A DNA stretch of 64,000 nt, taken from contig JAIOYP010000001.1 in assembly GCA_021741155.1 (NCBI GenBank), positions 1 to 64,000 on the forward strand, given 5' to 3'. The position numbers and the translations under genes were made by a program. Positions 1 to 64,000 of the stretch are shown here, in pieces. Numbering within the stretch: position 1 is the first letter of the stretch; each line of letters opens with the position of its first letter. The stretch is from Flavobacteriales bacterium (GTDB lineage: Bacteria > Bacteroidota > Bacteroidia > UBA10329). Below the pieces are notes generated by a model. That model was not told the DNA's origin, did no database searches, and worked only from the letters and a program-made list of their open reading frames with translations.

Positions 1-236
1 CTATCTTTAGTACGAGAGGACCGAGATGGACAGACCTCTAGTGTACCTGTTGTGGCGCCAGCTGCATCGCAGGGTAGCTATGTCTGGATGAGATAAGCGC
101 TGAAAGCATCTAAGCACGAAACTCACCTCAAGATTAGATTTCTTTTAAGGGTCGTTAGAGACGATGACGTTGATAGGTTGCAGGTGTAAAGGCAGTAATG
201 TCAAAGCCGAGCAATACTAATTACCCGTAAACTTTT
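1..236 (+). rRNA. rrl: 23S ribosomal RNA, 3' end (5' part outside window)
   Basis: This is the terminal part of large-subunit rRNA. The sarcin-ricin loop core AGTACGAGAGGACC lies at about 10-23, followed by the conserved domain VI segment ending near AATTACCCGTAAAC. The gene runs off the left edge of the window. The exact 3' end is estimated from the usual position of the end relative to this motif and may be off by about 10 bases. It is followed by a 5S gene, the usual rRNA operon order. Confidence 0.95.
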
Positions 237-286
237 ACAAACTAGTGCGATTTAGAATTACAATATATTTTCTTCCCTCATTGTCA

Positions 287-306
287 ATATCAACATATGT
301 TGATAT
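287..306. repeat. Perfect 20-bp palindrome in the 23S-5S spacer
   Basis: ATATCAACATATGTTGATAT is its own reverse complement. In RNA it would form an 8-bp stem with a 4-base loop just before the 5S gene. It may be part of an rRNA processing stem. The role is an inference; only the symmetry is seen. Confidence 0.6.
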
Positions 307-314
307 AAAGCTTT

Positions 315-423
<109 letters not shown>

Positions 424-433
424 AATTTATTTT

Positions 434-468
434 AAAACCCTGACCATGAATAATGGTCGGGGTTTTTT
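434..468 (+). terminator. Rho-independent terminator of the rRNA operon
   Basis: The stem AAAACCCTGACCAT / ATGGTCGGGGTTTT closes a short loop and is followed by a T run. It sits 11 bases after the 5S gene, so it ends the rRNA transcript. Confidence 0.9.
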
Positions 469-490
469 ATTTTCCATACTTTCCAACGTT

Positions 491-2389
491 TTGTCATTCA
501 ACATTCGGATAGCCTTCGTACTTCCATTGATTGTCGGATTATGTCTGGCAACGGTTAATGGATTTTCGCAGAATGGAAAGTTTCACATTGACTCTCTATT
601 TCCTTCCAATGTTTCGGATACGCTGAACGTAAAGCAATTCTCATTTAAGGATTGGGTTTATGGAGAAGAGGGGCAGTACATGCTGAATGAAGTTCATGGA
701 ACGCATGATTACCATCCTTTATATGAGAATTCCATCGTTAGGAATGATCTTGGAAATCTTGGTTCAGCAGACCATAAGGTGCTTTTCAGTTTTGACCGTT
801 CGTTCGGTTTTCGTTTCAGGACATCAAGACAAGGTTATTGGAAATCGCTGGATAAGCGAAGTTTCCTTCTTTCAGAAAAGATGTTTTCCAATGTGCAGTA
901 TTCAAACGGAGTTAATCGGGAGAACTATCTGCGTGCCAATTTTACCCGAGGATTTGGAAAACTGATAAATCTCGGTTTCAGTTTTAATCGTGATGTGTCC
1001 AAAGGATTCTATGCCCAGCAAAAAAATGTATTTACGGATATGTCTGTATTCGGTACGTTTCGGTCTAAGGATGACCGCTATAAGGCCATACTTATGTTTG
1101 ATTATTCGAATCTGCGTGTTGAGGAGAATGGTGGAATTGCCAATGACACCGTTTTTGAACGGAATTTGACTTCTGGAAGGAGTTTTATTCCGACCAATTT
1201 GAGCCAATCGAGTAATCATTGGAAGGGGTTTGACTTGGGTTTAGAGCATCGATTTTTTCTTGCTAAGGAAGATTCTACAACTGGTGTAAAGCCATATCGG
1301 CCTGCGGTTTCGCATTCCTTTTCGGTAGGTAAGCACAGTATGATTTATCGGAATGTGCCCGATACGGCTTCAGATATCTATGAGAACATTTATTTTGATA
1401 CCACGGCTACGTATGATTCTACTTCGGTGTTGAGTATTTCCAATGCGCTGCGATTTGAGCTGGTTAAATCGGATTCAATTTCTGATAGAATAATCAATCG
1501 ATTGGCGGTTGGAGCGCAGTACGACTATAATCGTGTGGCTTATGATTCTGTTTTTGTGGATGGAATTCATAACGTTTCTGTTCTCGGTAATGTGAATGGA
1601 AAGTTGTTTAAGAAGATTGATTGGAATGCGGCTGGAAATTTCATGGTGTATGGATACAATATTTGGGATTTTAAGGTTGATGGTCAGTTTGATTATTCAG
1701 TTGGGAAATCTCACTTCTCGGCTTTTGTCAATTATTCGCTTTTCAGACCTGATTATATCACGGACAAGTATATCAGCAACCATTTTGTGTGGGATAATGA
1801 TTGGGTTCAGACGCAGCATTTGAAGACTGGACTGATGTATGAGCAATCGAAACTGAGATTTAAAGGGACTTTTACGTATCACATTTTGGATAATCTGGTG
1901 GCTTATGGCACTGATAAGCTACCGTACCAAAGTAAGGTGGTGAACCAGTTGATGGTGTTACGTTTGCAGGAGCATTTTAGGATGCGGTGGTTTCATATAG
2001 CCTTGGATGGCGCGGTTCAATTAAAACTTACTGGTGATGATATTCGTGTTCCGCTGGTACTTGGCCGTGGGATGTTCTACTACCAGAATGATTTGTTTAA
2101 GAAGAAACTGCGGTTGCAGATTGGGGTTGAGGTGAGCTATTCGATGGCATATTATGCGAATGGTTATAATCCTGCTTTATCTGAGTTTCATATTCAGAAT
2201 GATAAGCAGGTCGGGAATTATCCGTTTATAGATGTTTTTCTGAACATCAGGGTGAAGAAACTACGTGCGTTCTTCAAAGTTGAGCATGTGAATGCTGGAT
2301 TGCTTGGCTATACGTATTACCACGTTCCGCATTATCCTGTAAATGACCTTGCTTGGAAGTTTGGGATTAACTGGGCGTTTTTGGATTAG
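491..2389 (+). CDS. Putative outer-membrane porin (Porin_10-like)
   Basis: The protein is about 632 residues: a signal peptide (hydrophobic run IAFVLPLIVGLCLATV, then Ala/Ser and SQ), followed by a long stretch of alternating aromatic and polar residues typical of an outer-membrane beta-barrel, ending in FLD. The region around RANFTRGFGKLINLGFSFNR resembles the Bacteroidota putative porin family. The frame stays open back to 383, inside the 5S gene, so the upstream ATG at 383 is impossible. An ATG at 446 lies in the terminator stem. The TTG at 491 gives a compact signal peptide and is preferred, though 446 cannot be excluded. The solute is unknown. Confidence 0.8.
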   Translation: MSFNIRIAFVLPLIVGLCLATVNGFSQNGKFHIDSLFPSNVSDTLNVKQFSFKDWVYGEEGQYMLNEVHGTHDYHPLYENSIVRNDLGNLGSADHKVLFSFDRSFGFRFRTSRQGYWKSLDKRSFLLSEKMFSNVQYSNGVNRENYLRANFTRGFGKLINLGFSFNRDVSKGFYAQQKNVFTDMSVFGTFRSKDDRYKAILMFDYSNLRVEENGGIANDTVFERNLTSGRSFIPTNLSQSSNHWKGFDLGLEHRFFLAKEDSTTGVKPYRPAVSHSFSVGKHSMIYRNVPDTASDIYENIYFDTTATYDSTSVLSISNALRFELVKSDSISDRIINRLAVGAQYDYNRVAYDSVFVDGIHNVSVLGNVNGKLFKKIDWNAAGNFMVYGYNIWDFKVDGQFDYSVGKSHFSAFVNYSLFRPDYITDKYISNHFVWDNDWVQTQHLKTGLMYEQSKLRFKGTFTYHILDNLVAYGTDKLPYQSKVVNQLMVLRLQEHFRMRWFHIALDGAVQLKLTGDDIRVPLVLGRGMFYYQNDLFKKKLRLQIGVEVSYSMAYYANGYNPALSEFHIQNDKQVGNYPFIDVFLNIRVKKLRAFFKVEHVNAGLLGYTYYHVPHYPVNDLAWKFGINWAFLD

Positions 2390-2447
2390 CTCCTTAAACT
2401 CTCAAAGAAGGACATGCTCTGTGACGACTTCACAAACGACTGAAGGT

Positions 2448-2640
2448 GGCGTGCGTTAAGGACGGGAGCGGCATCCTTTTTTCCATCACTGAACTATCGT
2501 TTTTCGATAATCCCGATAAAAATTGGCTCACTGAGGATGACCATCAATGCTAGTTGGAAAAAAGATATAGCGGACGGCCTGACCCCGCGATTGAATGTTG
2601 GCGGGAGGCTGCTGGATTCTGCTGCGGGGGAACGCCCAAA
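2448..2640. repeat. Candidate dispersed Flavobacteriales intergenic element
   Basis: This non-coding stretch lies between two convergent genes. It carries GCGTGCGTTAAGGACGGGAG with GCGGCATCCTTTTTT, then about 75 bases later AAAGATATAGCGGACGGCC followed by GACCCCGCG and GGGGGAACGCCC. From memory, the same ordered blocks (GCGTTAG-GGAGCGGCATCC-TTTTT, then GATATAGCGGA-GCCCGACC, then GCGCCC) recur between genes in many flavobacterial genomes. I know no accepted function or name. Only one copy is visible in this window. Confidence 0.5.
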
Positions 2641-2647
2641 TGAAAAA

Positions 2648-3955
2648 TCAGGTTTTCTGTTTTTTCTTTCGTGCTGCGGGGAAGAGGATGTTGTTTAGGA
2701 TGAGGCGGTAGCCTGGTGAATCTGGATGTAGGTTGAGGTCGGTTGGTGGGTCGCTGACGAAGTGTTGGTAGTCTTCGGGGTCGTGGCCGCCATAGAAGGT
2801 CCATTGGCCTTTTCCGAGGGTTCCGTGGATGTAGCGGGCTTCGTTGAGGGATTTGTTTTCGCCCATTATAAGGACGTCTGATTTGATGAATTGCTTTTGG
2901 AATGAGGTGGTTTGTCCCATGAATCCTTTGATGATTTGTTCGTGATTTTGGCACAACATGGTGGGAACTGCGTCCCATTTTGCGGAGAATTCGAAGAGGG
3001 AGAAGAAGTCGGTTTTTTGGGTGATTTTGGTTGCGCGGGATTCGGTGGCATCGATGTTTGAGAATTCGTAGCGGGTTGGGTCGGTGATGAGTTTGAAGTC
3101 GTGGAAGGCTACGGTGTTTTCGAAATCGAGCTGGCTGTTGTAGTTGGGGGTTGTGCCATCGCCATCGAACATTGGCTCGCAGATGTCGAGTTTGTGGGCG
3201 GAGAGGGCGATGTCGTATGAATCTGTGCCTGAGCACATGGCGAAGAGGAATCCACCTCCTGCGGTGTATTCTTTGATTTTATTTGTGACGGCTAGTTTGA
3301 GTTCGGAGACTTTATTGAAGCCGTTTCTGTGGGCGATTTCTTCGGAATATCGGACTTGCTCGATGTACCATGGTGCGCTTCGGTATTTATCCCAAAAGCG
3401 GCCGTATTGGCCTGTGAAGTCTTCGTGATGGAGGTGTAGCCAATCGTAGAGTAGGAGTTTTCCATCGAGGACTTCGTCATCGTAAATTACATCGTAGGGA
3501 ACTTCGGCATAGGTGAGGACGAGGGTGACGGCATCGTCCCAAGGGAGTTTGTTTTTGGGGCTGTAGACGGCAATTTTGGGGATTTTCTCTAGTCGAGCGA
3601 CATCCATATTGACTTCTGGGTCGGCAATTTCTTGAAGGATGGCTGTTGATTGTGCATCTGCAATAATCTCATAACTCACACCGCGAATGGTGCATTCGGT
3701 CTCAATTTGCTTGGCGTATTTGCACATGAAACTACCGCCACGATAATTGAGAAGCCAGTCTACTTCGACCTCGGCCTGTAGAATCCAATAGGCGATACCA
3801 TAGGATTTGAGGTGATTCTTTTGTGAGCCGTCCATTGGAATAAGGATGTAAGCGGCCATAAGTTGGCTGTTGGCCAACAAAAGGAAAAATGATAAAACGA
3901 AAAAACGTTTGATAAACGCACTTCCGCTAAAAGTTGTGGTAAAGCCCTCTTTCAT
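2648..3955 (-). CDS. Secreted protein of the Bacteroidota 'asparagine synthetase B' annotation family
   Basis: The protein is about 435 residues from the ATG at 3955, which gives a signal peptide (FIKRFFVLSFFLLLANSQLMA) ending just before AYILIPMDGSQKNHLKSYG. Longer starts (4009, 4036) overlap the end of dnaB and spoil the signal peptide. Close relatives in flavobacteria carry the label asparagine synthetase B, but I see neither the N-terminal Cys glutaminase domain nor the PP-loop of AsnB. Motifs such as GGGFLFAMCSGTDSYDIAL and FYGGHDPEDYQH suggest an exported protein with a glutamine-amidotransferase-like fold of unknown role. The enzyme name should not be trusted. The 3' two thirds uses more C-ending codons than the 5' third. 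Confidence 0.75.
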   Translation of the reverse strand: MKEGFTTTFSGSAFIKRFFVLSFFLLLANSQLMAAYILIPMDGSQKNHLKSYGIAYWILQAEVEVDWLLNYRGGSFMCKYAKQIETECTIRGVSYEIIADAQSTAILQEIADPEVNMDVARLEKIPKIAVYSPKNKLPWDDAVTLVLTYAEVPYDVIYDDEVLDGKLLLYDWLHLHHEDFTGQYGRFWDKYRSAPWYIEQVRYSEEIAHRNGFNKVSELKLAVTNKIKEYTAGGGFLFAMCSGTDSYDIALSAHKLDICEPMFDGDGTTPNYNSQLDFENTVAFHDFKLITDPTRYEFSNIDATESRATKITQKTDFFSLFEFSAKWDAVPTMLCQNHEQIIKGFMGQTTSFQKQFIKSDVLIMGENKSLNEARYIHGTLGKGQWTFYGGHDPEDYQHFVSDPPTDLNLHPDSPGYRLILNNILFPAARKKKQKT

Positions 3956-3992
3956 GCAAGGCAGGGAAAAGTTGTTTGATACAGAGCGGTTA

Positions 3993-5534
3993 CTAAAAAA
4001 CTGAGTCATCGTCATCTTCCAAGTCGTCAACGTCATCCATCCTCGACCTTACCGTCATCACATTCGGGTTATCGAATTCTTTTGAAGGTTGCATCATGCT
4101 TGAGCCGCCTGCAATGCTGAATTGTGGGTCGTCATAGTTGGTGAATTTGGCCAAGTTGTTAACGAAACGCAAAGGAACGGTTCCTGTTGCGCCACTTCGA
4201 TGTTTTGCAACAATTAGTTCGGTTAGCCCTTCGGTTGGGAGGTTTGTTTCTTCAGAAACTTCGATGCCGTAGTATTCTGGTCGGTAAAGGAACATGACCA
4301 TGTCGGCATCTTGCTCGATGGCTCCTGATTCTCGAAGGTCGGATAGCATTGGGCGCTTGGTGCCACCTCGGGTTTCTACCGCACGACTGAGCTGCGAAAG
4401 GGCGATTACTGGGACCTCAAGTTCCTTGGCCAAGCTCTTCAATGAGCGTGAAATCATGCTGATTTCCTGCTCGCGGTTTCCTCCTTTTTGGTTTCCGCCA
4501 GCTGTCATCAATTGGAGGTAATCAATCACAATTAGCTGAATATCGTGCTGGGCTTTTAGTCTTCGGCATTTGGCGCGAAGTTCAAATACGGAAAGGGCTG
4601 CGGTATCGTCAATAAAGATGGGGGCTTCTCCTAATTGCTTTAGTGAAGCGTGCATGTGTTCCCAATCGGATTTATCTAACTGTCCTTTCTTCAGCTTATC
4701 GCCTGGAATTCCAGATTCGCTAGAAATGAGTCGGTTGACTAGTTGAACTGAAGCCATCTCCAAGGAGAAGAATGCGATAGGTCGTTTGAAATCGACAGCC
4801 ATGTTGCGAGCCATAGAAAGTACGAACGCGGTTTTACCCATTGCTGGACGGGCTGCAATAATCAACAAGTCAGATTTTTGCCAACCGTTGGTCATTTTAT
4901 CAAGCTCGGTGAAACCAGTTGGTACACCTGTAATGCCGCCTTCCTTGGCTGCAGCTTCTTCAATTTCGTTGAGCGCTTTCTTCACCAACGCGCTCATGGA
5001 ATCGTAGCTCTTTCGGAGGTTACCTTCAGCCACGGAAAAGAGGCTTGATTCTGCTTTATCCAAGAGGTCGAGGACATCGGTTGTGTCTTCGAAGGCTTCG
5101 TGATAGATGTCGCCCGACACGCGAATCAACTCACGCTGGATGAATTTCTGAGCGATGATTCTTGCGTGGAATTCTGCATTGGCCGATGAAGCAACACGAT
5201 CGGTCAATTGACTGACGAAGTATGGGCCACCTACAAGATCTAACTGCCCTTGTTTTTTCAGCCAACTTGTAACCGTAAGAATATCTACAGGCTGATTTTC
5301 TCCGAATAGGGCTGTTATTGCCTCATAAATCTTCTGATGTTCTATTCGATAGAAGCTTTCTGGTCTTAGAATTTCGACCACATCATTTAACGCATCACTT
5401 TCGAGCATCAATGCTCCAAGAACGGCTTCTTCAAGATCAGTGGCATTTGGTGGCACTTTTCCGTGCTCCAATCCTTGTTTGGGTTGGGTGTAGGTTGATG
5501 GTTTGATTCTTCTTGGTTTTACTTCTTGCGACAT
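3993..5534 (-). CDS. dnaB: Replicative DNA helicase DnaB
   Basis: This hexameric 5'-3' helicase unwinds DNA at the replication fork. The protein is 513 residues. The N-terminal helical domain (about 30-130, PNATDLEEAVLGALMLE) binds primase. The RecA-like C-terminal domain carries Walker A AARPAMGKT at 227-235 (K234) and Walker B LIVIDYLQLM, with the DnaB motif FFSLEM. It ends in an acidic tail rich in Asp. Length is normal and no intein interrupts the ATPase domain. It starts 2 bases after the small membrane protein gene 5537-5824, so the two are probably cotranscribed. Confidence 0.97.
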   Translation of the reverse strand: MSQEVKPRRIKPSTYTQPKQGLEHGKVPPNATDLEEAVLGALMLESDALNDVVEILRPESFYRIEHQKIYEAITALFGENQPVDILTVTSWLKKQGQLDLVGGPYFVSQLTDRVASSANAEFHARIIAQKFIQRELIRVSGDIYHEAFEDTTDVLDLLDKAESSLFSVAEGNLRKSYDSMSALVKKALNEIEEAAAKEGGITGVPTGFTELDKMTNGWQKSDLLIIAARPAMGKTAFVLSMARNMAVDFKRPIAFFSLEMASVQLVNRLISSESGIPGDKLKKGQLDKSDWEHMHASLKQLGEAPIFIDDTAALSVFELRAKCRRLKAQHDIQLIVIDYLQLMTAGGNQKGGNREQEISMISRSLKSLAKELEVPVIALSQLSRAVETRGGTKRPMLSDLRESGAIEQDADMVMFLYRPEYYGIEVSEETNLPTEGLTELIVAKHRSGATGTVPLRFVNNLAKFTNYDDPQFSIAGGSSMMQPSKEFDNPNVMTVRSRMDDVDDLEDDDDSVF

Positions 5535-5536
5535 TA

Positions 5537-5824
5537 TTAAAAGCCTATTGATTTATTTGCCTTTTCCTTGTAGTTCATATCAACCTGTTCTCTGACCACC
5601 TGTATTATCATGAAGATGGTGTAGCCCAATAGGATTAATAGAATTGTTGCAGTGACAATGTTCTTCTTGTTTTTCTTCCAATAACGAATAGTCTTATTGC
5701 CTTCAGTGCGTTTTATTCTTACTCGCTCTCGGTATTTGATGCGAACTTTCTTTTTAACGCGCCCTTTTGAAGGAGACTCATCTTTGCCTTTTTGGCCTTT
5801 ATTTCCCACAGAATCTTCACTCAT
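5537..5824 (-). CDS. Small basic single-pass membrane protein, unknown
   Basis: The protein is 95 residues. A Lys/Arg-rich N-terminal half (KGRVKKKVRIKYRERVRIKR) is followed by one membrane segment (about 56-75, IVTATILLILLGYTIFMII) and a short charged tail. By the positive-inside rule the basic part lies in the cytoplasm. The gene ends 2 bases before dnaB and is its likely operon leader. I do not recognise a family; a role at the membrane near replication is speculation based only on position. Confidence 0.7.
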   Translation of the reverse strand: MSEDSVGNKGQKGKDESPSKGRVKKKVRIKYRERVRIKRTEGNKTIRYWKKNKKNIVTATILLILLGYTIFMIIQVVREQVDMNYKEKANKSIGF

Positions 5825-5917
5825 TTTGCTCTTTACAAATTAACGTTTTTAAGCGCGTTATCCAATCTTCAACTTACCAAGTATCTGGTGTTGATACATA
5901 GTGGATAACTTTACAAA

Positions 5918-7204
5918 ATGCGGATTGGCTTTCATTTTTGCTTTGTGGTATTCATTCTGTGTACGGTTTCTTGCCAGAAAAAGGATACTGTTTCGCCTAG
6001 CGTTGCTATACTACAACCGTTGGAGGGGTCGATTTATTCTGTTTATGATACCGTTTTTGTTTCCGTTACTGCTGTAGATGAGACAGACTTGGTTTCGGTA
6101 TCGGCCAAGTTGGTGGATGATAATTTTGTTCCGATTGGGGCTTTGAGCGTGGTGAATATCAACCCCAATACGAACAGTGGAGCAACTGAGCTCGTGATTG
6201 ATGATAAGTTGACCGAAACAGCAGACTATTACGTGCTGGTAACGGCCTTTGATGGAACAAATGAGCAACGTGAGTTTCGCAAGATTCGTATTATCGGCTT
6301 GCCGAAAGAAAGGAGGGCCATCTACTTTTCTTCTTCTTCCGGAACAGGAATGGATGCGGTGTGGAAGCTGGATTCGCTGTTTCAGAGTGCGACACTTTGG
6401 GTGCAGCCGAATCAGGACGTGAAGAAAATTTGTGTCAATTCGTTGGATGACAGATTGACTTTGATTGGCAATTATTCTACCGGGTTGAAGAACTATGACC
6501 TCAAAACTGGCTCGGTGGTCTGGTCTGACGATGTGTTTATTGTTGCGCAAACGCAACGGTATATGGATTTGGTGAGCTATAAGCGTGATGTTTTTACCGC
6601 CATCTATGACCGCGAGATTAGGAAGTACAATCTTTCAGGTGGATTGAATTTCAATCAGCCGACAGGCATTTATCGTCCAGAAACAATTTATGTGGATGAC
6701 CACTATTTTGTTGTTGAGATGGAATTGGTGGGAGATAATGACCATTTCTTGGTCGTTTATCACGCATCAACCCATGGTTTGCTGTGGACGTTGGATGTTC
6801 CGATTGATGTAACTTCTATCGTCTCATTGCAAGATGACGAGGTTCTTTTGTTTGGCAATGAGGGTGGCAACGCAAAGGTGTTGCACTACGATATTGGCGA
6901 TAATGCGTATTGGGAACCGCGCCAATTGCCGACTGGAAGCCTATTGGGCGCGGTTAAAATGGATGGTTTGACGTTCGCCATCTCTCACCAGAACGGACTT
7001 TACGCTTATACCTATTCTCCCAACTTTTTGAATCTGATTAGAAGCGGTATCGTCTATCAAAATCTTTGTTTTGATGTGGATCGAAACACCATAATTGCGG
7101 CCAGCGGCACATCGCTCGAAGAGCTAAGTTCGATTGGACAATTGATGAATACTGTCGTACATTCGGACAGCATCACAAGCATTGATATACATTATACCCG
7201 TTGA
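5918..7204 (+). CDS. Lipoprotein with Ig-like N-terminus and beta-propeller-like repeats
   Basis: The protein is 428 residues. A lipoprotein signal peptide ends at Cys19 (lipobox TVSC). Next comes an Ig-like segment (about 25-125) beginning PSVAILQPLEGSIYSVYDTVFVSVTA, of the kind found in Bacteroidota surface lipoproteins. The rest (130-428) has repeated strand patterns such as NLSGGLNFNQP and HASTHGLLWTLD, reminiscent of PQQ-type propeller blades. Partner and function are unknown. The stop codon overlaps the TTG start of aceK (TTGA at 7201-7204), so the two are translationally coupled, though a functional link with aceK is not evident. Confidence 0.72.
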   Translation: MRIGFHFCFVVFILCTVSCQKKDTVSPSVAILQPLEGSIYSVYDTVFVSVTAVDETDLVSVSAKLVDDNFVPIGALSVVNINPNTNSGATELVIDDKLTETADYYVLVTAFDGTNEQREFRKIRIIGLPKERRAIYFSSSSGTGMDAVWKLDSLFQSATLWVQPNQDVKKICVNSLDDRLTLIGNYSTGLKNYDLKTGSVVWSDDVFIVAQTQRYMDLVSYKRDVFTAIYDREIRKYNLSGGLNFNQPTGIYRPETIYVDDHYFVVEMELVGDNDHFLVVYHASTHGLLWTLDVPIDVTSIVSLQDDEVLLFGNEGGNAKVLHYDIGDNAYWEPRQLPTGSLLGAVKMDGLTFAISHQNGLYAYTYSPNFLNLIRSGIVYQNLCFDVDRNTIIAASGTSLEELSSIGQLMNTVVHSDSITSIDIHYTR

Positions 7205-8940
7205 CAAAATCTGACCAATCTATACAGCACGCGGCCGAAGTAATGCGCAATGATTTCGATGAATTCCATGTGGAGTTTAAGGCGATGACGCGCAGGGCGG
7301 GCGACATATTCGCTAGGCGCGCTTGGGTGGAAGGACAGGAGCTTTCCATCACTCGATTGGACCTTTATCGGCACTACGTATCGCGTACCGAGGACCGTGT
7401 GAAGGATATTCTTAAGACGAAGTTTCGCGATAGGGCCACTTGGCGCATCCTCAAGCTAAAATTTGCCGAATTGGTGGCCGAAAGGCGCGATGGTCCAATC
7501 GTAGAAAGCTTTTTTAACTCGGTTTTGCGCAAGCTCTTTATCAATGAGGGCATTGATGAGGAAATTGAGTTCATCGATTTTGAACGGAAGGTGCTGCAAA
7601 CCAATCCGAATGAGCCTGTTTACAAGCGGTTTTATCTTGGGTCGGACAATCTGGAGACTATCTGGTCGCGGATACTCCGTTCGTACGGGTTTACGTTCAA
7701 GTTTCGAGACTTGGAAGGAGACATCGAGCGCATAGCCAATGCCATCCGTAAGCAAGTTGTCGAACGGTTTGGCCGATTGGAGGAAGTGGACCAGATGGAC
7801 ATGATTACTTCGGTGTTTTACCGCAACAAGGGGGCGTATTTGGTGGGGAAAATCACGAAGGGGAATATTCAGATCCCGATTGTGCTGCCGCTGGTGCATT
7901 TTGAGGATGGTGTGATCATAGACGGTGTGCTTTTTAGTAAAAATGACATCTCAATTGTGTTCAGTTTTACGCGTAGCTACTTCTTGGTAGATGCAGAAAG
8001 CCCAGTGGATTTGATACATTTTCTGCGTCCGCTGATGAAGCACAAGAACCTATCGGAACTTTACGCCAGTATTGGCTATAATCGGCACTCGAAGACGGTT
8101 TTTCTCAAGGAATTGTACCGTCATCTGAGTGTTTCTGACGATAAAATTGTGGCTGCACCCGGTATCAAGGGAATGGTAATGGTTGTGTTTACGCTTACCA
8201 ACTTTAACGTGGTGTTTAAGGTAATTCGCGATCGGTTTGGACCTACCAAAAACTTTGGCAGGCAGCATGTAATTGACTGTTATCGCCTTGTGTTTATGCA
8301 CGACAGGGTTGGGCGGCTGGCAGATGCCATGGAGTACGAATATCTTGAGTTTGAGAAGGCGCGTATATCCGATGAAACGCTGCACGAACTGCTTGTAGAA
8401 TGCTCAGAAACATGTTTTGTTGAAGGCGACAAGGTCGTTGTTAAGCATCTTTTTACCGAGCGGAAGCTTGTACCGCTTAATCTTTATTTAGAGATGGTTG
8501 ATGAGGAAAAGGGCAAGGAAGTGGTAATTGATTATGGCAATGCCGTTCGCGAATTGGCGGCCGCCAACATCTTTCCGGGCGATTTACTGCTGAAGAACTT
8601 CGGTGTTACGCGGCATGGGCGGGTTGTGTTTTATGACTATGACGAACTCTGCTTTCTCGATCAGGTTAACTTCCGAACCATTCCGCCCCCACGCCATCCA
8701 GAGCAGCTATATTCGGGCGAAGCATGGTACACGGCCGAGGAGAATGATGTTTTTCCAGAAGAATTTGCGGCTTTTATGGTGCCGAGGGGTCCGTTGAAAG
8801 ACGCTTTTATGAAGCATCATGCCGATTTATTCACTGCCAAGTTTTGGAGAGACATGCAAGAGCTACATAAGAACGGTCAGGTGGTAGATTTCTTCCCGTA
8901 CAAGCGCGGTAAGGTGAAGCTGGGTTTTAGTATTCAGTAG
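7201..8940 (+). CDS. aceK: Isocitrate dehydrogenase kinase/phosphatase AceK
   Basis: AceK switches isocitrate dehydrogenase off by phosphorylation and on by dephosphorylation, directing isocitrate into the glyoxylate shunt. Its length, 579 residues, matches the Escherichia coli enzyme (578). Highly conserved blocks are visible: GIKGMVMVVFTL in the nucleotide-binding region, AAANIFPGDLLLKNFG, and VTRHGRVVFYDYDEL with metal/catalytic aspartates D479 and D481. The start is TTG at 7201, overlapping the preceding stop; no better ATG gives the full N-terminus. The substrate gene icd lies 710 bases downstream on the other strand. The family is best known from Proteobacteria, so its presence here may reflect transfer. 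Confidence 0.95.
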   Translation: MTKSDQSIQHAAEVMRNDFDEFHVEFKAMTRRAGDIFARRAWVEGQELSITRLDLYRHYVSRTEDRVKDILKTKFRDRATWRILKLKFAELVAERRDGPIVESFFNSVLRKLFINEGIDEEIEFIDFERKVLQTNPNEPVYKRFYLGSDNLETIWSRILRSYGFTFKFRDLEGDIERIANAIRKQVVERFGRLEEVDQMDMITSVFYRNKGAYLVGKITKGNIQIPIVLPLVHFEDGVIIDGVLFSKNDISIVFSFTRSYFLVDAESPVDLIHFLRPLMKHKNLSELYASIGYNRHSKTVFLKELYRHLSVSDDKIVAAPGIKGMVMVVFTLTNFNVVFKVIRDRFGPTKNFGRQHVIDCYRLVFMHDRVGRLADAMEYEYLEFEKARISDETLHELLVECSETCFVEGDKVVVKHLFTERKLVPLNLYLEMVDEEKGKEVVIDYGNAVRELAAANIFPGDLLLKNFGVTRHGRVVFYDYDELCFLDQVNFRTIPPPRHPEQLYSGEAWYTAEENDVFPEEFAAFMVPRGPLKDAFMKHHADLFTAKFWRDMQELHKNGQVVDFFPYKRGKVKLGFSIQ

Positions 8941-8954
8941 AAGAATGGATTTTT

Positions 8955-8984
8955 AAACCTGCCCATTAGTCAAACAGGTTTTTA
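8955..8984. terminator. Terminator after aceK, overlapping the end of the toxin gene
   Basis: The inverted repeat AAACCTG / CAGGTTT (8955-8961 and 8975-8981) is followed by T residues on the + strand. Its right arm also encodes the last codons of the convergent PIN toxin gene, so the hairpin is shared. Confidence 0.6.
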
Positions 8985-9340
8985 TTGTCAGCCACACTTA
9001 ATAGCTTTCTGTCTACTGTCCAGAGGCTACTTTTGGTATCTCTGCAATGGATGATGATGGCTGCATCAATCAGTCCAACACCTTTAGAAAGCCATCCGCT
9101 TTTGGAGGATTCCAAACCTGCTCTGACAAGTATCTTCTCAGTATCTGCTTTGGGCAGGTTTTCCCAGTAGTCCATGATAATCTTACGTTCTCTGTTGTCC
9201 CGTGCTCCTTGAAGCAATTCCGCAAATATCGGCTCGAAGGCCAGTACCGAACCGTCTTCAAGCAATCGCTTCAGTTTAGAAAAGACAGGTTCCTTGGCTT
9301 TTAGAAATTCAATCCAAATACAGGTGTCAACCAGTATCAT
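8966..9340 (-). CDS. vapC: PIN-domain ribonuclease toxin (VapC family)
   Basis: The protein is 124 residues, normal for VapC toxins, which cleave RNA (often tRNA or rRNA) when the antitoxin is lost. It starts MILVDTCIWIEFL. The four acidic metal-binding residues expected of a PIN domain are present at D5, E41, D92 and D110 (the last in LWTVDRKLL). The start overlaps the end of the upstream antitoxin gene by 4 bases, the usual antitoxin-first arrangement. The RNA target cannot be told from sequence. Confidence 0.9.
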   Translation of the reverse strand: MILVDTCIWIEFLKAKEPVFSKLKRLLEDGSVLAFEPIFAELLQGARDNRERKIIMDYWENLPKADTEKILVRAGLESSKSGWLSKGVGLIDAAIIIHCRDTKSSLWTVDRKLLSVADNKNLFD

Positions 9341-9549
9341 TTTTGGTTTGTTTCTCTAACGGAGTTGGCATCAAACCCATCTTGAAACTTCAATGGCGAA
9401 TCATCCACATCTTTATTCAGTCTGCGAATTTTCTGAATGGATACCCAATCGCTCAATGCTTTGACGAGCGCATCGGTGATGTTCTTACCGTTCGTGAGGT
9501 CTTTTACATCAGACACGAGTTCATTGGGGATTAATGCTGTGATTTTCAT
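9337..9549 (-). CDS. vapB: VapB-type antitoxin
   Basis: The protein is 70 residues. It starts MKITALIPNELVSDVKDLTNGKNITDALVKAL, which reads as a short strand plus two helices, as in ribbon-helix-helix antitoxins that bind their own promoter. The C-terminal part is polar (VDDSPLKFQDGFDANSV) and probably wraps the PIN toxin encoded next. It overlaps vapC by 4 bases. The exact antitoxin subfamily is uncertain because the N-terminal strand is not a classic AbrB or MazE match. Confidence 0.82.
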   Translation of the reverse strand: MKITALIPNELVSDVKDLTNGKNITDALVKALSDWVSIQKIRRLNKDVDDSPLKFQDGFDANSVRETNQK

Positions 9550-9590
9550 GTTACAAATATACGATGAGCAATCGTATGAGGTTGATTGTC

Positions 9591-9628
9591 ACAAAAAAGC
9601 CGTCAACTTCTGAAAAGTTGACGGCTTT
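9591..9628 (-). terminator. Rho-independent terminator of icd
   Basis: The perfect stem AAAGCCGTCAACTT / AAGTTGACGGCTTT (9596-9628) with a 5-base loop is followed, on the minus strand, by six T residues (9593-9598 read in reverse). It lies just past the icd stop and isolates icd from vapBC. Confidence 0.92.
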
Positions 9629-9649
9629 AGAAAAGCTATGGGGTTGCCA

Positions 9650-10915
9650 TTACATATTAGCGATGATTTCGTCTCCGAAACCAGAACAACTCAAAAGAGT
9701 AGCTCCTTCCATCAGGCGCTCAAAGTCATACGTTACACGTTTTTTAGCAATGCTGCTCTCAATACCTTTATAGATAAGGTCAGAAGCCTCAATCCAGCCC
9801 AAGTGCTCAAGCATCATGCAACCAGAAAGGATTACCGAGCTCGGATTTACCTTATCTAGTCCAGCATACTTAGGTGCGGTACCGTGCGTAGCTTCAAAAA
9901 TTGCGTGACCAGTTACATAGTTGATGTTTGCACCCGGTGCAATACCAATACCACCTACCGAGGCGGCCAAAGCATCAGATACGTAGTCGCCATTAAGGTT
10001 CAACGTGGCAATTACATCATATTCTTTTGGTCGCAATTGAATTTGCTGCAAGAACGCATCAGCAATACTTTCTTTCACAATGATTTTGCCAGCGGCAATG
10101 GCAGCATTTTGCGCCTTATCGGCAGCTTCGGCTCCTTTTTCAGAAACCAAACGATCGTATTGCGCCCATGTAAACACCTTATCACCAAATTCTCTTTCGG
10201 CCAAAGCGTATCCCCACTTCTTAAAACCGCCTTCGGTAAACTTCATGATGTTTCCCTTGTGCACCAACGTCAAACTCGGCTTGTTGTGCTTGATACAATA
10301 CTCAAGAGATGCCCTTACCAAGCGCTCTGTGCCTTCAATAGACACAGGCTTAATGCCAATTGATGACGTTTCTGGGAAACGGATGTTCTTCACACCCATT
10401 TCTTCACGCAAAAACTTGATTACCTTCTTAACCTCAGGCGTTCCAGCTTCCCATTCGATGCCTGCATAGATATCTTCCGTGTTTTCTCTGAAGATTACCA
10501 TGTCTACGTACTCAGGATGACGCATTGGCGAAGGAACTCCTTCAAACCAGCGGACCGGACGCACACACGTGTATAGATCAAGCTGTTGTCTCAGCGCCAC
10601 ATTCAACGAACGGATCCCTCCACCCACAGGTGTTGTCAACGGTCCCTTGATAGCGATTAGATATTCCTTAATTACCTCCAACGTTTCGTTCGGAAGCCAC
10701 TCTCCAGTTTGGTTGAACGCCTTCTCTCCGGCCAAAACTTCCTTCCAAACCAATTGTCGTGTACCGTTATAGGCTTTCTGCACCGCAGCTTGCAAAACCC
10801 TGCTCGATGCTGCCCAGATGTCTGGCCCAATTCCGTCTCCCTCGATGAAGGGAATGATAGGGTCGTTAGGCACATTTAGTACCCCGTTGCTTACTGTAAT
10901 CTTATTTCCTGCCAT
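9650..10915 (-). CDS. icd: NADP-dependent isocitrate dehydrogenase (homodimeric, E. coli type)
   Basis: The enzyme converts isocitrate to 2-oxoglutarate with CO2 and NADPH in the citric acid cycle. It is 421 residues. Substrate loop [13 protein letters not shown] carries the phospho-acceptor serine (S103, equivalent to E. coli S113). Other conserved blocks are [36 protein letters not shown] and [11 protein letters not shown]. This is the dimeric class that AceK phosphorylates, not the large monomeric class found in many flavobacteria. It is monocistronic with its own terminator. The nearby aceK gene strongly suggests control of this enzyme by phosphorylation. Confidence 0.96.
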
Positions 10916-11229
10916 GGTAATTTTTGTTTTTCGATGGGCGTAAATTTATACATATATGGATAAGGTCAAAGGTGAGGGAGAAATGGAAAAAAGGGAAAAC
11001 GAGAAAATGTAAGGAGGTCTACACTAAAGCCTTCACTAATACCTTCAAAAGTTTAAAACTGGGGTGTCCGAAATACGATGCTTACCAACGAATCTATACT
11101 GTTTACCGTTTTGCTTCTATGGAACTTATGAGGCTTGGAGGTGGTGGTTCTAAAACCCTACATTTCGCAGCTGAAAAAAGAAGGCGTTAAAAGAAGTACT
11201 ACGTACTATACAAGCTCCAAATAATAGCG
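10916..11229. other. Intergenic region without a supported gene
   Basis: These 314 bases separate icd from a divergent methyltransferase gene. They should hold both promoters. An 88-codon open frame at 10924-11190 has no recognisable family and a composition unlike a folded protein, so I do not call it. The first part is A-rich. I see no clear -7 box that I would defend. Confidence 0.5.
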
Positions 11230-12006
11230 ATGAACGATTTAGAAAAGTATTTTAGGAACAACGACAAGAAGCTTATTCACAAGTGGATACATTATTTCGA
11301 CATCTATGACAGGCACTTTAATAGGTTTAGAAACAAGGAAATAGTAATTCTCGAAATTGGTGTATCGCAAGGAGGAAGTCTTCAAATGTGGAAGGATTAC
11401 TTTGGAGATAAAGCGAAAATCTATGGTATAGATGTAGATCCAAGATGTAAAGACTTGGAAGAAGAAAATATCACCATATTCATTGGCTCACAGTCTGATC
11501 GAAAATTTTTAAGAGAGGTCAAAAAGCAAATGCCTCCGATTGATATTCTCATAGATGATGGCGGCCATACCATGAAACAACAAATAGTGAGTTATGAAGA
11601 ACTATTTGAAACCGTTAAAGTAGATGGCGTATATCTAATTGAAGATTTACATACTTCGTATTGGTTGGCTTATGGAGGTGGGCATAAAAGAAGAGGCACA
11701 TTTATAGAATACAGCAAAAATTTCATTGACCATTTAAATGCCCATCACTCAGAACAATTCTCACTAAAGCCCAATCATTTCACTAAGTCTGTTGATTCAA
11801 TTCATTATTACGACAGCATAATGGTGGTTGAGAAACGTAAACGAGAAAAGCCGTACCACGAAAAGACTGGCAATATCACCTTTCAAAAGTCGAGCAGAAA
11901 AAGGAGCGTACCGCGATGGGTTGCTAGAAAGACTTTAAACGGAATTTATAGAGTGGTTAATGGCGTTTTGCGCTTTTTCAGACTGGGAGGCTTTAGCTGG
12001 AATTAA
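11230..12006 (+). CDS. Class I SAM-dependent methyltransferase
   Basis: The protein is 258 residues. The Rossmann core starts with motif I ILEIGVSQGGSLQMW (about 40-54), followed by IYGIDVDPRC and an acidic strand IDILIDDGGHTMKQQ with the family's ED/DH pattern, then GVYLIEDLHTSYW. This matches the small-molecule or sugar methyltransferases related to the TylF/CmcI group (Methyltransf_24-like). The C-terminal 60 residues are very basic (KSSRKRSVPRWVARK), which could contact a membrane or nucleic acid. The acceptor substrate is unknown. The gene stands alone and converges on dnaX. Confidence 0.82.
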   Translation: MNDLEKYFRNNDKKLIHKWIHYFDIYDRHFNRFRNKEIVILEIGVSQGGSLQMWKDYFGDKAKIYGIDVDPRCKDLEEENITIFIGSQSDRKFLREVKKQMPPIDILIDDGGHTMKQQIVSYEELFETVKVDGVYLIEDLHTSYWLAYGGGHKRRGTFIEYSKNFIDHLNAHHSEQFSLKPNHFTKSVDSIHYYDSIMVVEKRKREKPYHEKTGNITFQKSSRKRSVPRWVARKTLNGIYRVVNGVLRFFRLGGFSWN

Positions 12007-12043
12007 ACGTTTTACCTTTTTCGTTTTACCTTTTTTCTTCCTC

Positions 12044-13831
12044 TCAATAATCCAAATCGAGGTCGAAGGTCTTTCTCAAATTCTCCAACTCAGGGTTTTG
12101 CTCCACCAAACTCTGGTAAATTTCTTTAGGCGTATACGCTTTCTTCACCGTAATAATCTCCTCCACGGGAGTTTCAAGCTGTATAGAGAAGTTGTTCAAG
12201 TCCTTACGAATGGCTTCAATCAATACACCACGGTTCTCCTGCAATTGTTCTAATTGATGCTTGCCATCCAGCTTCAGCTCAATGGTATTGCCCGCCTTCA
12301 AAATCGGTGGATGCTTGGTCAGCGAGCTCAAAATACCAGGTTTCTCGCCAAACAGCACGTTCACACGGTCATTCCAAATCTGCTGCATCCGTTCCTCGCT
12401 GAATGCATCCTTCGGCAGACTGTCCAAATCAACCACAGCTTCCTCCACAGCAAGATGTGCTTCGCTAATCTTCACGCGGTTGCCTCTTCCAAAGCGTCTT
12501 GCGGTGGGCAAAGGAATTACCGTGCCCGTGGTAGGTGTTGGTGCTGGGGTAGGAGTTGGTTCCTGCTGAGACGAAGCCGAATCTGTTCGTTCTTCAGGCT
12601 GAGAAGTAGCCACCGAAGGAGCTTCTTCTTGGGGTGATTCTTGCTCCACAGCCACAGCAATAGGTGCAGGCGTAGGTTCAACCGTTTTGGGTTGAGATGC
12701 AACAGGTGCTGCTACGTTAGCTAAGGGCTTTTTTTTTTCGGGAGCTGCTGGTGCAGTCCCGTCTGGTGCTTTGTGCAGGGCGCACATCTTCATTACGGTG
12801 AGTTCAACCGTGAGCCGCTGGTTCTTACTCGCCTTATACTGAACATCACACTCGTTCATGTAGCGCAAACCTTTCAATAAATTGATGGCAGAACATTTCT
12901 GCGTCTGCTCCAAGTATTTCTGCTGAATTTTCTCCGATACTTCCAACAGTTTAACCGTTGATGCATCCTTACACATCAGCAAATTGCGGAAGTGAGATGC
13001 CAAACCGTTGATAAACTCGTGTCCGTTAAAGCCAGAATCCAATACATCATTAAATAGAAGCATGGAGCCAGCCATGTCTCCTTCCAAAATCAGGTCCGTA
13101 GCCTTAAAGTAGTACGTGTAATCAAGTATGTTGAGGTTCTCAATGGCATCCTTGTAGGTAAGGTTGTTTCCGCAAAACGTAACAAGCCTGTCAAAGATGG
13201 AAAGAGCGTCTCGCAACGCGCCATCAGCCTTTTCGGCAATTACATGAAGCGCTTCTTCTTCAGCAGTTACACCTTCTTTAGCGGCAATATTCTTCAAGTG
13301 CGAAACCATATCGCTTACCTGAATCCTTCTGAAGTCAAAAATCTGGCAACGAGAAAGTATCGTTGGAATAATCTTGTGCTTCTCCGTAGTCGCAAGGATA
13401 AAGATGGCGTGTGCAGGCGGTTCTTCCAACGTTTTAAGAAACGCGTTGAAAGCCGCTTGGCTCAACATGTGAACCTCATCTATAATATAGACCTTAAACT
13501 TGCCTTGTTGTGGAGAAAAACGAACCTGGTCAATCAGATTACGGATGTCATCCACAGAATTGTTTGATGCCGCATCCAACTCAAAGATGTTGAAAGCGAA
13601 ATCCTCATTCGGGTCCAACTCACCTTCAAACGTATCTTGATTGATAGCCTTTGCAAGGATTCGCGCACAGGTGGTTTTTCCAACACCTCTTGGTCCGCAG
13701 AACAAGAGAGCTTGCGCCAAATGGTTGTTCTTAATGGCCTTCTCCAGCGTAGACGTTATAGAGTGCTGGCCCACAACGTCATCAAACGTTACGGGGCGGT
13801 ACTTTCGTGCTGAAACGATGTAGTTGTCCAT
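12044..13831 (-). CDS. dnaX: DNA polymerase III gamma/tau subunit
   Basis: This is the clamp-loader ATPase of the replisome, 595 residues. AAA+ domain: Walker A GPRGVGKT at 46-53, Walker B YIIDEVHML, SRC arginine-finger motif ILSRCQIFDFRRI. The usual four-cysteine zinc module after Walker A is replaced by an acidic loop (GELDPNEDFAFN). Domain III ends near residue 365. A Pro/Ala/Gln-rich linker (about 370-465) then leads to the tau-specific C-terminus. A run of ten A residues at codons 365-368 (T10 at 12729-12738 on the + strand) lies exactly at the gamma/tau border, with stops close behind in both other frames. This suggests a shorter gamma-like form made by slippage. Confidence 0.95.
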   Translation of the reverse strand: MDNYIVSARKYRPVTFDDVVGQHSITSTLEKAIKNNHLAQALLFCGPRGVGKTTCARILAKAINQDTFEGELDPNEDFAFNIFELDAASNNSVDDIRNLIDQVRFSPQQGKFKVYIIDEVHMLSQAAFNAFLKTLEEPPAHAIFILATTEKHKIIPTILSRCQIFDFRRIQVSDMVSHLKNIAAKEGVTAEEEALHVIAEKADGALRDALSIFDRLVTFCGNNLTYKDAIENLNILDYTYYFKATDLILEGDMAGSMLLFNDVLDSGFNGHEFINGLASHFRNLLMCKDASTVKLLEVSEKIQQKYLEQTQKCSAINLLKGLRYMNECDVQYKASKNQRLTVELTVMKMCALHKAPDGTAPAAPEKKKPLANVAAPVASQPKTVEPTPAPIAVAVEQESPQEEAPSVATSQPEERTDSASSQQEPTPTPAPTPTTGTVIPLPTARRFGRGNRVKISEAHLAVEEAVVDLDSLPKDAFSEERMQQIWNDRVNVLFGEKPGILSSLTKHPPILKAGNTIELKLDGKHQLEQLQENRGVLIEAIRKDLNNFSIQLETPVEEIITVKKAYTPKEIYQSLVEQNPELENLRKTFDLDLDY

Positions 13832-13980
13832 GCTTTTTAGAGGATTTCAAAGGTAGTATTTAGGAGTGCCGCTGGCAGAAAACTTATTCACGATCGTTGA
13901 TACGGTCACGCTCTGTAGGTCTGGTGTGTCAGGTCTGGCCCTGAAAAAGCCGAAAACCAACGTGTTTTCTTCGGGAACGC

Positions 13981-14190
13981 GCCTATAATCTTAGAAAATA
14001 CGCGAAGTTTCTAAGATCACGTGCATATTTTCTAAGAAGATTCTCGGATTTTCTAAGATCACATGCATATTTTCTTAGAAAACACGCGAATTTTCTAAGA
14101 CCACGTGGACATTTTCTAAGAACATGTGGACATTTTCTAAGATCAAGCGCATATTTATTAAGGAAATGCGCATCGTTTCTAAGAAAACAT
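13981..14190. repeat. Array of ten 21-bp tandem repeats
   Basis: A core TTTCTAAGA (or CTTAGAAAA variant) recurs with its C at 13990, 14011, 14032, 14053, 14074, 14095, 14116, 14137, then degenerate at 14158, and at 14179. The spacing is exactly 21 bases every time. The 8-10 bases between cores vary but are often small palindromes (CACGTG, ATGCAT, ACATGT, CGCG). Units are diverged, not identical, so this is not a recent expansion and not CRISPR. The minus strand stays open through the array and would read a heptad like LRKYACD, which simply follows from a period divisible by three. The array lies 87 bases upstream of the acyl-CoA synthetase gene. Confidence 0.9.
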
Positions 14191-14276
14191 GCAACGTATT
14201 CGAGGAATGTTACCCTTCCTATAACCAACACAAACATTAGATTTGCTTCCCTTATCATTTAAACACACAAAGCATT

Positions 14277-15950
14277 ATGGCAGATTACGTTTGGCACCAA
14301 CATTATGGCGCAGGAGTTCCTAAAGAGATAAATCCAGATAGTTACCCATCTATAGTGGCGGCTTTTGAAGAAAGCTGCGACAAGTATGGCGATAAGGTGG
14401 CGTTTGAGAACATGGGCGTAACCATGACTTTCAACGAACTGAAGCAACGCTCGCACAATTTTGCCGCTTGGATTCAGAACAATACCACGTTGGTTCCTGG
14501 CGATAAGATTGCCATTCAAATGCCAAACTTGCTACAGTATCCAATCTGTATCTACGGTTCGCTCTTAGCTGGAATGGTGGTTGTGAATGTCAATCCGCTT
14601 TACACTTCGCGTGAGATGGAGCATCAGTTCAACGATTCAGGCGCGAAAGCGGTTGTTATCGTAGCGAACTTCTGCAACGAGTTGGAGGAATGTCTTTCTA
14701 AAACAGGGTTGAAGCACGTGATTGTGACGCGCATTCCTGACTTGTTTCCACAGCCAAAGCAGTTCATCGTCAACTTGGTTCTGAACCACGTAAAGAAGAT
14801 GGTTCCGAAGTTCAATATTCCTAATACTATTGACTTCCGTGATGTGGTGAAGGACCGAGGTTTGAAGCCGAAACCAGTTGCCATTAAGAATACCGATACA
14901 GCCTTCCTTCAATACACGGGAGGAACCACAGGCGTATCAAAAGGTGCGGTTCTTACGCACCGAAACGTAATTGCGAACATGGAGCAAATGCGTGGCTTGA
15001 TGGGTGATATCATTGTGGAAGGAGAGGAGATCATCATCACGCCACTTCCAATGTATCACATCTTCTCCTTAACGGTGAACTGCTTGGCGTTCATCTGCAT
15101 GGGCGGCAAGAACGTGCTCATCACTAATCCACGAGATATGCCTGCGTTTGTTAAGGAATTACAAAAGCATAAATGGACGGTTCTCACGGGTGTGAACACG
15201 CTTTTCAATGGACTATTGAATAATGAGGAGTTCAGAAAACTTGATTTCAGTTCAGTGAAATTGGTGATTGGTGGTGCCATGGCTATTCAAAGAGCTGTTG
15301 CTGAAAGATGGAGAGACGTTACAGGAAACCTTCTTGTAGAAGGCTACGGACTGACCGAAAGCTCACCAGTTGCATCAGCAAATCCGATTGATGGACGCGC
15401 GAGAATTGGAACAATTGGCGTTCCAGTAGCTTCAACAGACATGAAGTTGCGTGATGAGAACGGAAACGAAGTGCCAGTTGGCGAACGTGGTGAGATTACC
15501 ATTAAAGGACCACAGGTAATGCAAGGTTATTACAATCGCCCTGAAGAAACAGCCAATGTTTTGAAAGACGGATGGTTGCGCACGGGCGATGTGGCGGTTA
15601 TGGCTGAGGACGGTTTCTTCACCATTGTTGATCGTATCAAGGACATGATTATCGTTTCGGGTTTCAACGTGTATCCAAACGAAGTGGAAGATGTAATTGC
15701 GATGATGCCAAAGGTGCTGGAAGTTGCGGCCATCGGAGTTCCAGACGAAAAATCGACTGAAGCAGTGAAGGTTTTCATTGTTAAGAAAGACCCAAGTCTT
15801 ACTGAAAAAGAAGTTCGCGAATTCTGTGAGGAGAATATGACTGGTTACAAAAAACCGAAGCATATTGTTTTCCGTGATGATTTGCCAAAAACGCCAGTAG
15901 GCAAGATTTTGAGGAGAGCTTTGAGAGAAGAAGAGGGCGCGAAAGCGTAA
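14277..15950 (+). CDS. fadD: Long-chain fatty acid-CoA ligase
   Basis: The enzyme activates free fatty acids to acyl-CoA through an acyl-AMP intermediate, feeding beta-oxidation or lipid synthesis. It is 557 residues. The P-loop-like AMP-binding motif YTGGTTGVSKGA is at 213-224. Downstream are VEGYGLTESSP, the hinge GWLRTGDVA and DRIKDMIIVSGFNVYP, and the catalytic lysine near the end in PKTPVGKILRR. The N-terminus (VWHQHYGAGVPKEI) matches the FadD group of soluble or membrane-associated ligases. It starts 87 bases after the 21-bp repeat array and ends in a strong terminator, so it is probably monocistronic. Chain-length preference is not visible. Confidence 0.9.
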   Translation: MADYVWHQHYGAGVPKEINPDSYPSIVAAFEESCDKYGDKVAFENMGVTMTFNELKQRSHNFAAWIQNNTTLVPGDKIAIQMPNLLQYPICIYGSLLAGMVVVNVNPLYTSREMEHQFNDSGAKAVVIVANFCNELEECLSKTGLKHVIVTRIPDLFPQPKQFIVNLVLNHVKKMVPKFNIPNTIDFRDVVKDRGLKPKPVAIKNTDTAFLQYTGGTTGVSKGAVLTHRNVIANMEQMRGLMGDIIVEGEEIIITPLPMYHIFSLTVNCLAFICMGGKNVLITNPRDMPAFVKELQKHKWTVLTGVNTLFNGLLNNEEFRKLDFSSVKLVIGGAMAIQRAVAERWRDVTGNLLVEGYGLTESSPVASANPIDGRARIGTIGVPVASTDMKLRDENGNEVPVGERGEITIKGPQVMQGYYNRPEETANVLKDGWLRTGDVAVMAEDGFFTIVDRIKDMIIVSGFNVYPNEVEDVIAMMPKVLEVAAIGVPDEKSTEAVKVFIVKKDPSLTEKEVREFCEENMTGYKKPKHIVFRDDLPKTPVGKILRRALREEEGAKA

Positions 15951-15971
15951 TTTATAAAATAAGAGGTAACG

Positions 15972-16010
15972 AAAAGGGGCAATTCTGATTTCAGAATTGC
16001 CCCTTTTTTT
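15972..16010. terminator. Bidirectional rho-independent terminator
   Basis: The stem AAAGGGGCAATTCTGA / TCAGAATTGCCCCTTT is followed by T residues on the + strand and, because A residues precede it, by T residues on the minus strand too. It serves both the acyl-CoA ligase gene and the convergent cold-shock gene. Confidence 0.9.
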
Positions 16011-16028
16011 AGTTGTTCGGTTGATGCG

Positions 16029-16478
16029 TTATCTCACCACTTTCACTTTAGCTGCTTCTGGTCCTTTTAGTCCTGGTTGAACCTCAAAAGTGACCTTGTT
16101 TCCTTCAGCAATTTCTTCTAAAACGTTATTTATGTGCACAAACATGCTGTCGCCATTGTCTGCATCTTTGATAAATCCGTAGCCTTTATCGTGGTTAAAG
16201 AATGAAACCGTTCCAGTTCTAATTGGATCTACTTCTGATTCATCTTTCTGAGGAATACCCAAAACGATGTCTTCGGCCTTAATGACTTTTTTCTTCACGG
16301 TAGGATCTGGCGGAGTGCTGGTAATCATTCCGTTCTCATCCACGTAAGCAATCATATCCTCCCAGCTGCTTTTCCCCTCTTCCTTCCGTGCTAGTTTGTT
16401 TTCTTCCTTATCCTTACGCTTCTTAGCTTTTTTCTTTTCGCGTTCTTTTTTACCGAATGTTTCTTGCGACCTACCCAT
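16029..16478 (-). CDS. Cold-shock domain protein with charged N-terminal extension
   Basis: The protein is 149 residues. The C-terminal 65 residues form a cold-shock OB-fold: RTGTVSFFNHDKGYGFIKD holds RNP1, and SMFVHINNV holds RNP2. These bind single-stranded RNA or DNA. The N-terminal half starts with a Lys/Glu-rich segment (KKEREKKKAKKRKDKEENK) and a linker with WEDMIAYVDENGMITSTPPDP. This long form is a common Bacteroidota type, about twice the size of CspA. It probably acts as an RNA chaperone. It is single, ending at a shared terminator. Confidence 0.88.
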   Translation of the reverse strand: MGRSQETFGKKEREKKKAKKRKDKEENKLARKEEGKSSWEDMIAYVDENGMITSTPPDPTVKKKVIKAEDIVLGIPQKDESEVDPIRTGTVSFFNHDKGYGFIKDADNGDSMFVHINNVLEEIAEGNKVTFEVQPGLKGPEAAKVKVVR

Positions 16479-16539
16479 TTAATACTTGTAGTTGTTTTAA
16501 TTATTTGACTGCAAAGATAATAAACCAAATGTGGCTTTA

Positions 16540-17574
16540 TTATTTAGCTGTTTTTTCAAAATCCTTAACAGAATCGAACTGAGGCTCAATAACCATCTTG
16601 CCACTTGTGTTGATGTAACCCCATTTTCCACCTTGAAGTACGGCTGCATAACCATTCTTGAAATCTCGAACCTTTTCAAATTGTTGGTCAATTACCATTT
16701 TCCCTTCCTTGTTAATGAAACCGACTTTTTCCGCTGATTTGGCATAGGCCAGTCCATCCGAAAAATCACCGAAAGAATCTGCTGATGGAGCGCTAATCTG
16801 GTTTCCTTTTGCATCTATAAACGTCCAAGTGCCAGATTTTACACGAGCAAGACCATCAGAAAACTCTTTCGCGTTTTCATATTTAGCATCAATGGCCCAA
16901 GCTCCTTTTTTATCGATAAATCCTACTTGGCCAGCTTCGGTTTTGGCCCAAGCAAGTCCGCTGCTGAAATAACCAACGCTTTTAAATTTTGCTTCAATCA
17001 CTATTGCTCCTTTTGAATCTGCAAAACCAAAGAGGTCGCCAATGCGAATAGGCGTCAATCCTTCCGAAAATGATTTAGCATCAGTAGCTCCCGAAATCAA
17101 TGTTTCCGTTCCTGATTTATCAATCACGTACCATTTTCCACCTGATTTTACAGTAGCAAATCCGCCATTGAAATCATTGGCATCTTCATATTTGGCGGCA
17201 ATTATCAGTTTGCCATCTGTGTTCATGTAACCCCAAGTCTTACCGACCTGCACAGTGGCCAAGCCATTTTCAAAACCTTTTGTTCCAAAACCAAAAATGT
17301 TTCTGAGTTTGAATGACGCGACTTCCGAATTCAACTTCTCACCATTTGGCTTGATGAAGTAGAATGTCTTGGCCTTCTTGTCATAAATGGGCGCATATCC
17401 GTCTGCCGAAAATGCATGACAATCGGTGTACTCCGGTTTTAGAGCAAACTCGCCTTTAGGATTGATGTAACCCCAAGTCTCAGAGCCAGATGGTTTTGCT
17501 TGAGCTAATGGGGTTTGTGCAAATGTTTGGCCTGCGATGAGTACGCTAGCGACAAGAGAGAATAGAGTTTTCAT
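16540..17574 (-). CDS. Secreted WG-repeat protein
   Basis: The protein is 344 residues. A signal peptide (MKTLFSLVASVLIAGQTFAQ) is followed by about ten repeats of roughly 32 residues built on the pattern WGYINPKGEFALKPEY, for instance WGYMNTDGKLIIAAKYEDA, VGFIDKKGAWAIDAKYENA and VGFINKEGKMVIDQQFEKV. WG repeats form strand-rich solenoids or propeller-like folds. In Bacteroidota they are common in exported proteins of unknown partner. The gene is single, 60 bases from the cold-shock gene. Confidence 0.88.
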   Translation of the reverse strand: MKTLFSLVASVLIAGQTFAQTPLAQAKPSGSETWGYINPKGEFALKPEYTDCHAFSADGYAPIYDKKAKTFYFIKPNGEKLNSEVASFKLRNIFGFGTKGFENGLATVQVGKTWGYMNTDGKLIIAAKYEDANDFNGGFATVKSGGKWYVIDKSGTETLISGATDAKSFSEGLTPIRIGDLFGFADSKGAIVIEAKFKSVGYFSSGLAWAKTEAGQVGFIDKKGAWAIDAKYENAKEFSDGLARVKSGTWTFIDAKGNQISAPSADSFGDFSDGLAYAKSAEKVGFINKEGKMVIDQQFEKVRDFKNGYAAVLQGGKWGYINTSGKMVIEPQFDSVKDFEKTAK

Positions 17575-17640
17575 GTAGATTGTTTAAAGTCGCAAAATTA
17601 GCTGAACCAATGAGATTTAGCACTCTCAGTTAATGAGAAT

Positions 17641-18690
17641 TCATTCTAAATTGACCATTACAATCTTTCCTTCCTGAGATACAAGGTCAAGTTGCATGCC
17701 GCCAACAAAACGGTCTCCTTCTGGGCTGAATGAACCGAGCCCTGCCCAAACTGCGTGTCCCATATCTTGGTCGTTGTCTGGGTTGTTGAAGTACGTGAGG
17801 CGGTGCTTGTCCGAGCCATCCGCATTCATCATCCACCAATCCGTTCCACCATATTGAGCGTCTTTGTTCGTCATCCAAACGATTTGGTTTCCATCAGGTG
17901 TATAGAAAGCGTGTTCGTTGTAATCCTTTTCCGTCAGAGCCTCAAAAGCACCCGTAGCAATATCTATGGTGTAAATCTGCTGATCCCACGTGCTGGGTCT
18001 ATTCACGCTACTGCATAAGATCAGTTTCGTACCATCAGGACTGAAACCATAGCATTCGTAGAAAGCGCTTCCATCAGGCTCAAAGGTTTGGATGTTTGAG
18101 ATGGATGGAATGCTGTCGATGCTCCAATTCAAATCGGCCATTTTTATAGTCCAAAACCCGAATGTTTCGGGTGGCCAAAGCGGATTGGGAGCTGTTTTTC
18201 TATCCGTCCAAACAATCTTAGTTCCATCGGGCGAGAAACGCGAAGCTATCACGCCATGTTGGTAATCGTTCGGTGTATCGATGATTTTATGTGTAGTCTG
18301 CCCATCACTGCTGATAAGATAAACATCTGTGTATGCCCCGAAACCAGGCAAGGCATCGGTACTCGAACCTGGGTGATCTAGTTTCTCAACTTCAATCATC
18401 AACCAATCTCCCGAAGGATGCCACGATGCCGAACCAACGTGTCGGTTCGGTAGATTAGGATGGTTGCAGGTCAGACAGGTGTCATTTGAGCCATCAGGCA
18501 ACGCAAAGTAAATGTCATAATAACCATCGCTTCCTTTGGCAGAATAGGCGATGCGGTTGCTGCCCGAACGATCCCAATCAGTTGCCAAACCGCTTTCTCG
18601 GAAGGTGGTAACGGTGGTGGTTAGGATGATGGGTTCTTTTTCGCAGGAGACAAGTAGAATTATTCCAAGAAGACAGTAAAGCTTACGCAT
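17641..18690 (-). CDS. TolB-like PD40 beta-propeller lipoprotein
   Basis: The protein is 349 residues. The lipoprotein signal ends at Cys16 (LLVSC). Repeated PD40 blades follow: WHPSGDWLMIEV, FSPDGTKIVWTD, FSPDGTKLILCS, YTPDGNQIVWMT and FSPEGDRFVGG. These are typical of TolB-type propellers that bind peptides or polysaccharides on the cell envelope. The rest of the Tol-Pal system is not encoded nearby, so it is not true TolB. The ligand is unknown. It is transcribed alone, tail to head with the Fic gene region. Confidence 0.82.
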   Translation of the reverse strand: MRKLYCLLGIILLVSCEKEPIILTTTVTTFRESGLATDWDRSGSNRIAYSAKGSDGYYDIYFALPDGSNDTCLTCNHPNLPNRHVGSASWHPSGDWLMIEVEKLDHPGSSTDALPGFGAYTDVYLISSDGQTTHKIIDTPNDYQHGVIASRFSPDGTKIVWTDRKTAPNPLWPPETFGFWTIKMADLNWSIDSIPSISNIQTFEPDGSAFYECYGFSPDGTKLILCSSVNRPSTWDQQIYTIDIATGAFEALTEKDYNEHAFYTPDGNQIVWMTNKDAQYGGTDWWMMNADGSDKHRLTYFNNPDNDQDMGHAVWAGLGSFSPEGDRFVGGMQLDLVSQEGKIVMVNLE

Positions 18691-18723
18691 GTGAGTGAGT
18701 TCGGATATTTCAAAAATACTTCA

Positions 18724-19971
18724 TCAAATTCCCAACTCCATCATGTCGCTTTCCTTGCTTGTTGGATAAAGTCCAGGGAACAGCCATGGCGAAATGAGTA
18801 TGGGATATGCTGCATAATACATCATCAGAATGCTTTCCTTCTTTGGTGTGATAAGCCCCATTTCAGTCAGAGCATCGGTCATGTTCTTCAAGGTTTTATC
18901 CGAAGTATTGGTGATGCGCATTGCATCAGGTTTGGATATTTTCCCCTTCAGGAATACATCTATAAGTATGTATCGCATCTCAGTTTTGAACTTTCCGCGA
19001 GCAACCATGGCATCACAGAATGTGTTCAAGCGGGTAAGTATATTGTCCGTGTCGAGCGCGGCATACATGAATTTCGTTTGGTCTATGGCAGTTCGGAGGA
19101 AATATTTGCAGAAATCGACCAACATGGCATTCGACAGATTTCCACGCCCATCGTGATTTCCCATTCGAGGTAGGTCGGCATTGGCAAGCATCGAATAATA
19201 CTCATCATGTGTACGTGCCAACCCTCGACTGATGGACCAAAGGCCGTCAGCATCCAAGTTGTCATACATAAAACTGGCATCCGAAAAAAGTCGTACCACA
19301 CGACCATTTCCATCCACAAATGGGTGAATCCAAGCCAAGCGATGGTGCGATGCGGCAATGGAAATGATACGTTTCAACTTGGAACTATTGGCGGTGCTTG
19401 TCGGGTCATAAAACACCTCGAAGCGGTCCATGAAACGGGGGAAACTTTCGTGAGAAGGTGCTACGTGCTTGCCAACCTCTACTTCGCAGTCGCGCAACTC
19501 CCCGGGAATGACCTTTCGTTCAGAACCGTCTTTGGAGCGGACTGTCTTCATCTCTTCCGACAAATGAGAATAAAAATCCCGATGCATTCTCTTTAGAAAA
19601 TCAACGGACGATGGAATGACAGGATTGGACACATCCTTTATCTCCTCAAAAATGCTTCGATGAACCTCAATATGCGCTTGTGCCTCATGTTGTCTGTCGC
19701 GCTTTGTGGGGTCTCCCGAATAATCATTGTTCAACGCCCTATTAATATCAATTGGATGTGTGTCGTGCCCTTCAATTAGATTGGAATAGTAGCTGTTCAT
19801 CGGACGTAGCAGTTCGGCAATGGCTCTTCTCGTTGTAAGATTCATGCTACCCGAAAGTCTTGCGATGCTTTCGGTGAGTTCCAATGAAAGCGCTTCCAAT
19901 TCACCGTTGTCACTCGGAAACAATGGCTCCATCGAGCTTGGGTCAGTATGGAATTCAAATGCCTTATTCAT
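18724..19971 (-). CDS. Fic family protein (self-inhibited class II) with C-terminal winged helix
   Basis: Fic enzymes transfer AMP or another nucleotide group to a target protein hydroxyl. The protein is 415 residues. The inhibitory helix motif SNLIEG at 63-68 (pattern S/T-xxx-E-G/N) marks an N-terminal self-inhibited type. The catalytic loop HPFVDGNGRVVR at 216-227 is complete, with the catalytic His216. The C-terminal part (about 325-400, SKPDAMRITNTSDKTLKNMTDAL then MGLITPKK) looks like a winged helix, which could bind DNA. Four identical 9-bp sites surround its promoter, fitting self-regulation. The target is unknown. Confidence 0.92.
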   Translation of the reverse strand: MNKAFEFHTDPSSMEPLFPSDNGELEALSLELTESIARLSGSMNLTTRRAIAELLRPMNSYYSNLIEGHDTHPIDINRALNNDYSGDPTKRDRQHEAQAHIEVHRSIFEEIKDVSNPVIPSSVDFLKRMHRDFYSHLSEEMKTVRSKDGSERKVIPGELRDCEVEVGKHVAPSHESFPRFMDRFEVFYDPTSTANSSKLKRIISIAASHHRLAWIHPFVDGNGRVVRLFSDASFMYDNLDADGLWSISRGLARTHDEYYSMLANADLPRMGNHDGRGNLSNAMLVDFCKYFLRTAIDQTKFMYAALDTDNILTRLNTFCDAMVARGKFKTEMRYILIDVFLKGKISKPDAMRITNTSDKTLKNMTDALTEMGLITPKKESILMMYYAAYPILISPWLFPGLYPTSKESDMMELGI

Positions 19972-19989
19972 GGCGATGGAATGAAATTA

Positions 19990-20010
19990 TTCCGATGGTT
20001 ATTCCGATGG
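19990..20010. promoter_or_regulatory. Paired TTCCGATGG repeats downstream of the fic promoter
   Basis: Two copies of TTCCGATGG at 19990-19998 and 20002-20010 are spaced 12 bases start to start, inside the likely 5' leader of the Fic gene. An identical pair with the same spacing lies upstream of the promoter at 20071-20091. They look like operator sites. Confidence 0.55.
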
Positions 20011-20032
20011 TATTGTAAATGTATTTTGAATA

Positions 20033-20040
20033 CAAATGTA
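20033..20040 (-). promoter_or_regulatory. -7 promoter box of the fic gene
   Basis: On the minus strand this reads TACATTTG, matching the Bacteroidota housekeeping -7 consensus TAnnTTTG. It gives a leader of about 55 bases before the Fic ATG. The two pairs of TTCCGATGG sites lie on either side. Confidence 0.5.
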
Positions 20041-20070
20041 CTGCAATATTTAGCATTTATTCGGCAATAG

Positions 20071-20091
20071 TTCCGATGGTTGTTCCGATGG
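20071..20091. promoter_or_regulatory. Paired TTCCGATGG repeats upstream of the fic promoter
   Basis: Copies at 20071-20079 and 20083-20091 are spaced 12 bases, identical in sequence and spacing to the downstream pair, and offset from it by 81 bases. With the downstream pair they could hold a repression loop around the promoter. Confidence 0.55.
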
Positions 20092-20115
20092 GGGAATCGG
20101 ATACTGAAACTGAGG

Positions 20116-21087
20116 TTAGATTAGCTCAAGCGGCTCTAGTACCAGTACCTTATCCCCAAACGACCGAACAGTCGCTTTCAACTCATAGCTCGGAATTACT
20201 TTCAGTTCGATTGTCAATCCATCGTCATTATCCTTAATGATTTTCTGGGTAGGATGAAGCGGCTGTGCTTTCACATATCGTCCTTCTTGCGGAGCAAATT
20301 TCAGTACAACTTTCTCTGGTTTTCCTCCTGCGGTGATGCCAAAACTGTATTTGAACAAGACTTCGGGGTCAAAACCCTTATCAACCGTGAAATAATTCTC
20401 ACGGATAGAAAGATCAGAGATACGATCAAGTCCAAAGGTTTTCACTTTTCCGCCATCTACATCTTTTCCAATCACATACCAACGGTTGCGGTATTCCTTT
20501 AATAAATAGGGATGAAGCTGGCGTTCTGTCTCATGTTCATTTGCAAACGAAGTATGGCGGAAACGCACTTCTCGCGTCTCTTTTATTGCTTGCAAAAGAA
20601 TGGGCAACAAATCTGTTCCCTTTGCCATTGGCGTATTCTCAAACTGCACAAAACGCTCGATGGCTTCATCCTGAATTTCAGGCGAAATGCTCAAGCGGTC
20701 CATGATCTTCTGAATGGCAGAGCCGAATTGATCAAAAATTGCCAAATCTTTGAACTGGAAAAGCGTGTTTGCCGCAAAACGGATGGCTTCTTTATCCTCT
20801 TCGCTCAACGAAATTTCCTTAATCGTGTACTCGGAATTCTCGTAATAATATCCTTTCTCCAACTTGGAATAGGCGATGGGTGCATAGTAACCTAGTTCGC
20901 CTTCATTCTTCATTGCCCACATATCTTTCTCAATGGTTGAGATGGAAATTCGCTCGCCCGAACTGCCGTAAAGCGCTTGCTCGCAAGCATATTGCATGTC
21001 TTCCTTGGTTGGGAATTTGCGGCCTTTGTTAGTCAAGCAATCATCAATAATCCGATAGCGGAGAAGGGCGTATTTATTTGCTGGCAT
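20116..21087 (-). CDS. WYL-domain transcriptional regulator
   Basis: The protein is 323 residues. The N-terminus (1-65, YALLRYRIIDDCLTNKGRKFPTKEDMQYACEQAL) looks like a winged helix-turn-helix. The middle carries the WYL core with LHPYLLKEYRNRWYVIG and FGLDRISDLSI (about 185-220), a Sm-like fold that binds nucleic acid or small ligands. The C-terminal WCX-like part follows. WYL regulators often control DNA damage or phage defence genes, but no such gene is adjacent; the neighbour is a Fic gene on the same strand about 145 bases away. The role is unassigned. Confidence 0.88.
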   Translation of the reverse strand: MPANKYALLRYRIIDDCLTNKGRKFPTKEDMQYACEQALYGSSGERISISTIEKDMWAMKNEGELGYYAPIAYSKLEKGYYYENSEYTIKEISLSEEDKEAIRFAANTLFQFKDLAIFDQFGSAIQKIMDRLSISPEIQDEAIERFVQFENTPMAKGTDLLPILLQAIKETREVRFRHTSFANEHETERQLHPYLLKEYRNRWYVIGKDVDGGKVKTFGLDRISDLSIRENYFTVDKGFDPEVLFKYSFGITAGGKPEKVVLKFAPQEGRYVKAQPLHPTQKIIKDNDDGLTIELKVIPSYELKATVRSFGDKVLVLEPLELI

Positions 21088-21270
21088 GGCTCAAAGTTAA
21101 CCGTCAATTGGCAAAGAAGACCCGAAATCATTCATATGAAATATCCATTTTTGAACTTAAATTTTGGCTTTAACATTTCGTTAACAGGCTATTTTGGAAG
21201 TGATGTCTACCTTCGGAACGTATTTTGAGAGTGTCGGAACGCAATTAATTTTTTAACCTAAATAAATATC

Positions 21271-21714
21271 ATGAAAAAAGTAATGCTGTTAGTGGCAATG
21301 GTCGCAGGATCATTCGCTTATGTTTCTGCTCAAGTAGCTGGACCACAAATTGAATTTCAAAGAATTGAGCACGATTATGGAACAATTGACCAAGGTGCTA
21401 ACGGTGCAACTGAGTTTGTTTTTACCAATACTGGTACTGAGCCATTAATCGTTTCTAAAGCAAAGGGATCTTGCGGATGTACTGTTCCTGAGTGGCCAAA
21501 AGAGCCGATTGCACCAGGTGCAAAGTCTTCGATCAAAGTAAAATACGATACAAAGCGTGTAGGTCCAATCAGCAAGTCTGTAACTATTACTTCAAACTCT
21601 GTTGATAACAGTACTGCTCTTTTGAAAATCAAAGGAACGGTGAACGCGGTTGCAACTGAGAGCGGTTCTCCAGAAATGGAAACCATTGAAGGAGCAACTC
21701 CAGTTTCTGAATAA
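21271..21714 (+). CDS. Secreted DUF1573 protein
   Basis: The protein is 147 residues. A signal peptide (MKKVMLLVAMVAGSFAYVSAQ) is followed by one immunoglobulin-like DUF1573 domain: FQRIEHDYGTIDQGANGATEF, then EPLIVSKAKGSCGCTVPEWP and PIAPGAKSSIKVKYDTK. The Cys-Gly-Cys motif (GSCGCTVP) is the family hallmark. Such proteins are exported and common in Bacteroidota, with unknown function. A terminator follows directly. Confidence 0.9.
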   Translation: MKKVMLLVAMVAGSFAYVSAQVAGPQIEFQRIEHDYGTIDQGANGATEFVFTNTGTEPLIVSKAKGSCGCTVPEWPKEPIAPGAKSSIKVKYDTKRVGPISKSVTITSNSVDNSTALLKIKGTVNAVATESGSPEMETIEGATPVSE

Positions 21715-21736
21715 GAAAAGACGTTTTTCTTGAATG

Positions 21737-21768
21737 AAAAGTCCCGATACTTGTCGGGACTTTTTTTA
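21737..21768 (+). terminator. Rho-independent terminator after the DUF1573 gene
   Basis: The stem AAAAGTCCCGA / TCGGGACTTTT has a short loop followed by seven T residues, 22 bases after the stop codon. It separates the DUF1573 gene from the aminotransferase gene. Confidence 0.92.
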
Positions 21769-21784
21769 TGCTCAATAATTAAGA

Positions 21785-22984
21785 ATGCCAAGATTATCAT
21801 TGAAGGGACAGCAGATGCCTGAATCGCCAATTCGGAAATTGGTTCCGTACGCAACCGCTGCTAAAGCAAGAGGAATAAAAGTATATCATTTAAATATCGG
21901 TCAGCCCGATATTGAAACGCCAGAAGTGGCTTTGAATGCCGTGCGGAACATGGACCGAAAGGTGATTGAGTACAGTAATTCTGAAGGATACGCTAGCTAC
22001 AGAACAGGGCTTGCTAAGTATTACAAAAGTGTTGGAGTTGATGTGGAGGATTCGGATATCATGGTTACAACTGGAGGTTCTGAGGCGTTGATTTTCGGTT
22101 TTATGACCTGTATGGATCCGGGCGATGAGATTATTATTCCAGAGCCATTTTATGCCAATTACAATGGCTTTGCCACCATGGCAGGATTGAACGTAAAACC
22201 AATCACGGCCAAGTTGGAAGATGGTTTTGCATTGCCTCCAATTTCTGAATTTGAAAGCAGAATAACCGAGAAAACACGCGCCATTCTAATCTGCAATCCA
22301 GGAAATCCTACTGGAACATTATATGGAAAAGAAAGCTTAGAAGCGTTAGCTAAACTGGTGAAGAAATACGATTTGTTTTTGTTTGCCGATGAGGTTTATC
22401 GCGAGTTCTGCTATGATAATGCAGTTCCTTTTTCCTGTATGAACTTGGAAGGAATTGAGAATAATGTGGTGATGATTGATAGCGTGAGCAAACGCTATAG
22501 CATGTGTGGAGCACGCGTAGGAGCATTGGTTTCTCGGAATAAAGAATTGATGACAAACGCGCTCAAATTTGCGCAAGCGAGATTAAGTCCACCAACGCTC
22601 GGGCAGATTGCAGGCGAAGCAGCTTTGAACACGCCACCAGAGTATTTTGAGCGTGTAAAAGATGAATATGTCCAAAGACGAAATACGTTAGTTGATGGTC
22701 TGAATAAGATTGAAGGCGTTACATGTCCAAAACCCGCGGGTGCATTCTATGCCATGGCTCAACTACCTGTCGAAAGTGGTGATGACTTCTGCCAATGGAT
22801 GTTAGAGGAATTCAATTACGAAGGAGAAACTGTGATGATGGCTCCCGGAAGTGGTTTCTACTCAACACGTGCATTCGGAGAAAAGCAAGTGCGTATTGCC
22901 TACGTTTTGAAGGAAGAAGATTTGAAGCGTTCCATCAAGATTATTGAGGAGGGGTTGAAGGTTTATAACCGCAGAGCTATCTAG
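21785..22984 (+). CDS. PLP-dependent aminotransferase (aspartate aminotransferase fold type I)
   Basis: The protein is 399 residues. Class I/II aminotransferase blocks are in order: HLNIGQPDIETP (substrate loop), TTGGSEALIFGF, ICNPGNPTGTLYG, LFADEVYREF, and the Schiff-base lysine K236 in DSVSKRYSMCGARVG. A conserved arginine for the substrate carboxylate is likely in QVRIAYV. This set usually means aspartate or a related amino-acid aminotransferase. The substrate cannot be fixed from sequence. The start is ATG at 21785, 17 bases after the terminator. A DUF6883 gene follows 3 bases downstream. Confidence 0.92.
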   Translation: MPRLSLKGQQMPESPIRKLVPYATAAKARGIKVYHLNIGQPDIETPEVALNAVRNMDRKVIEYSNSEGYASYRTGLAKYYKSVGVDVEDSDIMVTTGGSEALIFGFMTCMDPGDEIIIPEPFYANYNGFATMAGLNVKPITAKLEDGFALPPISEFESRITEKTRAILICNPGNPTGTLYGKESLEALAKLVKKYDLFLFADEVYREFCYDNAVPFSCMNLEGIENNVVMIDSVSKRYSMCGARVGALVSRNKELMTNALKFAQARLSPPTLGQIAGEAALNTPPEYFERVKDEYVQRRNTLVDGLNKIEGVTCPKPAGAFYAMAQLPVESGDDFCQWMLEEFNYEGETVMMAPGSGFYSTRAFGEKQVRIAYVLKEEDLKRSIKIIEEGLKVYNRRAI

Positions 22985-22987
22985 GAA

Positions 22988-23323
22988 ATGGAATTGCTTC
23001 CAAATCACAGTTTGGCAGTATTCGACATTAAAAAGTTGACTGAATATGCGTTAGACAATGACCATCCGATAGGAATGCACAAGGCCGCTGCGTTTCGAAA
23101 AGCGCTCGGAATTGACAGGTCGGATGCCAGTTGGCTTAGAGGACAAATACTGATGGAGATTGGTAGGGCGGAAGCGGTTGAAGTTGATAGCAGCCCGTTC
23201 GGAAGAAGATTTTACATAGATTGTACGTTGACTAAGAATGGGAAATACGCAATTGTCCGTACAGCATGGATAATCCGCACAGGAATTCAAATACCTTTTT
23301 TAACTTCGTGTTATCCTATATAA
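22988..23323 (+). CDS. DUF6883-like small protein
   Basis: The protein is 111 residues. The sequence pattern LLPNHSLAVFDIKKLTEYAL, then HPIGMHKAAAFRKALGID, ASWLRGQIL, and the ending IVRTAWIIRTG..PFLTSCYPI fits what I recall of DUF6883. That family turns up next to DUF4926 proteins and in toxin-associated contexts. No catalytic motif is obvious, though H50 in GMHKA and the conserved tail Cys stand out. The next gene (DUF4926-like) begins 1 base after its stop, so the two form a module, possibly toxin and antitoxin. Confidence 0.72.
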   Translation: MELLPNHSLAVFDIKKLTEYALDNDHPIGMHKAAAFRKALGIDRSDASWLRGQILMEIGRAEAVEVDSSPFGRRFYIDCTLTKNGKYAIVRTAWIIRTGIQIPFLTSCYPI

Positions 23324-23324
23324 G

Positions 23325-23537
23325 ATGAAAACAACAGCACTGAAAATACATGATAATGTGGTATTACTGACTCCAGTAGGAACGTTCATTGTGGGTCAGG
23401 TGGGCGTAATTGTGGGAGAATGGAATGCCGAATTCTTTGAGGTTGAGTTTGTGGATATCCATGGTGAAACAATCGGATTCTCCGCTGTTCCCAAAGCAGA
23501 TTTGTTGCGTTTGTATTTCAGTCCTAAGGCTGCTTGA
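23325..23537 (+). CDS. DUF4926-like small protein
   Basis: The protein is 70 residues. It reads KIHDNVVLLTPVGTFIVGQVGVIVGEWNAEFFEVEFVDIHGETI, which has the SH3-like pattern of DUF4926 (GQVGTVV, then YEVEFVD..GETI). It is likely a small five-strand barrel that binds its partner. It follows the DUF6883-like gene with a 1-base gap and probably acts with it. Function is unknown; an antitoxin or immunity role is an inference from pairing only. Confidence 0.75.
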   Translation: MKTTALKIHDNVVLLTPVGTFIVGQVGVIVGEWNAEFFEVEFVDIHGETIGFSAVPKADLLRLYFSPKAA

Positions 23538-23556
23538 GGCCTAGTTCTGGAAGAAT

Positions 23557-24459
23557 TTAACTCACATCCACCACCAATCTGTAGCCAATTCCACGAATAT
23601 TGGTGATTTTAATATTCGAATCACCTTCTAACTTCTTTCTCAGTTTGGAAATGAACACATCTAGCGTTCTTCCAACGTAATCGCCTTCATCGCCCCAAAC
23701 CATTTTGAGAATTGTTTCTCGTTCAACCGTGTTGTTGGTGGAATCGCACAATAACTGAAGCAAGTCGCATTCCTTGCTTGTGAGTTCAATTCGTTCGTCC
23801 TTGAACCTAAGTTCCATCTTCCGTTTGTTGAATTTGTATTCGCCAATTGGGATGATATTCAGGTCAACTTCAGGCTTGATGTCTGTTTTCTTGTTCATAA
23901 GGAACCGTACAGCAACCATCGGTAGAAGAACACAGATTAGCAGTACTGCGAGAACGATGTATTTGTCTGTTTGACCATCGTCTGTGCTTGCAATCAGTTC
24001 AGCGTCAGAAGTTCCAACCGCTGGTTTTAGGATAGTAATCACCAGATTGTAACACGCCTGTGGTTGGTCTCTTTCCTTACATGCAAGCACATTTTTCTGA
24101 TCTGAAATTCCAACCTCATAACTGTGAACGACCAAATTTGAATCACAGGATTTGAACTCAACGATGTAACTTGAAGCAATGCTGGTTGCCGCAATTACGC
24201 TATCAATAACGGACGCAAGATTATCAGGATTGAATCCGAACTCCTTTTCAAAACGAATGCTGTAGGAATTTCCATTCTTTTCAATCGGAAGCACGCGCGA
24301 AGTGCTGTCCCCCACACTCAGAAGCACTTGATGTCCAATCATTCTCATCGATACTTCGATGTGCTGTTCTTCTTTCGTTTCAACCTTTTTATCGTCTGCA
24401 AAAGAAGAATACGAGAAAATTAGAACTGAAAGAAGACCAAAAATGAACCGATTCATCAT
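23557..24459 (-). CDS. Membrane-anchored OmpR-type winged-helix regulator
   Basis: The protein is 300 residues. A signal sequence (1-21) exports the N-terminal sensor domain (22-166, with cysteines at 105, 127 and 136). One membrane helix follows (about 167-187, KYIVLAVLLICVLLPMVAV). The cytoplasmic C-terminal domain (about 205-298) is an OmpR/PhoB winged helix: KMELRFKDERIELTSKECDLLQLL, TRE-like VERETILKMVWGD, and VFISKLRKKLEGD..ITNIRGIGYRL. This is a one-component sensor with the reverse order of ToxR. Its promoter region is shared with a divergent lipoprotein gene and holds phased direct repeats. Confidence 0.88.
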   Translation of the reverse strand: MMNRFIFGLLSVLIFSYSSFADDKKVETKEEQHIEVSMRMIGHQVLLSVGDSTSRVLPIEKNGNSYSIRFEKEFGFNPDNLASVIDSVIAATSIASSYIVEFKSCDSNLVVHSYEVGISDQKNVLACKERDQPQACYNLVITILKPAVGTSDAELIASTDDGQTDKYIVLAVLLICVLLPMVAVRFLMNKKTDIKPEVDLNIIPIGEYKFNKRKMELRFKDERIELTSKECDLLQLLCDSTNNTVERETILKMVWGDEGDYVGRTLDVFISKLRKKLEGDSNIKITNIRGIGYRLVVDVS

Positions 24460-24498
24460 GCCACAAAGCTACCCGTTCAATCGGCTGTTTAAAATGAG

Positions 24499-24537
24499 CT
24501 ACATTCCTTTTACACTAATTTACATTCGATTTACGAA
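24499..24537. promoter_or_regulatory. Four phased TACnnnn direct repeats, likely OmpR-type binding sites
   Basis: TACATTC (24499), TACACTA (24510), TACATTC (24520) and TACGAAC (24531) repeat every 10-11 bases, one helical turn. Direct repeats phased this way are the usual binding pattern for OmpR/PhoB winged helices. They lie between the divergent regulator gene and the lipoprotein gene, and end about 20 bases before the lipoprotein -7 box. Confidence 0.55.
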
Positions 24538-24556
24538 CGAAACACTGGACTCCATC

Positions 24557-24564
24557 TACATTTG
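24557..24564 (+). promoter_or_regulatory. -7 promoter box for the lipoprotein gene
   Basis: TACATTTG matches the Bacteroidota -7 consensus TAnnTTTG and lies 18 bases before the ATG at 24583. Its -33 region would be covered by the last of the four phased repeats, as in class II activation. Confidence 0.45.
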
Positions 24565-24582
24565 GGTCAAACAAAAAAAGCC

Positions 24583-25617
24583 ATGAAATACATTATCGCT
24601 TCACTCTTTCTTTCAGTTGTTATCGCTTGCACGGAAGAACCATCTACTATTTCAGCTCAAAATGCCGAATTGTGCAGGTCTATTTTAATCAATCCCGACC
24701 TTCCATTTAATCATGAGTATGACCTGAAATTATCTGTTGAAGACGCTGGAAATGGCGAATACCGCTTGGTAAGCGTTATCGATTTCCATAATGGTGCTTT
24801 TACCGCATCTCCGCTTTCCGACAAGGATTTCAAAGGTTCCTTTAAAATAGTAATGAGAGAAAACGAGAAGATTGCGATGGATGATGTTTTTGAAGAAATA
24901 CCACGTTCTGTAGAGAAGATTGATGAGTTTGGGAATTTGGTCAATTGGGTAAACGAACGGACCACGTACAAGCGCACTTTTAAGATTAATTCTCAAGAAG
25001 ATTTTAAGGTATCAGGAATTGTGAGTTTTACGATTGAACCGACCTGTACGTTTGAAGAAATTCCATTCGAAATTTTCTATGTGACTGGAGAATTACGTGT
25101 TCAGCAATACCCAAAACTAGACAAGACCACTTGTAGTCCTCGGGTTTTGAAAATTAGCATGTACGAATCTCCGTTAATCGACCACGAAATTGCTCGGAAT
25201 CATCCGTATGACGTTCAATTCAAAGTTGAAAAAACGGAAGGAAGCGAGTTCAAATTAATCACATTGATGGACTTACATGGAGGGAGTTTCTATGTTTCTC
25301 CAAATACAAAAATGGGCTTTTCTGGTATGTTTAGAATTGAAGTTGCCCCGAATGATAATCTAAGCATTGGTGCTGATTTCGTGGAGACACCTCACAGTGA
25401 AACCGTTATAGACCCACATCAGTTTGTTCACGGACCAGTTAATTGGGTAACGCAAGACACGAAGTACGAACATCCTTTAAAGCTTAATACGAAAGACGAT
25501 TTCGAAATTGGCGGCAAGCTCATTTTCGTCATTGAACCAAAATGTACGCTGGAAGAGGTTCCAGTTTTGTTCAAATACAAGAATGGAGTTTTAATCGTGG
25601 AGAAATGGAAATGTTGA
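24583..25617 (+). CDS. Lipoprotein with two tandem copies of an unknown domain
   Basis: The protein is about 344 residues from the ATG at 24583; the lipobox VIAC follows MKYIIASLFLSV. Two copies of one domain of about 130 residues are clear. Both hold a YDLKLSVE / YDVQFKVE strand, then LVSVIDFHNGAFTASPLS versus LITLMDLHGGSFYVSPNT, then NLVNWVNERTTYKRTFKIN versus GPVNWVTQDTKYEHPLKLN, then FTIEPTCTFEEIPFEI versus FVIEPKCTLEEVPVLF. I do not recognise the family. It is divergent from the membrane winged-helix gene and is its likeliest target. Confidence 0.78.
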   Translation: MKYIIASLFLSVVIACTEEPSTISAQNAELCRSILINPDLPFNHEYDLKLSVEDAGNGEYRLVSVIDFHNGAFTASPLSDKDFKGSFKIVMRENEKIAMDDVFEEIPRSVEKIDEFGNLVNWVNERTTYKRTFKINSQEDFKVSGIVSFTIEPTCTFEEIPFEIFYVTGELRVQQYPKLDKTTCSPRVLKISMYESPLIDHEIARNHPYDVQFKVEKTEGSEFKLITLMDLHGGSFYVSPNTKMGFSGMFRIEVAPNDNLSIGADFVETPHSETVIDPHQFVHGPVNWVTQDTKYEHPLKLNTKDDFEIGGKLIFVIEPKCTLEEVPVLFKYKNGVLIVEKWKC

Positions 25618-25938
25618 AGTCAAATCAACCTCAAGGATAGAGGAGATAAATCTTCCGCATCATTTAAATTGTAGCAATTCAGCTTCCTAGGAGATGCCGA
25701 TATAATTTAGAGTGATGATGAATTGGTTGCACTGGAGTCATACCATTGAATGCCAAATTCAAACTGCCCGATGATGAAGCCTTTTACCGTGTTGTTGGGA
25801 AATGTCAGACAGAAACCAGTTAAAGTGCTACCACCATTGAGGGCAATTTCGAACCCTTGTGTATCTGTGGCAATTTCATGTCTGGTAAAGAGTCCTTTGT
25901 TTTGAGATTTGGATAAACCTACGAACCGTGGTTAATCC
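25618..25938. other. Gap with a start-less coding remnant on the minus strand
   Basis: From 25931 down to 25707 the minus strand is open for about 75 codons without any ATG. It reads like real protein: KGLFTRHEIATDTQGFEIA, then GGSTLTGFCLTFPNN and GQFEFGIQWYDSS, then a stop at 25707-25709. It looks like the 3' end of a decayed gene of unknown family. It lies downstream of the two-repeat lipoprotein and of arsG. The rest of the gap shows nothing. Confidence 0.35.
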
Positions 25939-26646
25939 TCAAATCAGCTTAAAATAAATAGTGATGTAATACACCCCTGTAAGGATGAACACGGCACCAG
26001 CCACTATGCGCATCACCTTTTCAATCTGGGTAATCATCTTAAAGTACATCCCCAATTTCTCCATGCTATAAGCAATAACGAAAGCGAAGAGAATAACAGG
26101 CACACCCGTTCCAATCGAAAACACTACAGGCAGTGCCAGCCCTCCGCCTTCTGCTAGCGTCATGGGCATGAGCATGGCAAAAAACAGCGCTCCGCTATAA
26201 GGGCAAAATGCCAGCGCAAACAACGCCCCTAAAAGGAAGGAGCCCAGCAGGCCTTTTGTCTTGAATTTCTCCGATAGCTTATCGGTGAAGTCTCCGCCTT
26301 TGATAAAATTGAATTTAATCACATCCAGCATTACCAGACCAATAATAATGAGCACAAAACCAATGTATTTCTCTCCATTGCCCTGAAACAACTTGGCAAT
26401 TTGGTACTTGCTTGCGCCAAAGTAGATGATAGCGCCAATAAGCGTGTAGCTAAAAATACGACCAAGGGTGTACAGCAATCCACTCAGCAATACCTTCTTA
26501 CGATTGGTAACCGTTTTGGCAATGTAGGCAATGGCCGTTACGTTGGTTGCCAACGGACATGGGGCAATGGCTGTAAGCAGTCCTAAAGCAAATGCCGCCA
26601 ACATGGGAGCATCCTGGTTTTGCGCCAGATTATTCAGCCACTCCAT
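25939..26646 (-). CDS. arsG: ArsG-like efflux permease (CcdA/DsbD fold)
   Basis: The protein is 235 residues with six predicted membrane segments. It shows the CcdA-family proline/cysteine elements LLTAIAPCPLATNV (about 23-36) and ALFALAFCPYSGALFF. The combination with ArsF and ArsE next door matches the ArsEFG organoarsenical resistance set, where ArsG is the membrane component. The gene is last in a seven-gene operon and begins directly after the arsF stop. A plain cytochrome c biogenesis role is the main alternative, but the neighbours argue for arsenicals. Confidence 0.85.
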   Translation of the reverse strand: MEWLNNLAQNQDAPMLAAFALGLLTAIAPCPLATNVTAIAYIAKTVTNRKKVLLSGLLYTLGRIFSYTLIGAIIYFGASKYQIAKLFQGNGEKYIGFVLIIIGLVMLDVIKFNFIKGGDFTDKLSEKFKTKGLLGSFLLGALFALAFCPYSGALFFAMLMPMTLAEGGGLALPVVFSIGTGVPVILFAFVIAYSMEKLGMYFKMITQIEKVMRIVAGAVFILTGVYYITIYFKLI

Positions 26647-27048
26647 TTACTTCACAAAGGCGTTGATCTCCTTTTTCAAGCCAGCAATAAACTTGTCTTC
26701 ATTACCAGCGTTCATAAAGGAAAAATCCGTCAGGTCTTTCTTCTTTCCTGTTTTAGAATTGTAGAGGAAAAGTGCCGTTCCCGCAGCTTCAAACTCGTCT
26801 GCTTTCTTCTCGTTTTTCTTATCGTCCACGTTCACCAACGAGAATGAAATGTTGCTGTAGCCTTTTAGTGCTTCTCTAGTCAGAGTTTCAATCTTATTGC
26901 AGGTCATGCAACGGTTTTCAGAATGGAATTGAATGACTTCTACCGTGGAAGCAGCTGTAGCCGTTTTACTCTGCGCTTGGCTGTTGTAGGTTGTGAAAAG
27001 CAACACCATAATTGTTGCGATGGAAGAAAAGATGTTTACTGTTTTCAT
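26647..27048 (-). CDS. arsF: ArsF-like exported thioredoxin-fold protein
   Basis: The protein is about 133 residues from the ATG at 27048. A signal peptide (MKTVNIFSSIATIMVLLFTTYNSQAQ) leads to a thioredoxin-like domain with the redox/metalloid motif CMTC in HSENRCMTCNKIETL. The end is GNEDKFIAGLKKEINAFVK. It fits the family annotated as nitrophenyl compound nitroreductase subunit ArsF. A longer frame reaching 27213 overlaps the dinB gene and has a low-complexity N-terminus, so 27048 is preferred. It works with ArsE and ArsG in resistance to aromatic arsenicals. Confidence 0.85.
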   Translation of the reverse strand: MKTVNIFSSIATIMVLLFTTYNSQAQSKTATAASTVEVIQFHSENRCMTCNKIETLTREALKGYSNISFSLVNVDDKKNEKKADEFEAAGTALFLYNSKTGKKKDLTDFSFMNAGNEDKFIAGLKKEINAFVK

Positions 27049-27058
27049 TGTTTTTGAT

Positions 27059-27517
27059 TTAGTTGGTTCCGTATTTTTTGATGATGGACATTTGCCCTGC
27101 GTGATACGCGGTATGCGATACAATTCTGCCAAAAGACTCTGCTTTGGTCTTGGTGCCAAACTCCTTGGTAGTGATGGTTTCTTCCCAATCTTCTTCCGAC
27201 TGCTTTTCAACAATGGCTTTCAGTTTTTCGAACGATTCAGACACGTAGGCTTTCAGTTCTTCCAAATCGGTCCATTCGCCTGAGTCGGCTTGATCAATAA
27301 CCGTTTTTGCTCGTACGCTTACCGAAGCATCGCCAAAAACATTCTTCGCAAATAGCAATTCCACATCGCCAATATGGCGGATGAGAAAGCCTACTGAGTT
27401 TGGTGAGTTCCCGAGCTTCTTAGTCAGGTCGTCTTCCGTTAAACCCGCTAACTGGTTACTGAAGCGCGTGCGTGCCTCCACCCACAGTTCGAGCAGCTGT
27501 TCTGTTTTCGTTCTCAT
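27059..27517 (-). CDS. DinB/YfiT-like four-helix protein
   Basis: The protein is 152 residues of the DinB-type helical bundle. Metal-binding histidines fit the family: H49 in GFLIRHIGDVELLFAKN and the pair in IVSHTAYHAGQMSIIKK near the end. Such proteins often transfer thiols or bind metal in stress operons. It overlaps the permease gene by 4 bases and lies inside the arsenic operon, so a thiol-dependent detoxification role is likely but unproven. It is not the DNA polymerase called DinB. Confidence 0.85.
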   Translation of the reverse strand: MRTKTEQLLELWVEARTRFSNQLAGLTEDDLTKKLGNSPNSVGFLIRHIGDVELLFAKNVFGDASVSVRAKTVIDQADSGEWTDLEELKAYVSESFEKLKAIVEKQSEEDWEETITTKEFGTKTKAESFGRIVSHTAYHAGQMSIIKKYGTN

Positions 27518-28488
27518 AGTATGGTGTTAAATAAAAATCCTGATAGGATGATGAAAATAGTAACCACACCAAAGTAGAGCGCAATCAACTTTATCGACAT
27601 CACTTTCTTCAGCAACGTAGCTTCTGGAATAGACAGTCCAACCGTGGCCATCATAAAGGCAATGGCTGTTCCAAGCGGCACTCCTTTGGCTACAAATACC
27701 TCAATGACAGGAACAATTCCTGCGGCATTGGCATACATCGGCACTGCCAAAATTACGGCAAGCGGAACAGTCCACCATTGACCACCACCTAAGTACTGAC
27801 CAAAAAAGTTTTCAGGAACGTAGCCATGCATGGCTGCACCAATGGCAATACCGATTACTACATACAGAATAACGCCTTTTACAATATCCCAAGCGCCACG
27901 GGTAATCTCTGGCAATCGCTGACGGAACGTGAGTTTCTCCTCCTCGTATTCTCCCTGTTGCAGTTTGCTCTCAAGAATTTTCTTCACCCAATCTGAGAGC
28001 AACGGTTCTAAGTTGAATTTGCCCAGCAGCCAACCACCAATGGTACCCAATAGAATGCCAGAAATAGCATAGATGAGCGTGGCTTTTACACCAAACAGGC
28101 CAAGAAACATGGCCACGGCAACTTCATTTACTAATGGAGATGTAATCAGAAAAGCAAAGGTTACTCCCAAAGGAATGCCGCCTTGCACAAAGCCAATAAA
28201 CAGCGGGACCGAAGAGCAAGAACAGAAAGGCGTGATGGCTCCAAATATGGATGCAAACAGATATTCCAGGCCGTAAAGTTTCTTAGCGTTGAGGTAGTTC
28301 TTGAGTCGCTCAATAGGGAAATAGGTATTCACAATTCCCATCAAGAACACGATAACGAATAGCAGAATGAGAATCTTGAGTGTATCGTACACAAAGAAAT
28401 TCAGGGCTGTGCCTAAGTGTGTTTCTGCTCCAATACCAATAATGGAATAGATGAGCCAATCGGCAAAATGTTGTAGCCAGTCGAACAT
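27514..28488 (-). CDS. arsP: ArsP-like permease (UPF0718/YraQ family)
   Basis: The protein is about 324 residues from the ATG at 28488, 5 bases after the rhodanese stop. It has about eight to ten membrane segments. The family cysteine motif TPFCSCSSVPLFIG is present, as in ArsP, which exports trivalent organoarsenicals. The longer frame back to 28521 would overlap the rhodanese gene. Neighbouring arsEFG genes support arsenical export. Other UPF0718 proteins have unknown cargo, so the substrate is inferred. Confidence 0.87.
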   Translation of the reverse strand: MFDWLQHFADWLIYSIIGIGAETHLGTALNFFVYDTLKILILLFVIVFLMGIVNTYFPIERLKNYLNAKKLYGLEYLFASIFGAITPFCSCSSVPLFIGFVQGGIPLGVTFAFLITSPLVNEVAVAMFLGLFGVKATLIYAISGILLGTIGGWLLGKFNLEPLLSDWVKKILESKLQQGEYEEEKLTFRQRLPEITRGAWDIVKGVILYVVIGIAIGAAMHGYVPENFFGQYLGGGQWWTVPLAVILAVPMYANAAGIVPVIEVFVAKGVPLGTAIAFMMATVGLSIPEATLLKKVMSIKLIALYFGVVTIFIILSGFLFNTIL

Positions 28489-28493
28489 GTTCC

Positions 28494-28877
28494 TTAGCAG
28501 CAACCAGCTGTAGAACAGCACGAACCGCCATCCTTAATTGATCCCGTATCTCCTGTAGTTGGAAAGCCTTTTTCTACCCAACGCACTAAACCGTGTTGCA
28601 TGTTTACCACGTTTGTATAGCCATGGTTGACTAGAAATCCAGCCGCACGCAGGCTTCTCTCACCACCTTTACATACCATCACCACTTCTTGGTCTTTTGG
28701 TACTTCGCTGTAGCGGTTTTCAAATTCGCTTAACGGAATGTTGATGATGTTGGAGACGTCATAAGCCAATAGGGCCACTTCATCCTTCTCGCGCACATCA
28801 ACCAGCAACGCGCCATTCTTCACCCACTGCTGGGTTGTGGTCGGACAAATCTCCTTTACCAATGTTTGAATTGTCAT
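28494..28877 (-). CDS. Rhodanese-like protein with cysteine-rich tail
   Basis: The protein is 127 residues from the ATG at 28877. It is a single rhodanese domain: ALLVDVREKDEVALLAYD, then the active-site loop CKGGERSLRA with the nucleophile Cys, then GYTNVVNMQHGLVRWV. The last residues read GGSCCSTAGCC, four cysteines in eight residues, an unusual tail that could bind As(III) or another soft metal. It lies 4 bases after arsE and 5 before the permease, within the arsenic operon. It may supply sulfane sulfur or carry metalloid. Confidence 0.9.
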   Translation of the reverse strand: MTIQTLVKEICPTTTQQWVKNGALLVDVREKDEVALLAYDVSNIINIPLSEFENRYSEVPKDQEVVMVCKGGERSLRAAGFLVNHGYTNVVNMQHGLVRWVEKGFPTTGDTGSIKDGGSCCSTAGCC

Positions 28878-28881
28878 GGTG

Positions 28882-29118
28882 CTATTTTTTAAGGAGATCA
28901 ATTACTTCGCTTACCTGCGCAACCCGACCTTTAATCTTGATTTCTTCATCAATCATCAGAACAGGAGTGGTCAGAACGTTGTATTTCAACATCTCTTCAA
29001 TGTCTTCTACTTTGACAACCGCTGCTTCAATACCCGCTTGCTTGACGGCTTCCACCACGTTTGCGTACATGGTTTTGCACTTGGGGCATCCAGGGCCCAA
29101 AACTTTTATCTGTATCAT
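28882..29118 (-). CDS. arsE: ArsE-like small thioredoxin (TM0996/MTH895 type)
   Basis: The protein is 78 residues. The redox motif GPGCPKCKTM is at 8-17, with the family's cis-proline later in NVLTTPVLMID. This is the minimal glutaredoxin-like redox protein often paired with arsenic or UPF0718 permeases, and it matches ArsE of the ArsEFG set. It is the first gene after arsR, with its own promoter and operators in the 84-base gap. Confidence 0.9.
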   Translation of the reverse strand: MIQIKVLGPGCPKCKTMYANVVEAVKQAGIEAAVVKVEDIEEMLKYNVLTTPVLMIDEEIKIKGRVAQVSEVIDLLKK

Positions 29119-29139
29119 ATCTAACTGCTTTTAGTTTGC

Positions 29140-29159
29140 TGTTCGCAAATCTACGAACA
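29140..29159 (-). promoter_or_regulatory. ArsR operator over the arsE promoter
   Basis: The inverted repeat TTCGCAAATCTACGAA (with flanking TG/CA it is TGTTCG..CGAACA) covers the minus-strand -7 box TAGATTTG (29146-29153). Bound repressor would block polymerase. It nearly equals the site before arsR. Confidence 0.75.
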
Positions 29160-29170
29160 ATCATTCTTCA

Positions 29171-29186
29171 TTCGTAGAATTACGAA
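29171..29186. promoter_or_regulatory. Second ArsR-type inverted repeat in the arsR-arsE gap
   Basis: TTCGTAGAATTACGAA is an inverted repeat with arms TTCGTA / TACGAA and a 4-base centre, 12 bases upstream of the site over the arsE promoter. It shares the TTCGnA..TACGAA pattern of the two other sites. Confidence 0.6.
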
Positions 29187-29202
29187 CTGAGTTTCGTCAG
29201 GT

Positions 29203-29508
29203 TTAGGATAAAACGTTGTTCAACAGCTCTTTGGCCTTTTTCCAATTCTCTCTGTCAATACAGTATTTGGTGGAGGGTGGAGTAATGTCGCCTTTAATGA
29301 GCCCTACATCTTTCAGCTCTTTTAAATGCTGAGAAAGGGTTGATTTGGCAATGGGCAATTCTTCTGCCATATCTCCATGATAGCAGCAGGCCTGCGAATT
29401 GAGCAACTCCAAAATGGCAATCCGAACGGGATGTCCGAGCGCCTTAGCAAACCGTGCGGTCTGCTCTTGTTGTTCTGTGAAGTAGTCTGTTTTGGATGAT
29501 GTGGGCAT
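29203..29508 (-). CDS. arsR: ArsR/SmtB-family repressor
   Basis: The protein is about 101 residues from the ATG at 29508; a longer frame to 29598 would run through the operator. It is a winged helix: FAKALGHPVRIAILELL, recognition helix IAKSTLSQHLKELKDVGLI. Neighbouring cysteines C41 and C42 in SQACCYHGDM are well placed to bind As(III) or Sb(III) and release DNA. It heads the seven-gene arsenic operon. Matching inverted repeats lie before it and before arsE, so it probably represses itself and the operon. Confidence 0.92.
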   Translation of the reverse strand: MPTSSKTDYFTEQQEQTARFAKALGHPVRIAILELLNSQACCYHGDMAEELPIAKSTLSQHLKELKDVGLIKGDITPPSTKYCIDRENWKKAKELLNNVLS

Positions 29509-29521
29509 GGTATAAACACCT

Positions 29522-29543
29522 TTGTTCGCAAATGTACGAACAA
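29522..29543 (-). promoter_or_regulatory. ArsR operator and promoter before arsR
   Basis: The inverted repeat with 7-base arms TTGTTCG / CGAACAA (core TTCGCAAATGTACGAA) covers the minus-strand -7 box TACATTTG at 29529-29536. It lies 13 bases before the arsR ATG and implies autorepression. Confidence 0.78.
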
Positions 29544-29645
29544 TAGAAATACGTGTTCGGTAAGATTGCTTTCTTGTTGATATCGTTGTGTGTAGCAAGC
29601 TAAAAAGGCATGAATCAATACTTCAGACATCCTGAGGTTGGGCTT

Positions 29646-29868
29646 ATTTTTAAACAGGCCGCAGCAGGATTATTGAAGAGCAAAAAAATGAGGAGCTCTG
29701 GCCATTAAGACCGTTGCCCGAAAACTCGCAGCTCTCTGCTACAAACTGTAGACCAAAGGACTTGAGTATGTCGAAAAAGGGATAAGGGAATATGAAGAGA
29801 AATTGGTCAGACAGAAGCAACCGTCCATATTGAAAGCAGCAAGAAATCTAGGGCTGGAATTGACTTGA
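29646..29868 (+). pseudogene. Broken IS110-type transposase, C-terminal remnant
   Basis: One frame reads FKQAAAGLLKSKKMRSSGH then stops; the next frame continues IKTVARKLAALCYKL, an in-frame stop, then TKGLEYVEKGIREYEEKL to a stop at 29868. The segment KTVARKLAALCYKL..KGLEYVE is typical of the IS110-family transposase C-terminus. A frameshift and a stop make it dead, and no full element or ends remain. It marks an old insertion next to the arsenic operon and suggests the region was once mobile. Confidence 0.75.
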
Positions 29869-29964
29869 AAACAAATGGTTATATAATTACGTCAATGATA
29901 GGAACGAAGGAGCTAGTTACTTCTTACTCGCAATCACTGATCTTCGTTTCCCGTCCCTCACTCA

Positions 29965-30906
29965 TTACTGCACAATCGCCCTCAAACCACGCAATCCCAT
30001 ATCAACGGGTGTTTCGCCCGAATCAAACTGATTATTTGAGTTAGCGTCCGTCCATTCAAAGCTCTGATTGGTAGAGAAAGAAAGCTGCACTTCGATGTCA
30101 GACGTTTCATTTCCAGTAATGGTCAACGGAGTTTGGAAAGGACCAGTTACCAAGCAACTTCCTGCAGGAATTGGGCTGTTAGACAATGGGTTGACAACGG
30201 TTGTGAATCCAGCAGGGACTTGTCCGGTTAAAAAGAAGCTTTGTCCAAATACGGTTGATTCAAATCCCCAGTAACCTTGCAATTTGTTTGCGTTCACACT
30301 CTCGACTTTCGTATTGATATTGTAAGAAGTGATGTAGGTGTTAAAGCCAATAAACGAAGCAAGCGTGCCTGTTAGATTAGAGAAGCCATTTGCATTATAA
30401 ATGATGTCGAAATCTTGATAGGTAACCGAAACACGGATGTACTCATAGGTTCCAGCAGAAATGGAGCTCAGCGGAATGGAAAGAAAAACCTCATTTTCTC
30501 CTTTCACAACAGCCTTGTCAAAATTAATGGCACGGCTTCCGCCTACGTAGGTCTCCTCACCTTCATAAACGATTTCGCCCATTCCAAAAGCCGTCCAAGC
30601 AGTTGGAATCATTTCTACGTAATGGCCGGACATTTTATTGAAACTTGGAGATTGTGCCGCGTTGCCAGATGGAACGGTAGATGGGTTGCCAAAGGCATTC
30701 AACCGTGCTTGTGTTGGGTCAAATTTGAATCTGAAAACCAGTTGAGGCCCAGAAGTATCCACAATACACGAACCGTCATCTTCAATGGCGTTTGCATCAT
30801 AATTTTCGGCAGATACGTTAGTGCATCCTTTCTTTTGAATGCAGGAACTGAATGTGCTAATTGAGAAAACGGCTACAATCAACAGGATAAGCTGGTAATG
30901 TTTCAT
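29965..30906 (-). CDS. Exported lipoprotein, unknown, with Asp-rich C-terminus
   Basis: The protein is about 313 residues from the ATG at 30906. A lipoprotein signal (FSISTFSSC) is followed by CTNVSAENYDANAIEDDGSC, a short thrombospondin type 3-like stretch seen in many Bacteroidota surface proteins. The body is strand-rich, for instance TYEYIRVSVTYQDFDIIYNANG. Near the end, WTDANSNNQFDSGETPVDMG is an Asp/Asn calcium-binding loop of dockerin-like spacing. Family not recognised; a copper-binding MbnP-like fold was considered but not supported. It follows the DUF1853 gene by 35 bases. Confidence 0.72.
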   Translation of the reverse strand: MKHYQLILLIVAVFSISTFSSCIQKKGCTNVSAENYDANAIEDDGSCIVDTSGPQLVFRFKFDPTQARLNAFGNPSTVPSGNAAQSPSFNKMSGHYVEMIPTAWTAFGMGEIVYEGEETYVGGSRAINFDKAVVKGENEVFLSIPLSSISAGTYEYIRVSVTYQDFDIIYNANGFSNLTGTLASFIGFNTYITSYNINTKVESVNANKLQGYWGFESTVFGQSFFLTGQVPAGFTTVVNPLSNSPIPAGSCLVTGPFQTPLTITGNETSDIEVQLSFSTNQSFEWTDANSNNQFDSGETPVDMGLRGLRAIVQ

Positions 30907-30941
30907 GAAGTGGATGGTATAATGTGCGTCAAAAATAACCA

Positions 30942-31832
30942 TCAGTTGCTATGTGCGATGCTTGCCCAATTTTCGGAAACAACAAAGCCTCTGGTTTGCT
31001 CCATCCAGCCAAATTTGGTTAAAGTCATTCCTGCAACGAGTATCGAATTGCTATAAAGGCTTAGTTGACTAACCAGGTATGTTGTCATTTGATTCGAACT
31101 CAAAAGTTGAGCGGTATCGCTTGCTTGATGAACGCCAATCCAATTTGGTTTTTCTAAAATGCACCAGCTAAAATTTTCTTCAATCATTTCCTCCATTTCC
31201 GAAATATGGCACCACCACTGTTTTTCGTGTTTAGGATTTGCTTCAACTGGTAGGTTTATTTCTCTTCCTAGGTGATAAAAGAATTGTCCTTTTAAAAATA
31301 GTTTGGGTTCCGTTTTTGTGGCGTCCACTAAGTACTTAACGGAGCTATTGTTCGAAAGTGGCATTTGATACTTGGTTAGCTTCTCCATTTTACGACCAAG
31401 GTTATCCATGGCATTGGGGCCAATCATATGCGCGTGGTCGGCAGAAGCATGGCTTTGCAAATAGAATTTCAACGCAATTTCCCAATGCTCGCGTTGGTTG
31501 GTTTTGGTGTCGGTAACAATCAAATCAAGTTCGCCAATGGTTCTGTTTCCTTCTTTTATCTGATGATTGGATAGCATTAGGTTGAGCCGATTATCGTGCT
31601 TGATGACAAAAAACACGAGTTGCTCAAAGTATTTGCCCATTGGCATATAGCCGAGGCTGTTAAAATGTGCGTTTACTAGTTCTGGTCGATTGTCTAGTTC
31701 GAGCAGCGTTGTATGTATGGCCGCTTCGTGCTGCTCATCTCTAAAATAATCCGTGCAAAACGGATAGGCGAGGAGAGATGGGCTAGAAATGGCCCAGTAC
31801 ATTCGCCTAACATGAATGTTGGAAAGCATCAT
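30942..31832 (-). CDS. DUF1853 family protein
   Basis: The protein is about 296 residues from an ATG near 31832. The pattern VRRMYWAISSPSLL at the N-terminus, then LGYMPMGKYFEQLVFFVI, IGELDLIVTDTKTNQREHWEIALKFYL and NAMDNLGRKMEKL fits DUF1853. The core ELDLIV..HWEIALKFYL has the D-(E/D)xK look of a PD-(D/E)xK nuclease fold, with K in ALKFY. That would make it a possible nuclease, but this is inference. It shares a strand with the following lipoprotein gene. Confidence 0.8.
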   Translation of the reverse strand: MMLSNIHVRRMYWAISSPSLLAYPFCTDYFRDEQHEAAIHTTLLELDNRPELVNAHFNSLGYMPMGKYFEQLVFFVIKHDNRLNLMLSNHQIKEGNRTIGELDLIVTDTKTNQREHWEIALKFYLQSHASADHAHMIGPNAMDNLGRKMEKLTKYQMPLSNNSSVKYLVDATKTEPKLFLKGQFFYHLGREINLPVEANPKHEKQWWCHISEMEEMIEENFSWCILEKPNWIGVHQASDTAQLLSSNQMTTYLVSQLSLYSNSILVAGMTLTKFGWMEQTRGFVVSENWASIAHSN

Positions 31833-31975
31833 GCTCAAATTTAGATACTTCAAGAAGTACAAAGAAAAGAACACAGTCCTAATTGAAACGTTCGGATTGC
31901 CTAAGTCGAATTGACCCGTTCACACCACTTATTGCTGAAGTTTACTTTCTTTGAACCTCAATTTAAAACGGATAG

Positions 31976-33565
31976 ATGCAGATTCTGGCTTTCGTAGGGT
32001 TTACGGCTTTGGTTGCTGTCATTTCTTATTGGTTTAGCCGGTCTACAGATGAGAGTTCCTCTGATGGTTACTTTCTTGGCGGACGTAGCCTAGGAGCGGT
32101 TGTAATTGCTGGGTCTTTGCTGCTTACCAATCTTTCTACCGAACAAATTGTAGGCTTGAATGGTGCGGCTTTTCGTGAAGGAATTCTCGTAATGGCGTGG
32201 GAAACATTGGCCGCCATTGCCATGGTTGTAACGGCTATTTTTCTCCTTCCGCGCTATCTTAAAGGAGGCATTACCACCGTTCCTGAATTTTTGGAGAAAC
32301 GCTACGATGTGGCCACTCGCTCCATTACATCGGCCTTGTTTCTCAGCGGCTATGTGATTGTTCTTCTTCCTATTGTACTCTATTCTGGCGCGTTGGCGTT
32401 GAGTGCCATGTTCTCCATTCCTGAACTACTAAATGTGAGCGAAACAACCGCCTTATGGATTACCGTTTGGGGTATCGGAATTGTGGGTTCTGTCTATGCC
32501 ATTTTCGGAGGGTTAAAAGCGGTGGCGGTGAGCGACGCCATCAACGCAGTTGGCCTTATAGTAGGCGGTATGTTGATTCCGGTATTTGGTTTACAGATGG
32601 TAGGAGACGGTAGTGTTCTGGAAGGTTTGAACATCATCATTCAATCACATCCAGAAAAATTTGAATCATTGGGTTCCGAAAGTGCTTCGGTTCCATTCTC
32701 TACCATTTTCACAGGAATGATGTTGGTTCAGTTGTTCTATTGGGGCACCAATCAAGCCATTATTCAGCGAGCATTGGGAGCCAAAAATTTGAAAGAAGGT
32801 CAGAAAGGACTCGTGTTAGCAGCAGTTTTCAAGATACTTGGTCCGCTCATTGTGGTACTGCCCGGAATTATTGCATTTCACCTATTTGGAGATTCGTTGA
32901 GTAATCCTGACCAAGCTTACCCCATGTTGGTTAATGCCGTATTACCAGCTGGTGCGGTAGGATTTTTTGCAGCCGTTCTGTTTGGGGCCATCCTAAGCTC
33001 GTTCAATTCTGCTCTCAATAGCTCGGTCACGCTTTTCGGTTTCGACCTTTACAAGCAGTATTTCGATAAGAATGCAAGCGAGAAAAAAGTGGTTAAAGTG
33101 GGCAAGATTTTTGGAGCCTTTCTTGCCATTTTATCCATGTTTATTGCCCCACTTATTGCCAATGCGCCAGATGGTCTTTTTGGCTATTTGCAAGAGGTGA
33201 ATGGATGCTACAGTATTCCCATTCTCACCATTATTGTGGTGGGCTATCTCACTAAGTTTGTTCCAGCAATAGCTGCAAAAATTGCCATCTTTTCTGGTGT
33301 GGTGTTGTATAGCCTAAGTCAGTTCGTACTTAAGCCAATGGTTATTGAATCTGGGGCTGCGTATCCACATTTCCTTCATGTAATGGCAATTCTTTTTGTG
33401 CTCAACGTGTGCATCATGCTCCTTATCGGAAAATGGAAGCCAGCCAAGGTGGGATTCGAATTGATGTATACAGATAAGGTCAATATCGACCCTTGGAAAA
33501 ATGTTTACATCGCCAGTGCCCTAATCACTGTAATAGTGATCTTCATCTATGTTTACTTTGCCTGA
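31976..33565 (+). CDS. Sodium:solute symporter (SSS/SLC5 family)
   Basis: The protein is 529 residues with about 13-14 membrane helices. The N-terminal DGYFLGGRSLGAVVIAGSLLLTNLSTEQIVGLNG and the family signature region GGLKAVAVSDAINAVGLIVGG are typical of sodium-coupled sugar or solute uptake proteins such as YidK and SGLT. It takes up a small solute with sodium across the inner membrane, which fits the sodium gradient made by the NQR complex in this window. The solute is not clear. A GtrA gene follows on the same strand. Confidence 0.88.
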   Translation: MQILAFVGFTALVAVISYWFSRSTDESSSDGYFLGGRSLGAVVIAGSLLLTNLSTEQIVGLNGAAFREGILVMAWETLAAIAMVVTAIFLLPRYLKGGITTVPEFLEKRYDVATRSITSALFLSGYVIVLLPIVLYSGALALSAMFSIPELLNVSETTALWITVWGIGIVGSVYAIFGGLKAVAVSDAINAVGLIVGGMLIPVFGLQMVGDGSVLEGLNIIIQSHPEKFESLGSESASVPFSTIFTGMMLVQLFYWGTNQAIIQRALGAKNLKEGQKGLVLAAVFKILGPLIVVLPGIIAFHLFGDSLSNPDQAYPMLVNAVLPAGAVGFFAAVLFGAILSSFNSALNSSVTLFGFDLYKQYFDKNASEKKVVKVGKIFGAFLAILSMFIAPLIANAPDGLFGYLQEVNGCYSIPILTIIVVGYLTKFVPAIAAKIAIFSGVVLYSLSQFVLKPMVIESGAAYPHFLHVMAILFVLNVCIMLLIGKWKPAKVGFELMYTDKVNIDPWKNVYIASALITVIVIFIYVYFA

Positions 33566-33654
33566 AATTGGTTCGGTGAATTACTAGCCAACTCCTAAAG
33601 CATTTTTCGTTGACTCTAAAAACCAATAAGTCGCCATTAGATAAACTCAGTTCG

Positions 33655-34089
33655 ATGCCCGAGCTGAAAAAGCAAGTGGTGAAGTTTACAGCAATCGGTG
33701 TGTTGGCCGTACTCGTTGATTTGAGCTGCTACTACCTTCTACTCAATCTAATTCCAGAGAAGCTTTTTGGTTTTGCACCAAACGAATCGGTAGCCAAATC
33801 TATTTCCTTCCTCTGTGGCATGAGTGTTACGTATTCGCTCAACAAACTTTGGACCTGGAAGAAAAAGGATAAGTCCAGTGCTCGCATGGCCAAATTTGTG
33901 GCTCTGTATGCTTTTTCGTTGGTTATGAATGTGGCGGTCAATTCATCAATGCTGTTCCTGCTGCACCATTTTGCAGACATTATCGACCTTCCATACAAGT
34001 ATTTTATCGCCTTCATTAGCGCAACTGGTTTCAGTGCGGTTATGAATTTTATTGGTCAGAAATTCTGGGTGTTTAAGGGGGAAAATTAG
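33655..34089 (+). CDS. GtrA-like membrane protein
   Basis: The protein is about 144 residues from the ATG at 33655; a TTG at 33610 gives 15 more polar residues and is less likely. Four membrane helices are visible, with the GtrA pattern VKFTAIGVLAVLVDLSCYYLLL at the start and SYGLNK-like TYSLNKLWTWKKK in the middle. GtrA proteins help flip polyprenyl-linked sugars across the membrane for surface glycan modification. No glycosyltransferase is adjacent. Confidence 0.87.
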   Translation: MPELKKQVVKFTAIGVLAVLVDLSCYYLLLNLIPEKLFGFAPNESVAKSISFLCGMSVTYSLNKLWTWKKKDKSSARMAKFVALYAFSLVMNVAVNSSMLFLLHHFADIIDLPYKYFIAFISATGFSAVMNFIGQKFWVFKGEN

Positions 34090-34108
34090 CCGATTAGCAA
34101 ATGAGCAA

Positions 34109-34750
34109 ATGAGAACGACCGCAGTCTTTTGGCTTTTAAGTGGTGGATTTTTCAACGTAGCGGTTATGGCACAGAGCTCAGGCAAACTTTACGGTTCTTT
34201 AGATGGTTATAGGACGGATTATCATCATATCGGAGATAACCTAATTGTCAGAAACAGAACTGATCTTGGAATTTACATTGAAGGTGGAAGTTATTACAAG
34301 GTCTGTTCAATTGACAGATCTCAAGACGATAAGTTCAAATATGGTTATTGGGCGGTTGAACTGAACGATTCTCTTTTCCTGAACGGATTTAGACAGGATA
34401 TGGGAGTGGGATATGTTTATGCTGAAAAAATTGAGGAAAATCTCTACTTCCTTGGAAGCTTGAAACTCAGAAATCAACAACAAAAAAAGAGGGGAGAAAA
34501 CGATACCGAATACGAATTAAATCAACTGCTCTTTCCGAAAGAACAGGCTTTTGACAGGTGCTACTATAAGCTGAATCTGGAAACAGGACAACTAATGTAT
34601 CTGAGAAGGTCCGATATGCTTGAATTGTTGAGCAGCTTCGGGGATTTGTTACAGCAGTATGCTTCAGAAAAATTTCCTGATCACAATCAAACAATCCAAA
34701 AATATCTAGAGGAGTTGAAGGTTAAAACTCGGCCATTTCAAAACAGATAA
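34109..34750 (+). CDS. Exported protein of unknown function
   Basis: The protein is about 213 residues from the ATG at 34109. A signal peptide (MRTTAVFWLLSGGFFNVAVMAQ) leads to a strand-rich body and a helical charged C-terminus (YASEKFPDHNQTIQKYLEEL). No known motif is visible. An open frame upstream overlaps the end of the GtrA gene and is not needed. The start lies just after an ATTAGCAAATGAGCAAATGAG repeat-like stretch. Confidence 0.65.
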   Translation: MRTTAVFWLLSGGFFNVAVMAQSSGKLYGSLDGYRTDYHHIGDNLIVRNRTDLGIYIEGGSYYKVCSIDRSQDDKFKYGYWAVELNDSLFLNGFRQDMGVGYVYAEKIEENLYFLGSLKLRNQQQKKRGENDTEYELNQLLFPKEQAFDRCYYKLNLETGQLMYLRRSDMLELLSSFGDLLQQYASEKFPDHNQTIQKYLEELKVKTRPFQNR

Positions 34751-34800
34751 TAGTAGCTTGATAATTAGCGCATAAACGCATCCGCTAATTTGCTCATCTG

Positions 34801-34884
34801 CTAATTCTCAACCCTAAGTTGATACTTGTGGCCTTCAATATCTGCACTTTCTACCCAGTCTTGGTAAACTAAACCAGTAGTCAT
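34801..34884 (-). pseudogene. Duplicated 3' scrap of the fatty-acid desaturase gene
   Basis: The minus strand encodes VYQDWVESADIEGHKYQL then RVEN and a stop. This closely matches the C-terminus of the desaturase at 36037-36975 (VYEDWIESADIEGNKYQL then GVEQ). Only the last two dozen codons are present, so it is a leftover of a duplicated desaturase copy. It starts at the SGNH hydrolase stop codon, which shows that the SGNH gene was inserted between two desaturase copies or that one copy was deleted down to its tail. Confidence 0.85.
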
Positions 34885-36006
34885 TTACTCCAATAGCACC
34901 TCCTCATTCGTATCGATTAGAAGCCTATTAAGTTGTTTGTTCAAATACAAACTATGCTTTAAATGTCCGGAATTAATGTAATGATTAGAGGTTTTCTCAC
35001 CATCAAAATCAGCTATAGTGAAATTAGAGGTTTCAGGATTTGAACAGTCTAAATGTTGGAACAATTCATCAAACTTGGCTTTAAGGTCAGTTTGTTTTTT
35101 TACATGCTTTGGAGACGGAATCAAGGAGAAATGAATGTTGATATTCTCCGTATCGCATCGAGCTTTCATCCGCAGTAATATGACTCTGGTTCTATCTACA
35201 TCATCTCCAAGCGTGTTTCCCTTCATCATCCATGAAAGAACAGCATAGCCATTTTTAGCAGCCAAGTATGCACGAGATGCAAGCACGCTTTGGGTCAACA
35301 GCTGTTCGAACCAGTTAACATCTTCATGAAAGAGTGTAAAATGCTTGATGTAAAAATCATATGCTTGAATATGATTTTTGAAATTGGTTTGACCTATTTC
35401 TTTTTGATAGAATGGCGGAACTGTAGAAGAAAGCCAAGAAAAATCGCGAATGATAAATGTTTGAGGAATGTTTGCAGGGGCTTTTATATCTGCTCTCAAA
35501 ACATCGTTACCTAAATAAAAGTTGACCAAAACAAGGTCAGGTTTTATCACGTCTAAATAGCGATTCAGAATATTTTCGTAATGCACAGGATTGCTACTTC
35601 CAACTCCGAAGTTGAGGATGTAATAATCGGATGCAGATTGATTTAGTAAATCAATAAATGAACTATCTATTGGGTTTGCGCAGCATCCTTCGGTATATGA
35701 ATCGCCTAGTGCCAACACAATTTTTTTTGTGGCTCTTAAGGAGTCAAGAACCGAATCGTTAAAATCTACATAACTTCTATAGCCTTGTTGATTTAACATA
35801 TACCCGGGCGGCAAACAATGACAACTTGTGTCGTAGCTTATAACCCCAAGACTATCCGATTTAAATCGATTTTCAGGAACAATTGTATCTACTGGAACAA
35901 ATTTGTTAATCAGTACACCGGGCTCGTAACCATTCATTCGTAGAGCCAATTCGGTCAGGCCAACAACACCAACCAGTACTAGTAATGTTATCCGTAGTAG
36001 TCGCAA
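34885..36006 (-). CDS. SGNH/GDSL-type hydrolase-like protein
   Basis: The protein is 373 residues. One N-terminal membrane segment (about 4-22) anchors it. The nucleophile block is LALGDSYTEGCC with S103. Block III-like GVGSSNPVHYEN and oxyanion asparagine candidates follow. The terminal NSGHLKHSL holds the likely catalytic His. Such proteins are esterases or O-acyltransferase partners that modify surface glycans. The gene lies between two desaturase sequences (a scrap after it, a full copy before it). Confidence 0.82.
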   Translation of the reverse strand: MRLLRITLLVLVGVVGLTELALRMNGYEPGVLINKFVPVDTIVPENRFKSDSLGVISYDTSCHCLPPGYMLNQQGYRSYVDFNDSVLDSLRATKKIVLALGDSYTEGCCANPIDSSFIDLLNQSASDYYILNFGVGSSNPVHYENILNRYLDVIKPDLVLVNFYLGNDVLRADIKAPANIPQTFIIRDFSWLSSTVPPFYQKEIGQTNFKNHIQAYDFYIKHFTLFHEDVNWFEQLLTQSVLASRAYLAAKNGYAVLSWMMKGNTLGDDVDRTRVILLRMKARCDTENINIHFSLIPSPKHVKKQTDLKAKFDELFQHLDCSNPETSNFTIADFDGEKTSNHYINSGHLKHSLYLNKQLNRLLIDTNEEVLLE

Positions 36007-36036
36007 ACAAGTAGTTTTATATCCGTAGGTTTAGAT

Positions 36037-36975
36037 TTACTGTTCTACGCCTAACTGATACTTGTTACCTTCAATATCTGCACTTTCAATCCAGTCTTCG
36101 TAAACCACGCTTTCATCAATCACCACTGGGTTGCCAAGGTAGTCCAATCGTTTTCCAGGCCAAATGCAGGTTTTCCACAAGTAAGTGAAGAGGTTTTTCT
36201 GCTCCAAATTAGGATGAATGTGTGGGGCTATGTGCTCGGCATGATAAGCAGGTAACTGGCTCCAATGAAGGTCGGGTCGCTCATGGTGTACAGTATGAAA
36301 CCCATTGTTGAAAGCCGAAAAATTGATGACTGGCCCCGTAAAATTCCGAGAGTGATTGTAGGGGTGATTCTCATCGCAACCATCGTGCTGCCAAAAGTTG
36401 GTTCCAACTATTCCCCATGCAGCATAAAAATGAGGGATGAAGATGAGCAGCAGTGCATATTCCCAATTGTAGAACAAGAGGCCGAATTTCATTCCTTGCA
36501 CAATCACCATTTCCAACACATACTGATAGAACCATAGCGGCTTTTCTTTTAGCATGCGCTTGGCAAATATGTTTTCGTCATTCATAATGCCCAGAGCATG
36601 GTGGAAGAAGAACAAAAGCTGGTTAAGGAAATTCCACTTGTAACGCAACTTGGTTGTGCGAATGCGGTCCATCGCTTTCTGCGTATGCTGATGGTGGCTA
36701 AAGTTGTGCCCCGAAACATACGCACTTACAGAATGCCCGTAGGTAAATGAAAGCACAATCTGAAAGACCTTATTCATCCCTTTGATTTTGAAAATGGGAT
36801 GATGGATGGTATTATGAACCGCTACAGCACAGAAGAAAGAGAGTAAAGCCAACAGAGCAATAATTGGAAGCCTCAAATACCATTCGGAAGGAAAATAAAT
36901 CCAAGCTAGAACCGAGGAAGTGAAGTAAAGGGCAACAACTACTAAGGTCCGAATGTCTGCTGAGTACTTTAACAT
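36037..36975 (-). CDS. Membrane fatty-acid desaturase
   Basis: The protein is 312 residues. It is a di-iron membrane desaturase or hydroxylase: His boxes HNTIHH (54-59), HNFSHHQH (90-97) and HTVHHERPDLHW (about 235-246), with four to six membrane segments between. It probably introduces a double bond or hydroxyl into an acyl chain or carotenoid-like lipid. The C-terminal 25 residues are duplicated at 34801-34884, so a second copy once existed. The SGNH hydrolase gene follows on the same strand. Confidence 0.9.
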   Translation of the reverse strand: MLKYSADIRTLVVVALYFTSSVLAWIYFPSEWYLRLPIIALLALLSFFCAVAVHNTIHHPIFKIKGMNKVFQIVLSFTYGHSVSAYVSGHNFSHHQHTQKAMDRIRTTKLRYKWNFLNQLLFFFHHALGIMNDENIFAKRMLKEKPLWFYQYVLEMVIVQGMKFGLLFYNWEYALLLIFIPHFYAAWGIVGTNFWQHDGCDENHPYNHSRNFTGPVINFSAFNNGFHTVHHERPDLHWSQLPAYHAEHIAPHIHPNLEQKNLFTYLWKTCIWPGKRLDYLGNPVVIDESVVYEDWIESADIEGNKYQLGVEQ

Positions 36976-37444
36976 GGTTGCAAGTTAATGAATGACCATG
37001 ACGTGATTTAGGTGCTTTATCTCCACCACCTGAGCGGATTCAGTAGCTTGATGCTGCTTTCTGGGTCAGAGCAAGGTCCGAAAGGCGACATCATCACCAT
37101 GCTAATCTCGTTGGAGATGGTTACTTTTTTTACCGTTGGTCTTTTGAGGGTGCGTTTTATGGGAATTAGAAATGAGGGGATGGTCATACTGTACGAAGAC
37201 AGTGATTTGCTGCGCGAAATTTTGTCACTTCCTTTTCTAATCCATGGATCCAACCATCGGGCCGTTGGATCCAACCATCGGGCCGTTGGATCCAACTATT
37301 GGGTCGGTTGCGCTCCGGTACGTCCCTGTTTGCTCAAAGGAAGTATCACTTGCCAGCTCTTACCTCATATGAAGAGAGCTTGCAACAAATTAACTTTAGA
37401 AAAAAAACATTACCAAATCAGTTGACCCCTACAGCAATAGCGTG
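36976..37444. other. Intergenic region with three 21-bp repeats, no supported gene
   Basis: A 137-codon frame on + (37012-37425) and a 92-codon frame on minus (37017-37295) overlap each other. Neither shows a recognised family, and both run through the repeats. Three copies of a 21-bp unit starting GGATCCAACCATCGG lie at 37246, 37267 and 37288. The rest shows nothing I can name, apart from the promoter that must serve the desaturase gene. Confidence 0.55.
37246..37308. repeat. Three tandem 21-bp units
   Basis: GGATCCAACCATCGGGCCGTT occurs at 37246-37266 and 37267-37286 almost identically, and a third, diverged unit follows at 37288-37308. The period of 21 equals that of the array at 13981-14190, but the sequences differ. 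Confidence 0.85.
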
Positions 37445-39736
37445 CTAGTTGAGTAGGACGCGGTGCGTATCCATTCCGTTTTCGGTCTCTACACGAACGT
37501 GGTAAACACCTATGCTTACGTTCATATTAACTGAAGTTATGTTTGTGCTGAGGTTGAAAGAACCAACAATTCTTCCTGCCATATCAAGCACATCCACCTT
37601 TCCGTTCTCAGTATTTTCAGATAGAATGATGTTCAAGGTGTTTCCGTTGGATGTATAAACCCGTGTAGAGACGCGATTAATCGCGTCTCTACCGATACCA
37701 ACAGCGGTCATTCCGAAATGCAATGCAAAGCGGTCTCCGATGTTGCCTGCTACTGAAGTAAATGCGTAGTTCGGCTCTACATTCAGGTCTTGAAAAATGT
37801 TCAGCATTCTATCTTCTAGATAAACGCTTTCGTTTGTGATGGTGATAGAAGTGGCGTTGAGTGTGTAATCTCCTGATGAAGGAAGTTTTACCCCAAGGTC
37901 AACAATTGGGTTGGTGGCAGTGCTGTACAATCCGTTGATGGTGAGCGAGTCTGCGCCAGTGGTGGTGTAGAGCTGCGGGATATTTGACGCCCACATCTTT
38001 TCGCTATCGTAGGCATCAAAGTCATCCAAAGCTTCGGTATTGAAATGAAGGATGGTTTCATCGCTAACTGTTCCGTTGCTCAGATTGAAGCGAACAATGC
38101 CTTCTTCAGCCTCCTGTTTGTAGATACTGGTCAGCGTGCCGTGGCTGCGCATGGCATTCGTAAAAGATACCGAACCATTACTGGTCTCGTCTGCGATTAC
38201 ACGCACCCAGAAAGCCTGCCCCGGAGCGATAATACCCGCGACATCGTTTCCAGTAAAGTTATTGCTTGTGCCAACGCCAGGGACCGACTCGTTGTAGGTG
38301 TCATAGGTCATCACATTGCCCAATGTATGAGTGCGGTACCAGATAGTGGTGCCCACATTGGACTTTACGGCATCGTCCCAATTTACGCTTGATGGATACG
38401 GATTGCTGACCAAGTTATAACCACGGTTTGCTTCGGTATTTCCTGTTCTTGTCAATCCAGCTGCACTCTGGCTGCCTGTGTTGAAGCTAGAACCATCGAG
38501 TGTGATACTTCCTGTTGCTCCCATTCTAGCCACATAGCCTTGAGTCGGGTTCAGCACGGTTGCGTCATTGGTTATCTGCGGATAGTTCTGACCCACTTCG
38601 CTCGCACTCCAAATCTTGTTGCCATTGGCAATGTCGTAGTTGGCTGCGGTTGCACCCACAACAGGACTTCCCACATAATAGAATACGCCAGTTGGTGCAC
38701 CAGTCGCACCTGCTCCTGTCAGATATTGCTCCATTTGGAATGAACCCGCACCTGTGATGGTTCCATTGTCTATGAATGACCCGATGCCTGTTGCATCTGC
38801 TTTTACTAGGATGGTTCCTGCATTGGATGTTGCTCCGCTCACGGTCAATGCTTTTCCTGCATCAACCGTAAGTGTTGCTCCGCTGAGAATGGAAAGTGCG
38901 TTGCATATAGCAGGCGTAGGAGTGGCAAGCGTAACATGTGGTTGAAAAGGTGCACCGGAAGCAATCTCCACATCATCCAAAGCTGTTGGCACAGTTGCAA
39001 AGCTCCAATTTGTGGCATCATCCCAATCAGAAGAGGTTGTGCCAATCCATTCGTTTGGGCAGTTTTCTACCGTAACGGTTACGGCCTGTCTGTCGCTTTC
39101 GCACCCCGCTTCATAATAGCTGGTTACATAATACGTGGTGGTGGTTGTAAGGGCAGGTGTGGTAAACGTGGCCGTGGTAGCAATAGGAGACCCACCAGTA
39201 GAAACGTTATACCAACGGTATTTGAGTCCACCTGTGGCTGTAAGATCAGTAGTCGCATTGTAGCAGATAGTCACACCATCAGGTGCTTCAAATGAAGGAA
39301 AACTGCAGTCGGCATACAGTTTAAAATACACGGTACCGCCATTATCTGGATAGTAAGTGTCGCTGTACTTGAACCATACCAGCGTATCTGCTCCAGTGAA
39401 AAACACATCGTAAGTGTGCGTTGAAGCATTGTATGCATGCGGTGTAGGTGCCATGGTTCTTACATATTTGGGCCCGGCTACAAAGAAATTGAAGCCATAA
39501 TCAACAACACTACCGTCATACCTATAGCGTGTGTCAATGGTAGAACTGTTGCCACCCGTCCAAGTTCCTTTCATCTCTAACTTGTAATCTACCCCTGCAT
39601 AAATGGAATCCCAAGGAATGTTCCGATATTGTGTTGTGGTGAAACTGGTAGAATTGATGAGTGTCCAAGTCTGAGCCGTTACCTCTTGTTTTAGAACGAG
39701 ACTCAAGACCACCAATAGAAAAATACGCACGAACAT
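37445..39736 (-). CDS. Large secreted protein with type IX secretion C-terminal domain
   Basis: The protein is 763 residues. A signal peptide (MFVRIFLLVVLSLVLKQEVTAQ) is followed by an N-terminal beta-sandwich, an Ig-like segment with CYNATTDLTATGGLKYRWYN (about 155-225), and repeated strand-rich regions with GSFIDNGTITGAGSF and RGYNLVSNPYPSSVNWDD. The last 70 residues end KVDVLDMAGRIVGSF..GVYHVRVETENG..HRVLL, the C-terminal sorting signal for type IX secretion. It is probably displayed on the cell surface. A 28-bp palindrome is inserted in frame at 37665-37692 just before the sorting domain. Confidence 0.9.
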   Translation of the reverse strand: MFVRIFLLVVLSLVLKQEVTAQTWTLINSTSFTTTQYRNIPWDSIYAGVDYKLEMKGTWTGGNSSTIDTRYRYDGSVVDYGFNFFVAGPKYVRTMAPTPHAYNASTHTYDVFFTGADTLVWFKYSDTYYPDNGGTVYFKLYADCSFPSFEAPDGVTICYNATTDLTATGGLKYRWYNVSTGGSPIATTATFTTPALTTTTTYYVTSYYEAGCESDRQAVTVTVENCPNEWIGTTSSDWDDATNWSFATVPTALDDVEIASGAPFQPHVTLATPTPAICNALSILSGATLTVDAGKALTVSGATSNAGTILVKADATGIGSFIDNGTITGAGSFQMEQYLTGAGATGAPTGVFYYVGSPVVGATAANYDIANGNKIWSASEVGQNYPQITNDATVLNPTQGYVARMGATGSITLDGSSFNTGSQSAAGLTRTGNTEANRGYNLVSNPYPSSVNWDDAVKSNVGTTIWYRTHTLGNVMTYDTYNESVPGVGTSNNFTGNDVAGIIAPGQAFWVRVIADETSNGSVSFTNAMRSHGTLTSIYKQEAEEGIVRFNLSNGTVSDETILHFNTEALDDFDAYDSEKMWASNIPQLYTTTGADSLTINGLYSTATNPIVDLGVKLPSSGDYTLNATSITITNESVYLEDRMLNIFQDLNVEPNYAFTSVAGNIGDRFALHFGMTAVGIGRDAINRVSTRVYTSNGNTLNIILSENTENGKVDVLDMAGRIVGSFNLSTNITSVNMNVSIGVYHVRVETENGMDTHRVLLN
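37665..37692. repeat. 28-bp palindromic repeat inserted in frame in a T9SS cargo gene
   Basis: A perfect palindrome with half GTAGAGACGCGATT (37665-37678) and its reverse complement (37679-37692). In the gene it codes GRDAINRVST. I recall the same GTAGAGACGCG..CGCGTCTCTAC element widely in Bacteroidota and cyanobacteria, between and inside genes. It lies in a linker before the sorting domain, where an insertion is tolerated. Confidence 0.8.
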
Positions 39737-39942
39737 GATAAATTGAGTTTATGTGGTTTGAAATGACAAAGAACACAATTTTAGAGTTTGTTTTGCTACG
39801 TTCAATTACGTAATACCTGAGAGAAATTCGCTCATAATGGCTGTTGCAAAGGGCTAAATGCGTTTGCCCTGAGGCAATAGCGACTAAAGTCACAATCTGT
39901 TGCGCAGTAGTTGTTAATTATGCAAAAGCTAGTACTTCTAGA

Positions 39943-40983
39943 ATGCGCACGGTTACAATACTTCTATTACAACTCCTGTTCTTCGGAAAGGTAGTTTTGG
40001 CAACGCCAGTGGCAGAACCAGATAGCGCCAAATACTTCTCAGGCTATATAATAGCCTTGGCATGGCCCAAGGCGTGGGCAAAGGAAGCAGGAGATGGTTA
40101 CGACCGCTTGATGCGTGGACTCGGATTTAACGATGGCGGTTTTTACCGCGTAGGTCATGCCGCGTTGGTTCTTGTGAATGGTGCCGATAGCTCGTGTCAT
40201 TATTTTGATTTCGGGCGGTATCATTCTCCCTTTGGAACGGGAAGAGTGCGCGATGCTAAATCAGACCATGAACTCGTAATCGGAACCAAATCTATTCCCA
40301 ATGGAAAGCGAATTAGCAACTTAAATGAGATTCTGTGCGAGGTTCAATCCAATAGCAGTACGCATGCTTCTGGACCTTTGTATGCCAGCTATGTACGTAT
40401 CGATTTTGCAAAAGCCTATGAAGTGGCTAAACAACTCCAACATCAAGGGGTCATTCCGTATGGCCCGTTTGAAAAACCCGGACTAAATTGCTCGCGATTT
40501 GTGAGAGAGGTGATATTGGCAGGAGACCCCAACTGGGCTCATGTCTTACGTTTAGAGGTGGTGCCAATGGTAACTCCATCGGTTCTGTATCCCGTTTCGG
40601 CTCTGTATCATTGGACAAAAGTTCCAGGCTGTTTAGATGAAGCGGCTGAGTTGCTCAAAGAACAGTTGAGTGCTTTGCCCGATTCGTTGTTTAGAAGCGT
40701 ACTACCAGCGCCTGATTGTCCACTTCATGTTCCTACAGAGGCACAATGGCTAGCGGGCGAAGGTGCAGGTTCGTGGTACAATTTGATACAACAGGGAGAA
40801 GATTTTTTACTGACCCGATACACACGAACTGGAGAGCAACAATGCGCGGTTGTAATGCAACAGACAGCGGGCGAAGACTGGGATTCTTCTCAACCCTTCA
40901 CCATCACCTACCCAAGTCATTGCGCAGAGGTTAATCTGTTGGTTGATAATAAGAAAGTCACGCTTAGACCAGTGGATTGGTGA
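39943..40983 (+). CDS. Exported DUF6695-like protein, possible papain-like fold
   Basis: The protein is about 346 residues from the ATG at 39943, which gives a signal peptide (MRTVTILLLQLLFFGKVVLA). The pattern GYIIALAWPKAWAKEAG, then VGHAALVLVNG..CHYFDFGRYHSPFG, and later PGLNCSRFVREVILAG fits what I recall of DUF6695. A His in GHAALVL and a Cys in NCSRF could form a permuted NlpC/P60-like catalytic pair. No substrate is known. It stands alone before the E1 gene. Confidence 0.7.
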   Translation: MRTVTILLLQLLFFGKVVLATPVAEPDSAKYFSGYIIALAWPKAWAKEAGDGYDRLMRGLGFNDGGFYRVGHAALVLVNGADSSCHYFDFGRYHSPFGTGRVRDAKSDHELVIGTKSIPNGKRISNLNEILCEVQSNSSTHASGPLYASYVRIDFAKAYEVAKQLQHQGVIPYGPFEKPGLNCSRFVREVILAGDPNWAHVLRLEVVPMVTPSVLYPVSALYHWTKVPGCLDEAAELLKEQLSALPDSLFRSVLPAPDCPLHVPTEAQWLAGEGAGSWYNLIQQGEDFLLTRYTRTGEQQCAVVMQQTAGEDWDSSQPFTITYPSHCAEVNLLVDNKKVTLRPVDW

Positions 40984-41009
40984 GTTGCGAATTTGACGGA
41001 TGCGGAGCT

Positions 41010-41080
41010 ATTGTCCCTCGTCCCTCACTCTCGTCCTTATCAACCTTGCCAACTCCATCAACTTTATCAACTTTGCCAAT
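41010..41080. repeat. Low-complexity intergenic repeats before the E1 gene
   Basis: TGTCCCTCGTCCCTCACTC (about 41010-41030) is followed by imperfect direct repeats of ATCAAC(C)TTGCCAAC / ATCAACTTTATCAAC. A shorter CCCGTCCCTCACTC lies at 29947-29965. Such strings recur between genes in Bacteroidota; function unknown. Confidence 0.5.
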
Positions 41081-41082
41081 CC

Positions 41083-43158
41083 ATGATAAAAGCGAAGAAA
41101 GCAGCCATTTCAGTAGAAGTTCTCAAAAAGGCCTTCCGATTGATGTCAACCGCTAAGGCGATGACCGCGCTTTACGAAGCTAATTCGCGCGTGACAAATA
41201 AGTACGTTCATGCTACATCCAGAGGTCATGAGGCCATTCAGATTGCGCTTGGGTTGCAATTGAAGCCACAAGACTACGTTGCGCCTTACTATCGTGATGA
41301 TTCTATTCTGCTTTCCATAGGCATGCAGCCCCATGAGTTGATGTTGCAACTGCTGGCTAAGCGCGATGATCCATTCTCGGGTGGAAGAACCTACTACAGT
41401 CATCCGAGTTTGAAGCGAGATAATATGCCCAAGATTCCGCACCAGAGTTCGGCAACAGGCATGCAAGCCATTCCAACCACTGGCATTGCCATGGGTATTC
41501 AGTATCGGGAGCTCATGAACATGGATGTTTTTGAAGATAAACCCGTTGTTGTTTGCTCCATTGGAGATGCAGCCATGACAGAAGGCGAAGTGGCCGAAGC
41601 CTTGCAAATGGCAGTACTCAAACAACTGCCAATCCTCTATTTAGTGCAAGACAACGAATGGGATATCTCGGCCAGTGCAGATGAGATTCGCGCCATGGAT
41701 GCAAGTGAATACGGTAAAGGATTCAAAGGTCTTGAAGTGCAATCTATTAACGGTTCCGACTTTGCGGAGTCATTCACAACGATTGAAAGAGCAATCAACA
41801 CCATTCGCACCGAGCGCAGACCCATCATGGTACATGCAAAGGTGCCATTACTTAATCACCATACATCGGGTGTGAGGATGGATTTTTACCGTTCGGATGA
41901 AGACCTATCGGAGCATCGCAAGCGCGACCCGTTCCCCATTCTTAGGAAGCAACTGTTGGATGCAGAAGTTTCGGAAGCAGAACTGCTGACCATCGAATCG
42001 GAGGCACAAGAAAATGTTCAGGCTGAATATGAAAAGGCTTTAACGTTTGAAGACCCACGGCCTGAGGATTTGTTTACGCATGTCTACGCACCAACACCCA
42101 TAACGGAAGAAGTAGGAGAACGCATGCCAGCTGGAAAAGAGCCAACCGTAATGGTAGATAGCGCTCTTTTCGCCATTCGTGAGTTAATGGAAAAGCATCC
42201 TGAATGCCTGCTTTATGGTCAGGATGTGGGCAGAAGGCTAGGAGGGGTGTTTCGCGAAGCGGCAACGCTTGCCGAAAAGTTTGGCGATCATCGTGTGTTC
42301 AATACGCCTATTCAGGAAGCGTTTATTATTGGTAGCACGGTAGGTATGAGTGCGGCAGGTCTAAAACCAATTGTAGAAGTTCAGTTTGCCGATTACATCT
42401 GGCCAGGTTTGAATCAACTTTTCACCGAAGTTAGTCGTTCGTGCTATTTGAGCAACGGCAAATGGCCCGTAAGCTGCATTTTGCGCGTTCCCATTGGTGC
42501 CTATGGCAGTGGAGGTCCCTATCACTCATCGAGTGTAGAGAGTGTGCTTTGCAACATCAAAGGCATCAAGGTAGCATACCCATCAACGGGTGCCGACCTT
42601 AAAGGATTGATGAAAGCCGCTTACTACGACCCAAACCCAGTTGTAATGCTCGAACACAAGGGCTTGTATTGGAGCAAAATAAAAGGAACAGAAGAAGCGC
42701 GTACCATTGAGCCAAGCGAAGATTACGTTATACCTTTTGGTAAAGGCAGAGTGGTGCAAGAAGCCGATATTGAGTTTATTGATAAATCAGAATCGTGCTG
42801 CATTATCGCCTACGGAAGAGGCGTTTATTGGAGTCGCAACGCTGCAAAAGAATTTAAGGGACGGGTAGAGATAATCGACCTGCGAACGCTCCAACCGCTG
42901 GACACCGAACTCATTTACGCCACCGTCAAGAAGCACAGTCGTTGTTTGGTTGTGACCGAAGAACCTGTTTCGAACTCTTTTGCTCAGAGCATTGCAGCAC
43001 GCATTTCAGATAATTGTTTCAAGTATCTGGATGCACCCGTGCGTGTGGTCGGTTCGGAAGATATGCCTGCCATTCCGCTCAATTCCATCCTCGAAGAAAC
43101 AATGATTCCGAGTAAGGAACGGGTGGGAGAGGCGCTGAAGGCTTTGCTGGATTACTGA
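41083..43158 (+). CDS. 2-oxoacid dehydrogenase E1, alpha and beta subunits fused
   Basis: This is the thiamine-diphosphate-dependent first enzyme of a branched-chain 2-oxoacid or pyruvate dehydrogenase complex. It is about 691 residues from the ATG at 41083. The alpha half (about 1-330) has the thiamine motif GDAAMTEGEVAEALQM ending in LVQDNEW, and the HHTSGVRMDFYR loop. The beta half (about 360-691) has LYGQDVGRRLGGVFREA, VEVQFADYIWPGLNQL and a transketolase C-domain with LRTLQPLD. Fusion of the two subunits is common in Bacteroidota. E2 and E3 are not nearby. Branched-chain is slightly favoured over pyruvate. Confidence 0.92.
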   Translation: MIKAKKAAISVEVLKKAFRLMSTAKAMTALYEANSRVTNKYVHATSRGHEAIQIALGLQLKPQDYVAPYYRDDSILLSIGMQPHELMLQLLAKRDDPFSGGRTYYSHPSLKRDNMPKIPHQSSATGMQAIPTTGIAMGIQYRELMNMDVFEDKPVVVCSIGDAAMTEGEVAEALQMAVLKQLPILYLVQDNEWDISASADEIRAMDASEYGKGFKGLEVQSINGSDFAESFTTIERAINTIRTERRPIMVHAKVPLLNHHTSGVRMDFYRSDEDLSEHRKRDPFPILRKQLLDAEVSEAELLTIESEAQENVQAEYEKALTFEDPRPEDLFTHVYAPTPITEEVGERMPAGKEPTVMVDSALFAIRELMEKHPECLLYGQDVGRRLGGVFREAATLAEKFGDHRVFNTPIQEAFIIGSTVGMSAAGLKPIVEVQFADYIWPGLNQLFTEVSRSCYLSNGKWPVSCILRVPIGAYGSGGPYHSSSVESVLCNIKGIKVAYPSTGADLKGLMKAAYYDPNPVVMLEHKGLYWSKIKGTEEARTIEPSEDYVIPFGKGRVVQEADIEFIDKSESCCIIAYGRGVYWSRNAAKEFKGRVEIIDLRTLQPLDTELIYATVKKHSRCLVVTEEPVSNSFAQSIAARISDNCFKYLDAPVRVVGSEDMPAIPLNSILEETMIPSKERVGEALKALLDY

Positions 43159-43480
43159 TGCTATCTCGAAATGCTCAAGTAATTCTTTAGGAAGAAAATG
43201 CTACATATAGCTCGCGTCCATTGGCTCTTATTTTTGCCTCCGAATCTAAACACTCCCCCTATTAATTACGCTGACCCCAAAATGACGTTTATAGCTTTCC
43301 TGTAATCTCCTGTGACGGTTTTATCTCACAAATGGTCTCACAAGAATGCAAGACTATTTGTTGCGAATTGACATGTTGATTTGGTCGTAACTAGCTTTAA
43401 ATCAAGTGCTTGATTCAGATTTATTACCCGAAAGAAATGTTGTAAACGCAAAAAAGCTCCACATTTCTGAGGAGCTTATG
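43159..43480. other. Intergenic region, nothing identified
   Basis: These 322 bases lie between the E1 gene and tRNA-Asp. I see no open frame with a recognised family, no integrase and no clear attachment site. The last 30 bases form the tRNA terminator. Confidence 0.5.
43449..43478 (-). terminator. Rho-independent terminator of tRNA-Asp
   Basis: On the minus strand the stem AAGCTCCTC / GAGGAGCTT-like pair (arms AAGCTCC and GGAGCTT, loop TCAGAAATGT) is followed by T residues. It lies directly after the tRNA. Confidence 0.85.
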
Positions 43481-43554
43481 CGGTCCGGACGGGACTCGAA
43501 CCCGCGACCCCCTGCGTGACAGGCAGGTATTCTAACCAACTGAACTACCGAACC
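43481..43554 (-). tRNA. tRNA-Asp (anticodon GTC)
   Basis: A cloverleaf is visible on the minus strand: acceptor GGTTCGG with CCGGACC (one T-G pair), D-arm TAGTTCAGTTGGTTAGA, anticodon stem CCTGC/GCAGG around loop CTGTCAC giving GTC, T-arm GCGGGTTCGAGTCCCGT. The discriminator is G. CCA is not encoded; the genome reads G-CA after it. No integrated element sits at its 3' end. Confidence 0.96.
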
Positions 43555-43612
43555 AGTTTAGTGGGCTGCAAATGTAGATTAATTTGTCATACACAAAAGG
43601 ACTTTGAGAAAT

Positions 43613-44371
43613 TTATTTTGGCACAATCTGGTACTCAATTTTGTCGATGCCGTTTAGGCGCATTCCTGCCATATTCTGCATCACTTGAAAGTAATAGGTG
43701 CCAGCAGTTGCTAAATCAATTTCCTCTAAGTCAATAGTGAAGGTTTTCTTTCTCATTTCCACAGCTGGAAGGTCGTTGATACTAATAATTTTATCAATCA
43801 TAACGATTCCGGCTGAAGGACTAATTACCTTCATTTTTAGGTGAAGTTTATCGAACTCATAGTTTTCATTCACCGAAAGTTTGAGTCTAAATGTTTTTGG
43901 AGCTGAATTCTGAATGGCAACGCGGAACAATGGTGTTTGGTCCGACTTCCATATTCCTGAAAGGAAGGTGTTTTTCCCCTCAGTATCGGCTGGTTTGAAT
44001 TCGGGATTTCTAACTATACTCAACGAACCTTCAATTCCTTCAATTTCTTCTTTCGAACCATTATTAAGATGGATGATTGCTGTAACCCGCTCTCCTTCAT
44101 CGAGAAAAAGCTGTTTGATGACACCATTGAAGCTTCCATCGACTGTTAGGTTATCGGTAAGCGTGTCGAGACCGATAATGTAACTTACTCGAAGGAAAAC
44201 AGGGCCTTTGAAAGCCTGACTAGTGTTCAGAAAAAGTGTGACATCCACATAGCACTTCAATGTTGCGGGATACGAAGTTGTAACTGGTTCTGTCCTAGAA
44301 AGCTTGCTGAAATCGACAGCAAACGAGCTAATCGCTTGGAACAAAAGAGCAATCGTAATTAGAAATCTCAT
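43613..44371 (-). CDS. Exported protein coupled to DUF58, unknown
   Basis: The protein is 252 residues. A signal peptide (MRFLITIALLFQAISSFA) leads to a beta-rich body: ATLKCYVDVTLFLNTSQAF, VIKQLFLDEGERVTAIIHLNNG and TFTIDLEEIDLATAGTYYFQVM. The ATG overlaps the DUF58 stop by one base (TAATG), so translation is coupled. I do not recognise the family; an exported partner of the DUF58 protein is the simplest reading. It ends near tRNA-Asp. Confidence 0.75.
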   Translation of the reverse strand: MRFLITIALLFQAISSFAVDFSKLSRTEPVTTSYPATLKCYVDVTLFLNTSQAFKGPVFLRVSYIIGLDTLTDNLTVDGSFNGVIKQLFLDEGERVTAIIHLNNGSKEEIEGIEGSLSIVRNPEFKPADTEGKNTFLSGIWKSDQTPLFRVAIQNSAPKTFRLKLSVNENYEFDKLHLKMKVISPSAGIVMIDKIISINDLPAVEMRKKTFTIDLEEIDLATAGTYYFQVMQNMAGMRLNGIDKIEYQIVPK

Positions 44372-45312
44372 TAATACATTTTTTTACGTTTCAGGAGATA
44401 GGGGAGAAGCACTTGGTCAAATCCCTTTGCAATGTCTGCCTGTACGAGGTCTATACTGTATTGACCACATTTCAGTTTCAGATCATGCTCAAATTTGTGC
44501 ATTGATTTTTTATACGCTTCCCGAACTTCAAGTGGATTGAGCTTCAACTCTTCCCCCGTTTCCATATCCACAAAACGATACGGACGATTTTCAAAATCGA
44601 AATCGAGTTCTTTCTTTTTGTCGGTCACATGAAAAAGAATGACCTCATGTTTGTTGTGCTTCAAATGTTGTAGTGCGTTCCAAAGGTCCTCCTGATTTTT
44701 CTCAGAATTCTCTATCATGTCACTAAAAAGGACAACCAGCGACCTACGTTTGAGTTTATCGGCAATTTCATGAAGCGCCTGAGCTCCAGAGCTTCGTTTG
44801 GTTCGGTCTTTTGCTAGTGGCTGAAGCAATTTCTCCAATTCGCTGAAAACGAGCTGAGAATGCGTGGTGGTTGATTTAGTGTCCGTGTGAACTTCAACAT
44901 TATCAGCAAAAAGCGAAAGTCCGAAAGCATCTCTCTGTTTTTTGAGAAGGTGAACCAGCGAAGCCGCGGCATAAGTCGAGAAACCAATCTTGTTTACGTC
45001 TAAATGCGAATCGTTCTCCTTCAAAGGGAAATACATTGATGAAGACGTGTCTATTACAATTTGGCAGCGGAGGTTGGTTTCTTCCTCGTATCGTTTCACG
45101 AAAAGTTTCTCCGTTCGAGCGTAGAGTTTCCAATCGATGTGGCGGGTTGACTCGCCATTGTTGTAAAGTCGATGCTCGGCAAACTCCACAGAAAAACCAT
45201 GGAACGGACTTTTGTGCAATCCCGTAATAAACCCTTCCACTACCTGTTTGGCGATGAATTCGAGCTTACTGAATCGCTTTACGCGTTGACTATGTAATGA
45301 AATGCTATTCAT
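44371..45312 (-). CDS. DUF58 protein with degenerate von Willebrand A domain
   Basis: The protein is about 313 residues from the ATG at 45312; 12 more residues upstream lie inside the trxA terminator region and are less likely. It shows the DUF58 pattern SPFHGFSVEFAEHRLYNNGESTRHIDWKLYARTEKLFVKRYEEE, then a MIDAS-like DTSSS motif in QIVIDTSSSMYF. These proteins are usually encoded with a MoxR ATPase and other VWA proteins in a cell-envelope module. Here no moxR is next to it; the exported protein of unknown function follows, coupled by TAATG. Confidence 0.9.
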   Translation of the reverse strand: MNSISLHSQRVKRFSKLEFIAKQVVEGFITGLHKSPFHGFSVEFAEHRLYNNGESTRHIDWKLYARTEKLFVKRYEEETNLRCQIVIDTSSSMYFPLKENDSHLDVNKIGFSTYAAASLVHLLKKQRDAFGLSLFADNVEVHTDTKSTTTHSQLVFSELEKLLQPLAKDRTKRSSGAQALHEIADKLKRRSLVVLFSDMIENSEKNQEDLWNALQHLKHNKHEVILFHVTDKKKELDFDFENRPYRFVDMETGEELKLNPLEVREAYKKSMHKFEHDLKLKCGQYSIDLVQADIAKGFDQVLLPYLLKRKKMY

Positions 45313-45321
45313 GGAAAAAGA

Positions 45322-45373
45322 ACTGCCGTCCTGCTTCAAATATCGCAATTGCGTTGGAGCATAGGACGGCAGT
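45322..45373 (-). terminator. Likely terminator or attenuator between trxA and DUF58
   Basis: Long inverted repeat with 11-base arms ACTGCCGTCCT / AGGACGGCAGT, loop about 30 bases, followed on the minus strand by a short T-rich run (TTCTTTTTCC) directly before the DUF58 ATG. It may reduce read-through from trxA. Confidence 0.6.
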
Positions 45374-45396
45374 CCGTTAATGTTATTGTTTTTGGA

Positions 45397-45714
45397 CTAC
45401 ATCAAAGCGTCAAGTTTTGCTGCGAAAGCCTGTTTTGGAGCAGCACCTACTTGCTTATCCACAATTTCTCCGTTTTTGAAGAAAAGGATGGTTGGAATGT
45501 TTCTGATGCCGAATTTGGCTGCGGTTTCTGGGTTGTTGTCTACGTCAACTTTACCAACCACTGCTTTTCCTTCGTAATCGCCAGCCAATTCTTCAACGAT
45601 TGGTCCAACCATTCTGCATGGTCCACACCAAACCGCCCAAAAATCCACCAAAACTGGCTTGTCTGAGTTCATTACTAGCTCCTCGAAATTTGCGTCTGTT
45701 AATTCTAATGCCAT
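45397..45714 (-). CDS. trxA: Thioredoxin
   Basis: The protein is 105 residues. It is a standard cytosolic thioredoxin: active site WCGPC at 29-33 in VLVDFWAVWCGPCRM, a buried Asp in KVDVDNNPETA, and cis-proline in IRNIPTILFFKNG. It reduces disulfides of ribonucleotide reductase and other proteins. It is tail to head between dnaE and the DUF58 gene, with a hairpin after it. Confidence 0.97.
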   Translation of the reverse strand: MALELTDANFEELVMNSDKPVLVDFWAVWCGPCRMVGPIVEELAGDYEGKAVVGKVDVDNNPETAAKFGIRNIPTILFFKNGEIVDKQVGAAPKQAFAAKLDALM

Positions 45715-45798
45715 TGTATTTATTGTTTGTCTATTAATTCAATCAAGTGTTGTCAAAAATATAAAACCCGTGGTCAGTCGTTATCGTTTTCCCGACAA

Positions 45799-48700
45799 TC
45801 ATTTAAACGTGACTTCCAATCCAAGCTGATCGCGAATATCATAAATCAGTTGTTGTTCGGGTTTTACTCGCATTTTTTTCGAATGCATATCCACCCAAAT
45901 TCCTTCCTTATTTATGACTCGCATATTCACCTTGCAACTGCCAGGGTGTTCATCTAGGAACGCTTTGAGTTCCGAAATGTTCTCAGGTTTCACCTCATCA
46001 AGCGGCATGGTGATGGTGATACTCGTGGTTTTCTTCTCCATCATGTCGTTTAGGAGTTCAATGCTGTTCAGTTTGAACTCCTTTTCTGGTGGCGCACCTT
46101 CGGCTCCGCCCCACCGTTTGTCCTTCCAAACACCACGGATGAAAAGGAAAAATTCCATGTCGAGGTATTGGCGAAACTTCGTGTAATCCTCACCAAACAG
46201 GCGAAATTCCATCGAACCTTCTTTGTCTTCAATCTCGAAAATTCCATACGGATTGTTCTGTTTCGACATGCGATGCTGAACAGCAGTTACCACCCCAGCA
46301 AACTTGTATTCGCCTGGATTTTTCTTGACTTCTTCCGATTCGATTAACCCGAGATGAATGTTGCAATAACGCTTCATTATCAGTTCAAAATCATCCAGCG
46401 GATGTCCTGAAATGTAAACGCCAACGACTTCCTTTTCCGCTTTTAATTCTTGAATGTTGCCCCACTTCTCACAAATTGGAATCTGAGGTTCTGGAAGTTT
46501 TACATCCGAAGCATCACCAAAAAGTGATACCTGCGAACTGTTTTCCGATTCTTGAAATCCAGCTCCAAATTTGATGGCGCTCTCTAGAAAAGTTCCCTTT
46601 CCTTCTTCCCGTTCGAAAAAATATTGTGCGCGGTGACTGTTCTCAAATGAATCGAAAGCACCTGAAAGCGCCAAGCTTTCCAATGCCTTTTTATTCGCTG
46701 CGCGAAGATCAATTCGCTTGGTTAGGTCAAAGATGGAATTGTATTTTCCATTGGATTTCCGCTCTTCAATTATGGCTTCAACCGCGCCTTCACCAACGCC
46801 TTTGATGGCGCCCAATCCGAAGCGGATTTCGCCTTTGTCATTTACAGCAAATTTGAACTGACTTTCATTTACGTCTGGTCCCAATACCGCCATTCCCATT
46901 CTGCGGCATTCGTCCATGAAAAACGTCACCTTTTTGATGTCGTTCATGTTGTGCGTCATCACCGAAGCCATGTATTCGGCTGGGTAATTCGCTTTCAGAT
47001 AACCCGTTTGAAATGCTACGACTGAATAACACGTGGAGTGCGATTTATTGAACGCATATTCCGCGAATTCTTCCCAGTCACTCCAAATCTTCTCAGAAGT
47101 TTTCAGGTCGTGGCCATTCTTTTCGCAGCCTTCCAAAAATTGTGGTTTTAGCTTCGCTAGAAGGGCAAAAATCTTCTTACCCATCGCTTTTCGAAGCATA
47201 TCCGCATCACCACGTGTAAAACCAGCTAGTTTCTGCGACAGGCGCATAACCTGCTCTTGATAAACGCAAATACCATAGGTTTCAGCCAGAAATTCCTCCA
47301 TTTCTGGAAGGTCATACACAATTTCGGCCTCACCGTTTTTACGTGCAATGAAGTCAGGAATGTATTTTATCGGACCTGGACGATACAGCGCGTTCATCGC
47401 AATCAAATCCGCAAACTTGTCGGGTTTTAGCGCACGCAAATGCTTCTGCATTCCAGCCGATTCGAACTGGAATGTTCCGTTTGTATGTCCTTTCTGATAA
47501 AGTTTGTACGTTTTCTCGTCATCCAACGGAATGTCATCTGGGTCGATGTCAATTCCATGGCGATCCTTTACCAAAAGGATCGCATCGCGGATGATGGTCA
47601 GCGTTTTGAGCCCGAGGAAGTCCATCTTTAACATGCCCGAAGATTCGACCACGCTGTTGTCAAATTGCGTTACCGAAAGGTCAGAATCCTTGGCGGTTGT
47701 AACTGGAATATGATTGGTGATGTCATCAGGCGTGATGATGACACCACAGGCATGGATTCCCGTGTTTCTGATAGATCCTTCAAGAACCCGCGCTTCGTTT
47801 ATCGTTCGTGAGATGTCGTCATTTCCCTCCGAATATTTTCGGAGTTGCATAGCCATTTCCACCTTATCGGCATCGCCCAATTTCGACTTTAACTCCTTCT
47901 CGTCCATGCCAAATATCTTGGCCAGACTGAGGTCGGGAATTAATTTGGCTATTCGGTCAGCTTCAAAAAGCGGAAGATTGAGTACACGCGCTGTATCACG
48001 GATGGCCGATTTACCACCCATGCTGCCATATGTGATGATTTGTGCCACCTGATTCTTGCCGTATTTGGCAACAACCCAATCAATGATTTTGCCGCGACCT
48101 TCATCGTCAAAATCGATATCAATATCGGGAAGTGACACACGATCTGGATTCAAGAAACGCTCAAAGAGTAGGTCGTATGCAATTGGATCCACGTTAGTAA
48201 TCCGCGTACAATATGCCACCACAGAACCTGCTGCCGACCCACGACCTGGACCAACTGCCACGCCCATTTTTCGTGCTTCCGAAGTGAAATCCTGTACGAT
48301 CAGGAAGTAGCCTGGATAACCGGAATTGGCAATGGTTTGGAGTTCAAAATCAATCCGTTCGGTGAGTTCTGGAGTGATTTCGCCATAACGTTCTTTGGCG
48401 CCCTCGTACGTGAGGTGTCGCAAGTAGGCATTTTCACCGCGCTTTCCTTTGTCCGCTTCATCCGCTGGGTCAAGAAACTCCTTAGGAATATCAAACACAG
48501 GAAGCAGCACATCCTGCTTCAGTCGGAACGGCTCAATCTTGTCAACGATTTCGGTGATTGTTTCGAAAGCTTCAGGCAAATCAGCAAAGATCTGCTTCAT
48601 CTCATTCTGGCTCTTGAAATAGAACTGATTGTTCGGGAAAAGCCGCTTGATATAATCACGACCACGCGATTCTTCATCAATCTTCACGCCTTCCTTCAGG

Positions 48701-50157
48701 CAGCACAGAATGTCGTGGGCGCGCTGATCTTTCTGATTCAGATAGTAAACGTTATTGCTTGGGAAATAGCGTACATCATGCTTCCTGGCAAACTCAAGCA
48801 ACACCTGATTGACACGTTTTTCACCTTCCAAACCGTGGTTGATGAGCTCCACGTAAAAGTCATCTCCAAAATTTTCCTTGTACCATAGAAACGCTTCTTC
48901 CGCTTGCTTTTCACCCACATTAAGGATGAGATTCGGGACTTCTCCGCCACCGCCACCAGTTGTAACGATCAGGTCGCCTTTATATTTAAGAAGCAATTCC
49001 TTATCAATACGCGGCACGTAGTAAAAACCATCTGCATACGAGATGGAACTCAGCTTCGCAAGGTTGTGGTAGCCTTTTTTATTCTTGGCAAGAAGTACTG
49101 TTTGCGCTCCGTTGTTCTGTCGCGTTCGATCTTTGTGATTATCGGTTACATAAAACTCACAACCAACAATTCCTTTGATTGGTTTTTTTGGTGAGCCTTG
49201 AACTTCGCCAGATTCAATTTTGGCGTTGTGATCGGCAATTCCAGCGTTAGCATATTCAATTTCATTCACAAAATGAAACGTGCCGAACATGTTGGCATGG
49301 TCGGTAAGGGCAACGGCTGGCATGCCATCTTCCACCGCACGGTTCACCATATTCTTAATACGGATGGTAGCCTGCAACACGCTGAACTGCGAATGACAAT
49401 GCAGGTGGACGAAATCGTGCGTGATTTCCACTTTTGGAGCAGCCGTTTCCGTCTTTTTGAAAGCAGCTTTTTTAGAAGCAGCCACCTGATCACCAACGTC
49501 AATATCCTCTGCTTTGAAAGGAGTAGGATTGATTGTCTGAAACGTTTTGAATTCATCAGCGGTCAATCCCGTTTTTGCCAACGGAATGACCTGAATTCGA
49601 ATCAGTTCGAGGAAACAACGAGAAGTTGCAGCAACGTCAGCTGCCGCGTTGTGCGCTTCGTCAAATTCTTCACCAAAAAGTTTGACGTGTAGCTCGGTCA
49701 GTTTTGGCCATTTGAACTGTCCGCCACGACCACCTGGAATGGCGCAGAACTCTGTCGATTCGTTTTTGGTATCAAGGGAAGGAATCGATGTAATTGGCTC
49801 AAAATCGCCAACTCGCATGTATTCGGCACCCATAATATTGATGTCGAATTCGATATTGTGACCAGCAACAATCTTGGTCTTGCCAAGTACTTCTGTAAAT
49901 CTGTCTAATGCTTCTTGAAGCGGAATTCCTTCTTCCAGCGCCTTCTTCGTGGAAATGCCGTGAATCTTCTCCGAATTGAAGGGAATATCGAAGCCATCGG
50001 GCTTGACAATGAAATTATCGGCTTCAATAAGCGAACCGTCTGCTGCATGCAACTGCCACGCCAACTGTACCAGCCTCGGCCAGTTATCAGCGTCAGTTAT
50101 GGGGGCATTGTAATCCTTCGGTAGACCAGTGGTCTCCGTGTCGTAAATCAGATACAT
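45799..50157 (-). CDS. dnaE: DNA polymerase III alpha subunit with fused proofreading exonuclease
   Basis: This is the replicative polymerase, 1452 residues. The N-terminal DEDDh exonuclease (about 1-190) has D6 and E8 in YDTETTG, HNIEFD (D105), and H169/D174 in EAHNAAADVAAT. A PHP domain starts near 249 (FVHLHCHSQFSVL). The polymerase palm has PDIDIDF near 676-682. Tandem helix-hairpin-helix and an OB-fold (IHLGLIESEEVKKNPGEYKFAGVVTA) follow, ending in a tau-binding tail. Fusion of epsilon-like exonuclease to DnaE is typical of this group, replacing a separate dnaQ. It is monocistronic. Confidence 0.97.
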   Translation of the reverse strand: MYLIYDTETTGLPKDYNAPITDADNWPRLVQLAWQLHAADGSLIEADNFIVKPDGFDIPFNSEKIHGISTKKALEEGIPLQEALDRFTEVLGKTKIVAGHNIEFDINIMGAEYMRVGDFEPITSIPSLDTKNESTEFCAIPGGRGGQFKWPKLTELHVKLFGEEFDEAHNAAADVAATSRCFLELIRIQVIPLAKTGLTADEFKTFQTINPTPFKAEDIDVGDQVAASKKAAFKKTETAAPKVEITHDFVHLHCHSQFSVLQATIRIKNMVNRAVEDGMPAVALTDHANMFGTFHFVNEIEYANAGIADHNAKIESGEVQGSPKKPIKGIVGCEFYVTDNHKDRTRQNNGAQTVLLAKNKKGYHNLAKLSSISYADGFYYVPRIDKELLLKYKGDLIVTTGGGGGEVPNLILNVGEKQAEEAFLWYKENFGDDFYVELINHGLEGEKRVNQVLLEFARKHDVRYFPSNNVYYLNQKDQRAHDILCCLKEGVKIDEESRGRDYIKRLFPNNQFYFKSQNEMKQIFADLPEAFETITEIVDKIEPFRLKQDVLLPVFDIPKEFLDPADEADKGKRGENAYLRHLTYEGAKERYGEITPELTERIDFELQTIANSGYPGYFLIVQDFTSEARKMGVAVGPGRGSAAGSVVAYCTRITNVDPIAYDLLFERFLNPDRVSLPDIDIDFDDEGRGKIIDWVVAKYGKNQVAQIITYGSMGGKSAIRDTARVLNLPLFEADRIAKLIPDLSLAKIFGMDEKELKSKLGDADKVEMAMQLRKYSEGNDDISRTINEARVLEGSIRNTGIHACGVIITPDDITNHIPVTTAKDSDLSVTQFDNSVVESSGMLKMDFLGLKTLTIIRDAILLVKDRHGIDIDPDDIPLDDEKTYKLYQKGHTNGTFQFESAGMQKHLRALKPDKFADLIAMNALYRPGPIKYIPDFIARKNGEAEIVYDLPEMEEFLAETYGICVYQEQVMRLSQKLAGFTRGDADMLRKAMGKKIFALLAKLKPQFLEGCEKNGHDLKTSEKIWSDWEEFAEYAFNKSHSTCYSVVAFQTGYLKANYPAEYMASVMTHNMNDIKKVTFFMDECRRMGMAVLGPDVNESQFKFAVNDKGEIRFGLGAIKGVGEGAVEAIIEERKSNGKYNSIFDLTKRIDLRAANKKALESLALSGAFDSFENSHRAQYFFEREEGKGTFLESAIKFGAGFQESENSSQVSLFGDASDVKLPEPQIPICEKWGNIQELKAEKEVVGVYISGHPLDDFELIMKRYCNIHLGLIESEEVKKNPGEYKFAGVVTAVQHRMSKQNNPYGIFEIEDKEGSMEFRLFGEDYTKFRQYLDMEFFLFIRGVWKDKRWGGAEGAPPEKEFKLNSIELLNDMMEKKTTSITITMPLDEVKPENISELKAFLDEHPGSCKVNMRVINKEGIWVDMHSKKMRVKPEQQLIYDIRDQLGLEVTFK

Positions 50158-50452
50158 GAACGGTTTGGCTTAGCAGTAAGACAGCCCGAAGTTAGGTTTT
50201 TGGGCGGCCGATTTTCCTAATGTTGATAACTGCGGATTAGTTATTCGGTTAGCAGTTACTGGGAAATTAAGCACAAAAGCCACAATGTCTGATGACGAAT
50301 CAGTCAGTTGTAATCATATCTATCGCCAAGGCGAATAAAGCTGCAGAGAAAATGAGATATGCGAGTACCATGGCCTTGCGTTTGATGAATAAACGGCAGA
50401 GGATTGATGGTTATTGTTCAGTTTTGATTTTTTAACGAATTGATTACAAACC

Positions 50453-52972
50453 TTAAAACCTAAAATAAAAACTCGGCTTCACAATGAATTGCAGCGCATT
50501 TGAATTGTCCATGTAATTAATGCGCCACGTGAAATCAATCCGCGCAATTTTGAGGATATTCTCAATTCCAAAACCTACTTCAGCATAAGGATAGCCCATA
50601 TTCAGTTGCGTGGTTTTTGGAAGAAGGTATTCACCATTTTGGTTTTGGTCTGAAAGCCAACCAGAATAGATTTTTCCGAACACGAATTCGCGCAATTTTA
50701 GCTTTCGAACCCCTGGAATTTTATTGAAAAGCAGACCTTCGAAATGATGTTCCAAGTGCAGCGAAACGTAGCGGTCGCTGATGAATTCGATGTAGTTCAT
50801 GAGATTGAATGAATGGTCATCATTCAACAATAGTGGATTGGCGTTGGGCGTATGGAGCAGCGGAAACGGTACATTTCCGTTAATGATTCCTCCTTCGCCT
50901 AGAATGTTTAGGTAGCCCCATTTATTGGCGCGTAACTGATATTCCAGCTTCAGTTTGTAATGTTGATAATCGAACTGTGCGCCCCAAAGTCCTTTGAAAC
51001 CCGTGAGTACTTCCACCGAAATGGCTGGGTACTTGGCGAAAAACAGCCGCTTGCCATCCGACCCAAACGTGGCGTACATGTCGGTTTCGCCCCACGCAAA
51101 GCGGAAATTGAACCGCAATCCTGCCGAAAGGATGTTCGCCAGATTGCTAGTATCGATTCCTTCCTTTGATTGAAACGGAAGACTCAATGGCTCAATCCGA
51201 TCTCGGAAAGCGGTGACTCGCGAAGCAAATCCAGTAAACCATTGACGTTCCACAAAACCTTCGTAGGATTCAATCAATGTACGTTTTTGAGTTCCACTCA
51301 GCATAGTGAAAGAGGTCAGGATATGATCTAGCGGAATCACGTTTTGACTTCGTCCTTGTTGAAAAAGGTCGTTGCGATAATTGGCGCCCAACACCATTTT
51401 CTTGCTTCCTTTTCGGAGGAAGGTCAGTTGTGCGTTCGCGCCACCTTTCCAGCGTTTATCGCGAAATCCGTAGGCGGCATATCCGCCCAGTTCTAGGTGT
51501 TTGCTGAATGTCTCATTAGTTCTTACACCGAGCCGAACGCGGCTTCCTTCAATTTTATTCCAACTGTAAATAGACCAGATGTCACCAAGATCCACAGGAC
51601 CCGTTGCCACCCAACCTTCAGCCAACAAACGGATTGTGGCGAGAATCAACTTCCACTTCGGATCGCTGTTCATTCGGTCCACCATCGTCACCAATTTCTT
51701 CTCTTCGAGCGAGAAGGTATCCCGTCTCACGTCTTCCCAAAATTCTTCACTTCGGTTGTACGCGCTATCCTGTACAACTACGGGGTCAACGATGGAATAG
51801 AACTGTTTTTCGCGTGGTTCATTCAATCTGATATTTCGGACTTCGGTGGTTTTTCTGCCATAGAAACCCGTCATGTCTTTGGAGTTTTCAATCACCGTAA
51901 AATCGCCCAAAACCTGACTTTTTGTGAGAAACCATTGCTTGTTTTGCTCAAACGTGTAGTTCTGACGAATCCAATAATTCCTAACAAAATTGACGTTGGC
52001 CTCGATGCTGAATTCGACATCGACCTGCACCACGGCATAACTCACAGTATCGATGTACATCTCGCCCGTAAACGCCACATCGCTTTTGCCTTTCGGTTTG
52101 AAATAAATGTGATGACAATTGAAATTTTCGATGCGATGAATGCCCGAATCAAGCACGAAATTGTAGTTGCGCTTGTAGTAATCGTTAATAGGACTCGGAA
52201 AACTCTTATCCAAAATCACCACGTAATTGTCGTAAATGTTCGGGTCGATGTACATGTCCTGCACAAACTCCATGATGCGTGGCGCTTTGAAAAACTTGAA
52301 CGTGCGCTCGCCCTTAATGACCTTTTTCGTTGAACGTGGATTCTTTCGGTAGAAGTGTTCCTCGTTACTTTCCGTGAGGAGAATGGGTAGGTAATTCACG
52401 CCATTTTCAGTCGTATCGGTATTGTCCCAGATGTAATCAAACGGCCTCAGAAGCATATTTTTCTTCGCCTTTTCGGTGAAGTTGTTGAGGTCGAAGCGCA
52501 CGCGATGGTAGGTTTCATATTCGTAAGCGTCCAATCGTTCGGGGGTGTTCAGCGGTTTGTTCTCAATCACCTTTCGAAGGATTCTGAAAGCAGGATTCTC
52601 ACCAGGCCTGACTTTCACTTCGCTCAATTCAAACGAACTCGGCTCAAGTAAAATGTCAATCTCCTCAATCACACCATTTACCACAGGAAGCGTCTGTTTG
52701 CGATAACCAATCAGCGATACCTCAAGCGAATCAAATTTTCGTCTCGTTTCCAATTCAAAATTGCCAAGCGAATCAGTAACCGTACCCACGCTGCTACCCT
52801 GAAAGACAACATTAACGAAGGGCAGTTTTTGACTCGTTGATGCATCCGAAACAGAGCCGAAGACCTGTGTTTTCTGTGCGGAAACGCTCGAAGAAAAAAG
52901 GAGTAAGGCTAGAAGGAAAAATGACTGATTGATTCTATGCAGAACAATGGCTATAAAAGGGTTTGAACTCAA
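50453..52972 (-). CDS. Outer-membrane DUF5686 protein with carboxypeptidase-like N-terminal domain
   Basis: The protein is 839 residues. A signal peptide is followed by a carboxypeptidase regulatory-like domain (about 32-112, QVFGSVSDASTSQKLPFVNVVFQ). Next comes the DUF5686 region with AFRILRKVIENKP, and then a long C-terminal beta-barrel part ending YFRF. It is related to TonB-dependent receptor and surface barrel proteins of Bacteroidota. The cargo or function is unknown. The gene is single and divergent from the sulfotransferase gene. Confidence 0.9.
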   Translation of the reverse strand: MSSNPFIAIVLHRINQSFFLLALLLFSSSVSAQKTQVFGSVSDASTSQKLPFVNVVFQGSSVGTVTDSLGNFELETRRKFDSLEVSLIGYRKQTLPVVNGVIEEIDILLEPSSFELSEVKVRPGENPAFRILRKVIENKPLNTPERLDAYEYETYHRVRFDLNNFTEKAKKNMLLRPFDYIWDNTDTTENGVNYLPILLTESNEEHFYRKNPRSTKKVIKGERTFKFFKAPRIMEFVQDMYIDPNIYDNYVVILDKSFPSPINDYYKRNYNFVLDSGIHRIENFNCHHIYFKPKGKSDVAFTGEMYIDTVSYAVVQVDVEFSIEANVNFVRNYWIRQNYTFEQNKQWFLTKSQVLGDFTVIENSKDMTGFYGRKTTEVRNIRLNEPREKQFYSIVDPVVVQDSAYNRSEEFWEDVRRDTFSLEEKKLVTMVDRMNSDPKWKLILATIRLLAEGWVATGPVDLGDIWSIYSWNKIEGSRVRLGVRTNETFSKHLELGGYAAYGFRDKRWKGGANAQLTFLRKGSKKMVLGANYRNDLFQQGRSQNVIPLDHILTSFTMLSGTQKRTLIESYEGFVERQWFTGFASRVTAFRDRIEPLSLPFQSKEGIDTSNLANILSAGLRFNFRFAWGETDMYATFGSDGKRLFFAKYPAISVEVLTGFKGLWGAQFDYQHYKLKLEYQLRANKWGYLNILGEGGIINGNVPFPLLHTPNANPLLLNDDHSFNLMNYIEFISDRYVSLHLEHHFEGLLFNKIPGVRKLKLREFVFGKIYSGWLSDQNQNGEYLLPKTTQLNMGYPYAEVGFGIENILKIARIDFTWRINYMDNSNALQFIVKPSFYFRF

Positions 52973-53020
52973 TTCCGCATATTTGCCGCAAGTTAGAAAA
53001 CACGCACGATAGCAACCATT

Positions 53021-54139
53021 TTGAGTAAGGTTCTCGGTCCAAAAAGCTACTTCGATTTTACTGCTCCAACCATTATTGGGGCAGACATTCGCACGTGGTT
53101 CCGATTTCTTTGGCGCTACGGTGGCGATATTGATTGGCGGTTTTGGCCGCGGATTTTTGTGCTCACTTTCCCGATTCTATTCTACACGCCAATTGTTTGG
53201 TGGGAACGATTTCGGTTTGGTCGGAAGATTCGCGAAACGAAGGTGAAAGCCCCGATTTTCATCATCGGGCATCAGCGGAGCGGAACTACATATTTGAATT
53301 ACTTGATGTGTCGGGACGAACAGTTCGGTTACCTGACCGTGAAGGAAAGTTTTATGCCTTGGATTTATCTAACGGCAAAACGGCATCTGGAATGGATGCT
53401 TGGTCGCGCGATTCCTGAGAAGCGTCCGATGGACAATCTCAAACTGGGGCTCGATTTACCAACGGAGCCTGAATACGCACTCGGAAACATGACCGTTTCT
53501 ACTATGCTAGCGGGATACATGATTCCGAAGCGACTTTATTCGGTGTTCCGAAAAACCGTGTTGTTTGACGATGCCTGCGACAAGGAGGAATGGAAGCATG
53601 CATTGAGGTATTTCATGCAGAAACTCACTCTCAAAAACGATGGTAAGCAACTCATAATAAAAGCACCTGAAAATTTGGGACGAGTGAAGGAAATTTTGGA
53701 GATTTTTCCTGATGCCAAGTTCATTCATATTCACCGAGACCCATATCGTGTGTATTTCTCCACCGAACGATTGTACGGAATTACGCTTCCGCTCGTGGCT
53801 ATGCAGTATTGTTCAGAGGATGTGGTCAAAGATTTTATCATGCGTTCTTATCGCGAGATGTTCGACCGTTATTTTGAAGCAAAAAGGCTGATTCCTAAGG
53901 GAAATCTTACCGAGGTGCGATACGATGATTTGATTGGTTGTGAACTGTCGGAGTTGGAAAGAGTGTACAATGAGCTTAGTTTAGAAGGTTTTGAAGCGGC
54001 CAAACCTTTCATCAAACAAGAGGTGAAGACGTACGAGAATTATCAGACGAACACGTACAATTATCCGCCTGAAAGGATGGCGGAGATTTATTCGGCTTGG
54101 GAATCGGTGTTTGACGAGTTGGGCTACGCTGAAAATTGA
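53021..54139 (+). CDS. Sulfotransferase family protein
   Basis: The protein is 372 residues with a TTG start. The 5'-phosphosulfate loop FIIGHQRSGTTYL (80-92) and the 3'-phosphate motif FIHIHRDPYRVYFST place it among PAPS-dependent sulfotransferases of the Sulfotransfer_3 group. An N-terminal helix near the membrane (FWPRIFVLTFPILFYTPIVWW) may anchor it. The acceptor is unknown; it could be a sulfolipid or surface glycan. No PAPS synthesis genes are near. Confidence 0.87.
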   Translation: MSKVLGPKSYFDFTAPTIIGADIRTWFRFLWRYGGDIDWRFWPRIFVLTFPILFYTPIVWWERFRFGRKIRETKVKAPIFIIGHQRSGTTYLNYLMCRDEQFGYLTVKESFMPWIYLTAKRHLEWMLGRAIPEKRPMDNLKLGLDLPTEPEYALGNMTVSTMLAGYMIPKRLYSVFRKTVLFDDACDKEEWKHALRYFMQKLTLKNDGKQLIIKAPENLGRVKEILEIFPDAKFIHIHRDPYRVYFSTERLYGITLPLVAMQYCSEDVVKDFIMRSYREMFDRYFEAKRLIPKGNLTEVRYDDLIGCELSELERVYNELSLEGFEAAKPFIKQEVKTYENYQTNTYNYPPERMAEIYSAWESVFDELGYAEN

Positions 54140-54159
54140 ATTGCGATTGAATTTTTAAC

Positions 54160-54256
54160 CACAGAGAACACAAAGGAGGCACAAAGGACACAGAGAAAAT
54201 TGGAAGAATGCCCACGAATTCCCCCTACTTGGAGGGGTTGGGGTGGGTTTCTGTGA
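54160..54256. repeat. Dispersed-looking intergenic repeats after the sulfotransferase gene
   Basis: CACAGAGAACACAAAGG and GGCACAAAGGACACAGAGA form imperfect direct repeats, then CCCCCTACTTGGAGGGG is an inverted repeat followed by TTGGGGTGGG. Both kinds of string are common between Bacteroidota genes. Function unknown. Confidence 0.5.
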
Positions 54257-54275
54257 TTAATTGGCTATGACGCGC

Positions 54276-55529
54276 TTAAATCGGCAACATGCGGAAAGAG
54301 GCTTCCATTCTGTCGATTTCATCATCGCTCAAAACCTCATCAAAATACGCCCATACGAATTTCAATTTCCCGTTGTTTTTGGAAACCACAACGTTAAATC
54401 CAGGAGGACTTGGAACGGGAGGATAATGGAATGTGTTCATAACCTCAGCACCCAGAAAGTCATTCAACTTTATCTTATCAGTTCCCAAATCGGAGAAACC
54501 AAAGCTTGACATTTTGCCATTAGAAGCAAGGTCAACCATGGCTTCATAAACAGGCATCGGCATCAGGCGAAGCGAATTTAAAAGGTCGGTATACCGTTTT
54601 GTGATTCGGTTTTTAATCTGCGCTTTTAGCTGTTGGTTGATGGAAGAAACTGCGGTTTCGGTTTCGTTTAATTCTTCTGTCTTTAATCGAAAAAACAAGA
54701 ACGAAAGCTGATTGGAAACCAAATGCCCAGCGGTGCCTTTTTTGCGTTGGTCATTGGGAACAGAAAACCACAGATAAGGCGGGTTTTCATTCCTTTTTTG
54801 AAGCGTTTGCTTGACAATTTGAGCGGTTGCTGAAATGTATAATGCGCTCTGTCCGATTCTGGAGCCCGCTTTCCAAGCGTTCTGCTCAATCTGTTTTGTT
54901 TCCGCTTCCGAGAATTCAATCACTTTGAATCTCGGAGCTGATTTTGGCTTCAGATTCTTGTCAACCAACGTTCCGAGTTTCCCACTGCTTCTGCTTAGCA
55001 TGTAAACAGTCATGTACGAGAAATTGGCAAGCGTTCGCCAAAAATTAGGTTTTTCTGATTCGGGAAAAAGCGGAAACGTTTTAGAATCATCAGCTAACGC
55101 ATGCAAGAAATTTACCATTCCTTGATGGTCGAACAGCACATGGTGCATGGAAATGACCACGTGTTTGGTGTGGTCTTCTAATTCACATAGGTCTATGAAA
55201 ACGAGGCCGTTTTCGTTGTCGACTTTTCGGTTTAGAACGGATGATTCAAAATCGTCTTTCGCCACACCAGTTTGGGTTATGACATTTTTCCTTTCTCTTT
55301 TTTCCTTTTTCCAAACAGGAAGCAACGGCCAACGGTGAACTACTTTCAGTTCAGAAACGCTTTGGAACGTCCGATTTTGACATAAATGTTCTGCAATGGA
55401 ATTCAGATCAGCACTCGATTCTAACTCCAAATGAATCCTTGAGACATTCCCCACTAGACCATTCCGCAGCATTTTGCGGTCGAGTAGGAGGTGGAAGTAA
55501 TCCGAACCAGAAAGCGGTTGGCGCTTCAT
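54276..55529 (-). CDS. Stand-alone condensation/acyltransferase domain protein
   Basis: The protein is about 417 residues from the ATG at 55529. The catalytic motif MHHVLFDHQG (HHxxxDH) is that of condensation domains and WS/DGAT or PapA acyltransferases, which transfer an acyl group from a carrier protein or CoA to an amine or hydroxyl. The second block WFSVPNDQR, then LVSNQLSFLFF fits the C-terminal lobe. It starts on the ACP stop (TAATG, one-base overlap), so it probably accepts its acyl group from that ACP. The acceptor is unknown and it lacks any NRPS module. Confidence 0.82.
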   Translation of the reverse strand: MKRQPLSGSDYFHLLLDRKMLRNGLVGNVSRIHLELESSADLNSIAEHLCQNRTFQSVSELKVVHRWPLLPVWKKEKRERKNVITQTGVAKDDFESSVLNRKVDNENGLVFIDLCELEDHTKHVVISMHHVLFDHQGMVNFLHALADDSKTFPLFPESEKPNFWRTLANFSYMTVYMLSRSSGKLGTLVDKNLKPKSAPRFKVIEFSEAETKQIEQNAWKAGSRIGQSALYISATAQIVKQTLQKRNENPPYLWFSVPNDQRKKGTAGHLVSNQLSFLFFRLKTEELNETETAVSSINQQLKAQIKNRITKRYTDLLNSLRLMPMPVYEAMVDLASNGKMSSFGFSDLGTDKIKLNDFLGAEVMNTFHYPPVPSPPGFNVVVSKNNGKLKFVWAYFDEVLSDDEIDRMEASFRMLPI

Positions 55530-55777
55530 TACGCTTGATTCGAAATGGCACAATTCACCAACGAATCCAACGACTTCAGGTTATCGCCCGTTAATTGGTC
55601 GGCAGGAATCTCAATTCCAAATTCTTCCTCAATGTACATAACCAATTCAACCACCGTCATGGAGTCAATTCCGAGTTCGGCAAAGGCCATGGAAGCCTCC
55701 AGTTTTACGCCTTTGGCGAGAAACCGTTTGGTGAGATAGTCTGAAACTTGCGCTTCTATAGTGTCACGAGAAACCAT
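55529..55777 (-). CDS. Stand-alone acyl carrier protein
   Basis: The protein is 82 residues. The phosphopantetheine site is Ser39 in LGIDSMTVVELVMYIEEEFG, with acidic helix II typical of ACPs. It is not the fatty-acid synthase ACP (which starts differently and has DSLDTVE). It is overlapped by the condensation-domain gene and lies 20 bases after the flavin enzyme gene, so it likely carries a starter or product acyl group for this operon. Confidence 0.9.
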   Translation of the reverse strand: MVSRDTIEAQVSDYLTKRFLAKGVKLEASMAFAELGIDSMTVVELVMYIEEEFGIEIPADQLTGDNLKSLDSLVNCAISNQA

Positions 55778-55797
55778 GTGGGCAAATGTAGCCGATG

Positions 55798-57531
55798 TTA
55801 TTCCGAGTAGAGCATTCGCAGCATTCCACGAAGCGCAACCGTTGGTTTTCCTGAGACAAAATACTGGAGATAAACCGAACGAAAACGGTAGAGCAATGCC
55901 CCATTTCCTATTAATGCAATTCGCCTGTTGATGCGGTTCTTCCGCTTCTCTTTTTCGGAGATTGGCCCAAAGAAACTATGGAAAGGAGCAAAGCCGATTT
56001 GTTCGGTTCCGTGCTCAGCTTTTGCTTTCAAGGCCTGACTCATTTCGGTGAAGAAGGCAATTTGTTCATCCAAATACAGATGGTAATCTTCCTTCTTAGG
56101 ACGAGTCATCAATCCAACTGCACTTTCAATAAATAGTCGCTTTTGGGCAAGGTCGCAGAATGCAAAATGGTTCTCTGATTCCGTTCGTTCTGCCCATTTT
56201 CTGAATTCAGATTGAAGTTCTCGGTTGAGGATTGAAAGTAGTTCTACCTTCTTTGAGTACATCTTGATAAATTCAAAATCCTCAAGAAATCCACAGAGAA
56301 ATGGATGCGAATACACGCGCCAATAATAGATAGTGTCCCAAAGGAATTTGGCTGCCGCCACCTGCGTATTTCCAAAGGTGTGATAGCCATCAATGAAATA
56401 ACTCAACTGATCTGGAAAGCGGACATTCAAAACCTCATGGTTCAGTAAATCGACCTTTTCTGTTGTCAATTCTCCTTGAAAATCGGCAAGAATAAGGTTG
56501 GAGGTATACGTGTTTGTGAGGGCAATCATATCCGAACCGGGACTGTAGAACGGATCTGGAAAGATTCCAGCTTCTCCCACGCAGCTCCATCTTTTTTCAG
56601 AAAATAGTTGAGATGAACCGTAGCTGTAGCTCTTGATCTTTCGGAAATCAATCAGTTCTTTTCCGTGCAGATGTTTGGCAAGAATTGGCTCGTGTTCTTG
56701 TAGCCATGCGAAGCTTGTTTCGTACGAACGCGAATAGGTTGCAAAATCGTGAATATCGTTCTGGGTCACAATTCCAATGCTCGTATTTCCTGAGGCAAGC
56801 GGAATCAGCCACACCCAATAACCGTGTCCCATCAAATGATTGGTGGAGTAGTAGCGGTCTTCGATGTTCCGTTGGTGCCATTCAACATTGGAGGTTGGCA
56901 CAAGGTCATTCACAGATACTTTTCCTTCCATCCGAAACCACACCGAACTTGCCGAATGCGGACTATCCTTCTTTAACCCGAATTTGGTCTGTAAGTACCG
57001 CCTTCTTCCCATGGCATCCACCACCCAATTGGCAGCAATGGTCTCCGTGTTTGAGTTTAAGGAATACGACACCGAGTGCTTTCCTCCGTTCTCCGAAAAT
57101 TCAATGGTATCAAGCGAAGCGCCTTCGAGCAGATTCACACCTGCATCTTGCACCATCTGGCGGAGGTCGGTTTCAAACGTTCCTCTGTCTAACTGGTATG
57201 ATGGTACAGGCGAATACATGCTAGGCCCGAGTTCGGGACGGTCTTCTAAAGGCAGTTTTCCACTTCCGTAGAAGTAGCGAAGTCCGAGTTTTGGCAACTG
57301 TTCTTTTTCGAGATACGTTTTCAGTCCTAAAACATTGCTGAAGTAATGCGCACCGATTTCCACACTCGATTCGCCCACTTTATGGGCTGCATCGGGTAGG
57401 GGACGAGTGGTTTTTTCCAGGACAGTTATCTCAAGGTTAGATTCCAAACCCTTGAGTTGCAAGGCGAGTGTAAGCCCCGCCAAACCGCCACCGCAGATTA
57501 CAACGTGAAAAGATGTTTGCTCGGTTTTCAT
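55798..57531 (-). CDS. Flavin-dependent halogenase-like enzyme
   Basis: The protein is 577 residues. FAD-binding motif CGGGLAG (13-19), the halogenase/geranylgeranyl reductase signature KVGESSVE at 51-58, and WVWLIPLASGNTSIGIV near 238 (the WxWxIP motif of tryptophan-type halogenases). Later DPFYSPGSDMIALTN contacts FAD. It may chlorinate or hydroxylate an ACP-bound or carotenoid substrate. Its start overlaps the desaturase stop by 4 bases. A pure monooxygenase role is the main alternative. Confidence 0.85.
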   Translation of the reverse strand: MKTEQTSFHVVICGGGLAGLTLALQLKGLESNLEITVLEKTTRPLPDAAHKVGESSVEIGAHYFSNVLGLKTYLEKEQLPKLGLRYFYGSGKLPLEDRPELGPSMYSPVPSYQLDRGTFETDLRQMVQDAGVNLLEGASLDTIEFSENGGKHSVSYSLNSNTETIAANWVVDAMGRRRYLQTKFGLKKDSPHSASSVWFRMEGKVSVNDLVPTSNVEWHQRNIEDRYYSTNHLMGHGYWVWLIPLASGNTSIGIVTQNDIHDFATYSRSYETSFAWLQEHEPILAKHLHGKELIDFRKIKSYSYGSSQLFSEKRWSCVGEAGIFPDPFYSPGSDMIALTNTYTSNLILADFQGELTTEKVDLLNHEVLNVRFPDQLSYFIDGYHTFGNTQVAAAKFLWDTIYYWRVYSHPFLCGFLEDFEFIKMYSKKVELLSILNRELQSEFRKWAERTESENHFAFCDLAQKRLFIESAVGLMTRPKKEDYHLYLDEQIAFFTEMSQALKAKAEHGTEQIGFAPFHSFFGPISEKEKRKNRINRRIALIGNGALLYRFRSVYLQYFVSGKPTVALRGMLRMLYSE

Positions 57532-59021
57532 TCGGCCGCAGGCGTAAATTTTTCTTCAATAAGATTGCTGACAATTTTGGCCGAAAGTAAGCAGAGCGGA
57601 ATCCCAGGACCGGGATGAGCCGTTCCGCCACAGAAGAACAGGTTTTCCAGTTTAGAGGAAAAGTTCGGATGCCGCAGAAAAGCGGAGAACATACTATTGG
57701 AACTATTTCCGAATACCGCACCAAAAGCTGCACCTGATTCAGTAGTCACTTTTGGAGGATCGAGCACTTCTTCAAAAACGATGTGCGGTTCAATATCGGT
57801 TTTTAGAATCCCATTCAATTTATTGATGACGCGCTTGCGTGATTGCGAAACCAATTCATCCCAATTCTGTCCTGTATCATGCGGAACAGAAATGAGTGCC
57901 GCCCAATTTTCATGTCCATCTGGCGCATCAGCTGCATTCATCTTACTACTGCTGGTGAGGTGAATGGTTGGGTCTTCATACAGCGTTCCAGTCCCGAAAA
58001 GATGCTCGTATTCCTTTTGGGAATCGTTGGTCAAGAACATATTATGCAACCCAAGTTGCGGAAAGGTGCAATCCATTCCCCAATAAAAAACAATGACCGA
58101 ACTCGACCTCGGTTGTTCGATGAAGCGCTTAGGAGCAGCCAACGTTGGGAGCAGATGTTTATAGGTGTTGTAAACATCTGCATTGCTCACAATTAGGTCA
58201 AAATTCTCCTTTCTGTCTTCGGTTCTGATAGCCGTTGCGCGGTTTCCTTCGGTGATGATTTCGTTTACCGAAGCATGGAAACGGAACGTAACGCCAATCT
58301 CCTCTGCAAGTGCTTGAAGCGCGCTGATAATGCTGCGGATTCCACCTTCAGAAAAGTAAGTTCCAAGGGTGATTTCGTAATGCGCAATCACATTGAGTGT
58401 AGCTGGAGCCAAGTACGGATTGGAGCCGTTGTAACTGGCGTATCGGTTAAAAATGTCAACCACCTTCTGGTCTGCGAACTGTTTGGAATTGGCCGCATCC
58501 ATCGACCGGAAGACATCCACTTTCCCAAAGTTGAGAATGCCGCGAAGCGTACTCCAATTCAAGTAATTCTTGATTTTATGTAGCGAGCGCTGAAGGAAAA
58601 CCTCATCCGTTAGGAAATGCTTGGTTTCTGACTGTTTCAGAAAGTCGAGAACGGATGAAGCCGATGCGTTGGTGTTCGCTTCCACGTCAGCAGCAAGCTG
58701 CTGTGGGTCTTTGGATGAACGAACCTTCGTTCCATCTTCAAAGAAATAGTGGAAGATGGGATCGACAGCTTTGTAGTTCCAATAATCGGATGAGCGTTTT
58801 CCGCAGAGAGTGAACAGTTCCTCCACATACTCGGGTTTGGTGAGCACGGTTGGGCCTTTGTCGAAGCGAAAACCAGCTGCATTCAATTCGCTCATCTTAC
58901 CTCCTGCCGATGCATTTTTTTCAAATACCGTTACGGCAAATCCCTGACGCTGCAAGCGAATGGCGGCTGCCAGTCCGGCAATGCCCGAACCAATTACTGC
59001 ACATGTCTTTGCCTGTTTCAC
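57528..59021 (-). CDS. CrtD/CrtI-type carotenoid desaturase
   Basis: The protein is 497 residues. N-terminal FAD loop VIGSGIAGLAAAIRLQRQG, then GGKMSELNAAGFRFDKGPTV, and C-terminal GGTAHPGPGIPLCLLSAKIV, all typical of phytoene desaturase relatives. The C-terminal signature is closer to 1-hydroxycarotenoid 3,4-desaturase (CrtD) than to CrtI. It oxidises a polyene or carotenoid chain. It is first in the four-gene operon, overlapping the flavin enzyme by 4 bases. No other carotenoid genes are in view. Confidence 0.87.
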   Translation of the reverse strand: MKQAKTCAVIGSGIAGLAAAIRLQRQGFAVTVFEKNASAGGKMSELNAAGFRFDKGPTVLTKPEYVEELFTLCGKRSSDYWNYKAVDPIFHYFFEDGTKVRSSKDPQQLAADVEANTNASASSVLDFLKQSETKHFLTDEVFLQRSLHKIKNYLNWSTLRGILNFGKVDVFRSMDAANSKQFADQKVVDIFNRYASYNGSNPYLAPATLNVIAHYEITLGTYFSEGGIRSIISALQALAEEIGVTFRFHASVNEIITEGNRATAIRTEDRKENFDLIVSNADVYNTYKHLLPTLAAPKRFIEQPRSSSVIVFYWGMDCTFPQLGLHNMFLTNDSQKEYEHLFGTGTLYEDPTIHLTSSSKMNAADAPDGHENWAALISVPHDTGQNWDELVSQSRKRVINKLNGILKTDIEPHIVFEEVLDPPKVTTESGAAFGAVFGNSSNSMFSAFLRHPNFSSKLENLFFCGGTAHPGPGIPLCLLSAKIVSNLIEEKFTPAAE

Positions 59022-59554
59022 AGGTGCAATAATCGGAAGAAGCGGGCGAAGTTCGATTCAGCCTAATCCAGTTTGTTAAATATGCTCGAAATTAAAGGCC
59101 AGTATGATTTGTACAACATTCTATTATGCCCCACTAGGAACAGGTCAAACCTACTCAACCAAACTAAGGACTCTTTGATTTATGAACTATAAACCGGTAT
59201 TTTACCCTTAACTCAATGACATTGCTCTACGGGACGACATACCGCAAGAATGGGTGCGACCCGCAATCATGGGCGTGCCTCAAATGTGAGTACAATCTAA
59301 CATTAGCCAAGGTTTTCTGGCATCCCAACCTGAACGGACGGGTAGTTTATTAATCAGTGCCACCCTGAATAAACGGGATACACCCGTGTTCCATTACGAA
59401 GTATTCTTCTATTTGCTTAGCTGCTAATTGGCTAATCATCTAATTAGCTATTTAGAACCATTCTAAATTATATTCGTGTCATTATTCATCATAACCCCTA
59501 TTCCCTTTCTATTAAATTTGCCGCGATTTTAAGGACGAGAAATCCGAACAAAAT
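59022..59554. other. Intergenic region between the biosynthetic operon and nqr
   Basis: These 533 bases separate two divergent operons and must hold both promoters. I find no open frame with a known family. Near 59416-59456 the string GCTGCTAATTGGCTAATCATC and ATTAGCTATTTAG repeats a motif also seen near 34087 and 34780. The segment 59230-59400 is not A+T rich like its neighbours and could be a decayed insertion, but I cannot identify it. Confidence 0.5.
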
Positions 59555-60916
59555 ATGTCAAAAGACATCAAGATCAAGAAAGGCCTGAACATTCCGTTGA
59601 AAGGAGAGGCCGATAAAGTACTAGGAACTGCAGAAAGGTCAGACGCCTTTGTGGTTAAACCTACCGACTTCAAGAACTTCACTCCAAAACTTCTTGTAAA
59701 AGAAGGACAGGAGGTGCTTGCAGGTTCGCCATTGTTCTTCAATAAAGAGTATCCAGACGTAAAAGTTGGTTCTCCAGTGAGTGGGAAAGTGGTGGAGGTG
59801 ACTCGCGGTGCAAAACGTAAAATCCTTGGTATCAAGATTCTTGCCGACAAGGAAACGCGCTATGCAGCCTTTGCTCCAGCCAATGCGGCATCTATGAGTG
59901 GTGAGGACGTGAAGAAGCGTTTGCTTGACCAATGCCTTTGGGCATACATCAAAAGACGTCCGTACGGAACCGTTGCCCGACCAACAGATAAACCGTTGGC
60001 TATCTACGTTTCTGCGTTTGATACAGCTCCGTTGGCTGGCGATTGCGATTACATCCTACACGGCAAGGACAAAGAATTTCAGGCAGGATTAGATGCGTTG
60101 AAGCAATTGACAGATGGTAAGGTTCATTTGAATCTTCACCGTGAGTTGAATACCGATGCCGTTTTTAAAGACGCTAAAGGCGTTCAAATAAATTGGGTAA
60201 GTGGTCCGCATCCAGCAGGAAACGTAGGCGTTCAGATTCATCACATCCAACCTTTAAATAAAGGGGAAGTTGTGTTTACAGTCGCTGCCCAAGATGTTGC
60301 ATTGATTGGAAGCGCATTCCTCACAGGAAAATACGATGCTTCGCGATTGGTTGCAGTTGGAGGTTCTTCGGTGAAATCGCCTAAGTATTACAAGACTATT
60401 CAGGGAGCTTCCATTTCAACACTAGTTACTGGCAATGTGGAAGGAGACAACAACCGCATCATCAGTGGAAACGTGCTTACAGGTACGAAAGTGGCTGCTG
60501 ACGGTTACATCGGTTTCTTCAGCAAAGAAGTGAATGTGATTCCAGAAGGCGATCATGCCAAATTCTTCCTTTCAGATGGTTGGGCTGGTGCAGGGCTTGC
60601 CAAGCATTCTGCTTCAAGAAGCTATTTCTCTTGGTTAATGCCAAGCAAGAAGTATGACCTTGATACCAACACAAACGGAGAAAAACGTGCGTTGGTCGTA
60701 ACTGGCGAATACGAAAGTGTATTTCCAATGGATATCTACCCACAGCATTTGGTAAAAGCCATTATGATTGGTGATATTGAATTGATGGAAAACCTTGGCA
60801 TCTACGAAGTGGATGAGGAGGATTTTGCATTGTGTGAGTACGTCTGCACTTCTAAAACATCTGTTCAGCAGGTGGTAAAAGAAGGATTGGCGCTCATTGA
60901 AAAAGAATGTGGTTAA
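59555..60916 (+). CDS. nqrA: Na+-translocating NADH:quinone reductase subunit A
   Basis: This is the cytosolic subunit of the respiratory complex that pumps sodium while passing electrons from NADH to ubiquinone or menaquinone. It is 453 residues, normal length. Typical N-terminus IKIKKGLNIPLKGEADKVLG, then VKPTDFKNFTPKLLVKEGQ, and a biotin-like/barrel-sandwich segment PDVKVGSPVSGKVVEV. Gene order nqrABCDE follows as usual. It starts the operon. Confidence 0.96.
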   Translation: MSKDIKIKKGLNIPLKGEADKVLGTAERSDAFVVKPTDFKNFTPKLLVKEGQEVLAGSPLFFNKEYPDVKVGSPVSGKVVEVTRGAKRKILGIKILADKETRYAAFAPANAASMSGEDVKKRLLDQCLWAYIKRRPYGTVARPTDKPLAIYVSAFDTAPLAGDCDYILHGKDKEFQAGLDALKQLTDGKVHLNLHRELNTDAVFKDAKGVQINWVSGPHPAGNVGVQIHHIQPLNKGEVVFTVAAQDVALIGSAFLTGKYDASRLVAVGGSSVKSPKYYKTIQGASISTLVTGNVEGDNNRIISGNVLTGTKVAADGYIGFFSKEVNVIPEGDHAKFFLSDGWAGAGLAKHSASRSYFSWLMPSKKYDLDTNTNGEKRALVVTGEYESVFPMDIYPQHLVKAIMIGDIELMENLGIYEVDEEDFALCEYVCTSKTSVQQVVKEGLALIEKECG

Positions 60917-60929
60917 ACGAAAAGGCACG

Positions 60930-62111
60930 ATGAAGTTTTTACACACAGCCTTCCAGAACATGAAAAAGCCCTTTGAAAAAGGGGGCAAGTTTGAGAAGTA
61001 CAATAAGGTTATTCATGGCATTGATGCCTTCGAAACATTGATGTTTACTCCAGATGAGGTGACTCATTCTGGATCTCACATCCGTGATGGTATCGATTTG
61101 AAGCGTACCATGTCAATCGTAATCTTGGCAATGATTCCGTGTCTATTGTTCGGAATGTACAACGCAGGGTATCAACATTTTCGAGCATTGGGTGATGCAG
61201 CCTTGGCTGCCGCATCTTTTTGGGATATGTTCCAAATTGGATTGATAAAAGTCCTTCCGCTTGTGGTTGTATCCTATGGTGTGGGTCTTGGAATTGAGTT
61301 CGCTTTCGCCATGTTAAAAGGGCATTCGATTGAAGAAGGGTACTTGGTAACAGGTATGCTTATTCCGTTGATTGTTCCTATTGATATTCCATTGTGGATG
61401 TTGGCCGTAGCAGTTGCATTTGCCGTTGTATTCGGTAAAGAAGTTTTCGGTGGAACAGGCATGAATATCCTGAATGTGGCCTTAACGGCTAGAGCGTTCC
61501 TCTTCTTTGCTTATCCAACATTTATGTCTGGCGACAAGATTTGGGTACACGAAGGAATGACAAACGATGCCATTTCTGGAGCGACCATCCTAGGTGATCT
61601 TGCTGCTATGAAAGGTGGTTTGGAAACACTTCGTTTTTCAGCTCAAGAAATGTTCATTGGATTGATTCCAGGATCAGTAGGTGAAACTTCAACATTAGCA
61701 GTTCTGATAGGAGCGGGCATTCTGCTTCTTACAGGAATTGCAAGCTGGAGAATTATGCTTTCTGCTGTAATTGGTGGTGGAGCAATGGGATTGATATTCA
61801 ATTTTTTCGGAGCGAATGGATTGATGGAGTTTCCTTGGTGGCAACACATGCTAGTGGGTGGTTTTGCCTTCGGAGTTGTGTTTATGGCTACAGATCCAGT
61901 AACTGCTGCACAGACAAACAAAGGAAAATGGATTTACGGATTTTTGATTGGCTTCATGGCTATCATGATTCGTGTATTCAATCCAGCATATCCAGAAGGA
62001 ATCATGTTGGCAATACTCTTCATGAACGTTATGGCTCCGCTCATCGACCATTATGTGGTAGAAGGCAATATCAAGAAGAGATTGAAACGCTCTACAGTTA
62101 AAACCGCTTGA
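60930..62111 (+). CDS. nqrB: Na+-translocating NADH:quinone reductase subunit B
   Basis: Integral membrane subunit, about 393 residues from the ATG at 60930. About ten membrane helices. FMN is bound covalently to a threonine in the SGAT motif; here it is T219 in DAISGATIL. The quinone site region and conserved GGTGMNILNVALTARAFLFF are present. It is followed by nqrC with a 9-base gap. Confidence 0.95.
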   Translation: MKFLHTAFQNMKKPFEKGGKFEKYNKVIHGIDAFETLMFTPDEVTHSGSHIRDGIDLKRTMSIVILAMIPCLLFGMYNAGYQHFRALGDAALAAASFWDMFQIGLIKVLPLVVVSYGVGLGIEFAFAMLKGHSIEEGYLVTGMLIPLIVPIDIPLWMLAVAVAFAVVFGKEVFGGTGMNILNVALTARAFLFFAYPTFMSGDKIWVHEGMTNDAISGATILGDLAAMKGGLETLRFSAQEMFIGLIPGSVGETSTLAVLIGAGILLLTGIASWRIMLSAVIGGGAMGLIFNFFGANGLMEFPWWQHMLVGGFAFGVVFMATDPVTAAQTNKGKWIYGFLIGFMAIMIRVFNPAYPEGIMLAILFMNVMAPLIDHYVVEGNIKKRLKRSTVKTA

Positions 62112-62120
62112 TTTTAAAAG

Positions 62121-62933
62121 ATGGCTCTCGATATTAATAGCAATAAATACACATTCGGCTTTTCTGCTGTTTTGGTAGTGGTGGTTGCAGTCCTTTTGAC
62201 TGTGACGTCTGAAAGTCTGAAGCCGATGCAGAACGCGAACGTTACCCGTGAAAAGATGCAGAACATCCTTTCATCGGTGGGGGTGAAGGTTACTCCTGAA
62301 GAAGCGGAAGCCAAATATGGCGAGTTGGTGAAGGAAACTGTTGTGCTTGATTTTGAAGGAAATGTGAAGGCCGAACCGAAGTATGAGGCTTTCGATATTG
62401 ACGTTCTTGGTCAGTACAAGGATAAGGCAAAGGCAGATGGAGATAAGGAATTCCCGCTGTTTATCTGCGAGAAAGATGGTAGGAAATCGTATATCGTGCC
62501 TATGGTAGGTACTGGATTGTGGGGACCAATATGGGGCTATATGGCCATTGCCAATGATGGAAAGACAGTTGAAGGCGTTTCGTTTGACCACAAGAGTGAG
62601 ACACCTGGACTTGGTGCTGAGATAAACCAGTCTTGGTTTCAATCTCCGTTTGTTGGAAAGACGATTTTTGACGAGGCGGGTGAATTTGCCCCGATAAAAG
62701 CAGTGAAAGGCGGTGCCGCAGATGACGACCCTCATGGTGTAGATGCCATTTCGGGTGGTACCATAACCAGCAACGGGCTGAGTGCCATGATTGAGAACAC
62801 TTTGAAAATCTACACATCTTATTTGAAAGGGGTTCAGACACCACTTGTTTCAGAAATGATTGAACTTCCAGTCGATTCGTTGGCTACGGATAGCCTCAAA
62901 GTAGATTCGTTGAACGTTCAAGTGAAGCCATAA
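62121..62933 (+). CDS. nqrC: Na+-translocating NADH:quinone reductase subunit C
   Basis: The protein is 270 residues. One N-terminal membrane helix (FGFSAVLVVVVAVLLTVTS) anchors a periplasmic flavin domain. FMN is bound covalently to threonine in the motif SGGTITSNGL, with T214. GLWGPIWGYMAI is a conserved block. It sits between nqrB and nqrD. Confidence 0.95.
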   Translation: MALDINSNKYTFGFSAVLVVVVAVLLTVTSESLKPMQNANVTREKMQNILSSVGVKVTPEEAEAKYGELVKETVVLDFEGNVKAEPKYEAFDIDVLGQYKDKAKADGDKEFPLFICEKDGRKSYIVPMVGTGLWGPIWGYMAIANDGKTVEGVSFDHKSETPGLGAEINQSWFQSPFVGKTIFDEAGEFAPIKAVKGGAADDDPHGVDAISGGTITSNGLSAMIENTLKIYTSYLKGVQTPLVSEMIELPVDSLATDSLKVDSLNVQVKP

Positions 62934-62944
62934 AAGCATAACAG

Positions 62945-63625
62945 ATGAGCACAGCAGTATCAGAACCAACAGCAAAGGCCAAAGCGCCATCGGAGCCCAT
63001 GTTCTCAAAGAAGACCATGAAGCTTATTTCCGATCCGTTCAATGACACTAACCCTATTACCGTTCAGGTATTGGGAATCTGTTCGGCATTGGCAATTACG
63101 GTACAAGTGAAACAGGCCATTGTAATGGCTCTTTCGGTAACGGTGGTAACAGCAGCATCCAATCTTGTACTTTCCCTTATTCGAAATTACGTTCCGAACC
63201 GTATCCGGATCATCGTGCAATTGGTGATTGTGGCCGCCTTGGTTATTCTAGTGGATCAGACCTTGAAAGCGTTTGTTTATGATGTAAGTAAGGCACTTTC
63301 GGTATTCGTAGGGTTGATTATTACCAACTGTATCGTAATGGGAAGAATTGAGGCATTCGCTCTTGCCAACAAGCCATGGCCATCATTTGTGGATGGAATT
63401 GGAAACGGATTGGGTTATGGTGCCATTTTAGTGGCGGTTGCCGTAGTGCGAGAACTTTTAGGTTCTGGGAAGCTTTTGGGTTTTCAAATCATACCAGATG
63501 CGGTGTATGCTGCTGGTTATGTGAACAATGGCTTGATGATTCTACCTCCAATGGCACTGATTACCGTTGGATGCATTATCTGGATACAAAGAAGTAGGAA
63601 TACCAAACTCATCGAAGCTAAATAA
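62945..63625 (+). CDS. nqrD: Na+-translocating NADH:quinone reductase subunit D
   Basis: The protein is 226 residues with six membrane helices. [14 protein letters not shown] holds one cysteine of the membrane 2Fe-2S centre shared with NqrE. The conserved block [18 protein letters not shown] follows. It starts 11 bases after nqrC. Confidence 0.95.
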
Positions 63626-63634
63626 TCTCCAATC

Positions 63635-64000
63635 ATGGAATACGTTAATACATTCATCAAGGCGATTTTTATTGAGAACATGATTTTCGCCTATTTCTTG
63701 GGCATGTGTTCATACTTGGCCGTTTCAAAAACGGTGAAGACCGCAGTAGGTCTTGGTTTAGCGGTGATTTTCGTTTTGGGATTCACTGTGCCAATCAACT
63801 ACCTATTGGAAAACTATCTTATGAAGGCTGGTGCTTTGTCTTGGATGGGACCTGATTATGCCGCCATCGACCTCAGCTTCCTTAGCTTCATTATGTTCAT
63901 TGCGGTTGTGGCTTCATTTGTTCAACTGGTAGAGATGGCGGTTGAGAAATTTGCACCTGCATTGTATGCATCGCTGGGAATTTTTCTTCCGCTGATTGCG
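63635..64000 (+). CDS. nqrE: Na+-translocating NADH:quinone reductase subunit E, 5' part
   Basis: The first 122 codons are in the window and the rest lies beyond the right edge. It begins MEYVNTFIKAIFIENMIFAY, then LGMCSYLAVSKTVKTA, with the cysteine that pairs with NqrD for the 2Fe-2S centre. Further on, GFTVPINYLLENYLM and LSFIMFIAVVASFVQLVEM are typical NqrE. nqrF is expected just downstream, outside the window. Confidence 0.94.
   Translation, partial: MEYVNTFIKAIFIENMIFAYFLGMCSYLAVSKTVKTAVGLGLAVIFVLGFTVPINYLLENYLMKAGALSWMGPDYAAIDLSFLSFIMFIAVVASFVQLVEMAVEKFAPALYASLGIFLPLIA

Follow-up and report, generated by a model that had tools for sequence, protein, structure and literature searches.

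What could be made by a carotenoid-type desaturase encoded together with a halogenase-like flavoenzyme, a free acyl carrier protein (ACP) and a stand-alone acyltransferase? The question is raised by four genes that lie in a row on the minus strand of the window, the 64,000-nt stretch of Bacteroidia DNA analysed here through its open reading frames and their translations, from a genome (G000) that is 94.7% complete.

The operon and its neighbours

The four genes encode a CrtD-like FAD desaturase of 497 amino acids (57528..59021), a flavin halogenase/monooxygenase-like enzyme of 577 (55798..57531), an ACP of 82 (55529..55777) and an HHxxxD acyltransferase, here called AT (54276..55529). Read directly in the sequence, CrtD and the flavoenzyme meet in an ATGA overlap, a 20-base gap separates the flavoenzyme from the ACP, and the ACP and AT share a TAATG overlap, so that the AT most likely starts at the ATG at 55529 and not at the listed TTG at 55553. 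The translations carry KVGESS and GYWVWLIP in the flavoenzyme, GIDSM in the ACP and MHHVLFDHQG in the AT; with coordinates, junctions and translations re-read, the four genes, their three junctions and the named motifs were all as the sequence-only reading had given them. The same order is kept in three further genomes of the genus (G001, G005 and G007, the CrtD of G007 being cut by a contig end), and the set is therefore not a chance one; in G003 the locus has decayed.

Convergent with the AT is a putative PAPS sulfotransferase, ST (53021..54139, plus strand), which scores 104.7 bits on PF13469 against a cut-off of 27. Next to it lies the gene of a CarboxypepD_reg and DUF5686 protein (50453..52972, minus strand; PF18939, 156.8 bits), a conserved neighbour of ST that lies near it in six families. 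Both genes are conserved with the operon and fell outside the four-gene finding of the sequence-only reading, which missed the sulfotransferase as well as the absence of CruF described below.

Conservation across Bacteroidia

The four genes are part of a conserved module in several Bacteroidia families, of which the sequence-only reading had caught a part. The AT occurs in 26 of 395 Bacteroidia genomes, from nine genera. Of these 26, 21 have an ACP gene within 8 kb of the AT, 16 a CrtD-like gene, 15 an ST, 13 an FAD oxidoreductase (FADox) and seven an AMP ligase, all co-occurrence counts being raw and uncorrected for kinship among the genomes. AMP ligase was tested against PF00501 for four proteins and FADox against PF12831 for five, the remainder being tblastn matches. 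Matches to ST of at least 225 bits were found in 24 of the 395 genomes, and every one of these is AT-positive, including those in which ST is unlinked to the AT. GT is present in 12 of the 395, nine of them AT-positive, and CrtZ2 was seen solely in fetched loci. No ACP was found beside the AT in G011, G016, G049, G060 and G198, with G011 and G016 at contig ends. The 71% complete G249 has AT, ACP, AMP ligase and FADox, and also CruF, and gave no match to ST or crtB and no CrtD of the group described next.

A distinct CrtD subgroup

An ordinary CrtD depends on the hydratase CruF, which makes its 1-hydroxy substrate. At 538.4 bits on NCBIfam NF042421 the window's CrtD exceeds the equivalog cut-off of 500, as it would if it were simply the 1-hydroxycarotenoid 3,4-desaturase of a saproxanthin, myxol or flexixanthin pathway that happens to lie beside unrelated lipid genes. 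This explanation also gains from CruF being found in five of the 26 AT-positive genomes (PF04240; 27 genomes searched), and from score ranges on NF042421 that touch at 595 bits: five CrtDs of other AT-positive genomes have 487–595 bits and five CruF-adjacent ones 595–718. It has to contend with the lower scores of the first five, two of them below the cut-off, and with the PF04240 profile search itself, which gave no CruF match for 21 of the 26 AT-positive genomes and none for G000, a search that covers the CruF family and leaves the unrelated hydratase CrtC outside. Moreover, G001 and G060 each also carry a separate, CruF-adjacent CrtD.

The trees bear on the same point. The larger one was built from 93 CrtD rows: 26 AT-positive from 22 genomes, and 67 AT-negative, mostly top-ranked, taken from the 140 AT-negative genomes in which CrtD had a match. 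A group of 21 rows, each of them AT-positive, stands apart in it with an SH-aLRT of 83, and 67 of 67 AT-negative rows fall outside this group. ORFs shorter than 400 aa (G003, G007 and G125) were left out of this tree, as was G198, for which a full CrtD was not available. A smaller, careful tree gives an AT-linked group of 19 rows supported at 96/85, and in neither tree (96/85; 83) does the window's CrtD group with the CruF-adjacent ones. The support of 83 in the larger tree is not strong. Residues that are nearly invariant elsewhere also differ: site 334, a tyrosine in 71 of the 72 other CrtDs, is never one in the 21 of the AT-linked group, N378 is found in 72 of 72 versus two of 21, and T196 in 72 of 72 versus one of 21, the groups having been set by AT status and tree ahead of the residue count and shared descent alone being able to yield such sites. 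On tree placement and residues, the CrtDs of AT-positive genomes are a distinct CrtD subgroup, which was overlooked in the sequence-only reading. With 21 of 26 AT-positive genomes giving no CruF match, and with the tree and residue tests in agreement, we regard an ordinary CrtD of a saproxanthin-type pathway as quite unlikely.

ACP and acyltransferase

The ACP is recognised by PF00550 (43 bits, cut-off 20.8), has its serine in GIDSM and is conserved in five genomes. In profile searches the AT stays below every Pfam and NCBIfam cut-off, with sub-threshold matches to PF02458, PF00668 and TIGR02946. Its HHxxxD superfamily motif (HHVLFDHQG in the window), with H128, H129 and D133 invariant in five sequences, agrees with the acyltransferase assignment made before, whereas the label of a free condensation domain is not supported by the profiles: the AT scores 13.8 bits on PF00668 against a cut-off of 30.6, and the whole genome has no PF00668 match at E 0.001, on which ground an NRPS condensation domain was rejected. 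Foldseek with the AT model retrieved AzeD, WS/DGAT enzymes, condensation domains and PapA5 at E 1e-11, but with a TM-score of about 0.35, an rmsd of about 20 and a model pLDDT of 55; on this low-confidence model the matches are of superfamily level only.

PapA5 takes its acyl group from a carrier protein and passes it on to a diol. The AT is like PapA5-type and WS/DGAT acyltransferases in its HHxxxD motif and in standing alone; it differs in being too far from them in sequence for the family cut-offs and in its proposed acceptor, a carotenoid. A link to a pigment, as suggested before, is supported by comparison, and so is acyl transfer from the ACP, to a hydroxyl group, both through these Foldseek relatives and through the AMP ligase at seven of 26 AT loci. 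The same ligase qualifies the earlier remark that ACP and AT have no partner in view, which holds inside the window, where the operon has no AMP ligase for loading the ACP, but not across the relatives. A ketosynthase query found no match beside the AT in the loci scanned.

Links to carotenoid genes

Of the 26 AT-positive genomes, 24 gave a match for crtB and 25 one for lycopene cyclase (that of G003 below the cut-off). Module genes directly adjoin CrtI-CrtB-CrtZ-cyclase in G073 and G198, and CrtD has CrtZ as its immediate neighbour in three genomes of g9 and a CrtZ-like gene in two of g20. The label CrtZ is a presumptive one, based on histidine motifs and mutual identity; four CrtZ-like stretches had no Pfam match, nor had that of L074. 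The query used for CruF, L126, is 364 aa long and CrtZ-like towards its C-terminus (54% to the own-genome CrtZ). Short "CruF" matches of 53–62% were therefore taken as CrtZ-like; of these, that of G073 (55%) was compared individually.

These links weigh against a product without a carotenoid, in which ACP, AT and ST would build a lipid or an aryl ester that is both sulfated and acylated, and the CrtD relative would desaturate a polyene or lipid chain. Such a product would suit an AT no closer to condensation domains than to WS/DGAT and PapA5, and an AMP ligase that matches many families with no cut-off reached among the 25 matches listed. It would also suit G002, which is 98% complete, has CrtD, ACP, AT and ST, and gave no match for crtB, lycopene cyclase or GT; a single locus, missing or lost, might account for the three absences together, but this genome is a real counter-example. 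The closeness of the CrtD subgroup to real CrtDs, the crtB of 24 of 26 genomes and the adjacency to carotenoid genes, seen in G073 and G198 and, for CrtZ or a CrtZ-like gene, in five genomes, make a non-carotenoid lipid unlikely.

The flavoenzyme and flexirubin-type operons

The flavoenzyme scores 43.2 bits on Trp_halogenase PF04820 (cut-off 21), and PltA and CmlS are among its relatives of solved structure, with which it shares GxGxxG, a lysine in K-x-G, WxWxIP and the DPFYSPG region. W239-V-W241-x-I243-P244 and K81-x-G83 are invariant in ten relatives, and K81, whose counterpart we take to be the catalytic lysine of halogenases, aligns with the KKFG region of PltA, one residue off. PltA acts on a carrier-bound substrate. 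An AlphaFold model from a three-sequence alignment (mean pLDDT 42.5) was too poor for use, and halogenation is possible on the sequence motifs. In contrast to PltA and CmlS, the enzyme is a putative halogenase, and its nearest paralogs are enzymes of a DAR-type operon: two on contig C38 of the same genome, 42–44% identical to it and near a DarH gene, a DarH equivalog that marks a DAR-type operon on another contig than the module.

Because of this identity, the suggestion of a flexirubin-type tailoring step was half right: it fits the flavoenzyme gene, but the locus itself is separate from the DAR-type operon. Homologs held always inside flexirubin or aryl-polyene clusters, which would have made the system a known one, are thus not the case, and no KS, DarH or DAR gene was recognised among the window ORFs read. 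Membership of the locus in a flexirubin cluster was rejected, the DarH gene lying on C38. A side branch of flexirubin or aryl-polyene synthesis, with CrtD incidental and the aryl-polyene acid altered or attached by flavoenzyme, ACP and AT, could draw on the paralogs and on the ABC permease at the AT locus of G027, which shares 34% identity with its counterpart in the DAR-type operon. It is nonetheless very improbable, with the flavoenzyme missing from 21 of 26 AT loci, the module and the DarH gene on different contigs, and the ketosynthase query unmatched beside the AT in the loci scanned. The flavoenzyme gene is present at five of the 26, once broken, and a flavin halogenase-like gene adjoins CrtD in the window's genus and, separately, in another family. 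These comparisons mark the flavoenzyme as a lineage-specific addition, with a relative in an operon of dialkylresorcinol/flexirubin type.

A proposed xanthophyll-tailoring pathway

Gene content, conservation, co-occurrence, the CrtD subgroup and, in some relatives, linkage to carotenoid genes point to a module that desaturates, ACP-dependently acylates and sulfates a zeaxanthin-type carotenoid, a reading to which we give a probability of roughly 0.58. On the other side of the balance are G002 and G249, the five AT loci where no ACP was found, the operon's want of an AMP ligase, and the limited linkage of ST (15 of 26) and CrtD (16 of 26) to the AT within 8 kb. A separate operon of the host (CrtI, CrtB, a CrtZ-like hydroxylase and lycopene cyclase) would supply a zeaxanthin-type, dicyclic carotenoid, and into an end group of it the CrtD-like enzyme would put an extra double bond without prior 1-hydroxylation. 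The dedicated ACP would carry an acyl group, loaded in some relatives probably by the neighbouring AMP ligase and perhaps oxidised by the FAD oxidoreductase; by analogy with PapA5, the AT would move it to a hydroxyl of the carotenoid or its sugar, and the co-occurring ST would sulfate the same molecule. In the least certain step, the flavoenzyme adjoining CrtD may add a lineage-specific halogenation or hydroxylation in the window's genus and the other family.

Known systems resemble this module in part. The myxol/saproxanthin-type CruF-CrtD clusters of Nonlabens spongiae, as outlined in PMC11855829, likewise combine a CrtD-family desaturase with CrtI, CrtB, CrtZ and lycopene cyclase in a member of the Bacteroidota, whereas the module has the other CrtD group, adds ACP, AT and ST, and comes without a CruF match in 21 of 26 AT-positive genomes. 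Flexirubin and DAR clusters, in the accounts of PMC3992019 and PMC3949708 drawn on here, share a related flavoenzyme, a polyene pigment and an ester bond, and differ from the module in its separate locus, its isoprenoid pigment genes and the lack of a KS found beside the AT. The alphaproteobacterium Erythrobacter flavus makes sulfated zeaxanthin, caloxanthin and nostoxanthin (PMC6627997); the sulfate on a zeaxanthin-type carotenoid is like that of the proposed product, unlike which no acyl group is described in the passages drawn on here. The same paper, from 2019, called the genes of carotenoid sulfation unexplored.

More tentatively, and with the odds against it, the module may represent a new Bacteroidia pathway as a whole, in which a CrtD subgroup desaturates a dicyclic xanthophyll, the dedicated ACP and the HHxxxD enzyme attach to it, as an ester, an acyl group that has been activated and at times also oxidised or halogenated, and the first carotenoid-sulfation genes and, in the window's genus, possibly the first halogenase of a carotenoid pathway are present. 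Automatic annotation labels the AT-linked subgroup plain CrtD, yet its supposed substrate-making partner was mostly not found. The module names a candidate carotenoid sulfotransferase, singled out by its occurrence alongside a carotenoid-type desaturase and an acyltransferase that would depend on ACP, and this apparent set for desaturation, acylation and probable sulfation could reveal enzymes for carotenoid sulfation.

The operon and its surroundings

The four genes proposed in the sequence-only reading are present on the minus strand of the window at 54276–59021, as read from its ORFs, and direct reading of that strand confirmed how tightly they are packed. The genes for a CrtD-like desaturase (CrtD) and a flavin halogenase/monooxygenase-like enzyme (the flavoenzyme) meet at ATGA, a gap of 20 bases leads to a free acyl carrier protein (ACP), and the ACP gene joins that of a stand-alone HHxxxD acyltransferase (AT) at TAATG. 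The CrtD-like protein scores 538.4 bits against the NCBIfam CrtD model NF042421 (cut-off 500), the flavoenzyme 43.2 bits against Trp_halogenase (cut-off 21) and the ACP 43 bits against PP-binding (both Pfam); the AT lies below every Pfam and NCBIfam cut-off (WS/DGAT, 20.2 bits; Transferase and Condensation, 13.8 bits). Convergent with the operon and downstream of it is a PF13469 sulfotransferase (ST; 104.7 bits), followed by a DUF5686/CarboxypepD_reg gene at 50453–52972, which keeps close to the ST across six families, also where the ST is far from the AT.

Distribution of the gene set

A profile search placed the AT in 26 of 395 Bacteroidia genomes, representing nine genera (E 8e-250 to 4e-30). 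The 26 neighbourhoods, window included and some of them ending at contig ends, were screened within 8 kb of the AT using the same tblastn queries throughout. The ACP was found in 21/26, CrtD in 16, the ST in 15, an FAD oxidoreductase and DUF5686 in 13 each (the DUF5686 match of G093 is weak and partial), an AMP ligase in seven, the window-type flavoenzyme in five (one of them broken) and a glycosyltransferase (GT) in three, with two each for a second, distant flavin-halogenase-like enzyme (FLV2), a second CrtZ-like gene (CrtZ2), a fatty-acid hydroxylase and an ABC permease.

With the window ST as query, 36 of the 395 genomes give a match of E 1e-40 or lower. All 24 in which it reaches at least 225 bits carry the AT, including six of family f4 with the two genes on separate contigs; the remaining 12 score at most 213 bits, and one of them, G198, is AT-positive with the ST adjoining the AT. 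Fisher p values for the association, uncorrected for kinship, are 2e-36 with the 24 stronger matches and 6e-30 with all 36. Comparisons inside the genera g1, g20 and g9 showed AT, ST and CrtD gained or lost together: AT-negative G008 (g1) has no CrtD at 1e-100 and no ST at 1e-40, none of seven AT-negative g20 relatives with CrtD matches has an ST match, and for three AT-negative g9 genomes there was no ST match in G096 or G158 and just one, of 192.6 bits, in G286. At 8277–8444 of locus L321 (G008, contig C1), a 56-aa ST-like remnant (52%) adjoins a GT, in a genome without AT, CrtD (1e-100) or crtB matches.

The flavoenzyme

At the level of the window's order, nine genomes were compared, all of one genus. 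The flavoenzyme ortholog (63–75% identity) stands in the window's four-gene order in G001, G005 and G007, the CrtD of the last running past the contig end. In G003, CrtD and the flavoenzyme are broken, with ACP and AT still open; locus L028 (contig C163) has stops and frameshifts in the first two at 9698–12842 and the other two intact as ORFs. CrtD, ACP and AT stand together without the flavoenzyme in G002, G004 and G006, so the flavoenzyme is an optional part of the module.

Its solved relatives are PltA (1e-15), 3nix, ChlB4, 5buk and CmlS, and K81-x-G83 and WVWxIP are invariant across 10 relatives. Two tandem paralogs (42–44% identity) occupy 10299–13839 of locus L020, on contig C38 of the window's own genome, with DarH-ABC genes on one side and a DUF1702 gene on the other; this DarH scores 446.9 bits (cut-off 300). 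Since the paralogs sit near these genes, the flavoenzyme gene was probably recruited from a dialkylresorcinol (flexirubin-type) operon. Flexirubin and arcuflavin clusters are described in PMC3992019 and PMC3949708. Elsewhere on C38, a large ORF (L021, 16150–19998) has an N-terminus that looks Cas9-like by eye. In G073 and G224, FLV2, a distant member of the same superfamily (23%), adjoins CrtD, and the outside relatives closest to the window CrtD come from these two genomes (84/87 in a 58-row tree; 87 in a 93-row tree). These observations favour a function in the pathway but are no argument for halogenation.

A distinct CrtD group

CrtD is found at E 1e-100 in 166 of the 395 genomes, including all 26 with the AT. 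In the 58-row tree (49 CrtD, nine CrtI-type), one group (support 96/85) unites 19 rows, each of them from an AT-positive genome. In the tree of 93 CrtD rows the group has 21 members, again all AT-positive, and all 67 AT-negative rows lie beyond it; its SH-aLRT is 83, under the tool's mark of 95. Five AT-positive rows fall outside, namely second copies of G001, G060, G027 and G137 and the sole match of G249; CrtDs adjacent to CruF, the hydratase on which ordinary CrtD depends, also fall outside. In window CrtD numbering, the 21 group rows have D, S, A, Q or P at site 334, and 71/72 rows outside the group have Y there; site 378 is N in all 72 against T or S in 19/21 (N in two); site 196 is T in all 72 against S in 18/21 (T in one); and F occupies site 90 in 21/21 group rows versus 3/72. 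Against NF042421, five CruF-adjacent CrtDs score 595–718 and five from AT-positive genomes 487–595, two of these below the cut-off.

Carotenoid genes

PMC11855829 shows that in myxol synthesis the CrtD step follows that of CruF, and the flexixanthin gene set described in PMC10784355 includes CruF-CrtD. A search of the window's own genome gave no CruF match; its contig C5 holds CrtI, CrtB, a CrtZ-like gene, CrtZ2, lycopene cyclase and a GT all together. Across 27 genomes (the 26 AT-positive ones and AT-negative G008), CruF occurs in five (G001, G027, G060, G137 and G249), crtB in 24 (not found in G002, G008 and G249) and lycopene cyclase in 26 (not found in G002; the G003 match is below cut-off). 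The main counter-example to a carotenoid link is G002, 98% complete, with no match for crtB, cyclase or GT.

G073 (loci L081 and L308) has a run of CrtD, FLV2, ACP, AT, FAD oxidoreductase, AMP ligase, ST, DUF5686, CrtI, CrtB, CrtZ and cyclase, interrupted by two extra small ORFs, its CrtZ being 55% identical to the own-genome CrtZ-like protein. The same arrangement is split over two contigs in G224. G198 carries DUF5686 and a fragment of CrtD next to CrtI-CrtB-CrtZ-cyclase, with the AT on a different contig. Three g9 genomes have CrtD directly adjoining CrtZ, and the AT elsewhere with ST, DUF5686 and GT; in two from g20 the immediate neighbour of CrtD is a CrtZ2. A divergent second CrtZ-like hydroxylase with no Pfam match lies at 4127–4621 of locus L087, its homolog adjoining CrtD in two g20 genomes. 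Locus L126 (2104–4655; G001, contig C308) encodes a 364-aa CruF, its C-terminal part 54% identical to the own-genome CrtZ-like protein, a CruF-CrtZ fusion; it adjoins a separate CrtD, and farther along a 248-aa ORF may, by eye, be a rhodopsin. This contig may be contamination.

In the open-licence PMC literature, no paper was found joining carotenoid, sulfotransferase, acyl carrier protein and zeaxanthin in a gene cluster; two papers that matched a related query concern other subjects, judging by the openings of their abstracts. Among the matches listed, neither the term “carotenoid sulfotransferase” nor “halogenated carotenoid” was found. PMC6627997 reports zeaxanthin sulfate and describes the genes for its sulfation as still unexplored. 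Overall, these genes form a real functional module that is inherited and linked with carotenoid genes; its most likely work, each chemical step of which we infer, is to desaturate, acylate and sulfate a zeaxanthin-type carotenoid.
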